From Clostridium sp. (GTDB lineage: Bacteria > Bacillota > Clostridia > Lachnospirales > Lachnospiraceae), in contig JAMPEW010000003.1 of NCBI GenBank assembly GCA_023664775.1, positions 1 through 64,000 on the forward strand: a stretch of DNA of 64,000 nucleotides, given 5' to 3'. The notes beneath the pieces are model-generated. The model did not search any database. It was not told the DNA's origin and was given only the letters and a program-made list of their open reading frames with translations. How positions within the stretch are numbered: position 1 is the stretch's first letter; each line of letters starts with the position of its first letter. Below are positions 1 through 64,000 of this stretch, one piece after another. Made by a program: the position numbers and the translations under genes.

Positions 1-2
1 AG

Positions 3-272
3 TGGATAAACATGACACAGGTAGGAAGATTATTTGAGGAAGAAAAACAGCAGGCGGTAAAAATTGCATTGGTTGAAGGAAAATTTAAAAATCTTACCAC
101 ACTGATTTGCCGTAAATTGAGAAAAGCGAAGGAAGTGGATGTTATTTCAGATGAGCTTGAGGAGGATATAGAGGTTGTATCCGAAATATGCAAGGCTGCT
201 GAGGAATTTGCCCCTGATTACAATGAGGAGCTTGTATATGAAACATATAAGAAACAGTATATGACTATTTAA
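3..272 (+). CDS. Rpn/PD-(D/E)XK transposase-family nuclease, C-terminal fragment (cut by window edge)
   Basis: The frame is open to the left edge of the window, so the gene almost certainly starts outside it; an internal ATG lies at 12. The visible part matches the C-terminal tail of the full-length Rpn-family protein encoded at 31435-32436 nearly residue for residue (shared ICRKLRK, DELEED, SEICKAAE, FAPDYNEELVYE, YKKQYM). That tail is a charged helical region behind the nuclease domain; the catalytic domain itself is not in this window. The family (recombination-promoting nuclease / putative transposase) is usually multicopy, and this is one of three members here. A strong hairpin follows the stop. 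Function of the tail is unknown. Confidence 0.8.
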   Translation, partial: WINMTQVGRLFEEEKQQAVKIALVEGKFKNLTTLICRKLRKAKEVDVISDELEEDIEVVSEICKAAEEFAPDYNEELVYETYKKQYMTI

Positions 273-274
273 AA

Positions 275-306
275 ACAGGGCGGTTGCTAAAATGCAGCCG
301 TCCTGT
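275..306 (+). terminator. Hairpin terminator after the Rpn fragment
   Basis: A 13-bp stem (ACAGGGCGGTTGC at 275-287 against GCAGCCGTCCTGT at 294-306, two G-U pairs) with a 6-nt loop starts two bases after the stop codon. The T-tract is weak (TTATTAT). The arm resembles the GGGCTGTCGC hairpins seen elsewhere in the window. Confidence 0.65.
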
Positions 307-353
307 TATTATGTAAAAATACAAAGAATTTTTATGCTGAAAGGTTTTATTTT

Positions 354-833
354 ATGATTTCACTTAGAAGAAAGATATTTATATCTTTTACGGTTGCACT
401 TATGACGGTTATTTTCCTGTTTTCTGCCGAGGATGCGACCTTATCTTCACAAAACAGTAATTGGGCCGCAAATCTGATTGGACGGCTGTTCTGTGATGAT
501 TATGAGAATTTTGATGAGAATGAAAAAATAGAGTTTATTGAACGTATCGACCATCCTGTGAGAAAGGCGGCACATTTTACCCTGTATGCCTGCCTTGGCT
601 TTTTGATGTTCGGGGCTGTGGCCGATAAAGGGATAAGGCTGAAAAAAACTGCTTTGCTTAGCTGGTGTTTTGGTACAGTTTACGCAGTAACAGATGAAAT
701 ACATCAGATTTTTGTACCGGGGAGAAGCTGTCAGCTTACGGATATTTTGCTTGACAGTGTCGGTGTATTTTGTGGGGCATCGTTTGCCCTTTTGATATTT
801 TCTGCTTGTATACATGATTGCGTGGAAGTATAA
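354..833 (+). CDS. VanZ-like family membrane protein
   Basis: A 159-residue protein with an N-terminal membrane segment (about residues 8-25) and three further hydrophobic helices. VanZ-family marks are visible: FSAEDATLSSQNS after the first helix, RKAAHFTLYACLGFL in the middle, and YAVTDEIHQIFVPGRSCQLTD near the end. VanZ relatives confer teicoplanin resistance in some enterococci, but most genomic copies have no known function. It stands alone, with AAAGG about nine bases before the ATG and a long spacer before uppP. Family call is confident; role is unknown. Confidence 0.85.
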   Translation: MISLRRKIFISFTVALMTVIFLFSAEDATLSSQNSNWAANLIGRLFCDDYENFDENEKIEFIERIDHPVRKAAHFTLYACLGFLMFGAVADKGIRLKKTALLSWCFGTVYAVTDEIHQIFVPGRSCQLTDILLDSVGVFCGASFALLIFSACIHDCVEV

Positions 834-963
834 TACAATGAGCAGTGTATCGTAAAAATAGTGATAAGTAGAATTCTATTTTTGTATAATTATTTTAGGA
901 ATAAGTATGTTTTGAATAAAACATATGCGCATGACTGCATATAAATAGACATGGAGGTTTGAC

Positions 964-1806
964 ATGGAAATCAGTATCATTGAAATAGTAAAGGTTTTGC
1001 TGCTTGGAGTGGTAGAGGGCATAACGGAGTGGCTTCCCATAAGCAGTACGGGGCATATGCTTTTAGTAGATGAATTTATAAGCCTTAATGCAAGTGAGGA
1101 ATTTAAGGAAATGTTTTTTGTCGTGATACAGCTTGGGGCAATCCTTGCTGTTGTGCTGTTGTTTTGGAATAAAATGTGGCCCTTTGATTTTTCAAAGAAT
1201 CCTGAAAAGGAGGGTGTGATAAAAAAGGATATTTTTTCCATGTGGTTTAAGGTTGTTGTTGCCTGTATACCGGGAGCCGTTGTCACGCTTTTGTTTGACG
1301 ATTACATAGAGGCGCATCTGCATACCCCTACGGTTATTGCAATTGCACTTATATTTTATGGCTTTGCCTTTATATTTATAGAGACAAGAAATAAGGCAAA
1401 GACGGCAAAGGTGGAAGCCTTACAGGATATTACGTATAAAACGGCATTTATTATAGGTTTGTTTCAGGTGCTTTCCATTATACCGGGAACTTCAAGGTCG
1501 GGAGCGACTATCATTGGTGCGCTTCTGATAGGCGTGTCAAGGGTTGCGGCGGCTGAATTTACATTTTTTTTGGCTGTGCCTGTCATGCTTGGGCTTAGCC
1601 TGATAAAGGTTATAAAATTTGGATTTGTTTTTTCCGGCTCTGAGTTGGTTATACTAAGCGTAGGCGTAATTGTTGCTTTTTTGGTTTCGCTGTTCGTTAT
1701 AAAATTCCTGATGGGATATATTAAAAAGCATGATTTTAAGGTGTTCGGCTGGTATCGGATTGCGCTTGGCGTGATTGTATTATTTTATTTTGCACTTGCA
1801 GGGTAA
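964..1806 (+). CDS. uppP: Undecaprenyl-diphosphatase UppP (BacA)
   Basis: A 280-residue polytopic membrane enzyme that removes a phosphate from undecaprenyl pyrophosphate, recycling the lipid carrier for peptidoglycan and other wall polymers; overexpression gives bacitracin resistance in several bacteria. The two family signatures are present: EGITEWLPISSTGHM near residue 18 (catalytic Glu and Ser/His motif) and the second repeat PGTSRSGATI near residue 175. Length is typical. The start is fixed by GGAGG at 953-957, six bases from the ATG. A TATAAT at 885-890 may be its -10 box, but the matching -35 is poor. Confidence 0.96.
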   Translation: MEISIIEIVKVLLLGVVEGITEWLPISSTGHMLLVDEFISLNASEEFKEMFFVVIQLGAILAVVLLFWNKMWPFDFSKNPEKEGVIKKDIFSMWFKVVVACIPGAVVTLLFDDYIEAHLHTPTVIAIALIFYGFAFIFIETRNKAKTAKVEALQDITYKTAFIIGLFQVLSIIPGTSRSGATIIGALLIGVSRVAAAEFTFFLAVPVMLGLSLIKVIKFGFVFSGSELVILSVGVIVAFLVSLFVIKFLMGYIKKHDFKVFGWYRIALGVIVLFYFALAG

Positions 1807-1917
1807 ATAATTAAAATTGGTTTTAGAGGAATAAATGATAGATATAAGAAGTTAAAAAACTGTTTTTCAGGAATAGACGATAGCTATAATAAAAATAAAG
1901 CTTTCGGGGAGGCAGAC

Positions 1918-3441
1918 ATGGTTTTAGAGGGCAGAGAACCACAGAGGGTGTTTAAATATTTTGAGGAGATTTGCAGTATTCCACATGGCTCAGGAAATAC
2001 AAAAAAAATAAGTGATTATCTTGTTTCTTTTGCCAAGGAGAAGGGCTGTCAGTATATACAGGATGAGCACGATAATGTCGTTATATATAAGGAGGCGTCG
2101 GCAGGATATGAGCATGCGCCTGTAGTTATTTTGCAGGGACATATAGACATGGTGTGTGAGAAAGCTGCGGATGTGGACATTGATTTTAAAAATGAGGGCT
2201 TAAGGCTTAGATGTGATGGAAATGTAATATATGCGGAAGGGACAACCTTAGGAGGAGATGACGGCATAGCCGTGGCTTATATGCTTGCCATACTTGATTC
2301 GGAGGATATTTTGCATCCTGCCATTGAATGTGTGTTTACCTCCGATGAAGAAATTGGGCTTCTTGGGGCAAATGCACTTGACTGTTCTGTGCTCCGGGGC
2401 AGAATACTTTTAAATATTGACTCCGAGGAGGAAGGGAAATTACTTACAAGCTGTGCAGGAGGAGTAACGGCATCGTGCAGTCTTCCCATACAATATGAAA
2501 ATCTGCAATTTGCAAATGGCGTTTCAGATGAGGGGAAGGCTTACCGTTTAACTGTTGAGGGCGTTACGGGAGGTCATTCGGGCGTCTGCATAGACAGGCA
2601 GGGAGCCAACGCAGTAAAGCTTTTGGGACGTGTGCTGTATGCTCTTTTTGAGGATTATGATATAGGTCTTATTGATATTGAAGGCGGAAATAAGGATAAT
2701 GCCATACCGAGAAGTGCCTATGCACGCCTTCTTTTCAGGGCATGTTCCCATGATAGCATGGAGGCAGTGGAAAATAAACTAAGAAGGCTTGAAAGCATTT
2801 TAAGAAAGGAATACAGGCATACGGATAAGAACATATGCATAAGCCTTAAGCCTGTGCAATTTGTTGACAGCGTGTGCTATACCGAAAATGAGGACAGTGC
2901 ACCTGCATGTGTTATGACAAAGGTATCCTTTGAAAAGGTGCTTGCCGCACTTGCAGGACTTCCAAATGGAGTTATAAAATATAGCAGGGATATAGAGGGA
3001 CTGGTACAGACCTCTCTTAATCTAGGGATTTTAAAAACAAACATTTCCGATAAGGCATGTGTCTATTTTCAGTTTTCGGTAAGAAGCAGCGTTGGCACGG
3101 AGAAGGAGGCGCTTATTAGCAGAATGAAGTGCCTGATGGAGTGCCTTGGAGGAGCTGTAACCATTTCAGGGGATTATCCTGCGTGGGAGTACAGGGAAAA
3201 TTCAAAGCTTCGTGATAATATGGTGTCCTGCTATGAAAGGCTGTATGGCGAAAAACCGGAGCTTATTGCAATCCATGCAGGGCTGGAGTGTGGAATATTT
3301 GCAGGGAAGCTGGCAGGGCTTGACTGCGTGTCCTTTGGACCGAATATAGAAAACATACACACGACAGAGGAGAAGCTTTATATTGACAGCGTGGGCAGGA
3401 CATGGGAGTATATTTTGCTGATACTGAAAAATATTAAGTAG
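1918..3441 (+). CDS. pepD: Aminoacyl-histidine dipeptidase PepD (M20 family)
   Basis: A 507-residue cytosolic di-zinc peptidase of the M20C (PepD/carnosinase-like) group that cleaves Xaa-His and related dipeptides. Metal-site motifs are visible in order: GHIDMVCE (about residue 77, His and Asp ligands), GGDDGIAVA (bridging Asp), TSDEEIGLLGA (catalytic Glu pair), NIDSEEEG, and near the end AIHAGLECGIFAGK and the terminal His in ENIHTTEE. The middle part (about 200-390) carries the lid/dimerisation domain. Start is supported by GGGGAGG seven bases upstream. The spacing from uppP is 111 nt; co-transcription is possible but not shown. Confidence 0.95.
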   Translation: MVLEGREPQRVFKYFEEICSIPHGSGNTKKISDYLVSFAKEKGCQYIQDEHDNVVIYKEASAGYEHAPVVILQGHIDMVCEKAADVDIDFKNEGLRLRCDGNVIYAEGTTLGGDDGIAVAYMLAILDSEDILHPAIECVFTSDEEIGLLGANALDCSVLRGRILLNIDSEEEGKLLTSCAGGVTASCSLPIQYENLQFANGVSDEGKAYRLTVEGVTGGHSGVCIDRQGANAVKLLGRVLYALFEDYDIGLIDIEGGNKDNAIPRSAYARLLFRACSHDSMEAVENKLRRLESILRKEYRHTDKNICISLKPVQFVDSVCYTENEDSAPACVMTKVSFEKVLAALAGLPNGVIKYSRDIEGLVQTSLNLGILKTNISDKACVYFQFSVRSSVGTEKEALISRMKCLMECLGGAVTISGDYPAWEYRENSKLRDNMVSCYERLYGEKPELIAIHAGLECGIFAGKLAGLDCVSFGPNIENIHTTEEKLYIDSVGRTWEYILLILKNIK

Positions 3442-3552
3442 CAGCATAAGTGTAGGTTTGCAATTATTAATATAGTTAATAGAAATGAAAAAATGTACGA
3501 TTTCTATATTATACAATGACTGTTAAGATTAATTCTGGAAAGGGAGAGTAAA

Positions 3553-4599
3553 ATGGAAGCTTGGGAAAAAAATGTGAGAAGGGTTGTTCCGTATGTTCCG
3601 GGAGAACAGCCGAAGGCTGATAATATTATTAAATTAAATACAAATGAAAATCCATATCCGCCTGCGCCCACAGTGGTAAATAAGAGCTTAAATCTTTTGG
3701 ATTTAAGGCTTTATCCCGACCCAGGGGCAGAGCTGCTTGTGAAAAAAATAGCTGCATACCATGGCTTGGCACAGGAAAATGTATTTGTGGGTGTCGGCTC
3801 AGATGATGTTTTAGCCATGTCATTTATAACATTTTTTAATTCGGAAAAGGAGATACTTTTTCCCGATGTTACATATTCCTTTTATGATGTGTGGGCTGAT
3901 TTGCTTAAAATTCCGTATAAGGCTGTGCCTGTTACGGAGGACTTTCGGCTTTGCAGGGAGGATTATTATGTGGAAAATGGAGGAATTATTTTTCCGAATC
4001 CCAATGCGCCTACCGGCATTGCAGAGCCTGTTTCATTTGTGGAGGATATACTGAAAGCCAACCGGGACGTAGTCGTTATCGTTGACGAGGCATATGTGGA
4101 TTTTGGCGGGGAAACTGCGCTTCCCCTCATTGATGATTATGATAATCTTTTGGTTGTAAGGACATTTTCAAAGTCACGCTCAATGGCAGGAATAAGAATT
4201 GGATATGCCATGGGAAATGCGAGGCTGATTCAATATTTGAATGACGTAAAATATTCCTTTAACTCATATACAATGAATATTCCGTCCATCATTCTCGGCG
4301 CAGAAAGCTTAGGGGATGACGCATATTTTAAGGAGACGATTGCAAGGGTGGTAAGCACAAGAAGGTGGTTTGTGCAAGAAATAGAAAAGCTTGGATTTAC
4401 AAGCCTTCCGTCAAAAGCAAACTTTCTGTTTATTACCCACAAGGTCTTAAACGCCAAATATATATTTGAGGAGGCAAAAAAGGCAGGCATCTATGTGAGG
4501 TATTTTGATAAGCCACGCATAGACAATTATCTTCGCGTTACGATAGGAACAGATGAACAAATGGAAATTTTTTTGGAGTTTTTGAAAAAGCTTGTATAA
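3553..4599 (+). CDS. hisC: Histidinol-phosphate aminotransferase HisC
   Basis: A 348-residue PLP enzyme of aminotransferase class I/II. HisC turns imidazole-acetol phosphate plus glutamate into histidinol phosphate. Seen: LNTNENPYPPAP near the N terminus, YPDPGAELL, NPNAPTG (substrate-binding Asn), VDEAYVDFGG (PLP-binding Asp/Tyr), and RTFSKSRSMAGIRIGYAMG with the PLP lysine. No other histidine genes are near, so it is either an orphan hisC or a related aminotransferase acting on other amino acids. GGGAGAG precedes the ATG; a clear terminator follows the stop. Confidence 0.92.
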   Translation: MEAWEKNVRRVVPYVPGEQPKADNIIKLNTNENPYPPAPTVVNKSLNLLDLRLYPDPGAELLVKKIAAYHGLAQENVFVGVGSDDVLAMSFITFFNSEKEILFPDVTYSFYDVWADLLKIPYKAVPVTEDFRLCREDYYVENGGIIFPNPNAPTGIAEPVSFVEDILKANRDVVVIVDEAYVDFGGETALPLIDDYDNLLVVRTFSKSRSMAGIRIGYAMGNARLIQYLNDVKYSFNSYTMNIPSIILGAESLGDDAYFKETIARVVSTRRWFVQEIEKLGFTSLPSKANFLFITHKVLNAKYIFEEAKKAGIYVRYFDKPRIDNYLRVTIGTDEQMEIFLEFLKKLV

Positions 4600-4618
4600 A
4601 AAAGCCTGTATTTAAGCC

Positions 4619-4653
4619 AAAAAGCGGTATACAAATTGTATACTGCTTTTTTT
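4619..4653 (+). terminator. Rho-independent terminator after hisC
   Basis: The stem GCGGTATAC (4624-4632) pairs with GTATACTGC (4638-4646) around the loop AAATT, extended by flanking A and T runs and followed by seven or eight T residues. This separates hisC from the DUF5688 gene. Confidence 0.9.
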
Positions 4654-4736
4654 ATATTTTGTGTTGAAGTGTACATCAGGGTGAAAATAAAATATAAGTG
4701 TATTCAGCAAAAATAAAAGGAAGGTATACTATATTA

Positions 4737-5618
4737 ATGGAGTTTAACGAGTTTTTAAATGTTGTAAAGGACAAGCTGCCGGATTATTTATTGCAATATG
4801 ATATTGAGGATATACATATTAATACGGTCAGTAAAAATAACGGCAGAAAATTTACGGGAATTGCAATCGCAGTGAGGGATGAACAGATTTCTCCAAATAT
4901 ATATATGGACTATTATTATATGCTTTATTCCGAGGGGAAGGATATAGACCATATATTGGAGCTTATCACAGAGGAATACCAAAAGGCAAGGGAGAACATA
5001 AATGGCTATGCGTTTGGACAGATGGAAGCTATGGATATACAAGACCATATTTTCCTAAAGCTGATTAACTTTGAAAAAAATCAGGAAATACTTGCCGATT
5101 GTCCATATATAAGATATGAGGATTTAGCCATAACCTTTAGAATACTTGTAAAATCAGATGACAGTGGAATTGCCTCGGCATGTATGCACAACAGGGAGTT
5201 TGATAAGCTTAACATGGATATTGACAGCTTGTATCAGATTGCCAAGGAGAATACAAGAAAGCTGTTTCCGCCGGTTTTACAAAGACTTGACAAAATGATA
5301 TTTGATAAATGTTCAGATATAAACGTGCTTCCTGATGGCATAGGTTTATACGTGCTGACAAACAATCAGGGTATTAACGGTGCCGTGTATATGTTATATG
5401 AGGATATATTGTGTGAGTTTGCAAAGGAGCATGGCAGCTTTTATATTCTTCCTTCAAGTATTCATGAGGTTATTCTTTTTCCAAGGGAGTTAGATGAGGA
5501 GCGGGAGGAGCTTTCAGAGATGGTTACGGAGATAAACAGGTATGTGGTTGCTGACACGGAGTACCTGTCAGACAGTGTATATTTTTATGATTCTTGTGAG
5601 GGACAAATCGTTGCTTGA
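4737..5618 (+). CDS. DUF5688 family protein
   Basis: A 293-residue soluble protein without signal or membrane segments. It matches the Lachnospiraceae family DUF5688 as remembered: FLNVVKDKL at the N terminus, KNNG with a basic-then-hydrophobic strand, IYMDYYY, a central LINFEKN and the conserved C-terminal [17 protein letters not shown]. Function is unknown; genomes often carry several copies. An upstream in-frame GTG at 4698 exists, but AAAGGAAGG at 4717-4723 fits the ATG at 4737. It lies between a hisC terminator and a cold-shock gene; the 74-nt gap to the latter has its own ribosome site. Confidence 0.85.
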
Positions 5619-5692
5619 CGAATGATTATTACTATGCTATTTTAATTAAAGCAGGAATTGCATTATTTTATATAGGTATTGGAGGAGTTATG

Positions 5693-5893
5693 ATGACAAA
5701 AGGTACTGTAAAGTGGTTTAATAGCCAGAAGGGGTATGGCTTTTTAACAAGTGATGAGGGTAATGATGTTTTTGTGCATTTTACCGGACTTAACATGGAG
5801 GGCTTCAAAACCCTTGAAGAAAATCAGTCTGTAGAATTTGACGTTGTCGACGGAGAAAAAGGACCACAGGCTGTAAATGTTTCTGTAATATAA
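5693..5893 (+). CDS. Cold-shock protein (CspA family)
   Basis: A 66-residue single OB-fold nucleic-acid chaperone. The RNP1 and RNP2 motifs are intact: [12 protein letters not shown] and DVFVHFTGL, followed by the usual [20 protein letters not shown]. Two ATGs are adjacent at 5690 and 5693; GGAGGA at 5681-5686 gives normal six-base spacing to the second, which also yields the canonical MTKGTVKWF start. It probably binds single-stranded RNA broadly and prevents secondary structure; whether it is cold-induced cannot be told. A strong hairpin follows. Confidence 0.96.
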
Positions 5894-5910
5894 AAACTAT
5901 GAAAAGCACG

Positions 5911-5963
5911 AAAAAGGGGCTGTCGCATTAAGGATTTTCCGATTGTGGCATGCCCCATTTTTT
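5911..5963 (+). terminator. Terminator after the cold-shock gene (GGGCTGTCGC family)
   Basis: GGGGCTGTCGCA (5916-5927) pairs with TGTGGCATGCCCC (5944-5956) with one bulged T; it is preceded by five A residues and followed by ATTTTTT. It is one of the recurrent hairpins described in the findings. Confidence 0.85.
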
Positions 5964-5965
5964 AG

Positions 5966-5994
5966 TTGACAAAATCTTGTAAATGGCATAGAGT
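5966..5994 (+). promoter_or_regulatory. Putative sigma-A promoter of the TetR gene
   Basis: A perfect -35 TTGACA (5966-5971) is followed after 17 nt by TAGAGT (5989-5994), a 4/6 match to the -10 box. The TetR start codon is 38 nt further on. Confidence 0.6.
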
Positions 5995-6032
5995 TAAGGT
6001 AGAAAAATATTCAATATGTGAGGTGCATTTAC

Positions 6033-6623
6033 ATGGCAGAGAGCTTTGTATCAAGAAAGGACAGAATTATAGCCTCGGCAATTGAAATTATAAGTGAGTC
6101 AGGTTTATCGGCACTCACAACGAATAATCTTGCGGCTAGAGAGAACATTGCAGAGGAATCCCTCTATAAGTATTTTGGCGGGGTAGATGATGTCCTTATT
6201 GAAGTAGTTGATTTTTATTCAAGATTTGACAAAAGCATACAAAGTACCATAAGCTCAAAGGAAGGTACCTATATTCAAAAGATAGAAGATTATTTGGATG
6301 CGTATGCTACATACTATGATAATTATTATGCAATATCTACGCTTATGTTGCAGTATGAGGAGCTTTTGCATAATATGTACACAAGAGACAAAATTGCAGA
6401 GTGTATTACGGAACGGCTGCGGTACATGGAGGAGCTTTTTCAAGGCGCTATTGACAGCCTTGAGATTACGAATGCGTTTTCTGCATGGGAGCTTGCAAAT
6501 AATGTTATGGGCATAATTATGTCGCATACATTGAGCAGGCGAATCGTATATCATAAAAAAACATTTAAAACGGAGCTTATGGAGAATATTCATAAGTGGC
6601 TTATGATAATGAAGGTAGATTAG
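6033..6623 (+). CDS. TetR/AcrR-family transcriptional regulator
   Basis: A 196-residue protein. Residues about 8-55 form the TetR DNA-binding domain: RKDRIIASAIEIISESG, then the helix-turn-helix LTTNNLAARENIAEESLYKYFG, the family hallmark. The rest is an all-helical ligand/dimerisation domain. The start at 6033 is preferred over an in-frame GTG at 6018 because AGGTG (6021-6025) lies seven bases upstream. It is 12 nt from a receiver-domain gene and close to rarA on the same strand, suggesting an operon. The effector and targets are unknown. Confidence 0.9.
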   Translation: MAESFVSRKDRIIASAIEIISESGLSALTTNNLAARENIAEESLYKYFGGVDDVLIEVVDFYSRFDKSIQSTISSKEGTYIQKIEDYLDAYATYYDNYYAISTLMLQYEELLHNMYTRDKIAECITERLRYMEELFQGAIDSLEITNAFSAWELANNVMGIIMSHTLSRRIVYHKKTFKTELMENIHKWLMIMKVD

Positions 6624-6635
6624 GAGGGTTTATTG

Positions 6636-7025
6636 ATGAAGGTTTTGGTAGCTGAGGACGATATGGCAAGTGGAAAGTTCATGGAGAAGCTTCTTTCAAA
6701 ATATGGGGAAGTCGTTGTTGCAAGAGATGGGATTGCCGCTGTTGACGAGTTTGTTAAGGCGGTAAATAACAATGAGAAATTTGACCTTGTATGTATGGAT
6801 ATTATGATGCCGAAGATAGATGGCTATAAGGCGCTTGCCTCTATTCGTGACGCTGAAAGAAAGCTTGGTCTTGCAAGGGATTCCAGGTGCAAGGTTGTGA
6901 TGATAAGCGCGCTGGACGAGGGCTTTGACGCAGCGTATGCAAGTGATGATTATGAGGAGTATATATGTAAGCCGATAGATGTTATTAAATTTGATAATTT
7001 AGTAAGGAAGCTTGGCTTGGCATAA
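6636..7025 (+). CDS. Receiver-only response regulator (CheY-like)
   Basis: A 129-residue single receiver domain with no output domain. All active-site residues are visible: the acidic pair in VAEDDMAS, the phosphoacceptor Asp in LVCMDIMMPKIDGY, the Ser in VVMISALD and the conserved Lys in YICKPID. AGGAGGG is seven bases before the ATG; a TTG three bases earlier is less likely to be used. Such proteins act through protein contacts (phosphorelay, motility or regulator control); no histidine kinase is encoded nearby, so the partner is unknown. Confidence 0.9.
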   Translation: MKVLVAEDDMASGKFMEKLLSKYGEVVVARDGIAAVDEFVKAVNNNEKFDLVCMDIMMPKIDGYKALASIRDAERKLGLARDSRCKVVMISALDEGFDAAYASDDYEEYICKPIDVIKFDNLVRKLGLA

Positions 7026-7038
7026 ATAGAAGTTTGCT

Positions 7039-8358
7039 ATGGATTTATTTGATTATGTACGTGAAAACAATAGGAAAGACACAGCGCCTCTTGCAAGACG
7101 GTTAAGACCGGAAACACTTGAGGAGGTTGTGGGACAGGAGCATATTCTCGGTAAGGACAAGCTCCTGTATCGTCTTATCAAGGCTGATAAGCTGGGCTCC
7201 ATTATTTTATACGGACCTCCCGGTACAGGCAAGACAAGCCTTGCCGCCGTTATTGCCAATTCTACCAGTGCCGTTTTTAAGGAATTAAATGCCGTGTCAT
7301 CAGGTAAAAAGGATATAGAAGCTTTAGTCAATGAAGCAAAGGACAGTCTTGGAATGTACGGTAAAAAGACAATCCTTTTTATCGACGAGATTCACAGGTT
7401 TAATAAAGCGCAGCAGGATTTTCTCCTTCCCTTTGTAGAGGACGGAACTGTTGTGTTTATTGGGGCAACGACTGAAAATCCTTTTTTTGAGGTAAACAGT
7501 GCCCTTATATCCCGTTCTACAGTATTTCAACTGAACCCCCTCTCAAAGGAAAGTATAGAAGCTCTTATAAAGCGTGCAGTATATGATACCGAAAAGGGTA
7601 TGGGTGCATATAATGCTGAAATTACGGAGGAAGCAGTTTCTTTTCTTGCACAGATTTCCGAGGGGGATGCAAGGATTGCATTAAATGCCATAGAGCTTGG
7701 AATTTTATCCACGCAGCCTGACGAAAACACCGGCAAAATCATGATAGATATTAGTGTTGCGTCAGAGTGTATTCAAAAAAGATGCCTTAGATATGAGCGG
7801 GACGGGGATAATCATTATGATACAATATCGGCATTTATCAAGAGCATGAGAGGCTCTGACCCTGACGGGGCAGTGTATTATCTTGCAAAAATGCTGTATG
7901 CGGGAGAGAGCGTTACGTTTATTGCGAGAAGAATCATGATATGCGCCAGTGAGGATGTGGGAAATGCAGACCCACAGGCAATCGTTGTTGCTTCGGCATG
8001 TGCACAGGCGGTTGAGAGAATTGGAATGCCGGAAGCCCGTATTATACTTGCGCAGGCTGCCATATATGTGGCATGTGCGCCAAAGAGCAATTCCATAATC
8101 AATGCCATAGACGAGGCATTTTCCGCAGTAAAAAATGTTGGTAACTGCAATGTTCCACCGCATCTTCGGGATGCGCATTATGAGGCGGCAAAGAAGCTTG
8201 GACATGTAGGCTACAAATATGCACATGATTATCCGAAGCATTATGTAAACCAACAATATCTTCCTGATAAGCTTATGGGCAAGACCTTTTATCTGCCGGG
8301 AGAGCTTGGATATGAGGAGGATATAAAAAAATGGTTAGAATTCATAAAGGAAAATTAA
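7039..8358 (+). CDS. rarA: Replication-associated recombination protein RarA (MgsA/WRNIP1 family AAA+ ATPase)
   Basis: A 439-residue AAA+ ATPase acting at stalled replication forks. Seen: the N-terminal [18 protein letters not shown], Walker [10 protein letters not shown], Walker B with [23 protein letters not shown], sensor 1 [15 protein letters not shown], arginine finger region LISRS, and the family C-terminal tetramerisation domain containing [19 protein letters not shown] and [12 protein letters not shown]. Length is normal. It begins 13 nt after the receiver gene, in apparent operon with it and the TetR gene; this coupling is unusual and no functional reason is visible. Confidence 0.96.
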
Positions 8359-8391
8359 ATATTTCTTAATAAATTGATAAGCATATATTAA

Positions 8392-8421
8392 AAGACAGCA
8401 TATCAGACCATGTGTTATACT
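8392..8421 (+). promoter_or_regulatory. Putative promoter of the export operon
   Basis: An extended -10 (TGT then TATACT, 8413-8421) is preceded at about 18 nt by AAGACA (8392-8397), a 4/6 -35. It sits 50 nt before the first adaptor gene. Confidence 0.5.
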
Positions 8422-8470
8422 GAAAGCGAATTTGAAATGGACTGATTGCAAAAAGAAACGGGAGGATGTC

Positions 8471-9946
8471 ATGAAAAAAAAGAAGAAAGCTATTATACCG
8501 ATTATTATTTTACTGATTATCGCAATCTGTGTGGTTGTAGGCATAATTGTGGTAAAAAAGAAAAAAGGAAATGATGTTGAGGGGCTTGTGTATGTTGAAT
8601 CTGTTAAGAACATAACGGGAACAGGCTTTTATGGCGAAAACAGATATATGGGAATTGTGGAATCCCAGGAGACAAAGGGTGTGGAAAAGGCATCTGACAA
8701 GACCGTAAAAACCGTTTTTGTTGAGGTTCAGGACACGGTAAAGGAGGGAGATCCTCTTTTTGAGTATGACACGGAGGAAATGGAGCTGAAGCTGAAGCAG
8801 CTTGAGCTTGAGCTTACAAGCATAAATAACAGCATTACCACGGCAAATCAGCAGATTGCCACATTAAACAGTGAGAAGGAGCAGGTCCCTGCTGAGGAGC
8901 GTATTGAGTACACAAGTCAGATACAGAGCCTTCAGGCGCAGATTAACCAGTATAATTATGATGCCAGTGCAAAGCAGCTTGAAATTGACAGACAGAAAGC
9001 CTCCATGGAAAATGCAACGGTGTATTCTCCGATGGACGGTGTAATCAAGGAAATAAAAAATGACAGCAATGGTTCGTCCACAGCGGACATGGGATATTAT
9101 GATTATAGTGACAGTGACAGCAGTGCCAATGCATTTATTCAGATTATGGCAATGGGTGATTACCGTGTAAAGGGAACGGCAAATGAGATGAATGTTATGA
9201 GCATGTCTGTGGGAACGCCTGTTATTGTGCGCTCCCGTATTGATGAAACACAGACATGGAGTGGAACAATCTCAAAGATTGACACGGAGCATCCGGATCA
9301 GGATAATAACAACTATTATTATTCGCCAGGGACGCAGACAACCAAGTATCCGTTTTATGTTGAGCTTGATTCCATAGACGGTCTTATGCTTGGACAGCAT
9401 TTATATGTTGAGCTTGATTATGGACAGAGTGCAGTAAGGGAGGGCTTATGGCTTGATGAGTTTTACATTGTAATGGATGATGGCACTCCGTATGTATGGG
9501 CGGCAGATAATAAAGACAGGATTGAAAAACGCAAGGTTGAGCTTGGAGAATATGACGAAAATCTTATGCGGTATGAGATCTTGTCAGGAATTTCAGAGGA
9601 GGACAGGATCGCATTCCCTGACAGCTATATTAAGGAGGGAATGAAGGTTACGGAGAACTATGAGGATGTCATGAATCAGAATTTTGAGGGCGGTGACGGA
9701 GAACTGTTTGATGAAATGCCTGACGGAGAAATGATTGATTATGATATGCCGGAGGGAGAGATAATCGATTATGATATGCCGGAGGGGGAAATAATCGATT
9801 ATGAAATGCCTGACGGAGAAGTGATAGATGGCGATATGCCGGAGGGAGAAGTAATAGATGGCGAAATGCCTGCACTGGAGGATAGCTTTATTGACAATGA
9901 AATGTTAGATGACGGTGAGCTGCCTGTGCCTGAGGAGGAACGCTGA
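8471..9946 (+). CDS. HlyD/MacA-like (YknX-type) efflux adaptor 1 with acidic repeat tail
   Basis: A 491-residue membrane-anchored adaptor. A basic KKKKK stretch and one membrane helix (residues about 6-28) are followed by the adaptor core: a split lipoyl-like domain (VEVQDTVKEGDPLFEYDTEEM ... ATVYSPMDGVIKEI) around a coiled-coil hairpin (residues about 95-175), then beta-barrel and membrane-proximal parts. The C terminus carries five 10-residue acidic repeats of the type DMPEGEIIDY (residues about 415-464). GGGAGGA before 8471 fixes the start over an upstream in-frame ATG. First gene of a four-gene operon; it overlaps the ATPase gene by one base. The substrate is unknown. Confidence 0.88.
   Translation: MKKKKKAIIPIIILLIIAICVVVGIIVVKKKKGNDVEGLVYVESVKNITGTGFYGENRYMGIVESQETKGVEKASDKTVKTVFVEVQDTVKEGDPLFEYDTEEMELKLKQLELELTSINNSITTANQQIATLNSEKEQVPAEERIEYTSQIQSLQAQINQYNYDASAKQLEIDRQKASMENATVYSPMDGVIKEIKNDSNGSSTADMGYYDYSDSDSSANAFIQIMAMGDYRVKGTANEMNVMSMSVGTPVIVRSRIDETQTWSGTISKIDTEHPDQDNNNYYYSPGTQTTKYPFYVELDSIDGLMLGQHLYVELDYGQSAVREGLWLDEFYIVMDDGTPYVWAADNKDRIEKRKVELGEYDENLMRYEILSGISEEDRIAFPDSYIKEGMKVTENYEDVMNQNFEGGDGELFDEMPDGEMIDYDMPEGEIIDYDMPEGEIIDYEMPDGEVIDGDMPEGEVIDGEMPALEDSFIDNEMLDDGELPVPEEER
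9713..9862 (+). repeat. Five tandem 30-bp in-frame repeats
   Basis: Units begin at 9713, 9743, 9773, 9803 and 9833, each starting GAAATGCC or GATATGCC, with a partial sixth at 9863. They encode the acidic decapeptide repeats at the end of adaptor 1. Units 2 and 3 are nearly identical, indicating recent duplication or slippage. Confidence 0.95.
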
Positions 9947-10650
9947 TGATACTTGAATTAAAGAATATATATAAAAATTATATTCAGGGAAGTATGGAGG
10001 TTCCTGTACTCAAGGATATTAATTTATCTGTGGAGGAGGGGGAATATGTGGCAATCATGGGTCCCTCAGGTTCAGGAAAAACTACGCTTATGAATATTAT
10101 AGGCTGTCTTGATAAGCCTACATCGGGTACTTATCTGCTTGGAGGGGAGGATATAGGAAGCTACAAGGATAAGGAGCTTTCCTTTGTGAGAAATAAGAGC
10201 ATTGGCTTTGTGTTTCAGACCTTCAACCTCATGCCGAGACAGTCTGCCCTTGACAATGTGGCTCTCCCGCTGCAATATGCCAAGGTGCCAAAAAAGGAGA
10301 GAAAGCAAAAATGTGTGGACGCTCTTACAAGGGTTGGGCTTGAGGACAGGATTAGCTTTAAGCCGACGCAGCTTTCAGGAGGACAAAAACAGAGGGTTGC
10401 AATCGCAAGAGCTATCGTCAATGAGCCTATGATACTGCTTGCTGACGAGCCGACAGGCGCTCTTGACTCAAAATCAGGTATTCAGGTAATGGAGCTTTTC
10501 AGACAACTGCATGAGGACGGTGCCACAATTATTATGATTACCCACTCGGATGAGATAGCGGGCTATGCGGACCGGGTTATCAGGATTATTGACGGAGAGC
10601 TTTTAGATGAAAGCGAAAAAACAAATGCAGCAGATTCGGAGGTGATATAA
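9946..10650 (+). CDS. MacB/LolD-type ABC transporter ATP-binding protein (YknY-like)
   Basis: A 234-residue ABC ATPase of the MacB/LolD/FtsE group. Walker [10 protein letters not shown] (about residue 40), Q-loop [13 protein letters not shown], signature [14 protein letters not shown], Walker [17 protein letters not shown] and H-loop MITHSDE are all intact. It powers the permease encoded two genes downstream by the mechanotransmission mechanism known for MacB. Start overlaps the stop of adaptor 1 (TGATG) and its own stop overlaps adaptor 2 (TAATG), so translation is coupled. Confidence 0.94.
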
Positions 10651-12017
10651 TGGGAAAAAAGAAAAAAATAATTATATCACTTGTTGTGACTGTTGTAGTT
10701 ATAGGTCTTATTACAGGAATACTCTTGGCAGTAAAAAAGAAAACGAAAAATAAAAAGACCGTTGAGGTATTCTCTGTGTCTGAGCTTTCTGAAAACAGCG
10801 CAAACTTTGGCTCATGGAAGACTATGAGCGGACGGGTCATTATAAAGAATGAACAGAAGATATATTTGAATGCCCAACAGCAGGTGGCAGAGGTGCTTGT
10901 GAAGGAGGGAGACGAGGTAAAGGCAGGAGATGTGCTTATGAGATATGATACAACCTCACAGAACCTTCAGCTTGAGCTTATGGCTGCCGATGTTGAGATT
11001 GCAAGAGTATCAGTTGTGGTTGCTGAACGGGAGCTTGAGAAGCTTAAAAATACAACGCCTGTGGAGCCGACAACGGAACCACCCGTAACGGAGACCCCAA
11101 CGACGGAAGCTCCAACAACAGAGGCGCCTTCTACAGAGGACCCGGGTGCTACGCCTACGGACGCAGAGCAAAATAACAAGCCGCAGGAAAACCCAACACC
11201 AGAACCTGCACCTGTGCCTGCACCAACGCCAACGCCTGTACCTGAGCCGGAGCCGATGCCGCCTGAGGATTTGGAGCCGACTTATACGAAGGAGGAGCTT
11301 GAAAAGGCGATTCAGGATAAGGAAAATGAAATAAAATCTTTACGGACGTCATATCAGCTTGAGCAGATTAAGTATGAAATTGCAAGCTATCAGAGTGCTA
11401 ACGGTGATGTGCTTGCCAATTTTGACGGGGTGGTAAAAACACTTGCCGACCAGGAGGAGAGCATATTAAATAATGAGCCGTTTATGGTTATCGGAACAGA
11501 CGATGGCTATACGGTTCAGTCGGATATTGGAGAATTCAGCCTTATGACCGTCGGCATCGGGAATACCGTTACGATGATGAATTACGAAAACGGAATGACA
11601 TATACAGGCACAATAACTGAAATATCAACGATTCCTTCTGATAATAATTATTACTACGGAATGGTTGAAACCTATTATCCGATTACCATTGCAGTTGACG
11701 ACCCTGAGGGTCTTACGCAAAATTCGTGGCTGGAGGTAAGCCTTGATGGTGGAGTGGCAGATGAAAGTACAGGCGTGATGTGTCTTCAGACAGCCTTTGT
11801 CATGAGTGAGAATGGAAACAGCTATGTGATGAAGCAGGTAGATGGAAAGCTGGAAAAGTGTTATGTAAAAACAGGGAAGAACTATTGGGGCTCCTATGTT
11901 GAGATTTTATCCGGACTTAGTGTGGATGACTATGTGGCATTTCCGTATTTAAGCAGTGCAGTAGAGGGAACAAAAACTGTGGAAACTTCCTTTTACGACA
12001 GTTCATTATTCAGATGA
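10650..12017 (+). CDS. HlyD/MacA-like efflux adaptor 2 with Thr/Pro-rich insert
   Basis: A 455-residue adaptor with an N-terminal membrane helix (about residues 7-27). The lipoyl half (AEVLVKEGDEVKAGDVLMRYD) is followed by a short helix and then, where the coiled-coil hairpin normally is, by an 80-residue low-complexity insert (about 133-210) of PTTEPPVTE, TTEAPTTEAP and PVPAPTPTPVPEPEP character. The second helix (YTKEELEKAIQDKENEIKSLRTSY) and the returning lipoyl half follow. The insert looks like an extracellular, extended, possibly glycosylated spacer. It is a second, non-identical adaptor in the same operon, implying a hetero-oligomeric adaptor ring. Confidence 0.85.
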   Translation: MGKKKKIIISLVVTVVVIGLITGILLAVKKKTKNKKTVEVFSVSELSENSANFGSWKTMSGRVIIKNEQKIYLNAQQQVAEVLVKEGDEVKAGDVLMRYDTTSQNLQLELMAADVEIARVSVVVAERELEKLKNTTPVEPTTEPPVTETPTTEAPTTEAPSTEDPGATPTDAEQNNKPQENPTPEPAPVPAPTPTPVPEPEPMPPEDLEPTYTKEELEKAIQDKENEIKSLRTSYQLEQIKYEIASYQSANGDVLANFDGVVKTLADQEESILNNEPFMVIGTDDGYTVQSDIGEFSLMTVGIGNTVTMMNYENGMTYTGTITEISTIPSDNNYYYGMVETYYPITIAVDDPEGLTQNSWLEVSLDGGVADESTGVMCLQTAFVMSENGNSYVMKQVDGKLEKCYVKTGKNYWGSYVEILSGLSVDDYVAFPYLSSAVEGTKTVETSFYDSSLFR

Positions 12018-12033
12018 TGTGAGGAGGGTGATT

Positions 12034-13299
12034 ATGTTAGAGAATATACGATTATCTTTTCAGGGTATATGGGCACATAAAATGCGTTCCTTCCTTACCA
12101 TGCTTGGAATCATAATAGGAATTGCCGCCATTATAGCCATTGTTTCCACAATAAAGGGAACAAGCGAGCAGATAAAGGACAATTTGGTAGGCTCAGGCGA
12201 TAATGTTGTACAAATTCAGCTTTATGAAGGGGACTGGAATTATTATTCGGGCGATAATGCTACCCCGGAAAATATGCCTATGATAGATGAAGCAATCAAG
12301 GACGAGATACTTGAAATTGATGAGGTTGTTGCGGTATCTGCCTATCGATATGGCTCCATGTATGAGGGCGTTAATTATAAGGGCACAGAGCTTCAGGGCG
12401 TGTCGGTATATGGCATTGATAATAATTATTTTGATTTAATGGAATACCGTGCGGTAAAGGGAAGATTATTTGTTGACCATGACAGACAAGCGTACAAAAA
12501 ATATATTATTTTAGATAATACTGCAAGTAATGCTTTGTTTGCAGGCGAGGATCCGATTGGAAAGACAATGGAGATAAAGGGCGACCCATATATCGTTATC
12601 GGCGTGGTAGATAAGATGGACGGATTTTCACCTAAAATTGAGAACATGGATGATTATTATACTTACTATTCCGATTCGGCACAGGGAAAGCTGTTTTTCT
12701 GTGAAAACATATGGCCTATGATTTATGCCTTTGACGAGCCTTACAATGTTGTTGTAAAGGCAGAAAATACGGAGGCAATGACGCAGGCGGGAAAGAAAAC
12801 GGCAGATTTATTAAACGGATATATGCCTTCCACAGAGGGGGAGGACTCAACCTACAAATATAAGAGTGAGGATTTGCTTGAAAAGGCAAAGGCGCTTCAG
12901 GATCTTTCTGCATCAACAAGCCAGCAGCTTATATGGATTGCAAGTATTTCGCTTCTTGTAGGTGGAATTGGCGTTATGAACATTATGCTTGTGTCCGTAA
13001 CGGAAAGAACGAGGGAAATTGGTCTGAAAAAGGCGCTTGGGGCAAGGAAAAAGGTTATTTTGGCACAGTTTCTCACGGAAGCCTCCGTGCTTACAAGCTT
13101 AGGCGGAATTATAGGAGTCGGCGCAGGAATCGGACTTGCATACCTGATATCGGGAATTGCTGAGGTGCCTGTGGCAATCAGCGGTTCTGCCATTGTAATA
13201 TCGGTTGCATTTTCCATGGTGATAGGCGTCGTATTTGGACTGATACCATCCGTTAAGGCGGCAAATCTTAACCCGATAGATGCATTAAGATATGAGTAG
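12034..13299 (+). CDS. MacB-like ABC transporter permease (YknZ/FtsX family)
   Basis: A 421-residue permease with four membrane segments: one N-terminal (MRSFLTMLGIIIGIAAIIAI, residues about 20-40) and three C-terminal (about 300-415), with a roughly 250-residue extracellular MacB-PCD domain between. The typical FtsX motifs GIGVMNIMLVSVTERTREIG and LKKALGARKK are present, and the protein ends NPIDALRYE as MacB proteins do. An in-frame GTG at 12019 lies inside the ribosome site GAGGAGGG, so 12034 is the start. The operon resembles B. subtilis yknWXYZ, exporting peptides or toxins; the substrate here is unknown. Confidence 0.93.
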   Translation: MLENIRLSFQGIWAHKMRSFLTMLGIIIGIAAIIAIVSTIKGTSEQIKDNLVGSGDNVVQIQLYEGDWNYYSGDNATPENMPMIDEAIKDEILEIDEVVAVSAYRYGSMYEGVNYKGTELQGVSVYGIDNNYFDLMEYRAVKGRLFVDHDRQAYKKYIILDNTASNALFAGEDPIGKTMEIKGDPYIVIGVVDKMDGFSPKIENMDDYYTYYSDSAQGKLFFCENIWPMIYAFDEPYNVVVKAENTEAMTQAGKKTADLLNGYMPSTEGEDSTYKYKSEDLLEKAKALQDLSASTSQQLIWIASISLLVGGIGVMNIMLVSVTERTREIGLKKALGARKKVILAQFLTEASVLTSLGGIIGVGAGIGLAYLISGIAEVPVAISGSAIVISVAFSMVIGVVFGLIPSVKAANLNPIDALRYE

Positions 13300-13314
13300 A
13301 AAAAGGTAATATTT

Positions 13315-13578
13315 ATGAAAATAGAAAACGATACGGAAAAAACAAATATGGATAATGAGAATTTGGAATATTTATCCTCGCTCAGAAAACGTAAAGGCTC
13401 AAGAATAATTGCATGGATTTGTCTTGTCATTATAGCTGCTGTCATTATAGCAACTATTATCACGGGTGTAACCGGCAGCAAATATTTTGCAGGCTGCTTA
13501 TTTCTGTGCATCATTGTCCCTATCCTTATGTATGTATTTTTGTGGGTTGGGAAGCTGTTGTTCAATTCCGATAAATAA
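13315..13578 (+). CDS. Small membrane protein, unknown function
   Basis: An 87-residue protein with a charged N-terminal 27 residues (rich in Asn, Glu, Lys) and two hydrophobic helices (about 30-50 and 56-80). It starts 15 nt after the permease stop with AAAAAGG upstream, so it is probably the last gene of the export operon. No family is recognised; it could be an accessory membrane component or immunity-type protein. Confidence 0.6.
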   Translation: MKIENDTEKTNMDNENLEYLSSLRKRKGSRIIAWICLVIIAAVIIATIITGVTGSKYFAGCLFLCIIVPILMYVFLWVGKLLFNSDK

Positions 13579-13582
13579 AGCA

Positions 13583-13611
13583 TTGAAAAAACTTGCATTT
13601 TTTGGTATACT
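13583..13611 (+). promoter_or_regulatory. Putative sigma-A promoter of the SEC-C gene
   Basis: TTGAAA (13583-13588), 17-nt spacer and TATACT (13606-13611) lie 45 nt upstream of the SEC-C protein start. Confidence 0.7.
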
Positions 13612-13655
13612 TATTCATTGCATAACAGTAGATAAACATGGATAGGAGAGTAAAA

Positions 13656-14159
13656 ATGGGATTATTAAAGGATTGGCGTGACCATGCATATGGTCTTGAT
13701 GACAGGACACCAGAGGGTGAAAAATTTTGGTATGACCATTTCCAGCAGGAAAAATCTATATATGAAAAAATACTCAGCAATCCGAAGGAGTATATAAAGG
13801 GGACCATAAAGGACCTTGCGGAGCTTTTCGGAGTAAGCATCGAAACTATGGTAGGCGTTCTTGACGGTATTGATGACAGTCTTATTACGTCAAATAATCT
13901 TGAGGAGGCTGACGAGAATACGGAGGTTTCTCTTGCGTATGATGTTGAAAAGCTTTATATGAATATGGTGGGCTGCAATGCTGAGTGGCTTTATACGCTT
14001 CCTCAGTGGGACGACATTCTTACAGAGGAGAGAAGAAAAGAGCTTTACAAGATTGAAAAATCTTCAAAAACGATTGTCAAGCCGCCAAAGGTTGGACGTA
14101 ATGACCCGTGTCCTTGTGGAAGCGGCAAAAAGTACAAGAAGTGCTGCGGGGCAAATTAA
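13656..14159 (+). CDS. SEC-C metal-binding motif protein
   Basis: A 167-residue protein that ends in a textbook SEC-C zinc motif, [17 protein letters not shown], like the C terminus of SecA. The preceding 140 residues are acidic and helical with no recognised enzyme motif. An in-frame ATG at 13638 is upstream, but GGAGAG lies between it and 13656, so the latter is used. The helicase gene starts one base after its stop, so the two are probably translated together. SEC-C tails bind zinc and often contact the ribosome or SecB; a role here is inference. Confidence 0.85.
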
Positions 14160-14160
14160 T

Positions 14161-16014
14161 ATGAAGTACAGTAAGGAACAGACAGATGCGATTATGCATG
14201 TGGAGGGTCCTATGCTTGTGGCTGCGGGACCGGGAAGCGGGAAAACTGCCGTTATTACAAGACGAATAAAGTATTTGATAGAATCTGCAGGAGTAAATCC
14301 TGCAGATATTCTTGTTATAACCTTTACAAGGGCTGCGGCAAATGAGATGGAAAACCGGTTTCAGGCTATGACGGAGGGAAATTATTATCCCGTAAGGTTC
14401 GGAACATTTCATTCTATTTTCTTTTGGATTATAAAAACTGCTTATCAGCTTGACAATTCCAGTGTTATATCAGAGAGTGAAAAAAGAATAATGATAGAAA
14501 GGCTGGTTGGTGATATTTCAGCAAAGCAAAAGTATAACCTGCTTGACAATAAGGAGGATACTATAAGTAGCATCATATCGCAGATTGGCATTGTGAAATC
14601 GGATATGATAGACATTGACAATTATTACAGCAGTGATTTACCGGAAAACATTTTTAGGCAGATATACAAGGCATATGACGCTAATATGAGGCGAAACGGT
14701 AAAATTGACTTTGACGATATGCAGGTTATGTGCTATCAGCTTTTAACCTCAAGAGCTGATATACTTTCCCGGTGTAACAATATTTTTAAGTATATTTTGG
14801 TGGATGAATTTCAGGACAGCAACAAAATTCAATATGAAATTTTTAAGCTGCTTTCCGGGGAGAGGAAAAATGCTTTTGTTGTGGGAGATGACGATCAGTC
14901 GGTGTATGGCTTCCGAGGGGCACGACCTGAAATTATGAGGCAGTTTACAAAGGATTTTTCTGATACAAAGGTCGTGCTGTTAGGGAAAAATTACAGATGT
15001 GATGCAGGTATTACAAAGGCATCCGCAGTGATAATAAGCGGAAACAAAAACAGATTTGAGAAAAAGCTGTATGCGCAGAGCTCTGACGAGGGACTTGTAA
15101 AAATTCAGCTTACGAAGGATCAGCAGGAGGAGTATAAGCTTGTGCTTGCCAACATTGACAGGCATGTAAAAAGCGGTATTCCATTGGAAAAGCAGGCAGT
15201 CATATACAGGACAAATTTACAGCCGAGAAGACTTGCGCTTACGCTTAACAGGATGGGAATCCCGTATACAATGAATGATTTACTGCCAAATATATTTGAA
15301 AATTATTTTGTCAGGAGCATTATTGATTATATGAGGGTTGCGGCAGGAGATACAAGCAGGGCGGCTTTTTTACGGATTATGAATAAGCCGGGGCGGTATT
15401 TAAGCCGTGATGTTTTGGTAAAGGACCCGATAGATTATGATGATATAAGATGGCGGCTTCGGTATAAGCAGTATATTGTGGATAAGCTGGATAAGCTTGT
15501 GGCAGATTTAAAGCTTTTAAAAAAGATGAAGCCCTATGCGGCGGTAAATTTTATAAGAAAGGGAATCGGCTTTGATGACTATGTGAGCTGGTACTGCGGG
15601 GAAAGGAAAATTGACCAAACGGAAATTGAGGAGCTTATGGAGGAGCTTTCTGAGATGGTGCATCAGATGGAAAGCTATGGCGAGCTGTTTGAATTTATCG
15701 CTGAGTATGGGGATTTATTAAAAAACACCAACAAGGCAGGAAAAGAGAAAAAGGGGCTTAACCTTATGACGATGCACGGGTCAAAGGGACTTGAATTTGA
15801 TGTGGTTTACATCATTGATTTCATTGAGGGCATTGTGCCGTACAAAAAAGCGAAAACTGCCGAGGAGCTTGAGGAGGAGCGGAGAATGATGTATGTTGCA
15901 ATGACAAGGGCGAAGCATGAGCTTTATATTTATTCTCCTTTGCGCAAAGGCTCAAAGGAATGTACAATAAGCAGGTTTTCCAAGGGCTTGAAAAGCTATA
16001 TCTGTCATGCGTGA
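14161..16014 (+). CDS. UvrD/PcrA-like superfamily 1 DNA helicase
   Basis: A 617-residue SF1A helicase, shorter than UvrD/PcrA (about 720). Motifs in order: Q-motif YSKEQTDAIMH, Walker A AAGPGSGKTAVITRR, Ia ITFTRAAANEM, II DEFQDSN, III GDDDQSVYGFRGA, IV NYRC, V MTMHGSKGLEFDVVYI, VI RRMMYVAMTRAKHEL. The C-terminal Tudor-like extension of PcrA is absent. Although the frame is open upstream, that part overlaps the SEC-C gene; the ATG at 14161 gives the canonical N terminus. It likely acts in repair or removing obstacles from DNA, translationally coupled to the SEC-C protein. Confidence 0.92.
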   Translation: MKYSKEQTDAIMHVEGPMLVAAGPGSGKTAVITRRIKYLIESAGVNPADILVITFTRAAANEMENRFQAMTEGNYYPVRFGTFHSIFFWIIKTAYQLDNSSVISESEKRIMIERLVGDISAKQKYNLLDNKEDTISSIISQIGIVKSDMIDIDNYYSSDLPENIFRQIYKAYDANMRRNGKIDFDDMQVMCYQLLTSRADILSRCNNIFKYILVDEFQDSNKIQYEIFKLLSGERKNAFVVGDDDQSVYGFRGARPEIMRQFTKDFSDTKVVLLGKNYRCDAGITKASAVIISGNKNRFEKKLYAQSSDEGLVKIQLTKDQQEEYKLVLANIDRHVKSGIPLEKQAVIYRTNLQPRRLALTLNRMGIPYTMNDLLPNIFENYFVRSIIDYMRVAAGDTSRAAFLRIMNKPGRYLSRDVLVKDPIDYDDIRWRLRYKQYIVDKLDKLVADLKLLKKMKPYAAVNFIRKGIGFDDYVSWYCGERKIDQTEIEELMEELSEMVHQMESYGELFEFIAEYGDLLKNTNKAGKEKKGLNLMTMHGSKGLEFDVVYIIDFIEGIVPYKKAKTAEELEEERRMMYVAMTRAKHELYIYSPLRKGSKECTISRFSKGLKSYICHA

Positions 16015-16036
16015 CAATGCAAATATTATTTTCGTG

Positions 16037-16065
16037 TTGCACATAATACGGTTTATGGTTAAAAT
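16037..16065 (+). promoter_or_regulatory. Putative promoter of the MBOAT operon
   Basis: TTGCAC (16037-16042), 17 nt and TAAAAT (16060-16065) lie 32 nt before the acyltransferase start. Confidence 0.65.
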
Positions 16066-16097
16066 ACAGTAAGAATGATTAGGTAGGGAAAGATAGC

Positions 16098-17513
16098 ATG
16101 CTGTTTTCAAGTATCACATTTTTGTTCACATTTTTACCATGTGTGATTTTGATATATTACATAAGTTCAAAATCCATCAGAAATTTTATTCTGATGCTTT
16201 TTAGCATGATTTTTTATGCATGGGGCGAGCCGAAGTATATTTTTGTAATGCTGGCTTCCATTATTGTGGGCTATGGAATGGGGCTTTTGACGGATTATTA
16301 CAAAAAAAAGGACAGGGATAAGACGGCAAGGCTTGCCATGATTATTTCTGTGCTTGTCAATCTTGGAATTTTATTTTTCTTTAAATATATTGGATTTTTT
16401 ACGGAGAATTTAAACAAAATACCGGGGATTGAGCTTAAAGTGTTAGGACATGCCCTGCCCCTTGGTATTTCCTTTTATACGTTTCAAATATTATCCTATT
16501 CGGTTGATGTATATCGGGGAAAGGCAAAATGCCAGAAAAATATCATAAATCTTGCCGCATATATTACATTGTTTCCACAGCTTATTGCAGGTCCTATCGT
16601 GCGTTATGAGACGGTTGCCGAACAGCTTGACAATAGGACGGAAAGCACTAGCTTGTTTGGTGACGGCGTAAACCGTTTTGTTACGGGGCTTGGAAAAAAG
16701 GTTCTTATTGCAAATCTGTGTGGTGAGCTATTTGATAAGCTGTCAGGACTTCCCGTAAGTGAGAATACGGTCGTGCTTTCGTGGATTTGTTCTATTGCAT
16801 TTTCACTTCAGATTTATTTTGATTTTTCAGGTTATTCGGATATGGCGATTGGCCTTGGAAAAATGTTCGGATTTGAGTTTTTGGAAAACTTTGATTATCC
16901 GTATATCTCAAAGAGCATAACGGAGTTTTGGCGAAGATGGCATATTTCTCTCAGCACATGGTTTCGGGATTACGTTTATATTCCCCTTGGAGGAAACAGA
17001 AGGGGAAAGGGCAGGACCCTTTTCAATATTTTTATTGTGTGGCTGCTCACGGGCTTTTGGCACGGTGCAGAGTGGAATTTCATAATATGGGGACTTTATT
17101 ATTTTGTGCTTCTTATGCTTGAAAAGCTGTTTTTATTGGAATGGCTTAAAAAAGCCCCTGGTATCATTGCAAGGCTTTATTCTTTATTTTTTATAAATTT
17201 GGGATGGGTTATTTTTGCTTATGACAAGCTGCCTGCGCTTAAAGGTGCGGTTTTCAATATGTTCGGAGGCTCAGGGCTTGCATTTTCCAATGACCTTACG
17301 ATATATTACCTTCTTTCCTTCGGACTGTTTTTTATCATTGCATTTGTGGGGGCTACGCCTGTTCCGAAAATGCTTGCAGCGAAATTTTTAAATCATAAAA
17401 AGGAAGGTCTTGTGACGGGATTTCATGCTGTGTTTATATTGTGCGTGCTTCTCTTGTCCACTGCATTTTTGGCAAGCGAGGCATTTAATCCGTTTTTGTA
17501 TTTTAGATTTTAG
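16098..17513 (+). CDS. MBOAT family O-acyltransferase (AlgI/DltB-like)
   Basis: A 471-residue polytopic membrane protein, about ten helices. Family hallmarks are present: LPLGISFYTFQILSYSVDVYRG, FPQLIAGPIVRY, DFSGYSDMAIGLGKMFGF, ISLSTWFRDYVYIPLGGNR and the catalytic-His stretch LLTGFWHGAEWNFIIWG. Such enzymes pass acyl (usually acetyl) groups across the membrane onto exported polysaccharides or teichoic acids. The next gene encodes a DHHW-motif protein, the usual partner that completes the transfer outside. The acceptor polymer is not identified. Confidence 0.94.
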   Translation: MLFSSITFLFTFLPCVILIYYISSKSIRNFILMLFSMIFYAWGEPKYIFVMLASIIVGYGMGLLTDYYKKKDRDKTARLAMIISVLVNLGILFFFKYIGFFTENLNKIPGIELKVLGHALPLGISFYTFQILSYSVDVYRGKAKCQKNIINLAAYITLFPQLIAGPIVRYETVAEQLDNRTESTSLFGDGVNRFVTGLGKKVLIANLCGELFDKLSGLPVSENTVVLSWICSIAFSLQIYFDFSGYSDMAIGLGKMFGFEFLENFDYPYISKSITEFWRRWHISLSTWFRDYVYIPLGGNRRGKGRTLFNIFIVWLLTGFWHGAEWNFIIWGLYYFVLLMLEKLFLLEWLKKAPGIIARLYSLFFINLGWVIFAYDKLPALKGAVFNMFGGSGLAFSNDLTIYYLLSFGLFFIIAFVGATPVPKMLAAKFLNHKKEGLVTGFHAVFILCVLLLSTAFLASEAFNPFLYFRF

Positions 17514-17539
17514 CTGATTTTCAAAAGGAGCATTGTTTT

Positions 17540-18652
17540 ATGAAAAATAAAATCATAACTTTCATTTTTATATGCTATATTTTGTTCTTTGCGGTGGGTT
17601 CTTTGCTTGCAAAGGATAGGGCGTTTTCGGATATGGAAAACCGCGAGCTTGCGGCTATGCCAAGTATTAGTGGGAAAACGCTTGCGTCAGGGGAATTTTT
17701 TGAGGAGTTTGAAACCTATTTAAGCGATCAGATTATCTGCAAGGATTTTCTTATGAAGCTTAAGGTAAGCACAAATCTTGTGCTTGGACAGACAAAGGTG
17801 GAGGATGTTTTTTTTGGTGACGGCGGCATGCTGATACAGGAATATGTTAATCCATATAATCAGCTTGGAAAAAATATCGGGTACGTCAATGAATTTGTGG
17901 ACGCAAATCCTGAATTTGAATTTACTTGGCTGCTTGTGCCGAATGCATGTCTTATTTATGAGGACAGGCTTCCGAATTATGCGCAGTGCTATAATCAAAA
18001 TGAGGTTATGGCATATATTATCGGAACGGCATCTGATAAAATTCAGATTGCGGACTGTACAAGGGAGCTTATGGACGCAAGGGAGGAATATATTTATTAT
18101 AATACGGATCACCATTGGACCATGAATGGCGCTTATATCGGTTATGGGGTTTTATGTGAGGCTTTGTCGGTAGATGCCCTTTCTAAGGATATGTATGATA
18201 TAAGTGTGGCAAGCGACGAATTTCTAGGTACGCTTTATTCTTCAGCACCTACATTTTCCCAGGAGGCAGACAGCATAATTTTATATGAAAATCCCATGGG
18301 GGAATATGAGGTTACGTACTTAGATACTGGTGATGTGTCAGACAGCCTTTATAATTATGATAATCTTGCCATCAAGGATAAATATACCACATATCTTGAC
18401 GGAAACCATGCCATTATGAAAATAACAAGCAACAGCAAAAACAATGAAAAGCTGCTTGTCGTTAAGGATTCCTATGCACACTGTCTTTTGCCGCTTTTGG
18501 CAGATAATTTCAGTGAGATATATGTTGTTGACCTTAGATATTATCATCAGAGCGTAAGTGAGCTTGCAAGGACGGAGGGCATAGAGCGGATTGTGTTTAT
18601 CAACAATCTTGCATTTCTTTCTACTGACAATAATTTTTTGTGGCTGGAATGA
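17540..18652 (+). CDS. DHHW-motif (AlgX/AlgJ/SGNH-like) extracytoplasmic protein
   Basis: A 370-residue protein with an N-terminal signal/anchor helix (residues 3-22). The DHHW family motif is visible as YYNTDHHWTMNGAYIGYG near residue 190, and the late VVKDSYAHCLLPLLADNFSEIY carries the Ser of the SGNH-like fold (KDSYA). These proteins acetylate polysaccharide together with an MBOAT partner, as AlgX/AlgJ do for alginate. It starts 26 nt after the MBOAT gene, supporting a functional pair. The final 13 bases overlap an alternative upstream start of the next gene. Confidence 0.9.
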   Translation: MKNKIITFIFICYILFFAVGSLLAKDRAFSDMENRELAAMPSISGKTLASGEFFEEFETYLSDQIICKDFLMKLKVSTNLVLGQTKVEDVFFGDGGMLIQEYVNPYNQLGKNIGYVNEFVDANPEFEFTWLLVPNACLIYEDRLPNYAQCYNQNEVMAYIIGTASDKIQIADCTRELMDAREEYIYYNTDHHWTMNGAYIGYGVLCEALSVDALSKDMYDISVASDEFLGTLYSSAPTFSQEADSIILYENPMGEYEVTYLDTGDVSDSLYNYDNLAIKDKYTTYLDGNHAIMKITSNSKNNEKLLVVKDSYAHCLLPLLADNFSEIYVVDLRYYHQSVSELARTEGIERIVFINNLAFLSTDNNFLWLE

Positions 18653-18690
18653 ATAAAGCTGGGCTGATGTTCAAGATGGGAGGAAAATTT

Positions 18691-20040
18691 ATGAAGGATA
18701 AGTCAAAACGGCTTTTTGCTTTTTTACCATACATAATATTCGGTATTGTTATGATTTTTTATCATGTGGCGGGCTATGAGCTTTTGTATGATGATATTGT
18801 TGTGGCGGATAAAATGCCTGACACCTTTTCGGCGCTTATTTCAAATATTGATGTGCTTGCCTATGAAAATTGGAGCTCAAGAGTGCTTATCAATCCGCTT
18901 ATATGGATTATTTCTTTTTTTGGCGTTCCGGTGTGGCTTGTGCTTGACATTTTTATTATGCTTTTTCTGTTTTGGAGCATTAACCGATTGTTATTTCAGG
19001 GGAAGGACATTAAATTTACTTATATAACATTGCTTGTGCTTTTGTCTTTTCCATTTTATGTTGACGTGACTGTAGGCTGGGTTGTCACTACTATGACATA
19101 CCTGTGGCCGCTTGCGGCGATTCTTGCGGCATGCTTTCCAATAAGAAATTATTTTGACGGTAAACGGACAGGGATATTACAGGCGGTTTTAAGCGTTCTG
19201 CTTACGCTTTATGCAACAAATAAGGAAGAGCTTTCCGTTATGATGTTTGTCGTTTTCCTTACAATGTTTGTCATGTCAGTGAAGGAAAAGAAAATATCGT
19301 ATGTGTTTCTTATGCAGTGGATTGTATCGGCGGGTGCGCTGGTGTTTCATATGACGTCTCAGGATAATCAGGCACGGTCTGTAAGCAAGGGCGAAAGCCT
19401 CATGGTTTTGGATAAGGTAGAGCTTGGCTTTAGCGCAACAATTATACATTTGTTTGATAATTTCTCCTTTATGACGTTGTGGTTTGTGCTTTTGCTTGTC
19501 ATAGGCGTATGGGTTATATCCAAAAAGATAAGTCATATACTAATATCGATTATTCCACTTGTTGTTTGGATTATTAACTGCTTTGGGGAGGATAAGCAGT
19601 TTTTCGGCTTATATGACAGAAATATGTACAGCTTTGAATTTGCTGGTCCATTGTTTGTTTCAGAGGGAAAATATAATAGTCCGTCTCCTTGGATTTCGCT
19701 GCTTGTCGCCATAATTTTGATTGTATGTATCACGGCTTCGGTTGTATTTATTTTCGGAAGGGATAAAAGGACCATATTGCTTATAAGCCTTCTTGTAGGA
19801 GGCTTTGGGGGAAGAATGACAGCAGGCTTTGGCGAGCTTGGCTGGATGCCTCTTTCGAGAACCTTTACATTTTTCTATTTTGCCATGGCTATGATGATTA
19901 TGCTGATTGCATATGAGTGTGTCAATAAATTAAAAGCCCGCAAGCAGGATGCGCTTATCGGACTTTTGATAGGGATTGCCATGCTTTCCGTGGCAATTAA
20001 TATTATTATGCTTGGCATTGTGGATTTGGGGCTGGATTAA
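18691..20040 (+). CDS. Polytopic membrane protein (DUF6056-like), possible surface-polymer function
   Basis: A 449-residue protein with about 11-12 hydrophobic helices. The N-terminal soluble loop (YELLYDDIVVADKMPD ... NWSSRVLINPL, residues about 25-75) with acidic residues after the first helix is typical of GT-C-like and DUF6056 membrane proteins often found in polysaccharide loci. The start at 18691 has GGGAGGA six bases upstream; an in-frame ATG at 18640 inside the previous gene lacks this. It ends four bases before the convergent DUF1292 gene. A glycosyltransferase or polymer-handling role is inference from context only. Confidence 0.6.
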   Translation: MKDKSKRLFAFLPYIIFGIVMIFYHVAGYELLYDDIVVADKMPDTFSALISNIDVLAYENWSSRVLINPLIWIISFFGVPVWLVLDIFIMLFLFWSINRLLFQGKDIKFTYITLLVLLSFPFYVDVTVGWVVTTMTYLWPLAAILAACFPIRNYFDGKRTGILQAVLSVLLTLYATNKEELSVMMFVVFLTMFVMSVKEKKISYVFLMQWIVSAGALVFHMTSQDNQARSVSKGESLMVLDKVELGFSATIIHLFDNFSFMTLWFVLLLVIGVWVISKKISHILISIIPLVVWIINCFGEDKQFFGLYDRNMYSFEFAGPLFVSEGKYNSPSPWISLLVAIILIVCITASVVFIFGRDKRTILLISLLVGGFGGRMTAGFGELGWMPLSRTFTFFYFAMAMMIMLIAYECVNKLKARKQDALIGLLIGIAMLSVAINIIMLGIVDLGLD

Positions 20041-20043
20041 GCT

Positions 20044-20343
20044 TTAAGCAAGCTCGTTAAATTCCTCCTCGTCCAAAAGCTCATCAAAGGCATCTGCGGC
20101 GGCCTCGTATTCCTCCTCGTCCTCAATGGGAGTAAGCTCCACGTCATCGCCTGCAAGCTCCTTGTAGCGGTAGAGGAATACCTCGTTTTCCTCATAGCCC
20201 TCAATTACCTTGTCAGGCAGCAGTGCAATGTATTCCCTGCCTCCAGCAGGGTAGATTGCGATTACGTCACATTCAAGCTTTGTGCCGTCATCAAGGGTCA
20301 TCGAAACCTTTGGCTCATCAAATTCTTCGTTATTATTTTTCAT
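20044..20343 (-). CDS. DUF1292 family protein
   Basis: A 99-residue, strongly acidic small protein of the DUF1292 family (YrzB-like). Seen: VSMTLDDGTKLECDVIAIYPAGGREYIALLP, then EVFLYRYKELAGDDVELTPIEDEEEYEAAADAFDELL. Function is unknown across Firmicutes. Its start is set by AAAGGA seven bases upstream of the ATG, ignoring 12 codons of open frame before it. Transcribed toward the membrane protein with only three bases between the stops and no terminator visible. Confidence 0.9.
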   Translation of the reverse strand: MKNNNEEFDEPKVSMTLDDGTKLECDVIAIYPAGGREYIALLPDKVIEGYEENEVFLYRYKELAGDDVELTPIEDEEEYEAAADAFDELLDEEEFNELA

Positions 20344-20409
20344 TACATAATCCTTTCTTAGAATATTCATAATAAGCATGAAGTTTTATGGTATGTGCAT
20401 AAATGAGAC

Positions 20410-20438
20410 TTTCCATAAAATGTTAAATAGTGTATAAT
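20410..20438 (+). promoter_or_regulatory. Putative promoter of the ABC exporter pair
   Basis: TTTCCA (20410-20415), 17 nt and a perfect TATAAT (20433-20438) lie 87 nt before the first exporter gene. Confidence 0.65.
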
Positions 20439-20524
20439 CTTAGTTTAAGTGATGTTTTGTATAATGTCAACTTTGAGGGGAAAATAAACATCAGCATAAA
20501 AATAGAAAAATGGAGATTTAGAGT

Positions 20525-22315
20525 ATGAAGCAGATTATGAAGTATTTTAAAAACTATAAGGTTAAAGCAGTGCTTGCGCCTCTTTTTAAAATGCTTGAGG
20601 CAAGCTTTGAGCTTTTGGTGCCGCTCGTTATGGCAAATATTATTGATATTGGCATTAAGAACGGCGATAAGCCTTATATTTACAAAATGGCACTGCTTAT
20701 GATTGGGCTTGGGCTTATCGGTCTTGCCTGCTCGATTACGGCACAATATTTTTCAGCAAAGACAGCAATGGGCTTTGGCAAGGAGCTTAGATATGATTTG
20801 TTTCGTCATATTGAGTCGCTGTCTTATACAGAGATAGATGAAATCGGCTCCTCAACCCTGATAACAAGAATGACAAGCGATGTAAATCAAATTCAGACAG
20901 GCGTAAATATGTTTCTAAGACTGTTTATGCGGTCCCCATTTATTGTGTTTGGTGCGGCGATTATGGCATTTACGGTAGATGCTCACGTGGCAAAAATATT
21001 TCTTATTACACTTCCTGTGCTTATCATTATCGTATTTGGCATTATGTTTATCACAATACCGCTTTATAAAAAGGTTCAGGCAAGGCTTGACAGCGTGCTT
21101 TTAGCCACAAGGGAAAATCTTTCGGGCGTAAGGGTGATTCGTGCCTTTAATCAGGAGGAGAATGAGAAGGATGATTTTTGCGGGAAAACAGAGCTTCTCA
21201 CGAAGGAACAGATTTTTGTAGGGAAAATATCATCATTTTTAAATCCACTCACTTATGCGGTTATCAATCTTTCCATTGTTGCAATTATATGGCTTGGCGC
21301 AGGCAGGGTAGAGGAAGGGCTGCTTTTGCAGGGCTCCGTGTATGCCCTTGTAAATTATATGTCACAGATATTGATTGAGCTTGTTAAGCTTGCAAATCTT
21401 ATCATTACCGAGACAAAGGCTGTTGCCTGTGCAAATCGTGTGGGTCAGGTGTTTCTCACAAAAAGCTCACAGCTCTATCCTGATGCAGCGGAAGCTGATC
21501 GGACAGGAAAACAGGCAGACAGCGACATTAAGGTTCAGTTTGTCAACGCAGGGCTTACTTACAAGAATGCAAAGGAGCCGTCCATAGAGGGCGTAAATCT
21601 TGAGGTGAAAAAGGGAGAAACAATCGGCATTATCGGAGGCACAGGCTCAGGAAAGAGTACATTTGTCAATCTGATTCCAAGATTTTATGACTGCACCGAG
21701 GGTAAGGTGCTGATTGACGGTATCGATGTAAAGGATTATCCGAAGGAGGAGCTGATAGAAAAAATTGGAATTGTTCCCCAGAAGGCAGTGCTTTTTTCCG
21801 GCTCGATAGAGGATAATATGAGGTGGGGAAAGGCGGATGCAAGTGAGGAGGACATAAACCTTGCACTTGAAATCGCACAGGCTAAGTCCTTTGTCAGTGA
21901 AAAGGACGGTGGTATTAAGTTTTTGCTCAATCAGGGGGCAAAAAATCTTTCAGGCGGACAAAAGCAGCGTCTTACAATAGCGAGGGCACTTGTTAAGAAG
22001 CCGGAAATCCTTATACTTGACGATAGCTCCTCTGCGCTTGATTATGCTACGGACGCAGCGCTTCGTATGGCGATTAAGGAAAAAACAGATAATACGACGG
22101 TATTTATCGTGTCACAGCGCTCCTCATCAATTATGTATGCCGATAAAATTCTCGTGCTTGACGACGGTCAGATTGTCGGCATGGGAACACATGACGAGCT
22201 GCTTGCTTCCTGTGAGGTTTATCAGGAAATATGTTCGTCCCAAAACAAAGCCAAGGATGACGGGGAAAACAAAGAGGCAGCCGATGCCGACCTTGAAAGC
22301 GGGGTGTTTGCATAA
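20525..22315 (+). CDS. Heterodimeric ABC exporter subunit A (degenerate ATPase site)
   Basis: A 596-residue half-transporter: six membrane helices in residues about 15-300, then an ABC ATPase. Walker A GGTGSGKST, signature [15 protein letters not shown] and D-loop are intact, but the Walker B catalytic Glu is Asp (ILILDDSSSALD) and the switch His is Gln (VFIVSQRSS). This is the pattern of the subunit that contributes the non-hydrolysing site in heterodimeric exporters such as TM287/288 and BmrCD. The stop overlaps the next start (TAATG). Substrate unknown; drug or lipid export is typical of the family. Confidence 0.94.
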   Translation: MKQIMKYFKNYKVKAVLAPLFKMLEASFELLVPLVMANIIDIGIKNGDKPYIYKMALLMIGLGLIGLACSITAQYFSAKTAMGFGKELRYDLFRHIESLSYTEIDEIGSSTLITRMTSDVNQIQTGVNMFLRLFMRSPFIVFGAAIMAFTVDAHVAKIFLITLPVLIIIVFGIMFITIPLYKKVQARLDSVLLATRENLSGVRVIRAFNQEENEKDDFCGKTELLTKEQIFVGKISSFLNPLTYAVINLSIVAIIWLGAGRVEEGLLLQGSVYALVNYMSQILIELVKLANLIITETKAVACANRVGQVFLTKSSQLYPDAAEADRTGKQADSDIKVQFVNAGLTYKNAKEPSIEGVNLEVKKGETIGIIGGTGSGKSTFVNLIPRFYDCTEGKVLIDGIDVKDYPKEELIEKIGIVPQKAVLFSGSIEDNMRWGKADASEEDINLALEIAQAKSFVSEKDGGIKFLLNQGAKNLSGGQKQRLTIARALVKKPEILILDDSSSALDYATDAALRMAIKEKTDNTTVFIVSQRSSSIMYADKILVLDDGQIVGMGTHDELLASCEVYQEICSSQNKAKDDGENKEAADADLESGVFA

Positions 22316-24087
22316 TGTCAGAACGTAAAAAAACAAAGAGCAGGGCGGATTACGGAAATAAGGCGGTAATTGGAAGAATACTGAAGCATATTAAGCGGTA
22401 CCGTGTTCTTGTTGTGCTGTCCTTTATCTGTGCGGCAATATCCGTTGCAGCAACCCTGTATGCGCCGATTTTGACGGGTAATGCAATCGACCTGATTGTA
22501 GAGGCAGGAAAGGTTGATTTTGAGGGCATCAAGGGAATTATTAAAACCTTTATCATTGTGATAGCTGTAACTGCCGTTTCACAGTGGTTTATGAATATTA
22601 TAAACAATCATATCACCTATCATGTTGTAAGGGACGTGAGGGATGAGGCATTTTGTCATTTGCAGAAGCTTCCTCTTTCCTATATTGACTCACACAAGCA
22701 TGGTGACATCGTAAGCCGTATTGTGGCGGATATAGACCAGTTTGCAGACGGGCTTCTTATGGGATTTACACAGCTTTTTACGGGCATTGTGACAATAGGC
22801 GGAACGCTGATATTCATGATGACAATTAATGTTCCAATTGCTCTTGTGGTTGTTGTGCTTACGCCGGTTTCCCTTTTTGTTGCCGCATTCATTGCAAAGA
22901 GAACCTATAAGCTTTTCAGAAACCAGTCGGAAACAAGGGGCGAAATGACCTCCCTGATTGATGAGATGGTGGGGCAGCAGAAGATTGTTCAGGCATTTGG
23001 CTATGAGGACGATGCGTTAGAGCGTTTTGAGGTTATTAATGACAGGCTTGAGAAGGACAGCATGAATGCTACGTTTTATTCTTCTCTTACAAATCCCTGC
23101 ACAAGATTTGTAAATAGTCTCGTTTATACTGCCGTGGGTATCATTGGGGCGCTTTCGGCAATCAGGGGACGGCTTTCCATCGGACAGCTTACCTGTTTCC
23201 TCAGCTATGCCAATCAGTATACAAAGCCCTTCAATGAGATTTCAAATGTTGTGACGGAGCTTCAAAATGCAATTGCATGCGCTGCAAGGGTATTTGAGCT
23301 TATCGATGAGAATTGCGAGATTGCTGAGGATGCAGACGCTGTAGTTCTTGAAAATCCGTCAGGTGAGATAAAAATAGAAAATGTGGCATTTTCCTATGTG
23401 CCTGACAGAGAGCTGATTACAGATTTAAGCCTTGACGTAAAACCTGGCATGAGGGTCGCAATTGTTGGACCTACAGGCTGTGGAAAGAGTACCCTCATTA
23501 ATCTTTTAATGAGATTTTATGACGTTGACAAGGGGGCAATATCTGTTGACGGTACAAATATAAAGCATTTGACGAGAGCGTCCCTTAGGGACGGATATGG
23601 AATGGTGCTTCAGGAAACCTGGCTGAAATCAGGGTCAATAAAGGAAAATATTGCATATGGAAAGCCTGACGCAACGGACGAGGAAATCATAGAGGCAGCA
23701 AAGAAGGCACATTCCCACAGCTTTATCAAAAGGCTGCCGCAAGGGTACGATACGGTTATTACGGAGGATGGGGGCAATTTGTCCCAAGGTCAGAAACAGC
23801 TTCTTTGTATTACAAGAGTTATGCTTTTGATGCCGCCTATGCTGATACTTGACGAGGCAACCTCCTCCATAGATACGAGAACGGAAATAAGAATACAGAA
23901 GGCATTTAACAAGATGATGGAGGGCAGGACAAGCTTTATTGTAGCCCACAGGCTTTCCACAATCCGTGAGGCTGACGTAATACTTGTCATGAAGGACGGA
24001 AATATTATAGAGAAGGGCTCGCACAAGGAGCTGCTTGCAATGAATGGCTTTTACAGTAATTTGTACAATGCACAGTTTGCACATTAA
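22315..24087 (+). CDS. Heterodimeric ABC exporter subunit B (canonical ATPase site)
   Basis: A 590-residue half-transporter partnered with the preceding gene. Six N-terminal membrane helices (about 25-315) precede the ATPase with Walker A GPTGCGKST, Walker B MLILDEATSSID with the catalytic Glu, and the switch His in VAHRLSTI. Its signature is LSQGQKQLL, a Q variant at the place where heterodimeric exporters are often degenerate; since each signature faces the partner's Walker A, this matches one impaired composite site. A one-base overlap implies coupled translation. No regulator is adjacent. Confidence 0.94.
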   Translation: MSERKKTKSRADYGNKAVIGRILKHIKRYRVLVVLSFICAAISVAATLYAPILTGNAIDLIVEAGKVDFEGIKGIIKTFIIVIAVTAVSQWFMNIINNHITYHVVRDVRDEAFCHLQKLPLSYIDSHKHGDIVSRIVADIDQFADGLLMGFTQLFTGIVTIGGTLIFMMTINVPIALVVVVLTPVSLFVAAFIAKRTYKLFRNQSETRGEMTSLIDEMVGQQKIVQAFGYEDDALERFEVINDRLEKDSMNATFYSSLTNPCTRFVNSLVYTAVGIIGALSAIRGRLSIGQLTCFLSYANQYTKPFNEISNVVTELQNAIACAARVFELIDENCEIAEDADAVVLENPSGEIKIENVAFSYVPDRELITDLSLDVKPGMRVAIVGPTGCGKSTLINLLMRFYDVDKGAISVDGTNIKHLTRASLRDGYGMVLQETWLKSGSIKENIAYGKPDATDEEIIEAAKKAHSHSFIKRLPQGYDTVITEDGGNLSQGQKQLLCITRVMLLMPPMLILDEATSSIDTRTEIRIQKAFNKMMEGRTSFIVAHRLSTIREADVILVMKDGNIIEKGSHKELLAMNGFYSNLYNAQFAH

Positions 24088-24187
24088 GGCTGCAAATGGA
24101 ATAGATGAGTAAAGAACTACAAATATCGCCTTTCATTCTGCAAAAATCGACATACCCATTTTTTGTAAATTTTTTTGTGTTATCCTA

Positions 24188-24205
24188 TTAGAAATTTATT
24201 TCTAA
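24188..24205. promoter_or_regulatory. Perfect inverted repeat, possible operator
   Basis: TTAGAAA (24188-24194) and TTTCTAA (24199-24205) are perfect inverted arms around TTTA, just upstream of and touching the AAAGGAGG ribosome site. It could be an operator for the helix-turn-helix protein encoded next or an RNA hairpin controlling its translation. Confidence 0.45.
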
Positions 24206-24219
24206 AGGAGGAATTTACA

Positions 24220-24333
24220 ATGAATGACAAGGCGGTAAACGAGTGGCTTAAGGAGCACAAAATTGTTATGGAGGAGAGCTTTGTGGATATGCTTCGCATG
24301 TATGCGTATATGCTTAAAAAAAGTATCACTTAA
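24220..24333 (+). CDS. 37-codon ORF, probable N-terminal part of the following regulator (frameshift)
   Basis: A short ORF encoding 37 residues (MNDKAVNEWLKEHKIV..., all helical) with an excellent ribosome site, AAAGGAGG at 24204-24211. Its reading frame ends after a run of seven A residues (24316-24322). Shifting to the -1 frame at this run, as an extra A would do, continues as KKYHLKHLEEAYSMLGCNK and joins the next ORF without a stop, restoring one helical protein of about 210 residues. It is therefore either half of a frameshifted gene, a slippage-controlled gene, or, less likely, an independent small protein. Confidence 0.6.
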   Translation: MNDKAVNEWLKEHKIVMEESFVDMLRMYAYMLKKSIT

Positions 24334-24356
24334 AGCATTTGGAGGAGGCTTATTCC

Positions 24357-24869
24357 ATGCTTGGCTGTAACAAGGTGGATGTCTCACGCTGGACATATAA
24401 TCCATGCAGCACACATGCATTAGTAAAAAATAAAAAGCTTGAAGCAGTCAGGAGGATAAAAAATTATCTTGGACTGGATTTTGAGGAAGCGGAACGCTTG
24501 GCAAATAGGGCAGGTTTATCATTTTGCAATAGACAAAATTGCTTGGTAGACCTGCTTTTTTCTTATGAGGGAAAACTAGGTGCGCTTGCAGCAAAAAGTC
24601 AGATTAGTGAGAGGATGCTGCAATATTACAAAAAGGGAATGACACCTACAAAGCAGGCATTGCTTGCAATCGGTATTTCACTAGGCTTAGGTGTAGGTGA
24701 TATAGAAGGGCTGCTTAAGGAACATGGCTTTTGTCTGTCAAAAAGTTTGCCAAATGATTTGGTTGTGCTTTGGGGCTTTGATAAGCTTAACCGAGACAGT
24801 CTTTTTCTGTATAAAATAAATGAAATTCTTTCGGATTTGGAGCTTCCGCTGCTTATGACAAAGCAGTAG
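24357..24869 (+). CDS. HTH-type (XRE-like) regulator, probably C-terminal part of a frameshifted gene
   Basis: A 170-residue product if translation starts at the ATG (GGAGGAGG eight to nine bases upstream). It has two helix-turn-helix-like stretches: CNKVDVSRWTYNPCSTHALVKNKKL near the start and LAAKSQISERMLQYYKKGMTPTKQALLAIGISLGL in the middle, the latter like a phage-repressor fold. The C-terminal HGFCLSKSLPNDLVVLWGF resembles a family recalled from Lachnospiraceae whose function is unknown. The upstream GGAGGAGG also encodes Glu-Glu-Ala in the open frame, so internal initiation may be accidental. See the 37-codon ORF and finding. Confidence 0.65.
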   Translation: MLGCNKVDVSRWTYNPCSTHALVKNKKLEAVRRIKNYLGLDFEEAERLANRAGLSFCNRQNCLVDLLFSYEGKLGALAAKSQISERMLQYYKKGMTPTKQALLAIGISLGLGVGDIEGLLKEHGFCLSKSLPNDLVVLWGFDKLNRDSLFLYKINEILSDLELPLLMTKQ

Positions 24870-24995
24870 GGGGTTAAGGTTACACTTTGTTTCGTTACGG
24901 CAGAATTGTAATTGATTATAATTGAGAAACAGTCGGATGATTTTAAGGCGGTAGGTGTACGGAAACAAATTTTTATGAAAGGAAAGGAATAAGAT

Positions 24996-25769
24996 ATGTC
25001 AGTATTAAGAGATGTTATTCACAAAGCCGACAGTCAGCCGGGAATGACGAAGGAAATAAAGGAAACCCTCAATTTGCTCTATGAGCTGTCAGAGCAGAAG
25101 GCAAAAAATTTTGAGTCGGATATTGACAGCTCCCTCAGGTCAGCAGGCACAACCGAAAACCAAACAGTGCCGACGAAGTTTAAAATGGCAAGCCATCAGG
25201 AAATCCGTGTTACAACTGAAAAAACACCAGATACGGATATTATCACCGGAATAGGAAACAGCCTAAAGGAGATTTTAACGGGGACAAAGGATTCCATAAT
25301 CGGAGGGCTTACAGATTTAATTAACACAAGCTTAAAGGTCGTATTAGGCGCAGGAGAGGGAGAGGAGCGTATGCAGCGTACTTACTACATTGCTACGGAT
25401 GGCATGTCAATTGTAAGGCTGGATCTTATTTGCTGGTCGAGACATATAACAGCGTCAGGCATTACAAAATATGCAGAAAAAAGTCTTGTGTGCGCTGCAG
25501 TTAAATCCAGTGTTGACCTGGAAAAGCTTGACTTCAACAGCTTTTTAAGTGCATATAATGCGCAGCTTGTACGCTGCAAGTTTAAGGACGATGAGCTGAT
25601 GGAGGAGATAAAAAACGCAAGGAGTATATATGATACACTGTGTGGTAAAAATACGCTAAAGGCAGGCATTGCTTCTGCAAATGCTTCTATATTACCTGAT
25701 CAGAATGCTAAATTTGATAATATTATTTCAAATGTCTGCAATTCTGTGAAAACACAGTGGCCTAATTAA
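24996..25769 (+). CDS. Hypothetical protein, no recognised family
   Basis: A 257-residue soluble protein with GGAAAGGA eight bases before the ATG. The N-terminal 100 residues are helical and polar; residues about 80-118 (ITGIGNSLKEILTGTKDSI, then GGLTDLINTSLKVVLGAG) form a glycine-punctuated amphipathic stretch that could lie on a membrane; the C-terminal half is mixed. No signal peptide or catalytic motif is evident. It follows the frameshifted regulator by 126 nt on the same strand and ends at a strong terminator. I do not assign a function. Confidence 0.65.
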   Translation: MSVLRDVIHKADSQPGMTKEIKETLNLLYELSEQKAKNFESDIDSSLRSAGTTENQTVPTKFKMASHQEIRVTTEKTPDTDIITGIGNSLKEILTGTKDSIIGGLTDLINTSLKVVLGAGEGEERMQRTYYIATDGMSIVRLDLICWSRHITASGITKYAEKSLVCAAVKSSVDLEKLDFNSFLSAYNAQLVRCKFKDDELMEEIKNARSIYDTLCGKNTLKAGIASANASILPDQNAKFDNIISNVCNSVKTQWPN

Positions 25770-25801
25770 AAAGCTCCATTTTAAATAATCATTCCGGCTG
25801 A

Positions 25802-25859
25802 AAAAGAGCGGAGGAATATACGGTTTACAGGACTGTATATGCCTATCGCTCTTTTGTTG
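25802..25859 (+). terminator. Rho-independent terminator after the unknown gene
   Basis: AAAAGAGCG (25802-25810) pairs with CGCTCTTTT (25847-25855); within it AGG/CCT and ATATAC/GTATAT also pair. T residues follow. It lies between converging genes and may serve both. Confidence 0.85.
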
Positions 25860-25943
25860 TTTTGAGATGGAAAGATATGGTTCTATAGTAATCGACAACC
25901 GTTTGTGATAAAATTATATTTTAATGTTAAAGGTTGTCAAATG

Positions 25944-27317
25944 TTATTTTCCCATGCAAAATTCAGAGAAGATTTTATTTACCAAATCATCCTCAAGTGC
26001 CTCACCGATTATTTTGCCGAGGCTTTCGTATGCCGCCATCAGGTCTATGGTAAAAAAGTCCTCGCTCATGCCGTTTTTTATGCTTTCCTTCACTGCCGCA
26101 AGACTATTTTCTGCATCATAGAGAAGGGCTTTATGTCTTTGATTTGTGATATACAATTCATCATTATAAGATATTTCGTCCTTAAAAAACATTTTTTTTA
26201 AGGTGTCGTGTAATGCATGCTTTCCGTCCCCGTATTTGGCTGATATTTCAAGGATTTCCGTATCAATTTTTGAGCTTATCAACACTTTATCCACAACGAT
26301 TTCCATGTCATTTTTATTGATTAACGTAATGACCTTTTTGCCCTTTACGGCATCCATGATTTTGTAGTCATTTGCGTTTAAAACAGCAGTTCCATCAACG
26401 ATATAGAGTATCAAATCGGCGTCTGAAATTATACTTAGGGCTTTATCAACTCCGATGCGCTCGATTATATCCTCGGTATCACGTATGCCTGCCGTATCTA
26501 CGATATTAAGCGTAATACCATCAATGTTAATAAATTCCTCAAGAGTATCTCTTGTAGTGCCTTCTATATCTGTTACTATAGCGCGGTCGGTTCCCAAAAG
26601 CATGTTTAAAACAGAGGACTTGCCTGCGTTAGGTCTGCCTAAGATTACAGTGCGTATGCCTTCTCTTATGATACGTCCCGAAGTGCTTGATTTTATGAGG
26701 GCATCAACACTTATCAACAGCTTATCAACAGTAGACATAAGTTCTGTAGGAAAATTGTCGAGAGAGTAGTTTTCAGGGTCATCCAAGGCTGATTCTATAT
26801 ATGCGATATTATACAAAAGTTTTTCCCGCATAGCTGTTATAACATCACGGAGTCCGCCGCTAAGCTGTTTTAAGGAGGAGGAGGCAGCCATTTCATTTTT
26901 GGAATGTATCAGCTCCATGACCGACTCTGCCTGCGACATATCAATACGCCCATTTAAAAATGCACGCTTCGTAAATTCGCCAGGCTCGGCAGGCCGTGCC
27001 CCCATGCGGATGACAAGGTCAAAAATCTGTTTTAACACGATAATGCTTCCGTGACAGTCAAGCTCAACAACATCCTCAGTCGTATATGAGTGGGGACTGC
27101 GCATAACAAGGCAGACTGCCTCATCATACACACGTCCATCGTATGAAATGTGACCGAAGGCAGCGGTGTATGTCCGCATGTCCGATACTTTTTTATTTTT
27201 ACTGTTCGGTATGAAAATCTTGTCTGCTATTTGGATTGCCAAGCTGCCGCTCATTCTTATTATGCCGATGCCTGAACCACCCATGCCTGTTGCAATGGCT
27301 GCTATTGTGTCTGTCAT
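25944..27317 (-). CDS. mnmE: tRNA modification GTPase MnmE (TrmE)
   Basis: A 457-residue GTPase that, with MnmG, installs the carboxymethylaminomethyl group on wobble U34 of several tRNAs. N-terminal folate-binding domain (DTIAAIATGMGGSGIGIIRMSG), helical domain, then the G domain with GRPNAGKSS (G1), TRDT (G2), DTAGIRDTEDIIE (G3), NKND (G4), and the C-terminal redox Cys motif FCMGK (usually FCIGK). AAGGAG precedes the start. Its partner mnmG is on the opposite strand 5.8 kb away instead of adjacent, with accessory genes between them. Confidence 0.97.
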   Translation of the reverse strand: MTDTIAAIATGMGGSGIGIIRMSGSLAIQIADKIFIPNSKNKKVSDMRTYTAAFGHISYDGRVYDEAVCLVMRSPHSYTTEDVVELDCHGSIIVLKQIFDLVIRMGARPAEPGEFTKRAFLNGRIDMSQAESVMELIHSKNEMAASSSLKQLSGGLRDVITAMREKLLYNIAYIESALDDPENYSLDNFPTELMSTVDKLLISVDALIKSSTSGRIIREGIRTVILGRPNAGKSSVLNMLLGTDRAIVTDIEGTTRDTLEEFINIDGITLNIVDTAGIRDTEDIIERIGVDKALSIISDADLILYIVDGTAVLNANDYKIMDAVKGKKVITLINKNDMEIVVDKVLISSKIDTEILEISAKYGDGKHALHDTLKKMFFKDEISYNDELYITNQRHKALLYDAENSLAAVKESIKNGMSEDFFTIDLMAAYESLGKIIGEALEDDLVNKIFSEFCMGK

Positions 27318-27383
27318 GGCTGCTTCTCCTTGTAAATTTCTATGTGCAATTTTAACATATTATGTAGGGATTGCAAACTCAAA

Positions 27384-28325
27384 TTACGAAAGCTCGTCCT
27401 TCAAGGTCAACACCTGCTCAACCGTAAGTCCTGAATACATAGAGATTTCCTCTATTGATAATTTACCCGCATTTAGCATATTTACTACAACCTGCTCACG
27501 ACCAATATCTATCAAGGTTTTTTCGTGAAGCTCTGCATCATATTCATCGATACCCATGGCAACAACCTCCCTCTTATTTTTTCGTAAAAAGTCAGCTAAT
27601 ATATTTTCTTTAATACATTCATTCACTGCCCGGCTGACGGCAGTATCTATATCCATGTCCTGCCTATATGTGCGTATCCGTTCAACAAACAGCATATATT
27701 CCCTAAGGGTAGGGCATTTCTGCATCAGCTCATTATTGTACCCCGGATTGATATTGAGCTGGAGTACAATAAGCTCAAGGCTTGGCGTTCCTTCTTGATG
27801 TGTATATGCATCGGAAAGTCTAAATTCCCTTCGTTCAGGCTGTTCCCTTATGCCATTGTAAAATACAACAAACCTTGGGTTTGGCAGCTTAATCAGCCGT
27901 TCTGAATATATATCGTGCCTGTCGTAAAATCGTCTGAAGCTTCGTGACACATAATCCAAATCCCGCAGTGGCATATTTGGGTTTATGGTTGACTGGTGCT
28001 CAAATATATTCAGTCTCATATCAATGACACATGACAAATCATTTTTTACCGTCATATATATGGCATTTTCCAGGGTTGTTATTTCAAGCTCATCAGGATT
28101 ATTATAGCTTGTTCCGTTCACTGCATTATAAAGTGTAAGCAGTTCTTTTTTGTCAGAAAATAGCATTCTGAAAACCGTGTCCTTATGTCTGTTGTTGATG
28201 GACGAGCTATGCCCATAATTTGAAGTTTCCTCAAGCATTAAACATTCTTCGTCAGTTGCGTCACGCTCGAGAAATATAGTTCTTACATCCGTTATAATTT
28301 TTTCATAATTTGTTTCTTTTTCCAT
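27384..28325 (-). CDS. Rpn/PD-(D/E)XK nuclease family (putative transposase)
   Basis: A 313-residue member of the recombination-promoting nuclease/PDDEXK transposase group. The nuclease core is visible: DTVFRMLFSDKKELLTLYNA, the DLSCVIDMRLNIFEHQSTINPNMPL block with the acidic and ExQ-type catalytic residues, and IKLPNPRFVVFYNG. The C-terminal residues (GKLSIEEISMYSGLTVEQV) form a predicted helix-turn-helix typical of the family tail. Start supported by AAAGGAGG. Known family members (RpnA-E) are DNA endonucleases stimulating recombination. It sits between mnmE and a surface-protein gene, and appears intact. Confidence 0.9.
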   Translation of the reverse strand: MEKETNYEKIITDVRTIFLERDATDEECLMLEETSNYGHSSSINNRHKDTVFRMLFSDKKELLTLYNAVNGTSYNNPDELEITTLENAIYMTVKNDLSCVIDMRLNIFEHQSTINPNMPLRDLDYVSRSFRRFYDRHDIYSERLIKLPNPRFVVFYNGIREQPERREFRLSDAYTHQEGTPSLELIVLQLNINPGYNNELMQKCPTLREYMLFVERIRTYRQDMDIDTAVSRAVNECIKENILADFLRKNKREVVAMGIDEYDAELHEKTLIDIGREQVVVNMLNAGKLSIEEISMYSGLTVEQVLTLKDELS

Positions 28326-28689
28326 TTTCTTTCCTCCTTTTGTTGCAGGAAGAAGTGGATGAAATATGGTTTGCCCGGTTTAAGAACTATTTGCCGCAGG
28401 CGCAAGCCCTGATTATAAGCCTAACCATTTTCAAAACAGCTTCTTCACTGCCAATATTCGTTGTGATATAAAGCATAGAAGTAACATGTTTTTGTTAGAC
28501 TCGAATTACAGTGCCTGAAGCACCCTTTTCTTTGAATGTCTGAAATAGGTGTTGCCTATGAAAGAATTACAATAATGCTTTTAACAGATGATACCATATG
28601 CGTACTTTTAATGCAAGAGTTTTTTGGAAAATTTGTCGTAAATATGCAGAAGATAAAATGAAAAAACTTAAAGTATAACTATATTTTAC

Positions 28690-28718
28690 TTGTAAGTGCA
28701 GTGCCAATATGGTAAAAT
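28690..28718 (+). promoter_or_regulatory. Putative promoter of the surface-protein gene
   Basis: TTGTAA (28690-28695), 17 nt and TAAAAT (28713-28718). If used, it gives a 5' leader of about 335 nt before the start at 29062. The roughly 340 bases between the minus-strand nuclease start (28325) and this promoter hold no other feature I can support. Confidence 0.55.
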
Positions 28719-28725
28719 GTGGTCG

Positions 28726-29061
28726 AGAATTCAAGAAAGTTAATGGATGAAACTCCCCTGCAATACGCCAATATTGCAGAGGATAACATGGTATCACGAC
28801 TACCACATCAGCACGCTTTAAGCTTGCGAGACATCACGTTTTATATTATACTTGTGGAACGAAAGTTTGACAAGTGATATTGTGATGTTATTAGGCTTGG
28901 TCGGGCAAATTCCTTATATATATTATAAGCTGAATGAAGGTGTGGACGCATGCCTTTCATTCAGCTTTCTTGATTCTCATAACATCCTTGCAGGGATAAC
29001 GGCAACTGGTCTGTTGCCGAAGTCTCTGCTTGGAATTATGAGAATTAGGAGGATAGATACA
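28726..29061 (+). promoter_or_regulatory. Long structured 5' leader of the surface-protein gene
   Basis: The stretch between the putative promoter and the start codon contains at least two clear hairpins: CTGCAATA (28758-28765) with TATTGCAG (28772-28779), and AAGCTGAATGAAGG (28927-28940) with the matching strand at 28953-28967 (one bulge). Neither has a good T-tract. The frame of the surface protein stays open through part of it, but no ribosome site fits the upstream ATG at 28852. No known riboswitch consensus was recognised. Confidence 0.45.
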
Positions 29062-31284
29062 ATGAAAAGAAGAATGATTAGTGCATTTCTTTCTGTGGTG
29101 CTTGTCATTGCAACAATTTGTGTCAGCAATCTGCCGAGTACGGCAGTAGAGCCAAATGACGAGATGACGCAGGAAGAAATGCAGTATGCACTGGAAACTT
29201 CGGAAGCCGTAACGGAGGAAGCGGCAGAAGAAGCAACGGAAACGGCAACAGAGGAAAAGACAAAAGAAGCAACAGAAAGGGCAACAGGGGAAACGATAAA
29301 AGAAGCAACGGAAACGACAACAGAGGAAAAGACAAAAGAAAAAACGCAGACAGCGACAGAAGAAGCAACGGAAACGGCAACGGAGAAAACGACAGAAGAA
29401 ATAACGAAACGTGATGAGAACACAACAGAAAATAGTACATTAACGAAAGAGGTTGTTACTGATGAAAATGTGGACGCATCGGAAACTTCAGAAGTAACAA
29501 ATGTTGATGTAGATACGGACACAGTAGGAGAGCTTGAGAATGGTAAGGTGTCTGCCCAAAAGCGTGACGAGGACATGGTGCTGTCTGACGAAAAAACCGA
29601 GAAAGTGGTAGAAGATAATGAAGCTGATATGGAATTGCTTGACGAGGACGCATCAGAGGAAGAACTGCTTGTGGGGGCAGAGGTTGAAAAATTAGAGAAT
29701 GTAAGTATTTCATCTTGGTCAGAAGATAACTCATCCGAGGGAAAAAGGGAATACAGGATTGTGACACAAGTAACTAATAATAATGAATTTGATATTTATT
29801 TATCCTGTTTGAGAGGTTATGTGACTGACGAAAAAGGAAATGAATATAATGTACCCGTTTCTGTTGAGGTACAAAAAAGAGTTTACGAAGGTTCATCTAG
29901 AAAAGATTGTGACATTACAAATGATCCCAAGGGATATTGGGGATACAGTGATGAAAGTGTATTAACGGATGAAGGCGTTTTGTATTCTGTAGATATAGAC
30001 ACAGCGTATTATCTCTTTAATTATACGGTGCCTGCGGAACTTGAGGGCAATTTTCAGGCGTACATATACATAGAATTTGTAAGACTGAATGATACTGGTA
30101 AAATAATTTCATTATGTGGGCAGTCTGGGACTTATTTTGAGTATGACCGTGTAAAAAACATAGAAAACAGCAATTATGACATTTGGGAAAGTGGTAGCGG
30201 AGTCTTGGGTAATGTTGATATAGATGTCTATCATGATGGTAATTCTCTTACATCTGAAGCTGAAACAAATTTTTACATACAAATAAGTAATAATAATAAT
30301 TTTGATATTCAGCTTTATTATTTATTGTCCTCATGGGGAAAGAAGGATGATACTGGTATGAAAATAATAGATGCGGATGGGAGGGATATTGTAAATCATA
30401 ATTGTGATAATGATATAGGATACACATGGTATGAACAAGAAGAAGCAAAACGAATTTACATTAAGGCGGGAGAAACTGTAACATACAAAGTGAATTGTGT
30501 GTTATCCCCGGATGCTAGTGGTAAGATTCAGCCTATAGACTTTACAATCACTCTTTCGCAAAATGTATCAAGTAAGCATTCTTATGAATGTATTTTCATG
30601 CCGTTAGATAACGCACCAACCGTATCCATCGACAAGGCAGATGAAACCACACCCGACATTAAGCTTGATGATGAAGCCTATGACGAGCTTATCAACTCGG
30701 CATTTACGAAAGCAGAGATAAAAAGCGGAAAGCATTTAAAGGTAGACCTTATCGTTGCTGCATTGTCGGAGGCAGATGTTGAACAAAGCGAACTTGAAAC
30801 AATAAAGGCAGTCGCAAAGAAACGGAAAATTGCCGTAATTCTTGATATGAACATTGTAAGATTCATTGATGGAATTGTGTCGGGCAACGTGAATAAGCTT
30901 GATAAAGAAATAATAATGACAATTGACGTGCCGAAGGAATTTCAAGCTGCCAACAGGAAATTTTCTATTATAAGATTGCATGACGGCATAGCAGAGGAAC
31001 TGCCTGACTTAGACGACAACCCAAATACGGTAACGTTTTCCACAGGCAAGTTTTCCCTGTATACGCTTATATACGAGGATGCAGGGGAGGGAACAGCCCT
31101 TGAACCGCCTAAAACCAATGTGCCTGATGCAGCTGTAACACCGGTAAAAGACGCTGACAACACAAAACAGACAGCATCACCAAATACGGGAGATAGGGCA
31201 CCAATAGCAGTTGTGTTTAGCTTGATGCTTGTATCAGCTTTTTTGGCTGTTATCTCAATACAGCATATAAAGAAAGATAAATAA
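29062..31284 (+). CDS. Cell-wall-anchored Thr/Glu-rich surface protein
   Basis: A 740-residue secreted protein. An N-terminal signal peptide (MKRRMISAFLSVVLVIATICVSNLPSTA) is followed by a 120-residue low-complexity region of TEEATETATEE-type repeats (about 35-150), two related beta-rich domains that each contain the NNNEFDI / NNNNFDI motif (about 230-520), a helical domain, and a C-terminal sorting signal: SPNTGD motif (LPxTG variant), hydrophobic helix and KKDK tail. It is presumably linked to peptidoglycan by a sortase, which is not encoded here. AGGAGGA fixes the start. Role (adhesion, stalk) is inference. Confidence 0.85.
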   Translation: MKRRMISAFLSVVLVIATICVSNLPSTAVEPNDEMTQEEMQYALETSEAVTEEAAEEATETATEEKTKEATERATGETIKEATETTTEEKTKEKTQTATEEATETATEKTTEEITKRDENTTENSTLTKEVVTDENVDASETSEVTNVDVDTDTVGELENGKVSAQKRDEDMVLSDEKTEKVVEDNEADMELLDEDASEEELLVGAEVEKLENVSISSWSEDNSSEGKREYRIVTQVTNNNEFDIYLSCLRGYVTDEKGNEYNVPVSVEVQKRVYEGSSRKDCDITNDPKGYWGYSDESVLTDEGVLYSVDIDTAYYLFNYTVPAELEGNFQAYIYIEFVRLNDTGKIISLCGQSGTYFEYDRVKNIENSNYDIWESGSGVLGNVDIDVYHDGNSLTSEAETNFYIQISNNNNFDIQLYYLLSSWGKKDDTGMKIIDADGRDIVNHNCDNDIGYTWYEQEEAKRIYIKAGETVTYKVNCVLSPDASGKIQPIDFTITLSQNVSSKHSYECIFMPLDNAPTVSIDKADETTPDIKLDDEAYDELINSAFTKAEIKSGKHLKVDLIVAALSEADVEQSELETIKAVAKKRKIAVILDMNIVRFIDGIVSGNVNKLDKEIIMTIDVPKEFQAANRKFSIIRLHDGIAEELPDLDDNPNTVTFSTGKFSLYTLIYEDAGEGTALEPPKTNVPDAAVTPVKDADNTKQTASPNTGDRAPIAVVFSLMLVSAFLAVISIQHIKKDK

Positions 31285-31318
31285 GTTAATCCTATAAAAC
31301 GCACAAAATACTTTTGAA

Positions 31319-31363
31319 AGGGCTGTCGCTTTAACGAATGTAAATCCGTAAAGCGGCAGCCCT
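31319..31363. terminator. Bidirectional hairpin between converging genes (GGGCTGTCGC family)
   Basis: AGGGCTGTCGCTTTA (31319-31333) pairs over 15 bp with the strand at 31349-31363 (TAAAGCGGCAGCCCT). It lies between the surface-protein gene and the convergent Rpn gene; T-tract to the right is interrupted (GATATTTT). Confidence 0.75.
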
Positions 31364-31434
31364 GATATTTTAAATAAATGCTTTAATTTTTCCACATTTT
31401 AATTAAGGGGCAATTTGACTAATACCGTTACAGT

Positions 31435-32436
31435 CTAAATTACCATGTACTGTTTCTTATAGGCTTCATATACAAGCTCCTCATTATAATCAGGGGCAAA
31501 TGCTTCAGCGGCTTTACATATTTCTGATATAACTGAAGTATCTTCCTCTAGCTCGTCAGCTATAACAGCTAGTTCTTTTGATTTTCTTAATTTACGGCAA
31601 ACTTGGGTTATCAGTTTTTTCATTTCCCCATACTCACTTCCGTCCTCAAAAGCTTCCTCACGCTCCATCTTCATATGTAATTCTGCATCATATTCAAATA
31701 TACTCATACTAACTACCTCCGCCTTGTTTAATAAAAGAAATTCCTTTAATATTCCCTCATTGATACATTCATCAACAGCTTTTGGCACAGCTTCCTCAAG
31801 GGGCATATCCTTATTATATTCTTTGATTTTTGAAACATACTGCATATACTGGAACAGGTCAGGACACTTTTCCATTAATTCGCTGTTGTAACCTTCATTG
31901 ATGTTAAGCTGCGTCACAATAAGCTCAAGACTTACCTTTGCCGTCTTTGTTATATATGCATCCGACAGCCTGTATTCCTTACATTCAGGCTGCGGTTCAC
32001 TTCCGTTGTAAAATACGATAAATTTAGGTGTGGGAAGCTTAATTAATTTCCTTGAATAAATATTATCATATATCGTAAGCTTTTCAAATACCCTTGAAAC
32101 ATACCGCAGATAGCGAAATGGCATATTGGGGTTTACCGTTGACTGCTGCTCGTACATGTCAAAGGTAAAATCTATGACGCAGGCAACGTCATTTTTACAG
32201 CTCATGTAAATGGCATTTTCAAGCGTAACAATTTTCAAGTCATCAGGGTTGTCGTAATCTGTTCCGTTTATGCCGTTGTAAAGTGCAAGCAGTTTTCTCT
32301 TGTCCCTGAGGAGCATACGGAATACCGTATCTCTGTATTCCCATATCACAGCCTGTACGCCTGTAAGTTCCTGCCACTGCTCCCATGTAAGCAGCTTTTG
32401 CTTCATGTCTTGTTCTAATTTCTCATTGTTTTTCAT
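31435..32436 (-). CDS. Rpn/PD-(D/E)XK nuclease family (putative transposase)
   Basis: A 333-residue paralogue of the nuclease at 27384-28325. Core motifs: YRDTVFRMLLRDKRKLLALYNG, DVACVIDFTFDMYEQQSTVNPNMPF (acidic residue and ExQ motif), LIKLPTPKFIVFYNG. Its C-terminal tail differs from that paralogue but is nearly the same as the fragment at the left window edge (DELEED, SEICKAAEAFAPDYNEELVYEAYKKQYM). GGGAGG before 32436 sets the start; 14 codons of open frame upstream are discounted. Apparently intact; a mobile or recombination role is known only for characterised relatives. Confidence 0.9.
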   Translation of the reverse strand: MKNNEKLEQDMKQKLLTWEQWQELTGVQAVIWEYRDTVFRMLLRDKRKLLALYNGINGTDYDNPDDLKIVTLENAIYMSCKNDVACVIDFTFDMYEQQSTVNPNMPFRYLRYVSRVFEKLTIYDNIYSRKLIKLPTPKFIVFYNGSEPQPECKEYRLSDAYITKTAKVSLELIVTQLNINEGYNSELMEKCPDLFQYMQYVSKIKEYNKDMPLEEAVPKAVDECINEGILKEFLLLNKAEVVSMSIFEYDAELHMKMEREEAFEDGSEYGEMKKLITQVCRKLRKSKELAVIADELEEDTSVISEICKAAEAFAPDYNEELVYEAYKKQYMVI

Positions 32437-32490
32437 ATGGTTTCCTCCCTTAACTAAGTGCCGCAGGAGGTTATCCAAATCTATCTTGCT

Positions 32491-32624
32491 GGAATTATAC
32501 TTGTAATAAAATACCGTTTGTATTGGAATTTCATCCGTACCACAATTTTGCTTGTAGCGAATTTCATTTATACCGGACTTTCACTCGTACCAAATTTCCG
32601 CTTATCCGAAACAAAATCCCTAGC
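32491..32624. repeat. Degenerate 16-18-nt tandem array in the mnmG upstream region
   Basis: About eight adjoining units can be read, the clearest being 32526-32542 (GAATTTCATCCGTACCA), 32543-32558, 32559-32575 (GAATTTCATTTATACCG), 32576-32592 (GACTTTCACTCGTACCA) and 32593-32608. Consensus is roughly RAATTTCRCTYGTACCR. The rest of the 600-base gap to mnmG is AT-rich, with three scattered copies of an AAACCATA motif (32824, 32853 and 32923 approximately), and no gene. Confidence 0.5.
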
Positions 32625-32990
32625 AAACTCCGCATACATTATCCTTCCCAAATACGGACAACCTCTCTGCTAAAATTGTAATGTAATGAACTCAAAGCAT
32701 CGAAGTTCCGAATTTTTCTGATTTTTTGAATGGGATTTAAACCCCAAAACAGAATTGAAAGACTTATGCTTTAGAAAAATGATAACACAAGATTGTATAT
32801 AATGCAATATATTTTTGTAAATAAGCCATAGACTATAGATACATTGTAAATAAACCATAAAAATAAAATATACCACAAGTTGAAGCCATGAATTAAATAA
32901 ACGTATATATACTCCATAAACAAACCATAAATGAGTTTAAATAACAGCATGGCAAAAGAAATTGTCTACAGCACCGAAAACGCTTTATTC

Positions 32991-33019
32991 TTGCATTGTA
33001 TACGCTATTGTGCTATCAT
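32991..33019 (+). promoter_or_regulatory. Putative promoter of mnmG
   Basis: TTGCAT (32991-32996), 17 nt and TATCAT (33014-33019), 93 nt before the mnmG start. Confidence 0.55.
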
Positions 33020-33112
33020 TTCCTAAAACATTTATCTTTTTTATTCTATTGTTTTGTTGGAAGTCTCCTGCGAATGCCGCACTAGACCAAAAAATATGAA
33101 AGGGAAAAAACA

Positions 33113-35026
33113 ATGGGCACTACACATATAGAGGAGCACTATGATATAGCCGTTGTCGGAGCCGGACACGCCGGCTGCGAGGCGGCGCTTGCGGCTGCAA
33201 GAATGGGCTTTGAAACAATTTTATTTACAATTAGTATGGACAGCATTGCAATGATGCCGTGCAATCCCAATATTGGAGGAAGCTCCAAGGGGCATCTTGT
33301 AAGGGAGATTGATGCGCTTGGGGGCGAGATGGGAAAAAATATCGACAAGACCTACATACAGTCGAAAATGCTCAATGTGTCAAAGGGACCTGCCGTACAT
33401 TCCCTTCGGGCACAGGCAGATAAGGTTGAGTATACAAAGCAGATGAGACTCACCCTGCAAAATACGGAAAAGCTTACGCTTCGTCAGGCGGAGGTTACGG
33501 AGCTGATGTATGAAACGGAGGAGGGCAGGAAGCACGTTTGCGGCGTGAAAACATTTTCGGGGGCGGCGTATTATTGTAAGGCAGTTATTCTTGCTACGGG
33601 AACGTACCTGAAGGCGAGATGTATTTACGGCGATGTAGTCAATCATACGGGACCAAACGGGCTTATGGCGGCAAACCATCTTTCAGATTCCATGCTTGAG
33701 GCAGGGATAGGGCTAAGACGATTTAAAACAGGAACACCTGCAAGGCTTGACAAAAAGACAATTGATTTTTCCAAGATGGAGGAGCAAAAGGGCGATGAGA
33801 AAATTGTTCCGTTTTCATTTACAAATAAGCCAAGCGACATTGCAAGGGAGCAAATATCCTGCTGGCTTACATATACAAATGAAAAAACCCATGAAATCAT
33901 AAAGGCAAATATAGACAGGTCGCCGCTTTTTTCAGGCTTTATTGAGGGGACGGGTCCAAGATACTGTCCGTCAATCGAGGACAAGGTGATGAAGTTTCCT
34001 GACAAGAACAGGCATCAGCTTTTTATTGAGCCTGAGGGGGAATTTACAAATGAAATGTATATGGGCGGAATGTCCTCCTCGCTTCCTGAGGATGTACAGT
34101 ATGCAATGATAAGGACCGTACCGGGACTTGAAAATGTCAAGATAATAAGAAATGCATACGCAATAGAATATGACTGCATCAATGCGGTTCATTTAAAGGC
34201 AAGCTTAGAGCTTAAGGAGATGGACGGGCTTTTCTTTGCAGGACAGATTAATGGAAGCTCAGGGTATGAGGAGGCGGCGGCACAGGGCATTATGGCAGGC
34301 ATAAACGCCGCATTAAAGCTGAAAGGGGAAACGCCGCTTGTACTTGACCGCTCACAGGCATATATCGGTGTTCTCATAGATGACCTTGTGACAAAGGAAA
34401 CCTTTGAGCCGTACAGAATGATGACGTCACGTGCGGAGTACAGGCTGCTTTTGCGCCAAGATAACGCAGACCTTCGGCTTACGGAGATTGGGCATGATAT
34501 TGGGCTTATCGATGAGGAACGATATCAGGCATTTTCAAGAAAAAGGCAGCTTATAGACGAGGAGCTTGCACGTGTCAATTCCCTTATGATAGGTGCAGGA
34601 AAGAAAATACAGGATTTTCTTGTGGAGCATAAAAGTGCACCGATTAAGACGGCAGTGTCCCTCGGTGAGCTGATACGGAGGCCTGAGCTTAGCTACGAGC
34701 TTGTAGAACCTATTGACGAGGGCAGGGATAAAAATAAAATTCTTGATGATGAGATTATCAATCAGATAAACATAAACATTAAATATGAGGGATATATAAC
34801 AAGACAGTCGCAGCAGGTAGAGCAGTTTAAAAAGCTTGAAAAGAAGCAAATTCCGTCAGATATTAACTATGATGACGTGTCAAATTTACGGAAGGAGGCA
34901 CGGCAGAAATTATCGGAGATAAGACCGGCTTCCATCGGTCAGGCATCACGAATATCGGGCGTGTCGCCTGCGGACATATCGGTATTGCTCATTTATCTGC
35001 ATGGAAAACAGAATGTATCGGTATAA
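33113..35026 (+). CDS. mnmG: tRNA uridine-5-carboxymethylaminomethyl synthesis enzyme MnmG (GidA)
   Basis: A 637-residue FAD/NADH-binding protein and partner of MnmE in wobble-uridine modification. The dinucleotide-binding motif [20 protein letters not shown], the MnmG signatures [73 protein letters not shown] and the C-terminal DYDDVSNL-like [17 protein letters not shown] with [21 protein letters not shown] are all present. Length is normal (about 630). GAAAGGG precedes the ATG. Standing alone rather than beside mnmE. Confidence 0.97.
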
Positions 35027-35055
35027 ATTAACGACGAAAGCATGCAGAAATATAA

Positions 35056-35084
35056 CTGACAAATGCTTTTAAAAGTGATATAAT
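35056..35084 (+). promoter_or_regulatory. Strong sigma-A promoter of the AIM24 pair
   Basis: CTGACA (35056-35061), 17 nt, TATAAT (35079-35084). Transcription would start near 35091, leaving a 165-nt leader. Confidence 0.75.
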
Positions 35085-35090
35085 ATGCAC

Positions 35091-35257
35091 GAAAGCATGA
35101 GCAGTGCCAGTCTGGAAGATGAAAAAAGCTTGCTTGCAGACCTTTTTTTCAGATTACAGACTGATAGGGCGAATGCCCGTGAGCGAGATGAAGCGCAGCG
35201 AAATCGAGCTACACTGTGGGCATAATATCTAGCACATCATTTTAAGGGAGGATTACA
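35091..35257 (+). promoter_or_regulatory. Structured leader with terminator/antiterminator-like alternatives
   Basis: CAGTCTG (35108-35114) can pair with CAGAC (35137-35141), a stem extended by AAG/CTT and followed by seven T residues (35143-35149), an intrinsic terminator; or perfectly with CAGACTG (35157-35163), which would abolish it. Downstream are GGGC-GAAT-GCCC (35168-35179) and ATGCCC (35174-35179) matched by GGGCAT (35218-35223), with a repetitive GCGAGATGAAGCGCAGCGAA stretch between. This arrangement is like an attenuator or riboswitch; no known class was recognised. Confidence 0.5.
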
Positions 35258-36016
35258 ATGTTTCAATTAAACAATTTTTATGACAATCAGAACATGGTTT
35301 GTATTGCACAGTTTGGACAGTACAAGATTTTTGAGCATCAGAAGGATTTATCCGTATCGCCCCAAATGGCTGAGACGGCTTATTTTGCGTCAGAAATGAA
35401 CGTAAAAAAGAGACAGGTATTAGTTGAGCTTAACAATACGGGCTGTACCGTTCAGGCAGGGGAAATGCAGTGGATGCTTGGAAATGTACAGATGTCCAGT
35501 GGTGTTAAGGGCGTAGGAAACTTCCTCGGCAAGGTGGTAGGAGGAGCTGTTACGGGAGAGTCAGCCGTAAAGCCTGAGTATTCAGGACAGGGACTTCTTA
35601 TGTTGGAGCCTACATATAAGCATCTTATCTCTGTGGATGTAGGTCAGTGGGGTGGAAGCATCGTATTAGACGATGGACTATTTCTTGTAAGCGACAGCAG
35701 CCTGCAGCATAAGGTTGTTGCAAGAAGCAATATATCCTCCGCAGTGTTCGGCAGAGAGGGCTTATTTAACCTTTCCCTTAACGGTCAGGGACTTGCAATA
35801 CTGGAAAGTCCTGTACCACAGGCAGAGCTTATACAATTTAACCTTCAGGACGATGTTGTCAAGATTGACGGAAACATGGCAATTGCATGGTCGTCAACAC
35901 TTGAGTTTACCGTAGAAAAATCAACGAAAAGCCTTATCGGCTCAGCGGTATCAGGCGAGGGACTTGTCAATGTATATCGTGGAACCGGAACAATACTTAT
36001 GGCGCCAACGGCATAG
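35258..36016 (+). CDS. AIM24 family protein, copy 1
   Basis: A 252-residue beta-rich protein of the AIM24 family (TIGR00266/DUF124-like), named after a mitochondrial protein but common and uncharacterised in bacteria. Seen: KRQVLVELNNTGCTVQAGEMQWMLGNVQMSSG, GKVVGGAVTGESAVKPEYSGQGLLMLEPTYKHL, DDGLFLVSDSSL, AVFGREGLFNLSLNGQG and IDGNMAIAWSSTLEFTVEKS. No signal or membrane helix. Excellent AGGGAGGA site. It is followed nine bases later by a paralogue, so both are made from one transcript under the leader described above. Confidence 0.92.
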   Translation: MFQLNNFYDNQNMVCIAQFGQYKIFEHQKDLSVSPQMAETAYFASEMNVKKRQVLVELNNTGCTVQAGEMQWMLGNVQMSSGVKGVGNFLGKVVGGAVTGESAVKPEYSGQGLLMLEPTYKHLISVDVGQWGGSIVLDDGLFLVSDSSLQHKVVARSNISSAVFGREGLFNLSLNGQGLAILESPVPQAELIQFNLQDDVVKIDGNMAIAWSSTLEFTVEKSTKSLIGSAVSGEGLVNVYRGTGTILMAPTA

Positions 36017-36025
36017 GAGGTTAAA

Positions 36026-36919
36026 ATGGTATATCAAAGTTATTCAAATAATCAGAATATAATCATAAAAAGCGAGCTTGGCGGTATGCAGGTTTTAGAG
36101 TATGCAAGGGATATGAGCGTATCGCCGCGTAATGCAAAGGTAGAATATTACAGTGCAAAGATGAATGTCAATAAAAGACAGGTTCTTCTTAATCTAAACG
36201 GAAACGGTTATACCGTACAGGCAGGAGCCATGCAGTGGATAAGTGGAAATGTACAGATGTCCACAGGCGTTAAGGGTGTAGGCAATTTTCTCGGTAAAAT
36301 GGTAAGCGGCGCAGTTACGGGAGAGTCGGCTGTCAAGCCTATCTATGAGGGCTACGGACAGGTTATGCTTGAGCCTACATACAGACACATCCTTCTTACT
36401 GACATTGCAAGCTGGGGAGGCTCGGTTGTTCTTGATGACGGACTTTTTCTTGCATGTGACAATACTGTACAGCAAAAGGTTGTTGCAAGAAGCAATGTAT
36501 CCTCCGCAGTGTTTGGAAGGGAGGGCTTGTTTAACCTTTCCCTGAATGGACAGGGCGTTGCGGCGCTTGAGAGCATTGTTCCGATGGAGGAGCTTATCGA
36601 AATTAATCTTGAAAATGATGTAATGAAGATTGATGGAAACATGGCAATCGCATGGTCGGGAAGCCTTGAATTTACTGTTGAAAAATCAGGAAAGAGCCTG
36701 CTCGGTTCAGCAGTATCGGGCGAGGGACTTGTAAACGTATACAGAGGCACAGGTAAAATTTGGATGGCGCCTGTCACTACAATGATAGCAGGTGCAGGAA
36801 GGTCAGACTCTACGGAAAATGCATCTACGGGACGTACAGGTTCTGCAGCGGCAAATGCAGGAAACAAGGCTATGGATAGGGCTGATAAAATATCAAGCTT
36901 TTTGGATAAATTCAGTTAA
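36026..36919 (+). CDS. AIM24 family protein, copy 2 with C-terminal extension
   Basis: A 297-residue paralogue of the preceding protein; about two thirds of positions match by eye (shared MNVNKRQVLLNLNG, NVQMSTGVKGVGNFLGK, VTGESAVKP, SSAVFGREGLFNLSLNGQG, GNMAIAWSGSLEFTVEKS). It has an extra 45-residue tail rich in Ala, Gly, Ser and Thr ending DRADKISSFLDKFS, which could be a flexible linker with a terminal helix. AGGAGG is seven bases upstream. The tandem pair probably arose by duplication and may form a hetero-oligomer. A hairpin follows. Confidence 0.92.
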   Translation: MVYQSYSNNQNIIIKSELGGMQVLEYARDMSVSPRNAKVEYYSAKMNVNKRQVLLNLNGNGYTVQAGAMQWISGNVQMSTGVKGVGNFLGKMVSGAVTGESAVKPIYEGYGQVMLEPTYRHILLTDIASWGGSVVLDDGLFLACDNTVQQKVVARSNVSSAVFGREGLFNLSLNGQGVAALESIVPMEELIEINLENDVMKIDGNMAIAWSGSLEFTVEKSGKSLLGSAVSGEGLVNVYRGTGKIWMAPVTTMIAGAGRSDSTENASTGRTGSAAANAGNKAMDRADKISSFLDKFS

Positions 36920-36940
36920 GGACATGATACATTAAATTTG

Positions 36941-36974
36941 GGGCTGTCGCAGTAGGGATCTAAGGCGACAGCCC
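36941..36974 (+). terminator. Terminator after the AIM24 pair (GGGCTGTCGC family)
   Basis: GGGCTGTCGC (36941-36950) pairs perfectly with GCGACAGCCC (36965-36974); TAATTTAATATTT follows, a weak T-tract. Confidence 0.75.
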
Positions 36975-36990
36975 TAATTTAATATTTAGG

Positions 36991-37019
36991 TTGAAATGCG
37001 TTGTTTCAAGTGATATAAT
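36991..37019 (+). promoter_or_regulatory. Sigma-A promoter of typA
   Basis: TTGAAA (36991-36996), 17 nt, TATAAT (37014-37019), 52 nt before the start codon. Confidence 0.75.
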
Positions 37020-37071
37020 GCTTTAGGCTTAATTGGCGAATATATTTTAACATAAAAAGAGGTATACTGTT

Positions 37072-38907
37072 ATGACAATAACTAGAGACAACGTGAGAAA
37101 CGTGGCAATTATTGCCCATGTCGACCACGGCAAGACAACACTTGTTGATGAGCTTTTAAAGCAAAGCGGCGTTTTCCGTGAAAATCAGGAGGTTGCGGAA
37201 CGTGTCATGGACTCTAACGATATAGAGCGGGAAAGAGGAATCACGATTCTGTCAAAGAACACGGCTGTTACCTATGGTGATATAAAGATAAATATTATAG
37301 ATACTCCGGGACATGCTGATTTTGGCGGCGAGGTTGAGCGTGTACTAAAAATGGTAAACGGAGTTATTCTCGTTGTAGATGCATTTGAGGGAGCCATGCC
37401 GCAGACGAAATTTGTTCTGAAAAAGGCGCTTGAGCTTGACTTAAATGTAATTGTCTGCATCAACAAGATTGACCGTCCTGAGGCAAGACCTGACGAGGTT
37501 GTGGACGAGGTGCTTGAGCTTTTGATTGAGCTTGATGCAAATGAAAAGCAGCTTGACTGTCCGTTTGTATATGCTTCTGCAAAGTCAGGCGTAGCGTCAC
37601 TTTCAGCGGACGAGCCGGGAACGGATATGAAGCCTCTTTTTGATACAATCGTAAATTATATTCCTGCACCGACAGGCGACCCTGAGACAGGTACGCAGGT
37701 ACTCATAAGCACAATCGATTACAATGAATATGTGGGACGTATCGGTGTAGGAAAGGTTGATAACGGTGGACTTAAACTAAATCAGGAGGCTGTTATTGTA
37801 AATGCCCATGAGCCTGATAAAAAGGTTAAGGTAAAAATTGGAAAGCTCTATGAGTTTGAGGGACTCAACAAGGTTGAAGTAAATAAGGCAGGCGTAGGCT
37901 CCATTGTCGCAATATCGGGAATTGCCGATTTGCATATAGGAGATACCATATGCTCACCTGACAACCCTGAGCCTATTCCGTTCCAAAAAATATCAGAGCC
38001 TACCATTGCAATGCATTTTATGGTAAATGACTCTCCGCTTGCAGGAAAGGAAGGAAAATTTGTAACCTCAAGACACATTAGGGACAGGCTGTTTCGGGAG
38101 CTTAATACGGACGTTTCCCTTCGGGTGGAGGAGACAGATACAACGGAATGCTTTAAGGTTTCGGGACGCGGGGAGCTTCATTTATCAGTACTGATTGAAA
38201 ATATGAGACGTGAGGGCTATGAATTTGCCGTAAGCAAGGCGGAGGTTATATACAAGGAAAATGAGCAGGGCAAGCGGCTTGAGCCTTTTGAGATAGCAGT
38301 GATAGACGTGCCTGATGAATTTTCGGGTACGGTAATCAATATGCTCAATAACCGTAAGGGTGAGCTTACGGGAATGGCGCCTACCGGAAACGGAACCACA
38401 AGGCTTGAATTTTCAATCCCATCAAGGGGGCTTATCGGCTTCCGCGGCGATTTTATGACGGCAACAAAGGGAAATGGAATTATTAATACGATTTTTGACG
38501 GATATGATTTGTATAAGGGTGATATGAATTACAGAAGTCAAGGCTCGCTGATTGCATTTGAGTCAGGGGAGTCTATTACCTACGGGCTTTTCAATGCGCA
38601 GGAAAGAGGCACTCTTTTTATAGGTCCAGGCGAGCAGGTGTACGGAGGCATGGTAGTAGGACAGTGTGGAAAGACGGAGGATATAGAGGTAAATGTCTGC
38701 AAGAAAAAGCAGCTTACAAATACGAGAGCGTCAGGCTCTGACGATGCCTTAAAGCTTACGCCGCCGAAGATTTTAAGCCTTGAGCAGGCGCTTGACTTTA
38801 TAGATACAGATGAGCTTTTGGAAATTACGCCGAAGTCAATCAGAATTAGAAAGAAGATACTTGACCCTACCCAGCGTATGAGGGCGAAACGGGCAATGCA
38901 GAGTTAG
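37072..38907 (+). CDS. typA: Ribosome-associated translational GTPase TypA/BipA
   Basis: A 611-residue EF-G-like GTPase that binds the ribosome and aids large-subunit assembly, especially under cold or stress. G motifs: AHVDHGKTT, RERGITI, DTPGHADFGGEVER, NKIDRPEARP and SAKSG. The TypA-specific C-terminal domain is present (IPSRGLIGFRGDFMTATKGNGI, and SGDDALKLTPPK). Length and order are normal. AGAGGT lies nine bases before the ATG; it has its own promoter and is flanked by a response-regulator gene running the other way. Confidence 0.97.
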   Translation: MTITRDNVRNVAIIAHVDHGKTTLVDELLKQSGVFRENQEVAERVMDSNDIERERGITILSKNTAVTYGDIKINIIDTPGHADFGGEVERVLKMVNGVILVVDAFEGAMPQTKFVLKKALELDLNVIVCINKIDRPEARPDEVVDEVLELLIELDANEKQLDCPFVYASAKSGVASLSADEPGTDMKPLFDTIVNYIPAPTGDPETGTQVLISTIDYNEYVGRIGVGKVDNGGLKLNQEAVIVNAHEPDKKVKVKIGKLYEFEGLNKVEVNKAGVGSIVAISGIADLHIGDTICSPDNPEPIPFQKISEPTIAMHFMVNDSPLAGKEGKFVTSRHIRDRLFRELNTDVSLRVEETDTTECFKVSGRGELHLSVLIENMRREGYEFAVSKAEVIYKENEQGKRLEPFEIAVIDVPDEFSGTVINMLNNRKGELTGMAPTGNGTTRLEFSIPSRGLIGFRGDFMTATKGNGIINTIFDGYDLYKGDMNYRSQGSLIAFESGESITYGLFNAQERGTLFIGPGEQVYGGMVVGQCGKTEDIEVNVCKKKQLTNTRASGSDDALKLTPPKILSLEQALDFIDTDELLEITPKSIRIRKKILDPTQRMRAKRAMQS

Positions 38908-38927
38908 GATGCTTTGCCCGATGGGAT

Positions 38928-39542
38928 TTATTTCATAAAATATTCTCTTACATCGGTACGCTTATTGATGTTCAATTTATCAAATATGCGGTATGCAATT
39001 TTTTTGACATAGCTGTAAGAAAAATTAAGCTGGTCAGCAATTTCCTGATTGGAGTACCCCATTGCAATGAGCTTGCCCACATTAAACTCCGTATCTGTGA
39101 GAAGGGCATCCATGCTTTTGAGCTTGTCCGTATCATAGGTGGCTGCAACCTTTGCTTTCTTTTCCTGTGTCTGTGTCTGATTGTCTAAGTGGATTCTGAT
39201 TCTTGCCAAAAGTATATCATTTATAAATGGCTTTGTTATGTAGTCTACTGCACCGAGCTCAAGACAAGCAAGCTCTGTTTCGTTGTTTTTAATTGCAGTG
39301 ACAAAAATAATAGGTGTGTTTGTAATGGATCGTATTGCGCTGAAGGTTTCAAACCCATTCATATCCGGCATGGCAAGAGCAAGTAAAATAATGTCGGGAA
39401 CGAACCCTTTTTTTATTTGTGAAAGCGCTTCTTTTCCTGAATTTGCAAGATTGGCTGTGTAGCCTGCTTTCGTCAGAGTATTCTCAAGTGTATGTAAAAG
39501 AGATATATCATCATCAATTACCATAATATTTTCTGAATTCAT
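38928..39542 (-). CDS. Atypical response regulator with LuxR-type HTH, lacking the phosphoacceptor Asp
   Basis: A 204-residue protein: receiver domain (1-120), linker, and a LuxR/GerE-type helix-turn-helix (about 145-204; LTDTEFNVGKLIAMGYSNQEIADQLNFSYSYVKKIAYRIFDKLNINKRTDV). The acidic pocket (IDDD, residues 9-12), Thr82 and Lys104 are conserved, but the phosphoacceptor position is Ala55 (IILLALAMPDMNG, codon GCT at 39378-39380). It therefore cannot use the normal Asp phosphorylation. AAAGGAGA precedes the ATG. No kinase gene is near. It converges on typA with 20 bases between the stops and no obvious terminator. Confidence 0.9.
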   Translation of the reverse strand: MNSENIMVIDDDISLLHTLENTLTKAGYTANLANSGKEALSQIKKGFVPDIILLALAMPDMNGFETFSAIRSITNTPIIFVTAIKNNETELACLELGAVDYITKPFINDILLARIRIHLDNQTQTQEKKAKVAATYDTDKLKSMDALLTDTEFNVGKLIAMGYSNQEIADQLNFSYSYVKKIAYRIFDKLNINKRTDVREYFMK

Positions 39543-39661
39543 TTGTATATCTCCTTTAAATAGCTTATAATGTTGTTACATATAGTATAAATGTTTTTGG
39601 GGAATTTTACAATGAAAACTTTTTGAATATTTTTACGGAATGAGTTTGTGGAGGAATTAGA

Positions 39662-40312
39662 GTGAAATATAAGGCAGTTTTATTTGATTTGGACGGAACG
39701 CTTTTAGATACCCTTGACGACCTGACTGACAGTGTGAATTTTGCCATGGACGGCATGGGTTGGCAAAGGCGCAAGCGGGCGGAGGTAAGGCTTTTTTTGG
39801 GAAATGGCATAAGGCGGTTGATGGAGCTTTGTTCGCCCAAGGGGATATCAGAGGATGCATTTGAAAGGGCATTTGGGTTATTTAAGGAGCATTACGATAA
39901 ACATAATCAGGATCAGACAAAGCCCTATGAGGGCGTGCTGGAGGTTATGGCAAAGCTTAAGGAAAACGGCATAAAAATGGCAATTGTTTCAAATAAGGTA
40001 GGCAGTGCCGTGGATATGCTTTTTGATAAATTTTTTAAGGATTATGCAGACCTTGCTGTGGGGGATATGCCCGGATTTAAGAGAAAGCCGGCACCGGATT
40101 CCTGCGACTATGCGATTAAAAGGCTTGGCGTAGAAAAGCGGGAGGTTGTATATGTGGGAGATTCTGAGGTTGACCTTGCCACTGCAAAAAATGCAGGACT
40201 TGACTGTATTACGGTTTTGTGGGGCTTTCGGGATGAGGATTTTTTAAGAGAGCAGGGAGCGCGCATATTTGCAGCGACACCTGAGGATGTATTTATGGAG
40301 GTATGTGGATAA
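39662..40312 (+). CDS. HAD-superfamily phosphatase (phosphoglycolate phosphatase-like)
   Basis: A 216-residue HAD hydrolase. Motif I is FDLDGTLLDTLDD, motif II the Ser in MAIVSNK, motif III the Lys in FKRKPAPD, and motif IV VYVGDSEVDLATAKNAGL. The helical cap inserted after motif I is that of Gph/PGP-type enzymes. The start is a GTG at 39662 with GGAGGA six bases upstream. Its stop overlaps pncB (TAATG), so the two are co-translated; that raises the possibility of a pyridine-nucleotide phosphate substrate, but this is inference only. Confidence 0.9.
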   Translation: MKYKAVLFDLDGTLLDTLDDLTDSVNFAMDGMGWQRRKRAEVRLFLGNGIRRLMELCSPKGISEDAFERAFGLFKEHYDKHNQDQTKPYEGVLEVMAKLKENGIKMAIVSNKVGSAVDMLFDKFFKDYADLAVGDMPGFKRKPAPDSCDYAIKRLGVEKREVVYVGDSEVDLATAKNAGLDCITVLWGFRDEDFLREQGARIFAATPEDVFMEVCG

Positions 40313-41754
40313 TGAGAAATTTAACAATGCTTATGGATTATTATGAGCTGACAATGGCAAACGGATATTTTGTAAATGGCTTTAAGGATAAAATTGCCTG
40401 CTTTGATATGTTTTACAGGCGAAATCCTGATAACGGCGGATTTGTGGTTGCAGCAGGACTGGAACAACTGATAGAATATATTGAAAATATGCATTTTTCC
40501 GATGAGGATATCGCATATCTGAAGGGTAAGGGCGAATTTTCCGATGAGTTCCTTGCGTATCTTGCAGATTTTAAATTTACGGGAAGCATTGATGCTGTGC
40601 CTGAGGGAACCATCTGTTACCCAAATACGCCTATTGTAACGGTAACTGCTCCTGTGATTGAGGCTCAGCTTATAGAGACCATGCTTCTTTTGACTGTGAA
40701 TTTCCAGTCGCTAATCGCAACAAAGGCTTCAAGAATTTGTCGGGCGGCAAAGGAGGCAGGTCAGATTGTTATGGAATTTGGCGCAAGGAGGGCGCATGGC
40801 AGTGATGCGGCAATTCTTGGGGCAAGGGCGGCTTATATAGGAGGTGCGGACGCAACGGCAACCGTTATTGCCGATGAGCTTTACGGCATACCTGCAATCG
40901 GCACAATGGCACATAGCTGGATTCAGTTCTTTGATAGCGAGTATGAGGCGTTTAAGGCATATGCCGAGGTTTACCCTGACAATTGCACGCTTCTGATCGA
41001 TACTTATGATATTTTAAAAAGTGGAGTTGTAAATGCCATAAAGGTTGCAAAGGATGTGCTTATCCCTATGGGTAAAAGGCTGAAAGGGGTAAGAATAGAC
41101 AGCGGCGATCTTGCATATTTTTCAAAAAAGCTTAGAAAAATACTTGATGCGGAAGGAATGTCCGATTGCAAAATTGTTGTTTCGAACAGCATAGATGAAT
41201 ATCTGATTAAGTCACTGCAAAAGCAGGGGGCAAAAATTGATTCCTACGGCGTTGGAGAGCGGATGATTACATCAAAGTCCGACCCTGTTTTCGGCGGTGT
41301 TTATAAGCTTGCGGCAGTAAAAAATGATAAGGGTGAATTTGTACCGAAAATAAAAATATCTGAAAATGTAGAAAAGATAACAAACCCGGGAAGAAAAAAG
41401 CTGTGGAGAATTTTCAGCAGGGAGACAGGCTACGGACTTGCAGATTTGCTTACCCTCTACGATGAGGAGGTTGACGTTTCAAAGCCTTATTCATATGTTG
41501 ACCCGATAAAGCCATGGAAAAAAATGAAGTTTGAAAATGTTGACGTTAAGGAGCTTCAGGTTCCTATTTTTGAGAATGGGAAGCTTGTTTATGACAAGCC
41601 TGCATTAAAGGAGATTAAGGATTACGTCACATATCAGCTTGACAAGCTGGTTTGGGAGGAGGAGCAGAGATACGAAAATCCACATATCCATTATGTTGAT
41701 TTGTCGAAGAGGCTTTATGAGGTTAAGGAGAGTATGCTGGCAAAGGAGTATTAG
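40312..41754 (+). CDS. pncB: Nicotinate phosphoribosyltransferase PncB
   Basis: A 480-residue enzyme of NAD salvage, joining nicotinate with PRPP to give nicotinate mononucleotide, ATP-stimulated. Seen: MLMDYYELTMANGYF, FDMFYRRNPDNGGFVVAAGLEQL, MEFGARRAHGSDAAILGARAAYIGG (substrate site with conserved His), LIDTYDILKSGV, GVRIDSGDLAYFSKK and the phosphate-binding GVGERMITSKSDPVFGGVYKL. GGAGGT is eight bases before the ATG at 40312; an ATG nine bases earlier is too close to it. It overlaps the HAD gene by one base. Confidence 0.96.
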   Translation: MRNLTMLMDYYELTMANGYFVNGFKDKIACFDMFYRRNPDNGGFVVAAGLEQLIEYIENMHFSDEDIAYLKGKGEFSDEFLAYLADFKFTGSIDAVPEGTICYPNTPIVTVTAPVIEAQLIETMLLLTVNFQSLIATKASRICRAAKEAGQIVMEFGARRAHGSDAAILGARAAYIGGADATATVIADELYGIPAIGTMAHSWIQFFDSEYEAFKAYAEVYPDNCTLLIDTYDILKSGVVNAIKVAKDVLIPMGKRLKGVRIDSGDLAYFSKKLRKILDAEGMSDCKIVVSNSIDEYLIKSLQKQGAKIDSYGVGERMITSKSDPVFGGVYKLAAVKNDKGEFVPKIKISENVEKITNPGRKKLWRIFSRETGYGLADLLTLYDEEVDVSKPYSYVDPIKPWKKMKFENVDVKELQVPIFENGKLVYDKPALKEIKDYVTYQLDKLVWEEEQRYENPHIHYVDLSKRLYEVKESMLAKEY

Positions 41755-41867
41755 AATTGCCTGCCATAATGCAGGGATAAACAGAATGGATTGCAAACCA
41801 TGAATGTGGAGCGGGCAGGAAGTAAGTTGAGAAAATTTTACGAAAATGAACCTCTGATATATTTATG

Positions 41868-41958
41868 CTGACATAAGGTAAAAAATGTCACCTTAAAAAC
41901 TGAATAGAAAATACCTCAAATGTAAATCCTTTACAGTAACAAGATTACTGTTGGAGGA
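41868..41958 (+). promoter_or_regulatory. Structured upstream region of sigG
   Basis: TGACAT (41869-41874) can pair with ATGTCA (41885-41890), and AAGGT in its loop (41875-41879) with ACCTT (41890-41894), a pseudoknot-like arrangement. A further hairpin, ACAGTAA (41933-41939) with TTACTGT (41945-41951), ends two bases before the GGAGGA site. A sigma-F-type promoter is expected from known sigG biology, but no convincing match was read. Confidence 0.35.
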
Positions 41959-41967
41959 ATTACTGAT

Positions 41968-42747
41968 ATGGCACTTAACAAGGTAGTTATTTGTGGGGTA
42001 AATACATCAAAGCTTCCATTACTCAGCAATGAGGAAAAGGAAGCTTTATTTGAGAAAATAGCCGAGGGCGACATGGAGGCTAGGGAACAGTTCATAAGAG
42101 GAAATTTAAGGCTTGTTTTAAGCGTGATACAAAGATTTGTCGGCAATAACAATGAGAGTGCGGACGATTTGTTTCAGGTGGGCTGTATTGGGCTTATTAA
42201 AGCGATTGATAACTTTGACCGAAGTCTGGATGTAAAATTCTCGACATACGCAGTGCCTATGATAATAGGAGAATGCAGAAGATATTTAAGGGATAACAAC
42301 AGCATAAGGGTTTCAAGGTCACTGAGAGATATTGCATACAAGGCAATCTATGCGAAGGATATGCTTACAAAAAAATATGACAGGGAGCCGACTATTGAGG
42401 AAATTGCAAAGGAGATTGATATGCCGAAGGAGCATGTTGTAATTGCATTAGATGCCATCGCAACCCCCATGTCATTAAATGAGCCTGTGTATCAGGAAGG
42501 GCAGGATGTGCTTTATCTTATGGATCAGGTAAGCGACAAGAAAAACAGGGAAGAAAACTGGGTAGAAAATATATCCTTAAAGGAAGCGATGAAAAAGCTG
42601 GATGACAGGGAGTACAGCATTATTAAGCTCAGATTTTTTGAGGGGAAGACCCAAACGGAGGTAGCAGATGAAATATCAATATCGCAGGCGCAGGTCAGCC
42701 GTTTGGAGAAGAATGCACTGAAAACAATGCGGAATTATCTGAAATAG
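41968..42747 (+). CDS. sigG: RNA polymerase sporulation sigma factor SigG
   Basis: A 259-residue sigma-70 family protein. It closely follows B. subtilis SigG: NKVVICGVNTSKLPLL at the N terminus, NLRLVLSVIQRF and DDLFQVGCIGLIKAIDNFD in region 2, KFSTYAVPMIIGECRRYLRDNNSIRVSRSLRD, region 3, and region 4 EGKTQTEVADEISISQAQVSRLEKNAL. SigG drives late forespore genes. It is alone here, not beside sigE/spoIIGA as in B. subtilis. Its presence says the organism is, or descends from, a spore-former. A very strong terminator follows. Confidence 0.96.
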   Translation: MALNKVVICGVNTSKLPLLSNEEKEALFEKIAEGDMEAREQFIRGNLRLVLSVIQRFVGNNNESADDLFQVGCIGLIKAIDNFDRSLDVKFSTYAVPMIIGECRRYLRDNNSIRVSRSLRDIAYKAIYAKDMLTKKYDREPTIEEIAKEIDMPKEHVVIALDAIATPMSLNEPVYQEGQDVLYLMDQVSDKKNREENWVENISLKEAMKKLDDREYSIIKLRFFEGKTQTEVADEISISQAQVSRLEKNALKTMRNYLK

Positions 42748-42750
42748 AAT

Positions 42751-42808
42751 AAAAAAGGGGGCTGTCACAGTAAGGATTTAATACTCTTACTGTGACAGCC
42801 CCTTTTTT
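42751..42808. terminator. Strong bidirectional terminator after sigG (GGGCTGTCGC family)
   Basis: A 23-24-bp stem: six A, GGGGGCTGTCACAGTAAG (to 42774) against CTTACTGTGACAGCCCC and six T (42786-42808), with one bulged G. The best-formed member of the hairpin family. Confidence 0.95.
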
Positions 42809-43019
42809 ATGTCATATATATTATATTGTGCACAATGTGTATTGATTTACTAGAACTACATTTTCTAATAAAGTGTATATACATTTCCATTCATCAAGTA
42901 TAAATGAATAGACATGGTGCAGATGTCTTAAATCTCTTGTTCAGGATAGGTTTATTTCAAGTAATAAAGTATAAAAAAATTTAGAATAAATTTTTTGGTA
43001 AATTTTTTCAAATTAGATA

Positions 43020-43048
43020 TTGGAATATGGTGGTAAATATGATATTAT
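43020..43048 (+). promoter_or_regulatory. Putative promoter of the GNAT/ASCH cassette
   Basis: TTGGAA (43020-43025), 17 nt, TATTAT (43043-43048). The 345-base AT-rich gap after sigG (42809-43154) contains nothing else I can support. Confidence 0.55.
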
Positions 43049-43154
43049 ATAAATAGAACATATATTCGGATATGATTTATGTACGTCAAAGCTATTGGTG
43101 TTGAGATTTCTATGGGAGTGTCAATTTGATTAAAGTGCAGGGGGAGATGCTGAT

Positions 43155-44255
43155 ATGGCGGGAAAATTTTTGTTAAAGAAATTTTCGGATATTAATATTA
43201 ATGATGAATTTTTTGACTCACTTAAAGAAGATTATCCTGGTACAGAAAATAGTACAGGATTTATTGATTGGTTTAAAAGAAAAACACAGGATGATGCAGC
43301 TGCACTTGTTTTTGAAGATGACATAGGTATAGGAGCGTTTATTGTATTAAAACCTGAAAATGAAGAAATTAAATTAAGGGATGCTAGTTTGCCCAAAATG
43401 GAAAGATTGAAAATTAGTACATTTCGTATTTCTGAGAGGTATCGAAGGCAACGTATTGGAGAAGGTGCAATTGGATTATTATTGTGGAAGTGGCTGCAAT
43501 TAAAATGCACAGAAATTTATTTGACTGTTTTCAATAAACATACTACGCTGATTTCTCTGCTTGAGAAGTTTGGATTTCAAAATCGAGGCATTAATTTAAA
43601 TGGGGAAATTGTCTTTGTAAAGAGCCATAAAGCAATTGATTTCAGTAATCCATACAAGGCTTTCCCGTTTATAAAAGACGGATTTGACTATGCAGGATAT
43701 ATTATTATTGATGCTCATTACCATGATACGATGTTTGCATACTCGGAGCTTTCAAATGTAGAATCATTACAATCTGATATTAGTAAAAGTGTTAGTAATG
43801 GTCTTAGCAAGATATATGTAGGAAAGGCAGCAAAATTAAATCATAAAATTGGGGAGCCTGTATTGGTTTATCGGCGTTATACAAACGGTTCTGGAAAAAG
43901 GTATCGTTCTTGTATTACATCATACTGTATTGTAACAAATGTTGTTCAAGCGAAAGTAAATAATAAATATTTGATGAGCTTTGATGAATTAAAACACCAT
44001 ATTGGAAATAAATCTGTATTTGATGAAGCTGAGTTGAAAAATCAATACGATAATGATATAAATGTGACTGTGGTTGAAATGTTATATTATGGTTACTTTG
44101 GTGCTGGAAATAATGTCAATATGGATTGGCTTGATAAGAATGGGTATTGGACTGCACCAAATCAATATCCAACGGAAATACACCTGACGGCAAAACAATT
44201 TAAAGAAATTTTAATGGAGGGAAATGTGAATGTGTCAAATGTTATTGTCAATTAA
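43155..44255 (+). CDS. GNAT N-acetyltransferase fused to a PUA/EVE-like C-terminal domain
   Basis: A 366-residue protein. Residues about 1-155 are a GNAT fold with the acetyl-CoA loop RYRRQRIGEGAIG (R/Q-x-x-G-x-G/A) and the later TVFNKHTTLISLLEKFGF. Residues about 175-366 form a separate beta-rich domain (GLSKIYVGKAAKLNHKIGEPVLVYRRY, SYCIVTNVVQ, then TEIHLTAKQFKEIL) that resembles PUA/EVE-type folds of RNA- or modified-base-binding proteins. The coding sequence is more AT-rich than its neighbours. GGGGGAGA precedes the ATG. It overlaps the ASCH-like gene by 26 bases. Domain call for the C-terminal part is tentative. Confidence 0.75.
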   Translation: MAGKFLLKKFSDININDEFFDSLKEDYPGTENSTGFIDWFKRKTQDDAAALVFEDDIGIGAFIVLKPENEEIKLRDASLPKMERLKISTFRISERYRRQRIGEGAIGLLLWKWLQLKCTEIYLTVFNKHTTLISLLEKFGFQNRGINLNGEIVFVKSHKAIDFSNPYKAFPFIKDGFDYAGYIIIDAHYHDTMFAYSELSNVESLQSDISKSVSNGLSKIYVGKAAKLNHKIGEPVLVYRRYTNGSGKRYRSCITSYCIVTNVVQAKVNNKYLMSFDELKHHIGNKSVFDEAELKNQYDNDINVTVVEMLYYGYFGAGNNVNMDWLDKNGYWTAPNQYPTEIHLTAKQFKEILMEGNVNVSNVIVN

Positions 44256-44610
44256 TCCGGAATACGTGACTAGTATTCTGCAAGGGGAAAAGCTGTACGA
44301 ATACCGAAAATTTCGTTGCAGAAATGATGTTAGTAAAATTATTATATATGCAACAGCACCCAGGCAGCAAGTTGTTGCAGAAGCAGAAATTGCTGATATT
44401 ATAGAAGATGATGTGTTAAGCGTTTGGAGAAAAACAAAAAATTATGCAGGCGTAACATATGCTTTCTATAGAAAATATTACAAAGGTAAGAAAAAGGCGG
44501 TTGCTTATAAGTTGAAAAATATTATCATATATGAAGAACCACTTACTTTAAAGGATATTGGAGTATCCTGCGCACCACAGTCTTATAGATATATTTCAAT
44601 AGAAAGCTAA
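44230..44610 (+). CDS. ASCH/PUA-superfamily small protein
   Basis: A 126-residue protein with ASCH-like character: LLSINPEYVTSILQGEKLYEYRKF at the N terminus (the GxKxxExR-type motif of ASCH domains), followed by IIIYATAPRQQVVAEAEIADI and later LKDIGVSCAPQSYRYI. ASCH domains belong to the PUA-like fold and are thought or shown to act on RNA or nucleosides. GGAGG in the upstream gene's end gives the ribosome site; the overlap with the GNAT gene shows the two are one unit. It is similar to a group annotated as predicted transcriptional regulators (COG4933-like) from memory. Confidence 0.75.
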   Translation: MCQMLLSINPEYVTSILQGEKLYEYRKFRCRNDVSKIIIYATAPRQQVVAEAEIADIIEDDVLSVWRKTKNYAGVTYAFYRKYYKGKKKAVAYKLKNIIIYEEPLTLKDIGVSCAPQSYRYISIES

Positions 44611-44735
44611 ATAACCATCGTAATATAGGCATGTGAAAAAAGCCATATTTTGAAAATAGTAAGTTTTTCTCATAGCATTTTATGCGTGTTTGGCTACATT
44701 AATGCTGGAAATGGGTTGGCAATAAAAAGTATCAT

Positions 44736-44782
44736 AAATATATGGGAAACTGACTGATTTAAGGCAGCTTCCCATATATTTT
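44736..44782. terminator. Bidirectional terminator between converging genes
   Basis: AATATATGGGAA with CTG (44737 onward) pairs with CAGCTTCCCATATATT (ending 44780), followed by TTT on the plus strand and preceded by A residues. It touches the stop codon of the minus-strand gene. Confidence 0.85.
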
Positions 44783-45023
44783 ACTCCTCAGTATCAATGT
44801 CCTCATCCGGGAAGTCGTCATAGAGTATCTGTCCTATGTCAAGGTCTACTGTGTCAAGATTTTTTAGTATCTGAACGTCCTTGCTCTCAGGTGCAACCTC
44901 CTCCTTAAGCTCCTTTAATACCTCCTCAGAAAGTCCGGTCATAAGGGCAACCTCATCTATCTCGATTTTTCCCTTGAGCATTTTTTTTGCAAGCTCATAT
45001 TTTTGTTTTGTCGTATTATTCAT
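44781..45023 (-). CDS. Small HTH-like acidic protein
   Basis: An 80-residue protein with AGAGGAGG before the ATG. The N-terminal half (KMLKGKIEIDEVALMTGLSEEVLKELKEE) reads as a short helix-turn-helix of the kind found at the tail of Rpn-family nucleases (compare GKLSIEEISMYSGLTVEQV at the end of the protein encoded at 27384-28325). The C-terminal half is acidic (DIGQILYDDFPDEDIDTEE). It may be a stand-alone relic or regulator derived from such a tail; function is unknown. It lies downstream of argH behind a repeat array. Confidence 0.7.
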   Translation of the reverse strand: MNNTTKQKYELAKKMLKGKIEIDEVALMTGLSEEVLKELKEEVAPESKDVQILKNLDTVDLDIGQILYDDFPDEDIDTEE

Positions 45024-45042
45024 TTTAAGTTTCCTCCTCTAA

Positions 45043-45153
45043 AGCGTGTAACAGTTACATTTGATTTTCTTTTCCAGCAAGCATATAACAGCAGTATTTG
45101 ATTTCCTTTTCCAGCAAGCGTGTAACAGCAGCATTTCAATTTCTTTTATTGAA
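45043..45153. repeat. Three tandem 37-bp repeats
   Basis: Units at 45043-45079, 45080-45116 and 45117-45153, each beginning AGCGTGTAAC or AGCATATAAC and containing TTTCTTTTCC or a variant, with a fainter fourth copy from 45154. They lie between argH and the 80-residue protein gene. There are no unique spacers, so this is not a CRISPR array. Confidence 0.9.
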
Positions 45154-45247
45154 AGCTTATTGCAACTGCCATTGTTTCATTTCTTTGTCTGATAAAAAGA
45201 TTACTTTAAGCAATTCATTGAAGCCGTATAGTAAGGCTATTAATATA

Positions 45248-46630
45248 TTACTTCAAGTTATTTAAAAACGCCTCGTTTATGTTTATAATCTGCTCCATGG
45301 ATAAAGGTCCGGGAGCGCCTATTGTATTTCGCCTGTTTACACATTCGGTAAGGCTGATTGCTTCATATATATCCTCCTCAAATACAGGGCTGATTGCCTT
45401 GTATTCTTCAATTGACATTTCATCAAGCGAAATGTTTTTGTCGATACAGTAGAGCACAAGCTGACCGACTATGCCGTGGGCGTCCCTGAATGGTACGCCA
45501 TGATTTACAAGATAGTCTGCCGCATCAGTGGCATTTGTAAACCCATTTTTTGCACTTTTTTCCATGGCGGCTTTATTCAGCTTCATTGTTGAAATCATAC
45601 CCGTAAAAAGGGCAAGACAGCCTTTTACTGTGTCAATCGCATCAAAGGTAAGCTCCTTGTCCTCCTGCATATCCTTATTATATGCAAGGGGAATGCCCTT
45701 CATTGTTGTAAGAATTGACAGAAGGGCACCGTAAACTCTGCCTGTTTTACCGCGCACAAGCTCGGCAATGTCAGGGTTTTTCTTTTGCGGCATAATTGAG
45801 CTTCCTGTGCTATAGGCATCGTCAAGCTCAACAAATTGATACTCATTTGAATTCCAGATAATAATTTCCTCTGAAAATCTTGAAAGGTGCATCATAATTG
45901 TGGAAAATGCAGAGAGCATTTCTATCACGTAATCCCTGTCAGAAACGGAATCCATGCTGTTTAAGGTAGGTCCCTTAAAGCCTAAAAGGGATGCAGTAAG
46001 ATTTCTGTCAAGGGGATAGGTTGTCCCGGCAAGAGCGCCTGCACCGAGCGGGCAGTAATTCATTCGCTCATATATATCATCTATTCTGTTAAGGTCACGC
46101 TTGAACATTTCCATATATGCACCTATGTGGTGTGCAAAGGTTACAGGCTGTGCCTTTTGGAGATGGGTAAAGCCGGGCATATAGGTTTCGGTATTTTCCT
46201 TCATAAGCCTGTGAAGCTCGCCAAGCAGAGCAATGACAAGCGACTTTACCTCCATAAGCTCATCCCTCACATAAAGTCTCATATCAAGGGCAACCTGATC
46301 ATTTCTGGAACGTCCCGTGTGAAGCTTTTTACCTGTGTCTCCGATTCTTTCAATGAGAGTTGCCTCAACAAAGCTGTGAATATCCTCGTATTCATCAGTA
46401 ATCATAAGCACGCCTGCCTCCACGTCTTTTTGTATGTCGTCGAGAGCATCTGTTATCGTTGCTTGTTCCTCATATGTGATTATCCCGCAGGACGCAAGCA
46501 TTGCAACGTGTGCCTTGCTGCCTTGAATGTCCTGTTTGAAAAATTTTTGGTCAAATGAGATAGAAGCATTAAAATTATAAACTAATTTGTCCGTTTCCTT
46601 TGTAAATCTGCCGCCCCATAGCTGAGCCAT
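45248..46630 (-). CDS. argH: Argininosuccinate lyase ArgH
   Basis: A 460-residue member of the fumarase/aspartase superfamily, splitting argininosuccinate into arginine and fumarate. Seen: MAQLWGGRFTKETD, the DVEAGVLMITDEYEDIHSFVEATLIERIG and HTGRSRNDQVALDMRLY stretches, THLQKAQPVTFAHH, and the signature loop GSSIMPQKKNPDIAELVRGKTGR with the catalytic Ser. Length is normal. No argG or other arginine gene is beside it, so it is an isolated pathway gene here. AAGGCAGG precedes the ATG. Confidence 0.97.
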   Translation of the reverse strand: MAQLWGGRFTKETDKLVYNFNASISFDQKFFKQDIQGSKAHVAMLASCGIITYEEQATITDALDDIQKDVEAGVLMITDEYEDIHSFVEATLIERIGDTGKKLHTGRSRNDQVALDMRLYVRDELMEVKSLVIALLGELHRLMKENTETYMPGFTHLQKAQPVTFAHHIGAYMEMFKRDLNRIDDIYERMNYCPLGAGALAGTTYPLDRNLTASLLGFKGPTLNSMDSVSDRDYVIEMLSAFSTIMMHLSRFSEEIIIWNSNEYQFVELDDAYSTGSSIMPQKKNPDIAELVRGKTGRVYGALLSILTTMKGIPLAYNKDMQEDKELTFDAIDTVKGCLALFTGMISTMKLNKAAMEKSAKNGFTNATDAADYLVNHGVPFRDAHGIVGQLVLYCIDKNISLDEMSIEEYKAISPVFEEDIYEAISLTECVNRRNTIGAPGPLSMEQIININEAFLNNLK

Positions 46631-46710
46631 ATCCGTATTCCTGCCTTCCGTTAGTTTTCTAAATAGACATTTTACAACAAAGGCAGCGCTGCTTCAAGAA
46701 CAAATAAAAA

Positions 46711-46757
46711 TAAGATAATGAAAAACAGTTGCCTTTATAAGAAGATTATCTTAAAAT
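46711..46757 (+). promoter_or_regulatory. Promoter overlapped by an inverted repeat, upstream of the transglutaminase pair
   Basis: TTGCCT (46729-46734), 17 nt, TAAAAT (46752-46757). TAAGATAAT (46711-46719) and its perfect complement ATTATCTTA (46745-46753) flank the -35 and touch the -10, so a repressor could bind here. The region also lies between divergent argH and the small membrane protein. Confidence 0.5.
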
Positions 46758-46785
46758 AAGCATAGTAAATTTTTTGGAGGAAGCT

Positions 46786-46962
46786 ATGAATTATAATGAG
46801 ATACTATATGCACTTCTTACTGCCGCAACCGGTGACAGTAACAAGCCTGTGCTTATTGCAATATGTCTGATTGTTTCGATTATACTTATGGTTGTTTTGT
46901 TTATCATGGGAAAATCAGCGGGCAGTAAAAATGAAGAAGACGATGAGGATGAGGTAGAGTAG
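46786..46962 (+). CDS. Small single-pass membrane protein with acidic tail
   Basis: A 58-residue protein: short N-terminal part, one membrane helix (about residues 21-43, VLIAICLIVSIILMVVLFIMG) and an acidic cytosolic tail (KNEEDDEDEVE). GGAGG lies seven bases upstream of the ATG; an in-frame TTG 12 bases before it falls inside the ribosome site. Its stop overlaps the GTG start of the transglutaminase-like gene (TAGTG), so it is translationally coupled and perhaps a partner or regulator. No family recognised. Confidence 0.75.
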   Translation: MNYNEILYALLTAATGDSNKPVLIAICLIVSIILMVVLFIMGKSAGSKNEEDDEDEVE

Positions 46963-48062
46963 TGTATAATAATCATAAGGTAATAAAAACGATTCCTGTT
47001 TTGGCTGTGGCTGTGATTGCCATTGCTTATTTCTGGGGATGGGACATAGGTGCAAAGTTGCACCCTGATCAAACTGCTGATGGAATGATTGAACTTACTA
47101 CAATTGTAAATGAGCAGATTGAAGCGGGAGATGAAAGCGGCGTATTTTATGTGAGCAACATAACGGAGGCGGACATCAATTCCATAAACGATTATATTTG
47201 TGGGCTTTATGGAAATGTAAATCAGTATTCCGTCATACAAAAAAATAAAAAGGGTATGAAAATCATACTTAGATATGAAATATCAGATAATTATTATGTG
47301 TATCAGAAATACATAAACGGTATGGGGATTCCGGGGGACAGACCTGCTGCGGTAAAGCTTTATGACAAGGTTGATTCCATTTTAAACAGCATAATCAAGC
47401 CGCAAATGACAGATTATGAAAAAGAGCTTGCCATACATGATTATATTGTGGTGAACTGCAAATATGGGTATGTAGATTATTCAAAGGAATATGCGTACAG
47501 GGCTTATGGCGCACTTGTGCAGGGGACGGCAGTGTGCAACGGCTATGCTGAGGCAATGGCGCTTTTGCTTTCCTGTGCAGGCGTTGAAAATGACTTTATG
47601 ACCGGAACGGCCGACGGGGAGCTGCATGCATGGAACAGAGTATGTCTTGACGGAACGTGGTATCAGGTTGACGCTACATGGGATGACCCGCTGCCTGACA
47701 GGGGAAGCTTTGTAGGGCATATGTATTTTAATGTGACGGATGACATTATGGATGACCGTCATGTTTGGGACGAGGAAAGCTTCGAAGCGTGCGACAGCAT
47801 GACCTATAATTATTTTGCGAGGAATAATCTCATTTGTGATTATCAGGGCTTTAAAAATGCGGTTAAGCATACGGCGGGCAGAAATATAACGGGAACCGTT
47901 GAAATTGTCGTAACGGATTACAGTGAGGATATATACGACATGGAGTTTCTTGAGGAGGTGCCGGGCGTGATGGATTGTCAGTACAGCCATGAGGAATATG
48001 GTGACGATATGCAGGTTGTCACGGTTTATTTGAATCAGCTTGGTACGCGGGTATATGATTGA
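46962..48062 (+). CDS. Membrane-anchored transglutaminase-like protein
   Basis: A 366-residue protein starting at a GTG that overlaps the previous stop. A membrane anchor (residues about 10-27) precedes a polar extracellular region and a transglutaminase-like cysteine-protease fold with its catalytic triad visible: Cys in GTAVCNGYAEAMALLLSCAG, His in GELHAWNRV, Asp in WYQVDATWDDP. Such domains act as peptidases or crosslinkers of surface polymers. The last 80 residues are a separate small beta-rich unit. Substrate is unknown. Confidence 0.88.
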   Translation: MYNNHKVIKTIPVLAVAVIAIAYFWGWDIGAKLHPDQTADGMIELTTIVNEQIEAGDESGVFYVSNITEADINSINDYICGLYGNVNQYSVIQKNKKGMKIILRYEISDNYYVYQKYINGMGIPGDRPAAVKLYDKVDSILNSIIKPQMTDYEKELAIHDYIVVNCKYGYVDYSKEYAYRAYGALVQGTAVCNGYAEAMALLLSCAGVENDFMTGTADGELHAWNRVCLDGTWYQVDATWDDPLPDRGSFVGHMYFNVTDDIMDDRHVWDEESFEACDSMTYNYFARNNLICDYQGFKNAVKHTAGRNITGTVEIVVTDYSEDIYDMEFLEEVPGVMDCQYSHEEYGDDMQVVTVYLNQLGTRVYD

Positions 48063-48101
48063 TTGGCTGATATTACTGAAATTAGTTTTATTGGAGTAGT
48101 T

Positions 48102-48572
48102 ATGAAGCAATTTGAAATAGAAGAAACAGGTAAATTTATGTCAGAGCTTCTGACAGGAGAACGGTACGACAGCTTTTATCTTTTTGAGGCGCGGATAAAG
48201 ACAGGCGTAGATTATTCCATCAACGGAAAAATGAACAAGGATTTTTTTGATAATGATGACAGGGATGTCATGACGGCGGAGGAGTATATCGGCTGGAAGG
48301 AAATAAAGCCTACAGTGTATGGACTGATAAAGGGGGATAAGCTTCCCCTTAGCCTGAAGCTTATTCTTATGTTTAACCGTGAAAATATTACAAGGCTTGT
48401 AGAGATGAATAATCTGCCAATTTCTGAACATGATATAGGCGCACTGTTTTTTAATGTGCTGTATGAAAAGGGAAGCCTTACGGTAACGACAGGCACGTCG
48501 ATAAAGACGTTTTCACTTGATAAAACCTTAGATACTGTATGGGACGGCACTGTGGAAAAATATTATATATGA
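48102..48572 (+). CDS. DUF5721-like family protein
   Basis: A 156-residue soluble protein that matches the Lachnospiraceae DUF5721 family as remembered: KFMSELLTGERYDSFYLFEARIKT, YSINGKMNKDFFD, WKEIKPTVYGLIKGDKLPLSLKLIL, and the C-terminal GSLTVTTGTSIKTFSLDKTLDTVWDGTVEKYYI. Function is unknown. GGAG nine bases upstream supports the ATG at 48102 over a longer in-frame TTG. It follows the transglutaminase-like gene by 39 nt on the same strand. Confidence 0.82.
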   Translation: MKQFEIEETGKFMSELLTGERYDSFYLFEARIKTGVDYSINGKMNKDFFDNDDRDVMTAEEYIGWKEIKPTVYGLIKGDKLPLSLKLILMFNRENITRLVEMNNLPISEHDIGALFFNVLYEKGSLTVTTGTSIKTFSLDKTLDTVWDGTVEKYYI

Positions 48573-48626
48573 TAAAAACTGCATTTATGGTTTTGTTTCT
48601 CTCATTCGTTGGAGATATAAGAGTTG

Positions 48627-48653
48627 TTAGCACTCGATGTAAATGAGTGCTAA
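48627..48653. promoter_or_regulatory. CIRCE element (HrcA operator) upstream of htpG
   Basis: A perfect TTAGCACTC, nine-base spacer (GATGTAAAT) and GAGTGCTAA at 48627-48653, the exact CIRCE consensus bound by HrcA. It is eight bases upstream of the -35 of the htpG promoter and is followed by TTTTTT, so as RNA it could also act as a terminator for the preceding gene. Confidence 0.95.
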
Positions 48654-48660
48654 TTTTTTC

Positions 48661-48689
48661 TTGACATTGGATGAAGGAAGTATTATATT
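48661..48689 (+). promoter_or_regulatory. Sigma-A promoter of htpG
   Basis: TTGACA (48661-48666), 17 nt, TATATT (48684-48689); predicted 5' leader of about 60 nt. Confidence 0.85.
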
Positions 48690-48757
48690 ACTTGATAGAT
48701 GAGGTTTGTTTAAAAGCAAACCAATATAGAAAGCAAAATTACGGAGGTATAACGACA

Positions 48758-50752
48758 ATGGAAAAAAAGGGAAGTCTATCAATTAACAGCGAAAATATTT
48801 TCCCAATTATTAAAAAGTGGTTATATTCTGACCACGATATATTTATAAGGGAGCTTATTTCAAACGGATGCGATGCAATCACAAAGCTTAAAAAGCTTGC
48901 ACTCATGGGTGACTTTGAGGAAGCTGAGGGCGAGGAGTACAAGATTGAGGTTTACGCTTCCGCAAAGGATAAGACGCTTACATTTGTTGATAATGGCCTT
49001 GGAATGACAGAGGAGGAGCTTGACAAATATATTAATCAGATTGCATTTTCAGGTGCGACGGATTTTATAAATAAGTATAAGGATAAGGCAGGAGAGGATC
49101 AGATAATCGGACACTTCGGTCTTGGCTTTTACTCTGCCTTTATGGTAGCCGACAAAGTTACAATTGAGACATGCTCATGGCAGAAGGATGCAAAGCCTGT
49201 ATTTTGGGAGTGCGACGGCGGCACGGAATTTGAGATGTCAGAAAGTGATGACGAGACAAGAGGAACTGCAATTACCCTTTACTTAAATGAGGACAGCTAC
49301 GAGTTCGCAAATGAATACCGTGTCAGGGAGGTTATTCAGAAATATTGTGCATTTATGCCTTACAACATTTACTTCATTAACGAGGATAAGCTTGAGGAGG
49401 AAGAAGCAAAGGCAAAGGAGGAGGAAAAGAATAAGGTTATAGAGATTGATGAGGAGGCAGAGCTTGTAGGAGATGAAAAGAAGGCTGCCGCTTCAGACAG
49501 TGAAAATGGCGGAGACTCTGAGGATAAGGCAGAGGAGGATGAGCCGAAGAAGGCGAACCCTCCTTTGAACGACACGAATCCGTTGTGGATGAAAAATCCT
49601 AAGGACTGTACCGAGGAGGAATATATTGACTTTTATCAAAAGGTATTTCTTGATTTTAAAAAGCCGCTGTTCTGGATACACCTGAACATGGATTATCCGT
49701 TTAACTTAAAGGGTATTTTATATTTCCCTAAGATTAATACACAGTACGACCAGCTTGAGGGTACGATAAAGCTTTACAATAATCAGGTATTTATAGCAGA
49801 CAATATCAAGGAGGTTATTCCTGAGTTTCTGCTCCTCTTGAAGGGCGTGATTGACTGTCCGGACCTTCCGCTTAACGTGTCAAGAAGCGCACTGCAGAAT
49901 GACGGCTTTGTCAAGAAAATATCAGACTATATTACGAAGAAGGTTGCAGATAAGCTTTCGGGCATGTGCAAGACGGACAAGGAAAATTATGAGAAATATT
50001 GGGATGATATAAGCCCATTCATAAAATTTGGCTGTATCAGGGACGAAAAATTCTGCGAGAAAATGACGGACTACATGCTGTTCAAGGATTTGGACAACAA
50101 GTACCTTACGCTTCCTGAATATCTTGAGCAGGCGAAGGAAAAGCATGAGAATAAGGTTTTCTATGTATCGGATGAGCAGGCTCAGTCACAGTATATCAAG
50201 ATGTTTAAGGAGGAAGGCTTAAATGCCGTCTACCTTGTACACAACATAGATAATCCTTATATCACGCACCTTGAGGGCAAGAATGAAAATGTTAAATTCC
50301 TCCGTATTGATGCTGATTTGTCTGACAACTTTAAGGGTGAGGCATTAAGCGAGGAGCAGGAGAAGGAATATACGGATAAGCTTTCCGAGGTGTTTAAGAA
50401 GGCGACAGGCAATGATAAGCTTAACGTAAAGGTTGAAAGCCTTAAAAATGATGATGTTTCCTCCATGCTTACGCTTTCCGAGGATTCAAGAAGAATGCAG
50501 GAGATGATGAAGGTATACAGCATGGGCGGCGGCATGGATCCGTCAATGTTTGGCGGCGAGGGGGAAACCCTTGTGTTAAATGCAAACAACAAGCTTGTAA
50601 AATATGTGCTGGATAATCCTGAGGGAGAAAATACAAGCATGATTTGCTGCCAGCTTTACGACCTTGCTGTGTTTGCCAACAAGCCGCTTGAGGCAGAAGC
50701 AATGACTGCATTCGTTGCGAGAAGCAATAAGATACTTGGCATGCTGCTGTAG
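48758..50752 (+). CDS. htpG: Hsp90 family chaperone HtpG with a long charged linker
   Basis: A 664-residue Hsp90. The N-terminal GHKL ATPase has IRELISNGCDAITK (catalytic Glu), VDNGLGMTEEEL, and GHFGLGFYSAFMVADKV. Between the N and middle domains, residues about 208-272 are an unusual highly charged stretch (LEEEEAKAKEEEKNKVIEID, then a Glu/Asp/Lys-rich run), as in eukaryotic Hsp90. The middle domain has NPLWMKNPKD and PLFWIHLNMDYPFNLKGILYFP, and the dimerisation domain ends normally. GGAGG is ten bases before the ATG; the frame upstream has no ribosome site. Controlled by a CIRCE element, hence heat-shock repressor HrcA. Confidence 0.97.
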   Translation: MEKKGSLSINSENIFPIIKKWLYSDHDIFIRELISNGCDAITKLKKLALMGDFEEAEGEEYKIEVYASAKDKTLTFVDNGLGMTEEELDKYINQIAFSGATDFINKYKDKAGEDQIIGHFGLGFYSAFMVADKVTIETCSWQKDAKPVFWECDGGTEFEMSESDDETRGTAITLYLNEDSYEFANEYRVREVIQKYCAFMPYNIYFINEDKLEEEEAKAKEEEKNKVIEIDEEAELVGDEKKAAASDSENGGDSEDKAEEDEPKKANPPLNDTNPLWMKNPKDCTEEEYIDFYQKVFLDFKKPLFWIHLNMDYPFNLKGILYFPKINTQYDQLEGTIKLYNNQVFIADNIKEVIPEFLLLLKGVIDCPDLPLNVSRSALQNDGFVKKISDYITKKVADKLSGMCKTDKENYEKYWDDISPFIKFGCIRDEKFCEKMTDYMLFKDLDNKYLTLPEYLEQAKEKHENKVFYVSDEQAQSQYIKMFKEEGLNAVYLVHNIDNPYITHLEGKNENVKFLRIDADLSDNFKGEALSEEQEKEYTDKLSEVFKKATGNDKLNVKVESLKNDDVSSMLTLSEDSRRMQEMMKVYSMGGGMDPSMFGGEGETLVLNANNKLVKYVLDNPEGENTSMICCQLYDLAVFANKPLEAEAMTAFVARSNKILGMLL

Positions 50753-50770
50753 AAAAACAAGGAGGAAGCA

Positions 50771-51607
50771 ATGGCAAAGATAATTGATGGCAAATTAATT
50801 TCAAAGCAGATTAAGGATGAGCTTAAATCTAAGGTGGAAAAGCTGAAAAGCGAGGGAAAGGAAGTCTGTCTTGCAGTTATACAGGTTGGCAGCGACCCTG
50901 CGTCAACCGTATATGTTGGAAACAAGAAAAAGGCATGTGAATATATCGGAATAAAATCCCTTGCATATGAGCTGCCTGAGGAAACCACCGAGGAGGAGCT
51001 GCTTGGAATAATAAGTAAGCTTAACAAGGATGACAGCGTACATGGAATACTGGTACAGCTTCCTGTTCCGCAGCATATTAATGAGGAGTATATTATAAAT
51101 GCCATTTCACCTGAAAAGGATGTGGACGGCTTTCATCCTGCAAGCGTCGGGGCGTTAAGCATAGGCAAGAAGGGCTTTGTATCCTGCACGCCTGCGGGCA
51201 TCATTCAGCTCTTAAAGCGTTCAGGAATAGAGATAGAGGGGAAGGACTGCGTTATCATAGGAAGAAGCAACATAGTCGGCAAGCCGATGGCAATGCTTTT
51301 GCTTCGGGAAAACGGAACGGTAACGGTATGCCATTCAAAAACGAAAAATTTAAAAGAGGTATGTAAGCGTGCCGATATATTGGTTGTTGCAATTGGAAAG
51401 CCTAAAATGATTGATGCGTCATATGTAAAGGAGGGCGCAACAGTCATAGATGTAGGAATACACAGAAATGAAAACGGAAAGCTTTGCGGAGATGTTGACT
51501 ATGAAACGGTTTACCCTGTTGCAGGGGCAATCACGCCTGTACCGGGAGGCGTTGGACCGATGACAATTGCAATGCTGATGAACAATTGTGTTGAGGCTGT
51601 GCTGTAG
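50771..51607 (+). CDS. folD: Bifunctional methylene-THF dehydrogenase/cyclohydrolase FolD
   Basis: A 278-residue enzyme interconverting methylene- and formyl-tetrahydrofolate, NADP-dependent. Seen: VGSDPASTVYVGNKKKACEYIGI (active-site Lys), GILVQLPVPQHINEEYIINAISPEKDVDGFHP, CTPAGIIQLLKRSGIEIEGKDCVIIGRSNIVGKPMA (nucleotide-binding motif) and TPVPGGVGPMTIAMLMNN. AGGAGG precedes the ATG 19 bases after htpG; it is likely in one operon with rimO and pgsA. Confidence 0.97.
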   Translation: MAKIIDGKLISKQIKDELKSKVEKLKSEGKEVCLAVIQVGSDPASTVYVGNKKKACEYIGIKSLAYELPEETTEEELLGIISKLNKDDSVHGILVQLPVPQHINEEYIINAISPEKDVDGFHPASVGALSIGKKGFVSCTPAGIIQLLKRSGIEIEGKDCVIIGRSNIVGKPMAMLLLRENGTVTVCHSKTKNLKEVCKRADILVVAIGKPKMIDASYVKEGATVIDVGIHRNENGKLCGDVDYETVYPVAGAITPVPGGVGPMTIAMLMNNCVEAVL

Positions 51608-51615
51608 GAGAAAAT

Positions 51616-53016
51616 ATGAATGTACTGATGGTTTCCCTCGGCTGTGACAAAAATCTGTGTGACAGCGAGGCCATGCTTGGTCTGCTTAGGGCAGAGGGAT
51701 ATAATATTACAAATGAAGAAGCGGAGGCTGACCTTGTAATAATCAATACGTGCAGCTTTATCCATGATGCGATGGAGGAAAGCATAAACACGATACTTGA
51801 GATGGCACGGCTGAAGGAGAACAGGCTGAAATATCTTGTTGTTGCGGGCTGCCTTGCACAGCGTTTTCGGGAGGAGATAACAAAAGAAATTCCTGAGATT
51901 GACGCATGCGTAGGGATAGGCAGCATAGATGGGATTGTGGACGTTATCAGGGAGCTTGAGGAAACGGATTGCAGTAAGAAAATAGAACACGATGCAGCGA
52001 AGAACACAAATCATGAAACGAACATAAAAAAACAGTTTGTACAAAAATACGACGACATAAACCGCCTTCCTCTTATTGATGCGGACAAGGTGATAACCTC
52101 AGGCACATTTATGGGCTATCTTAAAATAGCCGAGGGCTGCAACAAGCACTGTACTTACTGCGTCATACCTAAAATAAGGGGCAGCTTTAGAAGCGTGCCA
52201 AAGGAACGGCTTATAAGGGAAGCGTCATATATGGCAAAGCAGGGCATAAAGGAGCTTGTCCTTGTGGCACAGGAATGTACAGGCTACGGAGTGGATTTGT
52301 ATGGAAAAAAGGTTCTGCATGAGCTGATACACGAGCTTGGGTTGATAGATGGCATAGAGTGGATCAGGGTGTTATACTGTTATCCTGAGGAGATAACAGG
52401 GGAGCTTATAGATGCCTTTGCAAATGAACCGAAGCTGCTTCATTATATTGATATGCCGCTGCAACACTGCGAGGACAACATTCTTGCGAGAATGGGAAGA
52501 AAGACGGACAAGGCATCCATTAAAAATGTAATAGCAAGGCTGAGAAGTAAAATTCCCGACATGGCAATTAGGACAACCTTGATAACGGGATTTCCGGGTG
52601 AGACGAAGGAGGAGCATGAGGCTCTGCTTGCATTTATTGATGAAATTGAGTTTGACAGACTTGGCGTATTTACATATTCAAGGGAGGAGGGCACTCCTGC
52701 AGCAGACTTTGAAAATCAGGTCGATGAAGAAACGGCGCTTTTATGGAAAAATGAAATAATGGAGCTTCAGCAGGAAATATCTCTTGACAAACATATAGAG
52801 TTTGTGGGAAAAATAATGAAGGTGATTGTTGAGGGATATATACCCGAGGAAGACATATATGTCGGAAGAACATATCGTGATGCTGCGGGTATTGACGGCT
52901 TTGTATATATACACTGCGGCCATGAGCTTATTTCAGGCGATATTGTGGACGTAAGAATAACCGAGGCGGCACCATATGATTTAATAGGAGAGATAAAAGA
53001 TGAATTTACCGAATAA
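51616..53016 (+). CDS. rimO: Ribosomal protein S12 methylthiotransferase RimO
   Basis: A 466-residue radical-SAM enzyme that methylthiolates Asp88/89 of ribosomal protein S12. N-terminal UPF0004 cluster-binding domain (LGCDKNLCDSE, NTCSFIHDA, AGCLAQRF), then radical SAM CNKHCTYCVIPKIRGSFRS, and a C-terminal TRAM domain. A variable, lysine-rich segment (residues about 115-145) sits between the first two. It begins nine bases after folD and overlaps pgsA by 17 bases, as in many Firmicutes. Confidence 0.96.
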   Translation: MNVLMVSLGCDKNLCDSEAMLGLLRAEGYNITNEEAEADLVIINTCSFIHDAMEESINTILEMARLKENRLKYLVVAGCLAQRFREEITKEIPEIDACVGIGSIDGIVDVIRELEETDCSKKIEHDAAKNTNHETNIKKQFVQKYDDINRLPLIDADKVITSGTFMGYLKIAEGCNKHCTYCVIPKIRGSFRSVPKERLIREASYMAKQGIKELVLVAQECTGYGVDLYGKKVLHELIHELGLIDGIEWIRVLYCYPEEITGELIDAFANEPKLLHYIDMPLQHCEDNILARMGRKTDKASIKNVIARLRSKIPDMAIRTTLITGFPGETKEEHEALLAFIDEIEFDRLGVFTYSREEGTPAADFENQVDEETALLWKNEIMELQQEISLDKHIEFVGKIMKVIVEGYIPEEDIYVGRTYRDAAGIDGFVYIHCGHELISGDIVDVRITEAAPYDLIGEIKDEFTE

Positions 53017-53539
53017 ACTAACGATTTTGCGAGTGATAATGATACCATTTTTCCTTGTGGCACTTATGGTTGAGGGCATCCCTTACGGAAAATGGATTGC
53101 GCTTGCGCTTTTTTGTATTGCCAGCCTTACGGATATGTTAGATGGTAAAATTGCAAGGAAGTACAACCTGATAACAAATTTTGGAAAATTTATGGACCCG
53201 CTTGCGGACAAGCTTTTAGTCTGTTCGGCAATGATTGCCCTGATAGAGATAGACAGAATACCTGCATGGGTTGTCATCGTCATTATTGCAAGAGAATTTA
53301 TTATAAGCGGTTTTAGGCTGATAGCGTCAGATAACGGCATTGTTATCGCTGCGGGCTGGTGGGGCAAGGTAAAAACAGTCGTGCAGATGTTTATGATAAT
53401 GATTTTGATATGTGACTTTGGCGGCAGCGCGGCTTCTGTTATAGAAACGATATTTATATATGCCGCACTTGCACTTACAATCATATCACTTATTGATTAT
53501 CTCATGAAAAATAAGTCTGTGCTTTCAGATGCAAAGTAA
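53000..53539 (+). CDS. pgsA: Phosphatidylglycerophosphate synthase PgsA
   Basis: A 179-residue membrane enzyme making phosphatidylglycerol phosphate from CDP-diacylglycerol and glycerol-3-phosphate, required for anionic lipids. The CDP-alcohol phosphotransferase signature is intact: DMLDGKIARKYNLITNFGKFMDPLADK (DG-x2-AR-x8-G-x3-D-x3-D). Four to six membrane helices. Start within the end of rimO with GGAGAG seven bases upstream. Confidence 0.95.
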   Translation: MNLPNKLTILRVIMIPFFLVALMVEGIPYGKWIALALFCIASLTDMLDGKIARKYNLITNFGKFMDPLADKLLVCSAMIALIEIDRIPAWVVIVIIAREFIISGFRLIASDNGIVIAAGWWGKVKTVVQMFMIMILICDFGGSAASVIETIFIYAALALTIISLIDYLMKNKSVLSDAK

Positions 53540-53646
53540 ACGGTGTTGTCTAATGTCCTTAGGTGAAAAAATATTTATGCACAATACAACAACTCGTTGC
53601 CTGAAAATGAACGTAGAATGGAAGATGTTTAAGAAGGAAAAGGAAT

Positions 53647-54126
53647 ATGGAAAATAGTAAGGATAATTCGGAAAGACTTATCAATATTTTGCGCAAAAAA
53701 GGATGCACCATAACCACAGCCGAATCCTGTACGGGAGGTCTTATTTCGGCAACGCTTGTAAATGTGGCTGGTGCTTCTTTTGTTTTAAACGAGGCATATG
53801 TAACCTATGCAAACTCTGCAAAGGAAAAACTGCTCGGAGTAAGCCATAAAACCCTATGTGAGCATGGAGCAGTGTCAGAGCAGACCGCTTACGAGATGGC
53901 AAAGGGTGCGGCAAAGGCTGCTGCTGCAGACTGTGCCATAGCAGTAACCGGCATAGCAGGACCGGATGGAGGTACGGTGGATAAGCCTGTTGGAACGGTT
54001 TATGCAGGATATTACGTGTGTGGCAAGGTTGTTGTTGAACGGTATCAGTTTGACGGCGACAGATATGAGGTCAGGCAGCAGACGGCATTAAAGACGATAG
54101 ATAGAATTTATGAATTGTTAAAGTAG
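53647..54126 (+). CDS. CinA C-terminal domain protein (nicotinamide-nucleotide amidase-like)
   Basis: A 159-residue stand-alone CinA C-terminal domain: TITTAESCTGGLISATLVNVAGAS, NAYVTYANSAKEKLLGV-like segment, VSEQTAYEMAKGA, AIAVTGIAGPDGGTVDKPVGTVY. The domain deamidates NMN (PncC activity) and is often part of full-length CinA; the N-terminal COG1058 half is absent here. The order rimO-pgsA-cinA is conserved in clostridia, though recA, which often follows, is missing. AAGGAAAAGG lies upstream of the ATG. Confidence 0.92.
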   Translation: MENSKDNSERLINILRKKGCTITTAESCTGGLISATLVNVAGASFVLNEAYVTYANSAKEKLLGVSHKTLCEHGAVSEQTAYEMAKGAAKAAAADCAIAVTGIAGPDGGTVDKPVGTVYAGYYVCGKVVVERYQFDGDRYEVRQQTALKTIDRIYELLK

Positions 54127-54231
54127 AAACATTATTTCAAGGAAAACGAGGATTTTCCGAATATGCACTGAAAGAATCGTGAGTGGAATTGAGCTTCGTT
54201 TAAAAAAGGCGAGATTGAAAGGAATGTTAAG

Positions 54232-54810
54232 ATGGGGTATGAAATAATAATTATTACAGCAGCTTATATTGGTTCAGTTTTTTGGATTTTGCGGGTTAAT
54301 AAAAAAAATAATGAAAATCGGAATAAAAGCATCACTGCTAAAAGCATATTTTTATCAGCGGTTATTGTGGTTGTTTCTGTGCATTTAGAAATTTGTTGGT
54401 TTGTAATATGGCTTTTTTTTATGAGCTTCGATTCGCTTTTGGGTAATCGTGATAGAATTAATACAATGATGCATCATATTATGGTTGACGTGGTTTACAA
54501 TTTGGTTTTAATTTTTATAACCTTTATTACAATCATCATAATTTTTAAGCTGGTTGTAAAATGCAAAATATCAAAAAAAATATGGATTATTTTAGTGGAA
54601 TGTACGGTAATATCCATAGTGTTTTCCATCGTGGGTGGAGTATTTTCGGAGGATATATTATCTAAGCTGTCGCTGCCTGATGTAGATTTTCTGCCTCTAT
54701 TTACAACTGCAGCTGTGGCTATGGTAAAAATAAATGTCATAGAAATTGTACATATAATCAACAGATGTCTGCTTGTTATTTTGTCAACATATGATGCGGT
54801 AAATCAATAG
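54232..54810 (+). CDS. Four-helix membrane protein, paralogue 1
   Basis: A 192-residue protein with about four membrane helices and no known motif. It shares its layout with the protein encoded at 55065-55664: IITAAYIGSVFWILRVNKKNNENRNKSITAKSIFLSAVI, IMVDVVYNLVLIFI, FKLVVKCKISKKIWIILVECTVISI and the common end IINRCLLVILSTYDAV. AAAGGAA precedes the ATG. No neighbour suggests a function. Confidence 0.7.
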   Translation: MGYEIIIITAAYIGSVFWILRVNKKNNENRNKSITAKSIFLSAVIVVVSVHLEICWFVIWLFFMSFDSLLGNRDRINTMMHHIMVDVVYNLVLIFITFITIIIIFKLVVKCKISKKIWIILVECTVISIVFSIVGGVFSEDILSKLSLPDVDFLPLFTTAAVAMVKINVIEIVHIINRCLLVILSTYDAVNQ

Positions 54811-54813
54811 AAC

Positions 54814-54970
54814 AAAGTGCCTTCGGCACTCTTTATGCTACCATGACTTTAATGGCACTTTGGACGAATCCTAGCAGGATTTTTAATCCTGCCTTATAAG
54901 GAAGTTCGGAGAACTTTCTTATAAAGGAACAAAGCATCTTCAACGATGTAGTTTGAATCCTAGCAGGATT
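54814..54970. repeat. Array of small hairpins between the paralogous membrane genes
   Basis: At least five stem-loops: AAAGTGCC-TTC-GGCACT (54814-54830), AATCCT-AGC-AGGATT (54867-54881), TTATAAGGAAGTTC-GGA-GAACTTTCTTATAA (54894-54924), CATC/GATG (54935-54948) and the same AATCCT-AGC-AGGATT again (54956-54970). Loops are three to six bases. No coding capacity; the rest of the 250-base gap holds only the next ribosome site. Confidence 0.7.
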
Positions 54971-55064
54971 GAAATATGAGCTTGGTAATGATGGAATGTC
55001 TGTAGATTAATATGAATCGAATTACTGTTGTGACAGTGAATGTTTTGAGGGGAATGTTAAGACA

Positions 55065-55664
55065 ATGAAATACATATATTTAGAAACAATTATTATGCTG
55101 GCAGCTTATATTAGTTCAGTTTTTTGGATAATGCTGGTTAATAAAAAAAATAATGGAAATTGGAATAAAAGCATCACTGCTAAAACGTATATTTTATCAG
55201 TGGTTATTGCGGCAGCTTCTGTGCTTTTGGAACGTGTTGTAATATTGCTGTTAGATATGGCTTTTGCTTCATTTAGCGGCACTAACACTATGGCGTATGT
55301 TATAGTTGACGTGATTTATAACTTGGCTTCATTTTTTATAAGCTTCATTACAATCATTATCATTTTTAAACTGCTTGCAAAATGTAAAATAACGAAAAAT
55401 ATATGGATTGTGTTAGCGGTATGTACGGTAATATCCATAGGAGCTTCTATCGCAGGCGGAGTAATTTCAGCGGATATTTCAGCGGATATTTCATCTGTCA
55501 TGTCGCCTGATGCAAATTTCCTGTCATTTTTTGTAGCTGCAGATGAGGCTGCGGCAAAGTTGAATGTCATAAGCGATGTACATACAATCAACAGATGTCT
55601 GCTTGTTATTTTGTCAACATGGGGCGTGGTAAAGCCACTGTCAAAAAATGTGGAAAATGAATAA
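55065..55664 (+). CDS. Four-helix membrane protein, paralogue 2
   Basis: A 199-residue paralogue of the protein encoded at 54232-54810, with shared N-terminal MLAAYISSVFWIMLVNKKNNGNWNKSITAKTYILSVVI, YVIVDVIYNLASFFISFITIIIIFKLLAKCKITKNIWIVLAVCTVISI and HTINRCLLVILSTWGVV. Four membrane helices; a loop carries a short duplicated SADISADIS. GAGGGGA is upstream of the ATG. It and its neighbour arose by tandem duplication; function is unknown. Confidence 0.7.
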   Translation: MKYIYLETIIMLAAYISSVFWIMLVNKKNNGNWNKSITAKTYILSVVIAAASVLLERVVILLLDMAFASFSGTNTMAYVIVDVIYNLASFFISFITIIIIFKLLAKCKITKNIWIVLAVCTVISIGASIAGGVISADISADISSVMSPDANFLSFFVAADEAAAKLNVISDVHTINRCLLVILSTWGVVKPLSKNVENE

Positions 55665-55758
55665 GCAGGAATAAGTGGTACATAACGGTAACCAAAAAAG
55701 GGGATAATGAACAATGGTATTACCGGCTGTCTCTGTCATACCTTACAGTTGCCCATAT

Positions 55759-55788
55759 GGTCGGTAAAGAATTTTACCGACCTTTTCT
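55759..55788 (+). terminator. Rho-independent terminator after the membrane paralogues
   Basis: GGTCGGTAAA (55759-55768) pairs perfectly with TTTACCGACC (55773-55782), followed by TTTTCTT. Confidence 0.9.
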
Positions 55789-55848
55789 TAATAAAGCTCT
55801 TGATTTAATATTCGAAAAAGTATACAATTACAATCGGAAGATTTTGGT

Positions 55849-55878
55849 TTCAATTTTGGTTGGAGCCTAAAGTATAAT
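55849..55878 (+). promoter_or_regulatory. Putative promoter of the decarboxylase operon
   Basis: A perfect TATAAT at 55873-55878 is preceded at 18 nt by a weak TTCAAT (55849-55854). The start codon is 22 nt from the -10, so the leader would be short. Confidence 0.5.
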
Positions 55879-55899
55879 ACAAAAAATGGAGGACTAAAA

Positions 55900-57324
55900 A
55901 TGAGTAACAAACTTAGTTTGTCAGCAGGCGACAGAATTGCAGCGTTGCTTGATGACGCAAGCTTTGTTGAGATAGGTGCTTATGTTACCTCAAGAAGCAC
56001 GGATTTCAACATGCAGGAAACTGATACTCCTAAAGATGGTGTCATAACCGGCTATGGTGTTATCAATGGAAAAATAGTCTATGTTTACAGTCAGGACGCT
56101 TCCGTTCTCGGTGGTGCAGTAGGCGAGATGCATGCAAAGAAGATTGCAAAGGTATATGATATGGCTATGAAGGTAGGCGCGCCTGTGGTTGGATTGATTG
56201 ACTGTGCAGGTATAAGACTTCAGGAGGCTATGGATGCAATGAATGCCTTTGGAGAGCTTTATCTTAAACAGTCTCTTGCATCAGGCATTATTCCTCAGAT
56301 AACTGCAGTATTCGGAACATGCGGCGGCGGTGCGGCACTGATTCCTGCGCTTACTGATTTTACTTTTATGACTGCGGAGGGCTCGAAAATATTTGTAAAC
56401 AGCCCAAATGCTTTAGACGGAAATAACGAGTCAAAGCTTAATACCGCATCAGCAGAATATATCAGTGGAAATACATCTCTTGTAGATGGGGTGTTTGACG
56501 GTGATGCAGAGCTTCTCGCACAGGTGAGGGGACTTATCGATATGCTTCCTTCAAACAATGAGGATGACGATACCACAGAATGTAGTGATGATTTAAACAG
56601 AATTATTCCGAATCTTGATGGACTTAATAAGGACGCAAGGGGCGTGCTTTCAAATATTGCTGACAACAATATATTCTTTGAGGCATACAAGGGCTTTGCA
56701 AAGGATATGGTGCTTGGATTTATTAAGCTGAATGGACAGACTGTAGGCTGCGTTGCAAACAGTGTGGAGGATGGCGGCGACTACCTTTCTACATCGGGTG
56801 CTTATGTTGCTGCGGATTTCGTGAAGTTCTGCGATGCATTTTCAATACCTGTTCTTACATTGGTAAATGTCAAGGGCTTTGTAGGCACTGTTGCCAATGA
56901 AAGAATGATAGCCGATGCAGCAGGAAAGCTCACTTATGCGTATGCAAATGCAACGGTTCCAAAGGTAACGGTTGTCATGGGAGATGCATTTGGAACAGCC
57001 TATACAGTTATGAATTCTAAAGGAATCGGTGCTGATATGGTTTATGCATGGCCAAATGCCAAAATAGGCACAATGGAACCTGAAATGGCAGTTAAGATTA
57101 TGTATGCCAAGGATATAGATGCGGCGGAGGATAAGAAGGCTTTTGTTGAGGAGCGCAAGAAGGAGTACACGGAGCTTCAGTCAAGTGCCATTGCGGCTGC
57201 AAAAAGAGGCTATGTGGATGATATTATAGAGCCTGACGCAACAAGAAAGCGTCTGATTGCTGCTTTTGACATGCTTTATACAAAAGCAGAGGAAAGACCA
57301 TATAAGAAGCATGGTGTATTATAA
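55900..57324 (+). CDS. Acyl-CoA-type carboxyltransferase (12S-like/methylmalonyl-CoA decarboxylase alpha-like)
   Basis: A 474-residue carboxyltransferase of the crotonase-like ACC-beta/PCC-beta family, which moves CO2 between biotin and an acyl-CoA. Two lobes are visible: the N-terminal SQDASVLGGAVGEMHAKKIAKVYDMAMKVGAPVVGLIDCAGIRLQEAMDAMNAFG and CGGGAALIPALTDFTFM, and the C-terminal VANSVEDGGDYLSTSGAYVAADFVKFCDAFSIPVLTLVNVKGFVGT. It is shorter than 12S (about 510). First gene of the operon with the biotin carrier, Na+ pump and a 5S-type carboxyltransferase. Confidence 0.9.
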   Translation: MSNKLSLSAGDRIAALLDDASFVEIGAYVTSRSTDFNMQETDTPKDGVITGYGVINGKIVYVYSQDASVLGGAVGEMHAKKIAKVYDMAMKVGAPVVGLIDCAGIRLQEAMDAMNAFGELYLKQSLASGIIPQITAVFGTCGGGAALIPALTDFTFMTAEGSKIFVNSPNALDGNNESKLNTASAEYISGNTSLVDGVFDGDAELLAQVRGLIDMLPSNNEDDDTTECSDDLNRIIPNLDGLNKDARGVLSNIADNNIFFEAYKGFAKDMVLGFIKLNGQTVGCVANSVEDGGDYLSTSGAYVAADFVKFCDAFSIPVLTLVNVKGFVGTVANERMIADAAGKLTYAYANATVPKVTVVMGDAFGTAYTVMNSKGIGADMVYAWPNAKIGTMEPEMAVKIMYAKDIDAAEDKKAFVEERKKEYTELQSSAIAAAKRGYVDDIIEPDATRKRLIAAFDMLYTKAEERPYKKHGVL

Positions 57325-57342
57325 AAAATGAGGTGACAGGAA

Positions 57343-58326
57343 ATGAAAATGAAAAAAAGCTTAATCGTAATTTCCATGTTTGCTGTTATGGTATCTCTGT
57401 CAGGCTGTGAGGATAGCAAGGAAGCTGTTTTTGAATATGATGATTCGCAGATTGTCCTTGATACAATGGCTTATTTTGACCAATATGCCGATGTTTCAGG
57501 AGATTATGCAAAATACTATATTGAAAACGGTACGGAGTTTGAGCAGTCTGCCGTAAAGGGTATCAGGCAGGCGATTGATACAGATAAGGTAGGAAAGCTT
57601 CAGGATTATTCAGGCATACTTTCAAATGCACAGGCGACAGGTCTTTTTAGTCCTGAATCTGCTGACTACAAGATAGTGAATAATGATGATTCAGTCAGTG
57701 TTACAATTATAAACAGAGCCGAAAACAGAGATGTTGAAATAACGGTTAAATATGTAGAAAACCCTGAATATTTTATGGAGTATGACATGGCATCTCAGTA
57801 TTATACGGATGATACGATACAGGCAGTGATTGAGCAGAATGGGCTGACGCTTGACTATCTGCTTATGATGTATGGATGCTCCGACATGGAGGAATTGAAG
57901 AAAACGCTTATCGAGAGCGATATGGAATATGCGGGCTTAAAGCCATATGAGCCAGAAGAAATGGTTGTATCTGCAGTATATTCCAAGAAGGAGCTTATGG
58001 CGTCCGCAGGAAGAAATACAATTATTGGAATGGGTACAGTGTTTGTTGTTTTGGTTTTCATATCATTTATCATATCACTGTTTAAATTCCTGCCTGCACT
58101 GTTTGCGCCAAAGCCGAAGCTCCCGCAAGAGGAGGAGAAGAAGCCGGCAGCACCTGTGGCAGCACCAAAACCCGTGACGGCAGTAAGTGACAATCTTATA
58201 AATGACGCAGAGCTTGTTGCAGTAATAACGGCAGCCATATATGCAGCGTCAGCAGATATGGGCGGCAGCGGTGCAGTAAGTAAGGACAGGCTTGTTGTAA
58301 GGTCCATAAGACGTGCAAAACGGTAG
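57343..58326 (+). CDS. OadG-family gamma subunit fused to an N-terminal lipoprotein domain
   Basis: A 327-residue protein. It opens with a lipoprotein signal (VMVSLSGC, Cys at about residue 22), then a 200-residue extracytoplasmic domain without known motif, one membrane helix (about residues 230-252, NTIIGMGTVFVVLVFISFIISLFKF) and the cytosolic, Pro/Ala-rich linker and short helix (NLINDAELVAVITAAIYAASA) seen in OadG/gamma subunits. Ordinary OadG has about 80-120 residues, so the front part is an addition. The gamma subunit bridges alpha and beta and binds a metal in characterised enzymes. Confidence 0.85.
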   Translation: MKMKKSLIVISMFAVMVSLSGCEDSKEAVFEYDDSQIVLDTMAYFDQYADVSGDYAKYYIENGTEFEQSAVKGIRQAIDTDKVGKLQDYSGILSNAQATGLFSPESADYKIVNNDDSVSVTIINRAENRDVEITVKYVENPEYFMEYDMASQYYTDDTIQAVIEQNGLTLDYLLMMYGCSDMEELKKTLIESDMEYAGLKPYEPEEMVVSAVYSKKELMASAGRNTIIGMGTVFVVLVFISFIISLFKFLPALFAPKPKLPQEEEKKPAAPVAAPKPVTAVSDNLINDAELVAVITAAIYAASADMGGSGAVSKDRLVVRSIRRAKR

Positions 58327-58373
58327 ATGATAAAAGAGAATATCCATTAAATGATTTAGGAGGAATATAAAAA

Positions 58374-58745
58374 ATGAAGAATTATAGAATTACCGTAAAT
58401 GGTACAGCATATGACGTAGCAGTTGAGGAGATGGGAGCGGGAGCAGCACCTGCAGCAGCGCCCGTGGCAGCACCTGTAGCAGCGCCGGCGCCTGTGGCAG
58501 CCCCTGCACCTGCTGCATCAGGAAATGAGGGGAAAGTTAAGGTTGCTGCACCTATGCCTGGTAAGATATTAAGCGTAAAGGCAAGCGTGGGAGCATCCGT
58601 TAAGAAGGGCGATATTATTCTTATTCTTGAGGCTATGAAAATGGAAAATGAGGTTGTTGCACCTGAGGACGGTACAGTAGCAAGCATTAATGTTTCAGAG
58701 GGTGCTTCTGTTGAATCAGGAGACACACTTGCAACATTAAACTAG
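58374..58745 (+). CDS. Biotin carrier protein (biotinyl domain)
   Basis: A 123-residue carrier: a short N-terminal piece, an Ala/Pro hinge (about residues 25-52, PAAAPVAAPVAAPAPVAAP), and a C-terminal biotinyl domain with the biotin-lysine in ILEAMKMENEVVAPEDGTV. It carries carboxybiotin between the two carboxyltransferases and the membrane pump, as the 1.3S subunit does in Propionibacterium transcarboxylase. AGGAGG before the ATG. Two Ala/Pro-rich GC-heavier codons runs mark the hinge. Confidence 0.95.
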   Translation: MKNYRITVNGTAYDVAVEEMGAGAAPAAAPVAAPVAAPAPVAAPAPAASGNEGKVKVAAPMPGKILSVKASVGASVKKGDIILILEAMKMENEVVAPEDGTVASINVSEGASVESGDTLATLN

Positions 58746-58786
58746 TTATGGGTTTTGTACCTATAAAAACAGGAGGTAACAGCTAA

Positions 58787-59911
58787 ATGAGCTTTGGAGA
58801 TATTTTAAAAAATCTGGCTGGACAGACCGGATTTGCGAGTCTTACATGGAAGCACTACGTTATGATACTGATCGCATGCTTTTTCATGTATCTTGCCATT
58901 GTCAAAGGCTTTGAGCCGCTTTTGTTAGTGCCGATTTCCTTTGGTATGTTTCTCGTAAATATGTTTCCGGGAATTATAGAGGAAGGCGGACTTTTGCATT
59001 ATTTTTATTTGTTGGATGAGTGGAGCATTCTTCCGTCACTTATTTTCCTTGGCGTAGGCGCCATGACGGATTTTGGTCCCCTGATTGCCAACCCTAAGAG
59101 CTTTATCCTTGGAGCGGCGGCACAGTTTGGTATTTATGCGGCATATTTCCTTGCGTTCCTTATGGGCTTTAACGGCAGGGAGGCGGCAGCAATTTCAATC
59201 ATAGGAGGCGCTGACGGTCCTACATCTATCTTCCTTGCAGGAAGACTTGGCATGGGCGGTACACTTATGGGACCGATTGCAGTTGCGGCATATTCCTATA
59301 TGGCGCTTGTGCCGGTTATACAGCCGCCGATTATGAAGGCTCTCACAACAGAGAAAGAACGAAAGATTAAGATGAGTCAGCTTCGTCCTGTAACAAAATT
59401 AGAGAAAATTCTGTTCCCTATTGTAGTTACGCTTGTGGTTGTCCTCATTCTTCCTACAACGGCACCGCTTGTAGGTATGCTTATGCTGGGTAATTTGTTC
59501 CGTGAGTGCGGCGTTGTTAAGCAGCTTACTGAAACGGCGTCAAATGCACTTATGTATATTGTCGTTATTCTGCTTGGAACATCTGTCGGTGCAACAACAA
59601 GCGCAGAGGCATTTTTACAGTTAAGCACCTTGAAGATTGTTGCTCTTGGTCTTATTGCATTTATGTTTGGTACGGCGACGGGCGTTATATTCGGCAAGAT
59701 AATGTGTAAGGCTACAGGCGGCAAGGTGAATCCGCTGATAGGCTCGGCAGGCGTTTCTGCGGTTCCTATGGCAGCCAGGGTTTCACAGAAGGTTGGCGCG
59801 GAGTACGACCCGACAAACTTTCTTCTTATGAATGCTATGGGACCAAATGTTGCCGGCGTTATCGGTACGGCAGTAGCGGCAGGAACCTTCCTTGCCATAT
59901 TTGGAGTTTAA
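58787..59911 (+). CDS. Na+-translocating decarboxylase beta subunit (OadB/GcdB/MmdB family)
   Basis: A 374-residue integral membrane protein, about nine helices, that decarboxylates carboxybiotin and pumps Na+ outward. The family signature with the catalytic/ion-binding Asp is visible in EAAAISIIGGADGPTSIFLAGRL, and the second conserved stretch in NPLIGSAGVSAVPMAARVSQKVG. Length suits the Firmicutes GcdB/MmdB type. AGGAGGT precedes the ATG. This is the Na+ pump of the operon, so any decarboxylation or transcarboxylation by the other subunits can be energy-conserving. Confidence 0.96.
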   Translation: MSFGDILKNLAGQTGFASLTWKHYVMILIACFFMYLAIVKGFEPLLLVPISFGMFLVNMFPGIIEEGGLLHYFYLLDEWSILPSLIFLGVGAMTDFGPLIANPKSFILGAAAQFGIYAAYFLAFLMGFNGREAAAISIIGGADGPTSIFLAGRLGMGGTLMGPIAVAAYSYMALVPVIQPPIMKALTTEKERKIKMSQLRPVTKLEKILFPIVVTLVVVLILPTTAPLVGMLMLGNLFRECGVVKQLTETASNALMYIVVILLGTSVGATTSAEAFLQLSTLKIVALGLIAFMFGTATGVIFGKIMCKATGGKVNPLIGSAGVSAVPMAARVSQKVGAEYDPTNFLLMNAMGPNVAGVIGTAVAAGTFLAIFGV

Positions 59912-59916
59912 TATAT

Positions 59917-60155
59917 ATCCTAAGGGGGACCGGCGAAGCCGGTGGATGCCTTAGGATGTGGCTCCACACGAAGTGTGGAGTGATACCTGATATCTTATGG
60001 CAGACCACAGAGTAAGTGGATGCCTTAGGATGCGGCTCCACACGAAGTGTGGAGTGATACCTGATATCTTATGGCAGACCTACGGAGTAAGTGGATGCCT
60101 TAGGATGCGGCTCCACACGAAGTGTGGAGTGATGGCTCCTTGCGGAATGTGGAGT
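59917..60155. repeat. Tandem 74-75-bp hairpin repeats in the decarboxylase operon
   Basis: Two full units start at 59942 and 60016 and a partial third at 60091. Each contains CTCCACAC-GAA-GTGTGGAG and CCTTAGGATG. The first is nested: ATCCTAAGG (59917-59925) pairs with CCTTAGGAT (59949-59957) around ACCGGC-GAA-GCCGGT. The array occupies the 277-base gap between the beta-subunit gene and the 5S-type gene; there is no ORF or terminator T-tract in it. Confidence 0.92.
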
Positions 60156-60188
60156 TTAATCATTAATATAATATAGGAGGATATATAA

Positions 60189-61598
60189 ATGGCAGTAGAG
60201 AAAAAACCGGTAAAGATTACCGAAACAATATTGCGTGATGCCCATCAGTCGCTTATCGCTACAAGAATGACGACTGAGCAGATGCTTCCAATCATAGATA
60301 AAATGGATAAGGTCGGATACCATTCTGTTGAGTGCTGGGGCGGAGCTACCTTTGATGCATCACTTCGGTTCCTGAAGGAGGACCCATGGGACAGGCTTAG
60401 GAAATTAAGGGCTGGATTTAAAAACACGAAGCTTCAAATGCTTTTCAGAGGACAAAACATTCTCGGCTACCGTCACTATGCAGATGACGTGGTAGAATAC
60501 TTTGTTCAAAAATCCATTGCCAACGGTATAGATATTATTCGTATATTTGACTGCTTAAATGATATAAGAAACCTTGAGACTGCTGTTAAGGCTGCAAATA
60601 AGGAAAAGGGACATGCACAGGTTGCACTTTCTTATACATTAGGCGAGGCATATACGCTTGACTATTGGAAGAATATTGCAAAGAAGATTGAGGATATGGG
60701 TGCTGATTCCATCTGTATCAAGGATATGGCAGGACTTTTGGTTCCAAATGCGGCAACTGAGCTTGTTACTGCCCTAAAGGAAAGCACGAAGCTTCCAATA
60801 CAGCTTCATACACATTATACGTCAGGTGTTGCTTCCATGACTTACATGAAGGCTGTTGAAGCAGGCTGTGATATTATAGACACGGCAATGTCACCACTTG
60901 CACTTGGAACGAGCCAGCCTGCAACTGAGGTTATGGCAAAGGCATTTGAGGGTACAGAGTTTGACCCTGGCTTTGACCAAAATCTTCTTGCTGAGATAGC
61001 AGATTATTTCAGACCTATGCGTGAGGAGTGGCTTGCAAGCGGACTGCTTAATCCAAAGGTTTTGGGTGTTAATATTAAAACACTTCTTTATCAGGTACCG
61101 GGCGGTATGCTTTCCAACCTGGTATCACAGCTTAAGGAAATGAATGCGGAGGATAAATATGAGGAGGTGCTTGAGGAGGTGCCTCGAGTTCGTAGGGATT
61201 ACGGTGAACCGCCTCTTGTTACGCCTTCCAGTCAGATTGTAGGTACGCAGGCTGTACTCAATGTAGTTACAGGCGAGAGATACAAAATGTGTACCAAGGA
61301 GTCAAAGGCGCTTGTCGGTGGCGAGTATGGACAGACCGTGCTTCCAATTTCCGACGAAGTCCGCAAGAAGGTTATCGGAGATAAGGAGCCTATTACCTGC
61401 AGGCCTGCAGACCTTTTGGAAAATGAGCTTGATAAGCTGGAAAAGGAGATTGCACAGTACAAGCAGCAGGATGAGGATGTACTGACCTATGCGTTGTTCC
61501 CACAGGTGGCAATTGATTATTTCAAGTACAGAGAGGCACAGCAGACAAATATTGATGCAACAGTAGCTGATACGGAAAATAAGACGTATCCGGTGTAA
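60189..61598 (+). CDS. Pyruvate/oxaloacetate carboxyltransferase (5S-type, OadA N-terminal domain-like)
   Basis: A 469-residue TIM-barrel carboxyltransferase of the pyruvate carboxylase B/OadA/transcarboxylase 5S family, moving CO2 between biotin and pyruvate. Seen: ITETILRDAHQSLIATRM (metal-binding Asp), ECWGGATFDASLRFL, LFRGQNILGYRHYADDVV, the carbamylated Lys in SICIKDMAGLL, LPIQLHTHYTSG (metal-binding His pair) and MSPLALGTSQPATE. No biotinyl domain is attached, so it must use the separate carrier. AGGAGGA before the ATG. It lies 277 nt after the pump gene, over the hairpin array. Confidence 0.94.
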   Translation: MAVEKKPVKITETILRDAHQSLIATRMTTEQMLPIIDKMDKVGYHSVECWGGATFDASLRFLKEDPWDRLRKLRAGFKNTKLQMLFRGQNILGYRHYADDVVEYFVQKSIANGIDIIRIFDCLNDIRNLETAVKAANKEKGHAQVALSYTLGEAYTLDYWKNIAKKIEDMGADSICIKDMAGLLVPNAATELVTALKESTKLPIQLHTHYTSGVASMTYMKAVEAGCDIIDTAMSPLALGTSQPATEVMAKAFEGTEFDPGFDQNLLAEIADYFRPMREEWLASGLLNPKVLGVNIKTLLYQVPGGMLSNLVSQLKEMNAEDKYEEVLEEVPRVRRDYGEPPLVTPSSQIVGTQAVLNVVTGERYKMCTKESKALVGGEYGQTVLPISDEVRKKVIGDKEPITCRPADLLENELDKLEKEIAQYKQQDEDVLTYALFPQVAIDYFKYREAQQTNIDATVADTENKTYPV

Positions 61599-61622
61599 TT
61601 GGGTATAAAAACATTTGAAGAT

Positions 61623-61738
61623 GTTGGGGCTGCCGCACGAGGAGTATTTATATCATAATTAAAAAATCGTTTGAAGGCGAGCGAAAGCGTATTTTTGTTA
61701 TGGTGATATAAATATTCTTGCTGCGACAGCCCCTCAAC
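61623..61738. terminator. 116-base imperfect palindrome, terminator-like (GGGCTGTCGC family)
   Basis: Arms at 61623-61655 and 61704-61738 pair over about 25 positions with few mismatches (left includes GGGGCTGCCGCA and GTATTTATATCA; right TGATATAAATATTC and TGCGACAGCCCC). A 48-base loop lies between. It begins 24 nt after the stop of the 5S-type gene. Either a terminator-sized hairpin or a palindromic repeat element carrying the same ends as the shorter hairpins. Confidence 0.75.
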
Positions 61739-61777
61739 GCTTCATAGTATCATGTGGGAAGCCCAAGGTAGAATGTT

Positions 61778-63154
61778 ATGGTGGATTTTGATAAAAAATC
61801 AGATGTACAACAAAATAATGCATATGACGCAGTGATTGTGGGCTGTGGCGCTTCAGGAATGATGGCAGGGATTACGCTTGCGGAAAAAGGAAATAAGGTT
61901 ATCATTTTTGAGAAGAACGAAAAAGCGGGAAAAAAGCTTTTTATTACGGGAAAGGGAAGATGCAATCTGACAAACAATTGTGATGATGGGCAATTGTTCA
62001 ACAACATCATTACAAATCCCAAATTTATGTACAGTGCCGTAAATAAGTTTAACAGTGCCGACACCATGGATTTTTTTGAAGGTATCGGATTAAGGCTTAA
62101 GACTGAACGGGGCGGAAGGGTTTTTCCTGCATCAGACCATTCCTCGGACGTGATAAGCGTGCTTGTGACAAAATTGGCGCGTCTTGGCGTTGATATTATG
62201 TATAACAGCGAAGTAACGGAGCTGATTTTAAACAGTGAGAAAAAGGCACAGATAGATACAGATGAACCAAATAGCAGGGAACAGGCACAGACAGATGCAG
62301 ATGAACCAAATAGCAGCAATACAGCCATGGGACGAAGCGTAGCAGGCATTACCGTAAGGTCAGAGGGGAAAACCCGCACGTTTTTCTGTGATAATGTAAT
62401 TATTGCAACGGGAGGATGCAGCTATCCGCTTACAGGTTCCACAGGTGACGGTATAAAATGGGCGAAGGAGCTTGGACTAAAGGTTACTGAGCCAAAACCT
62501 GCACTTGTACCTCTTACGGTTTCGGGCATAGACTGCAAGGCGCTTATGGGATTGTCACTGAAGAACATTGAGGTAAGCTTTGAGACAGCCGTTAAGGGAA
62601 AGAAAAAGGCTGTTTACAGGGAATTTGGAGAACTGCTGTTTACCCATTTTGGGGTAAGCGGACCGGTAATACTTTCCGCCTCCTCCCATCTGCATAAATA
62701 TGACGGACAGGACATGGAGCTTTTTATTGACTTAAAGCCTGCCTTGTCACACGAGCAGCTCGATAAAAGGATTTTAAAGGATTTTTCTGAAAATATAAAC
62801 AAACAGTTTAGAAATTCCATTGATTCCCTGCTCCCAAGAAAGCTGATTCCTGTTATGATTGAACGGTCGGGAATTGACCCGTATAAAAAAGTAAATGAGG
62901 TAACGGGCAAGGAGCGGGAACAGCTTATTTGGTGTATCAAGAGATTTCGACTTGCCGTTACAGGATATAGAGGCTTTGAGGAGGCAATTATAACCCAGGG
63001 CGGCGTGAACGTGAAGGAGCTTAATCCAAAGACCATGGAGGTAAAAGCCATAAAGGGTTTACGCTTTATAGGAGAGGTTGTCGATTGCGATGCACTTACA
63101 GGGGGATATAATTTACAGCTTGCGTGGAGCATGGCAAGAATACTTGAGGTATGA
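61778..63154 (+). CDS. HI0933/BaiN-like NAD(P)/FAD-dependent oxidoreductase
   Basis: A 458-residue flavoprotein of the HI0933/BaiN family. The dinucleotide-binding motif VIVGCGASGMMAGITLAEKGNKVIIFEKN, the family signature KLFITGKGRCNLTNN, and VIIATGGCSYPLTGSTGDGIKWAKELG are intact; the end TGGYNLQLAWSMARI is typical. A short insert (about residues 155-180) carries a 39-base-period duplication. BaiN itself is proposed in bile-acid 7-dehydroxylation, but most homologues have unknown substrate and this name should not be read as function. Start at 61778 with AAGG upstream. Confidence 0.9.
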   Translation: MVDFDKKSDVQQNNAYDAVIVGCGASGMMAGITLAEKGNKVIIFEKNEKAGKKLFITGKGRCNLTNNCDDGQLFNNIITNPKFMYSAVNKFNSADTMDFFEGIGLRLKTERGGRVFPASDHSSDVISVLVTKLARLGVDIMYNSEVTELILNSEKKAQIDTDEPNSREQAQTDADEPNSSNTAMGRSVAGITVRSEGKTRTFFCDNVIIATGGCSYPLTGSTGDGIKWAKELGLKVTEPKPALVPLTVSGIDCKALMGLSLKNIEVSFETAVKGKKKAVYREFGELLFTHFGVSGPVILSASSHLHKYDGQDMELFIDLKPALSHEQLDKRILKDFSENINKQFRNSIDSLLPRKLIPVMIERSGIDPYKKVNEVTGKEREQLIWCIKRFRLAVTGYRGFEEAIITQGGVNVKELNPKTMEVKAIKGLRFIGEVVDCDALTGGYNLQLAWSMARILEV

Positions 63155-63183
63155 GCTTGAAATAACTATAAATAAAAACAGAG

Positions 63184-63224
63184 ATGAGCAAAACACATTA
63201 CTTCTAAAACAGCGTTTTGCTCAT
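63184..63224. terminator. Stem-loop between the flavoprotein gene and cmk
   Basis: ATGAGCAAAAC (63184-63194) pairs perfectly with GTTTTGCTCAT (63214-63224) around a 19-base loop. There is no clean T-tract, so it may be an attenuator or processing site rather than a full terminator. Confidence 0.5.
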
Positions 63225-63256
63225 GCCTGATAAATAAAAATTTACAGGAGGATAGT

Positions 63257-63907
63257 ATGAACATAGCAATAGACGGACCGGCAGGAGCCGGAAAAAGCAC
63301 AATTGCAAAGGCGGCTGCAAAAAGACTCGGATACATTTATGTTGATACAGGCGCAATGTATCGTGCAATTGCCCTTTATATGATTGAAAATGAAATTGAT
63401 GTTGAGGATGAAGAAAAGGTTAAAAAGGCATGTGCTGCCATAGACATACAGATTAAATATGAGGATGCTGTACAACAGGTATATTTAAACGGCAGAAATG
63501 TATCAACGGATATTAGAAAAGAAGCTGTTGGTAATATGGCAAGCAGGGCTGCTGCAAAAAAGCCGGTAAGGGACAGGCTGCTTTCACTGCAAAGAAGCAT
63601 TGCGGCAGAGCATGATGTTGTTATGGACGGCAGGGATATCGGAACCTTTGTGCTTCCTCAAGCGCAGTTAAAATATTATCTTACTGCCTCCGTAAAGACA
63701 AGGGCAGAAAGAAGATACAGGGAGCTTGTGGAAAAGGGAGAAAGTGCTGACATGGCACAGATAGAGGCTGATATAGAAAAAAGGGACTATCAGGATATGC
63801 ACAGGGACATTGCACCGCTTAAGCAGGCGGAGGATGCAGTCTATATTGACAGCTCAGATATGACAATTGATGAGGTTGTGGAAAAAATATGCAGCGCTGT
63901 CGTGTAA
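63257..63907 (+). CDS. cmk: Cytidylate kinase Cmk
   Basis: A 216-residue nucleoside-monophosphate kinase phosphorylating CMP/dCMP. P-loop IAIDGPAGAGKSTIAKA, the substrate-site YVDTGAMYRAIALY, VVMDGRDIGTFVLPQA and the lid RAERRYRELVEKG with the DSSDMTIDEV end are all present. AGGAGGA before the ATG. It is followed after 15 nt by ispH, a common clostridial order (cmk-ispH). Confidence 0.97.
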   Translation: MNIAIDGPAGAGKSTIAKAAAKRLGYIYVDTGAMYRAIALYMIENEIDVEDEEKVKKACAAIDIQIKYEDAVQQVYLNGRNVSTDIRKEAVGNMASRAAAKKPVRDRLLSLQRSIAAEHDVVMDGRDIGTFVLPQAQLKYYLTASVKTRAERRYRELVEKGESADMAQIEADIEKRDYQDMHRDIAPLKQAEDAVYIDSSDMTIDEVVEKICSAVV

Positions 63908-63922
63908 AAGGTGAGAAATAAC

Positions 63923-64000
63923 ATGGAAATTACTCTTGCAAAAACGGCAGGCTTTTGTTTTGGCGTAAAGCGTGCTGTTGATACGGTTTATTCTGAAATT
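63923..64000 (+). CDS. ispH: 4-hydroxy-3-methylbut-2-enyl diphosphate reductase IspH, N-terminal fragment (cut by window edge)
   Basis: The first 26 codons are in the window: MEITLAKTAGFCFGVKRAVD then TVYSEI. AGFCFGVKRAV is the IspH/LytB N-terminal motif containing the first iron-sulphur cysteine. IspH makes IPP and DMAPP in the MEP isoprenoid pathway. In many clostridia this protein is fused to ribosomal protein S1 repeats; that cannot be seen here. GGTGAG lies upstream of the ATG. Confidence 0.92.
   Translation, partial: MEITLAKTAGFCFGVKRAVDTVYSEI

Follow-up and report, generated by a model that had tools for sequence, protein, structure and literature searches.

A sodium-pump operon with a biotin carrier that may also serve AccDA in Lachnospiraceae genomes lacking biotin carboxylase

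Results and Discussion

Biotin carboxylase is usually regarded as indispensable to bacterial acetyl-CoA carboxylase, and none was detected in the genome to which the analysed stretch of 64,000 nucleotides (the window) belongs. The window encodes an operon that we read, with a probability of about 0.55, as a Na+-coupled oxaloacetate decarboxylase with an Mmd-like gene arrangement, the single carrier of which would be a shared carboxyl hub of the cell that also serves AccDA. As the ATP-dependent biotin carboxylase normally used is missing from these bacteria, the CO2 group with which fatty-acid synthesis begins probably also comes from the operon carrier.

Organization and conservation of the operon

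The original prediction had placed an acyl-CoA-type carboxyltransferase, a gamma subunit, a biotin carrier, a Na+-pumping beta subunit and a pyruvate-type carboxyltransferase in one operon. All five open reading frames are intact, lie on the plus strand in this order and carry the matching Pfam domains:

55759-55782, then 55800-55834, plus strand: terminator-like hairpin of the upstream unit, followed by promoter-like sites, upstream of CT12 (pattern scan)
55900-57324, plus strand: CT12, 12S/MmdA-like acyl-CoA carboxyltransferase subunit (Carboxyl_trans, 382 bits)
57343-58326, plus strand: gamma, OadG-type with an extra N-terminal lipoprotein-like part (OAD_gamma, 77 bits)
58374-58745, plus strand: biotin carrier, 1.3S/MmdC-like (Biotin_lipoyl, 74 bits)
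58787-59911, plus strand: beta, predicted carboxybiotin decarboxylase and Na+ pump (OAD_beta, 504 bits)
59912-60188, plus strand: spacer between beta and 5S with three 65-nt direct repeats, hairpin-forming
60189-61598, plus strand: 5S, 5S/OadA-type carboxyltransferase for oxaloacetate/pyruvate (PYC_OADA, 191 bits; HMGL-like, 67 bits)

The intergenic gaps measure 18-48 nt, with the exception of the 277 nt between beta and 5S; at 55 loci that differ in CT12, this gap has a median of 45 nt. The RNA of this long spacer folds with -120.5 kcal/mol (z -8.2). The scan for promoter and terminator patterns performed at chance level overall (19 promoters against 22.1 expected, 9 terminators against 7.2); TTGATT upstream of CT12 is retained in 14 of 16 aligned loci of the genus. 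The five genes are likely transcribed as one unit. Comparison of the upstream regions by eye revealed no control element common to the operon and accD.

The 12S-, 5S- and 1.3S-like parts of a transcarboxylase are thus present together, and the predicted combination of both carboxyltransferase types with a single carrier and a pump is conserved among relatives. A search of related genomes for the gene order, proposed along with the prediction, found CT12, carrier, beta and 5S in the order of the window on one strand at 71 of the 101 loci that had at least one match. The conserved order extends beyond the window's own family to seven further families of the same taxonomic order, so the layout is common there and in no way odd. 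CT12 itself was found in 36 of 37 genomes of the genus.

Properties of the five subunits

The 5S protein exceeds the cut-off of the oxaloacetate decarboxylase alpha model (NF008985, 771.5 against 718), and among PDB entries it matches pyruvate carboxylase beta, OAD alpha and transcarboxylase 5S best. Asp17, Lys178, His207 and His209, which we take to be its key residues, are retained in 55 of 55 proteins. The beta subunit reaches the TIGR01109 cut-off and aligns to 6iva, with the Na+-site residues D203, S382 and N412 retained in all 54 proteins compared. In the beta of the window, the position of R304 is occupied by Gln and that of S419 by Thr.

The gamma subunit has the OAD_gamma domain of its predicted OadG type at residues 222-302 and barely passes the TIGR01195 cut-off (37.4 against 36.05). 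It is no plain OadG, as the domain follows some 215 residues that begin like a lipoprotein. The OAD_gamma match and an invariant Cys22 were observed in all 18 aligned sequences; comparison of the same 18 assigned the N-terminal part to no convincing family, and a PDB search by sequence gave no match for gamma. The carrier scores 122.5 against the MmdC cut-off of 200 in NCBIfam and falls short of it, and the biotin attachment Lys is retained in 65 of 65 carriers.

CT12 belongs to the Carboxyl_trans family, as expected of a 12S-like carboxyltransferase, but it is not a methylmalonyl-CoA enzyme of the standard kind. Its best NCBIfam match, mmdA (TIGR01117), scores 456 against a cut-off of 998.8, missing it by more than half, so that CT12 does not qualify as an MmdA-type alpha subunit. 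The CT12 proteins of the operons form one clade in the tree, with motifs shifted relative to canonical relatives. Motif and column comparison indicated that these motifs are conserved in their altered form; the 21 canonical proteins of the column comparison were chosen for GGAR[IVM], which partly builds in the shift at that motif, and L109 and L110 of family f11 were excluded from the operon set. In family f11 the motifs are degraded further. Across 53 CT12 proteins 67 positions are invariant, among them many residues of the motifs and a large part of the fold core, and dN/dS ranges from 0.016 to 0.072 in nine pairs. Divergence is faster in CT12 than in beta or 5S. From these data we infer that CT12 has an altered active site and is a conserved part of the system, where it would either use another acyl-CoA or play a mainly structural role; it is possibly non-catalytic.

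AccDA without biotin carboxylase

The domain search for Biotin_carb_C found nothing in the genome of the window, a 60-contig assembly of 95.87% completeness, and nothing in 34 of the 37 genomes examined from the genus, while 13 of 14 named control genomes gave a hit for the domain. When the genome was searched with AccC protein, the best match (E 3e-14) fell in a 1081-aa frame of the size of a carbamoyl-phosphate synthase. FabD is present in 30 of the 37 genus genomes, 27 of which have no biotin carboxylase. The state without AccC was seen in 15 FabD-containing genomes of the genus with a completeness of 95% or more, including one assembled as a single contig. Family f11 (G070 and G089) shows the same state as the genus.

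A check for a malonyl pathway elsewhere in the genome, also proposed with the prediction, located accD-accA in the fatty-acid cluster on a different contig from the operon. All 16 fatty-acid clusters read contain accD-accA and miss accB and accC (locus L083 of G026, which has no accD, was left out), whereas accB and accC are both present in four control loci. AccD and AccA meet the TIGR00515 and TIGR00513 cut-offs and keep their motifs, so two components of an AccABCD acetyl-CoA carboxylase are present and the AccC biotin carboxylase and the AccB carrier were not found. Both remaining proteins are under purifying selection, with dN/dS of 0.053-0.118 for AccD and 0.014-0.062 for AccA. The operon carrier is the sole strong biotin-carrier match in the genome of the window and in 32 of the 34 genus genomes without biotin carboxylase, which strengthens the idea of a shared carrier; a separate carrier for each carboxyltransferase was not seen, the carrier gene being single.

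Two genus genomes, G022 and G007, have a biotin carboxylase and nest in a clade of the CT12 tree whose other members are genomes without FabD and a single locus of unknown state. From this position in one gene tree, they may have regained fatty-acid synthesis together with a carboxylase of their own.

Proposed mechanism

The lack of AccB and AccC, the sole carrier and the AccDA proteins with motifs kept under purifying selection together suggest that the carrier most likely feeds AccDA. We propose that 5S would transfer the carboxyl group between oxaloacetate and the carrier, and that beta would free it as CO2 with export of Na+. The same carboxylated carrier would serve AccDA, so that oxaloacetate and acetyl-CoA would give pyruvate and malonyl-CoA, the net result being an acetyl-CoA carboxylase without biotin carboxylase. 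Oxaloacetate might be supplied via a divergent PEP carboxykinase (PEPCK) homologue, which the genome contains. From sequence we infer the single complex, the direction of flux, the contact between carrier and AccDA, all activities and the oxaloacetate supply. The acyl-CoA branch of the original prediction, which had left the acyl-CoA open, would probably not be methylmalonyl-CoA; conversion of acetyl-CoA to malonyl-CoA by AccDA, encoded on the other contig, is the best supported candidate. Overall the original prediction finds partial support, carboxyl exchange through CT12 remaining hypothetical.

Several observations stand against this main reading. CT12 and AccDA make two acyl-CoA enzymes for one carrier, seven FabD-less genus genomes retain the operon, no strong biotin carrier was found in G016 and G031 among the 34 genomes without biotin carboxylase, and the beta subunit has Gln at the position of the essential Arg304 of the Salmonella pump. 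AccDA may also reject the operon carrier. Since the operon is kept in the seven FabD-less genomes, it is not maintained for fatty-acid synthesis alone.

A variant that we consider unlikely has the pump reversed: beta would use the Na+ gradient to carboxylate the carrier biotin with CO2, needing neither ATP nor biotin carboxylase, and the carrier would then supply pyruvate (5S, to oxaloacetate) and acetyl-CoA (AccDA, to malonyl-CoA). It would fit a genome in which searches matched no PEP carboxylase, pyruvate carboxylase or canonical ATP-PEPCK, although the divergent PEPCK homologue is present. The sodium gradient would then power fatty-acid synthesis.

Alternative explanations

The operon might instead be an oxaloacetate-decarboxylase Na+ pump derived from an mmd-type operon by addition of 5S, with CT12 as a scaffold that has lost catalysis; the AccDA link could then be real or not. 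The shifted motifs of CT12 with their further degradation in f11, its fast divergence and its persistence in FabD-less genomes give this explanation a real, if minor, chance. However, the 67 invariant positions exceed what would be expected for a scaffold, and the explanation does not in itself account for AccDA without AccB and AccC. The opposite role, in which CT12 itself converts acetyl-CoA to malonyl-CoA for fatty acids and AccDA is redundant or otherwise used, is rather improbable, despite the precedent of Caldicellulosiruptor bescii discussed below and the near-universal presence of CT12 in the genus. AccDA is still encoded in the fab cluster and is subject to purifying selection, and the CT12 motifs differ from those of canonical relatives and of the aligned Thermotoga maritima protein. 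In addition, CT12 persists without FabD at a dN/dS of 0.023-0.066 (five pairs), which lowers its chance of being the sole malonyl-CoA source.

That AccDA draws on a biotin carboxylase or carrier that went unrecognised, and not on the operon, seems slightly less probable still. An unrelated enzyme could escape homology searches, and the assembly of the window is fragmented and incomplete; the same absence, however, recurs in the 15 nearly complete genomes, and the controls recover the domain. A methylmalonyl-CoA decarboxylase or transcarboxylase of a propionate pathway would suit the mmd-like layout and the mmdA match of CT12, but that match is far below cut-off. The suggested check for such a pathway elsewhere found methylmalonyl-CoA mutase (PF01642) in none of the 37 genus genomes and in 2 of 99 relatives, and those two carry a canonical carboxyltransferase. 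With no mutase in the genus, we rejected this role as very improbable.

If the main reading is true, lipid synthesis in this genus of gut bacteria would be linked with the sodium gradient as well as with the PEP-oxaloacetate-pyruvate node. Biotin carboxylase is described as a pursued antibacterial target; AccC inhibitors would not hit cells that obtain malonyl-CoA through transfer of a carboxyl group from a Na+-pump system. The claim that AccDA is fed by the pump carrier can be tested with a few small proteins.

Comparison with known systems

Searches of open-licence PMC papers turned up no description of Lachnospiraceae in which AccDA, lacking AccC, draws on the carrier of a Na+ pump. The methylmalonyl-CoA decarboxylase MmdA-D has a similar gene order and shares the 12S-type subunit, delta/gamma, carrier and beta, whereas here CT12 and carrier lie below the curated cut-offs, 5S is added and the genus has no mutase. 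The Propionibacterium transcarboxylase likewise unites 12S, 5S and 1.3S in one set; the present operon adds a Na+ pump and its CT12 has diverged. Work by Dimroth and Hilpert from 1984, by its title, is said to concern a reversed Na+ pump, with the Na+ gradient carboxylating pyruvate and acetyl-CoA. In Halomonas elongata, the OAD uses the Na+ gradient to drive pyruvate carboxylation (PMC7545133). As far as these reversed pumps are described in the sources consulted, they are linked neither with AccDA nor with loss of AccC, the links proposed for the operon here.

The Na+-translocating OadABG shares the 5S-type carboxyltransferase, beta and gamma, and its Na+-site residues are kept here; compared with the enzyme as characterized in PMC7274780, where Arg304 is essential in the Salmonella pump, our operon has a separate carrier, the extra CT12, the lipoprotein-like addition on gamma and Gln in place of Arg304. 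Precedents for the system are Caldicellulosiruptor and the Thermotogales. By its description in PMC7071700, the FapR-controlled 'malonyl-CoA biosynthesis' unit of C. bescii (B5X54_RS07175-07190) comprises a methylmalonyl-CoA-type carboxyl transferase, a hypothetical protein, a biotin carrier and an oxaloacetate decarboxylase, a set similar to ours by that description and assigned to malonyl-CoA, but with no pump among the members described. In gene content, T. maritima also combines the absence of a biotin carboxylase domain with FabD and both carboxyltransferase families, whereas its carboxyltransferase (1vrg) keeps the canonical motifs.

Organization and distribution of the operon

The five genes predicted to form the operon were all found intact on the + strand by ORF reading, and profile searches gave clear domain calls for each of them:

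55900-57324 (+), CT12, 12S-like carboxyltransferase
57343-58326 (+), OadG-type gamma subunit
58374-58745 (+), biotin carrier
58787-59911 (+), Na+-pump beta subunit
60189-61598 (+), 5S/OadA-type carboxyltransferase

A pattern scan detected promoter-like sites and a terminator-like hairpin upstream of CT12, the number of such sites in the region being within chance expectation; the TTGATT 5' of CT12 is conserved in 14 of 16 aligned genus loci. Two tandem hydrophobic ORFs resembling each other (54232-54810 and 55065-55664; 192 and 199 residues) gave zero Pfam or NCBIfam matches. The gamma subunit is fast evolving and possesses an extra N-terminal part of ~215 residues with a lipoprotein-like start, in which Cys22 is invariant among 18 aligned proteins; no convincing Pfam match was found for this part. 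The sole long intergenic gap is the 277-nt beta-5S spacer (59912-60188); the 55 loci whose CT12 sequences are non-identical, with the window counted, have a median gap of 45 nt at this position. The 277-nt spacer contains three 65-nt direct repeats, which form hairpins and fold strongly as RNA (z -8.2), and the 19-nt repeat core has an exact match in none of 153 loci. The repeats might modulate how strongly 5S is expressed, or divide the transcript.

One CT12 scan of named genome contigs yielded 62 loci, which together with the window and 40 further genome stretches gave 103 loci for comparison, some being the same contig twice. The gene order recurs in relatives: CT12, carrier, beta and 5S follow one another on one strand in 71 of the 101 loci with any match (55 with non-identical CT12), gamma frequently lying beyond tblastn reach owing to its divergence. 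The scan loci include Dorea, Blautia, Claveliimonas, Oliverpabstia and Lachnoclostridium, and operon loci also occur in seven additional families of this order (f2, f4, f7, f11, f21, f22 and f24). A variant comprising CT12, carrier and beta without 5S is present in Erysipelothrix (L042) and Clostridium hydrogeniformans (L061). A pump-free variant of the set occurs in an Oscillospiraceae MAG (L062, 8001-11199), where genes for a CT12-like protein, the carrier and 5S are adjacent and the locus yields no match to beta. The operon forms make up a single clade of 58 rows (support 99/98) in the tree built from 82 CT12-like proteins; the three rows of this clade lacking a complete operon (L020, L024, L038) are truncated by contig ends.

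AccDA without a detected biotin carboxylase

Of the propionate pathway, for which the original prediction had proposed a check elsewhere in the genome, methylmalonyl-CoA mutase was found in none of the 37 genus genomes and in two of the 99 relatives. The only Carboxyl_trans matches in the window's genome are CT12 and one AccD-AccA pair (AccDA), located on another contig. AccD and AccA both pass their cut-offs and keep their motifs, with dN/dS over seven pairs of 0.053-0.118 and 0.014-0.062, respectively. No Biotin_carb_C match was found in this genome, and a search with AccC protein gave five matches, the best (E 3e-14) in a 1081-residue frame, the size of carbamoyl-phosphate synthase.

The biotin carboxylase domain occurs in three of the 37 genus genomes and in 45 of all 99 relatives. 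Thirty of the 37 have FabD, which uses malonyl-CoA, and biotin carboxylase is missing from 27 of them; among the 17 genomes at least 95% complete, 15 have FabD without biotin carboxylase and two have neither. In all 16 fatty-acid clusters examined of the 27, accD-accA are clustered with fab genes, and AccB and AccC both went undetected at E 1e-4; one cluster (L143) has no FabH match. In four loci of AccC-containing genomes (L079, L080, L148, L149), accB-accC adjoin accD. The genus genomes with biotin carboxylase are G022, G015 and G007 (loci L079, L080, L081, L122). The CT12 tree places G022 and G007 among members lacking FabD, as if fatty-acid synthesis had been regained there along with its own carboxylase.

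Biotin_lipoyl was searched in all 37 genus genomes. Exactly one strong match, invariably with operon genes, was found in 32 of the 34 genomes without biotin carboxylase (in G001 and G011 it shares a contig with 5S and not with CT12), and zero in G016 and G031. The three biotin carboxylase genomes have two strong matches each; all other matches lie in longer frames and are weak, at E 7e-5 or above. 5S was found in 33 and CT12-length matches in 36 of the 37 genomes, the misses coming mostly from incomplete genomes. A second lineage, f11 (G070, G089), is alike, with AccDA, FabD, no AccC and the operon carrier as its one strong match.

Proposed carboxyl route

AccDA requires a carboxylated carrier, and that of the operon is the only one found. 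Three predicted routes could carboxylate it: transfer from oxaloacetate by 5S, transfer from an acyl-CoA by CT12, or reversal of the pump. On this basis we infer, from gene presence and absence, that oxaloacetate and acetyl-CoA may be converted to pyruvate and malonyl-CoA, or else that carboxylation may be driven by Na+.

As for oxaloacetate supply, PEP carboxylase was found in 0 of 99 genomes. Neither pyruvate carboxylase (the sole PYC_OADA match is the operon 5S, and the biotin carboxylase domain is absent) nor canonical ATP-PEPCK was found in the window's genome; canonical PEPCK is present in many other genus genomes. The window's genome has in its place a divergent PEPCK homologue of 578 residues (L132, 1081-2817, G000:C6), which scores 44 bits with PF01293 against a cut-off of 26.5, and 127 bits with NCBIfam against a cut-off of 369, and keeps the P-loop and nearby motifs.

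All seven FabD-less genus genomes (G003, G011, G013, G019, G023, G024, G029) keep CT12, which is the only Carboxyl_trans match in six; G029, 64% complete, has two. The presence of CT12 in these genomes counts against a purely fatty-acid role of the operon.

Conservation of functional residues

CT12 scores 456 bits against the mmdA cut-off of 999 and diverges faster than beta and 5S. Comparison of 53 non-identical operon proteins with 21 canonical ones, two f11 proteins excluded, revealed 13 columns at least 90% conserved within each set yet different between them, two being gap versus residue; the canonical set was picked by the GGAR[IVM] motif, so the shift at that motif is partly built in. 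Several of these columns sit in motifs that line the active site of relatives, and the motifs of f11 CT12 are degraded further. The dN/dS of CT12 is 0.016-0.072 over nine pairs and 0.023-0.066 in the five pairs of FabD-less genomes. Judged by these low values, which hold also without FabD, CT12 is needed, either for structure or for a changed reaction.

Beta was compared with the solved structure 6iva, at positions that PMC7274780 names as Na+ sites or as required for function. Glu40, Asp203, Tyr229, Asn373, Gly377, Ser382 and Asn412 are kept in all 54 non-identical proteins and Asn311 in 52; Arg304 is replaced by Gln, and Ser419 by Thr, in 44 of 54 each, the window among them. The key 5S residues Asp17, Lys178, His207 and His209 are kept in 55 of 55 proteins, and the carrier lysine in 65 of 65. 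Residue conservation makes both the pump and the half-reaction with oxaloacetate look functional, the Arg304 change being a reason for caution.

Comparison with known systems

For C. bescii, PMC7071700 describes a unit under FapR control that comprises a carboxyl transferase, a hypothetical protein, a carrier and an oxaloacetate decarboxylase, and names it malonyl-CoA biosynthesis. An excerpt from Lombard and Moreira (PMC3199775) reports some biotin-dependent carboxylases to be absent in Thermotogae; the Thermotogales row of its table reads '-' everywhere except one column, the column heads lying outside that excerpt. Our control, T. maritima, has FabD and both carboxyltransferase families, with the biotin carboxylase domain absent. 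The gene set of G078 (f19; L114, L115, L119) resembles that of Thermotoga: it has FabD and methylmalonyl-CoA mutase without AccC or AccDA matches, and a canonical carboxyltransferase adjoins its one carrier, with 5S at another place and beta unmatched in the two stretches read.

Reverse operation of the Na+ pump appears in the title of Dimroth and Hilpert 1984, as given in a reference list, and is also represented by the oxaloacetate decarboxylase of Halomonas elongata, which has an anaplerotic function according to PMC7545133. Oxaloacetate decarboxylase is universal in 62 butyrivibrio genomes, among which acetyl-CoA carboxylase subunits are patchy, according to PMC4478896. A search of open-licence PMC literature found no account uniting these elements as an AccC-free AccDA. 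The separate components are of known kinds, and the surprising element is a whole genus that is AccC-less with a single carrier.
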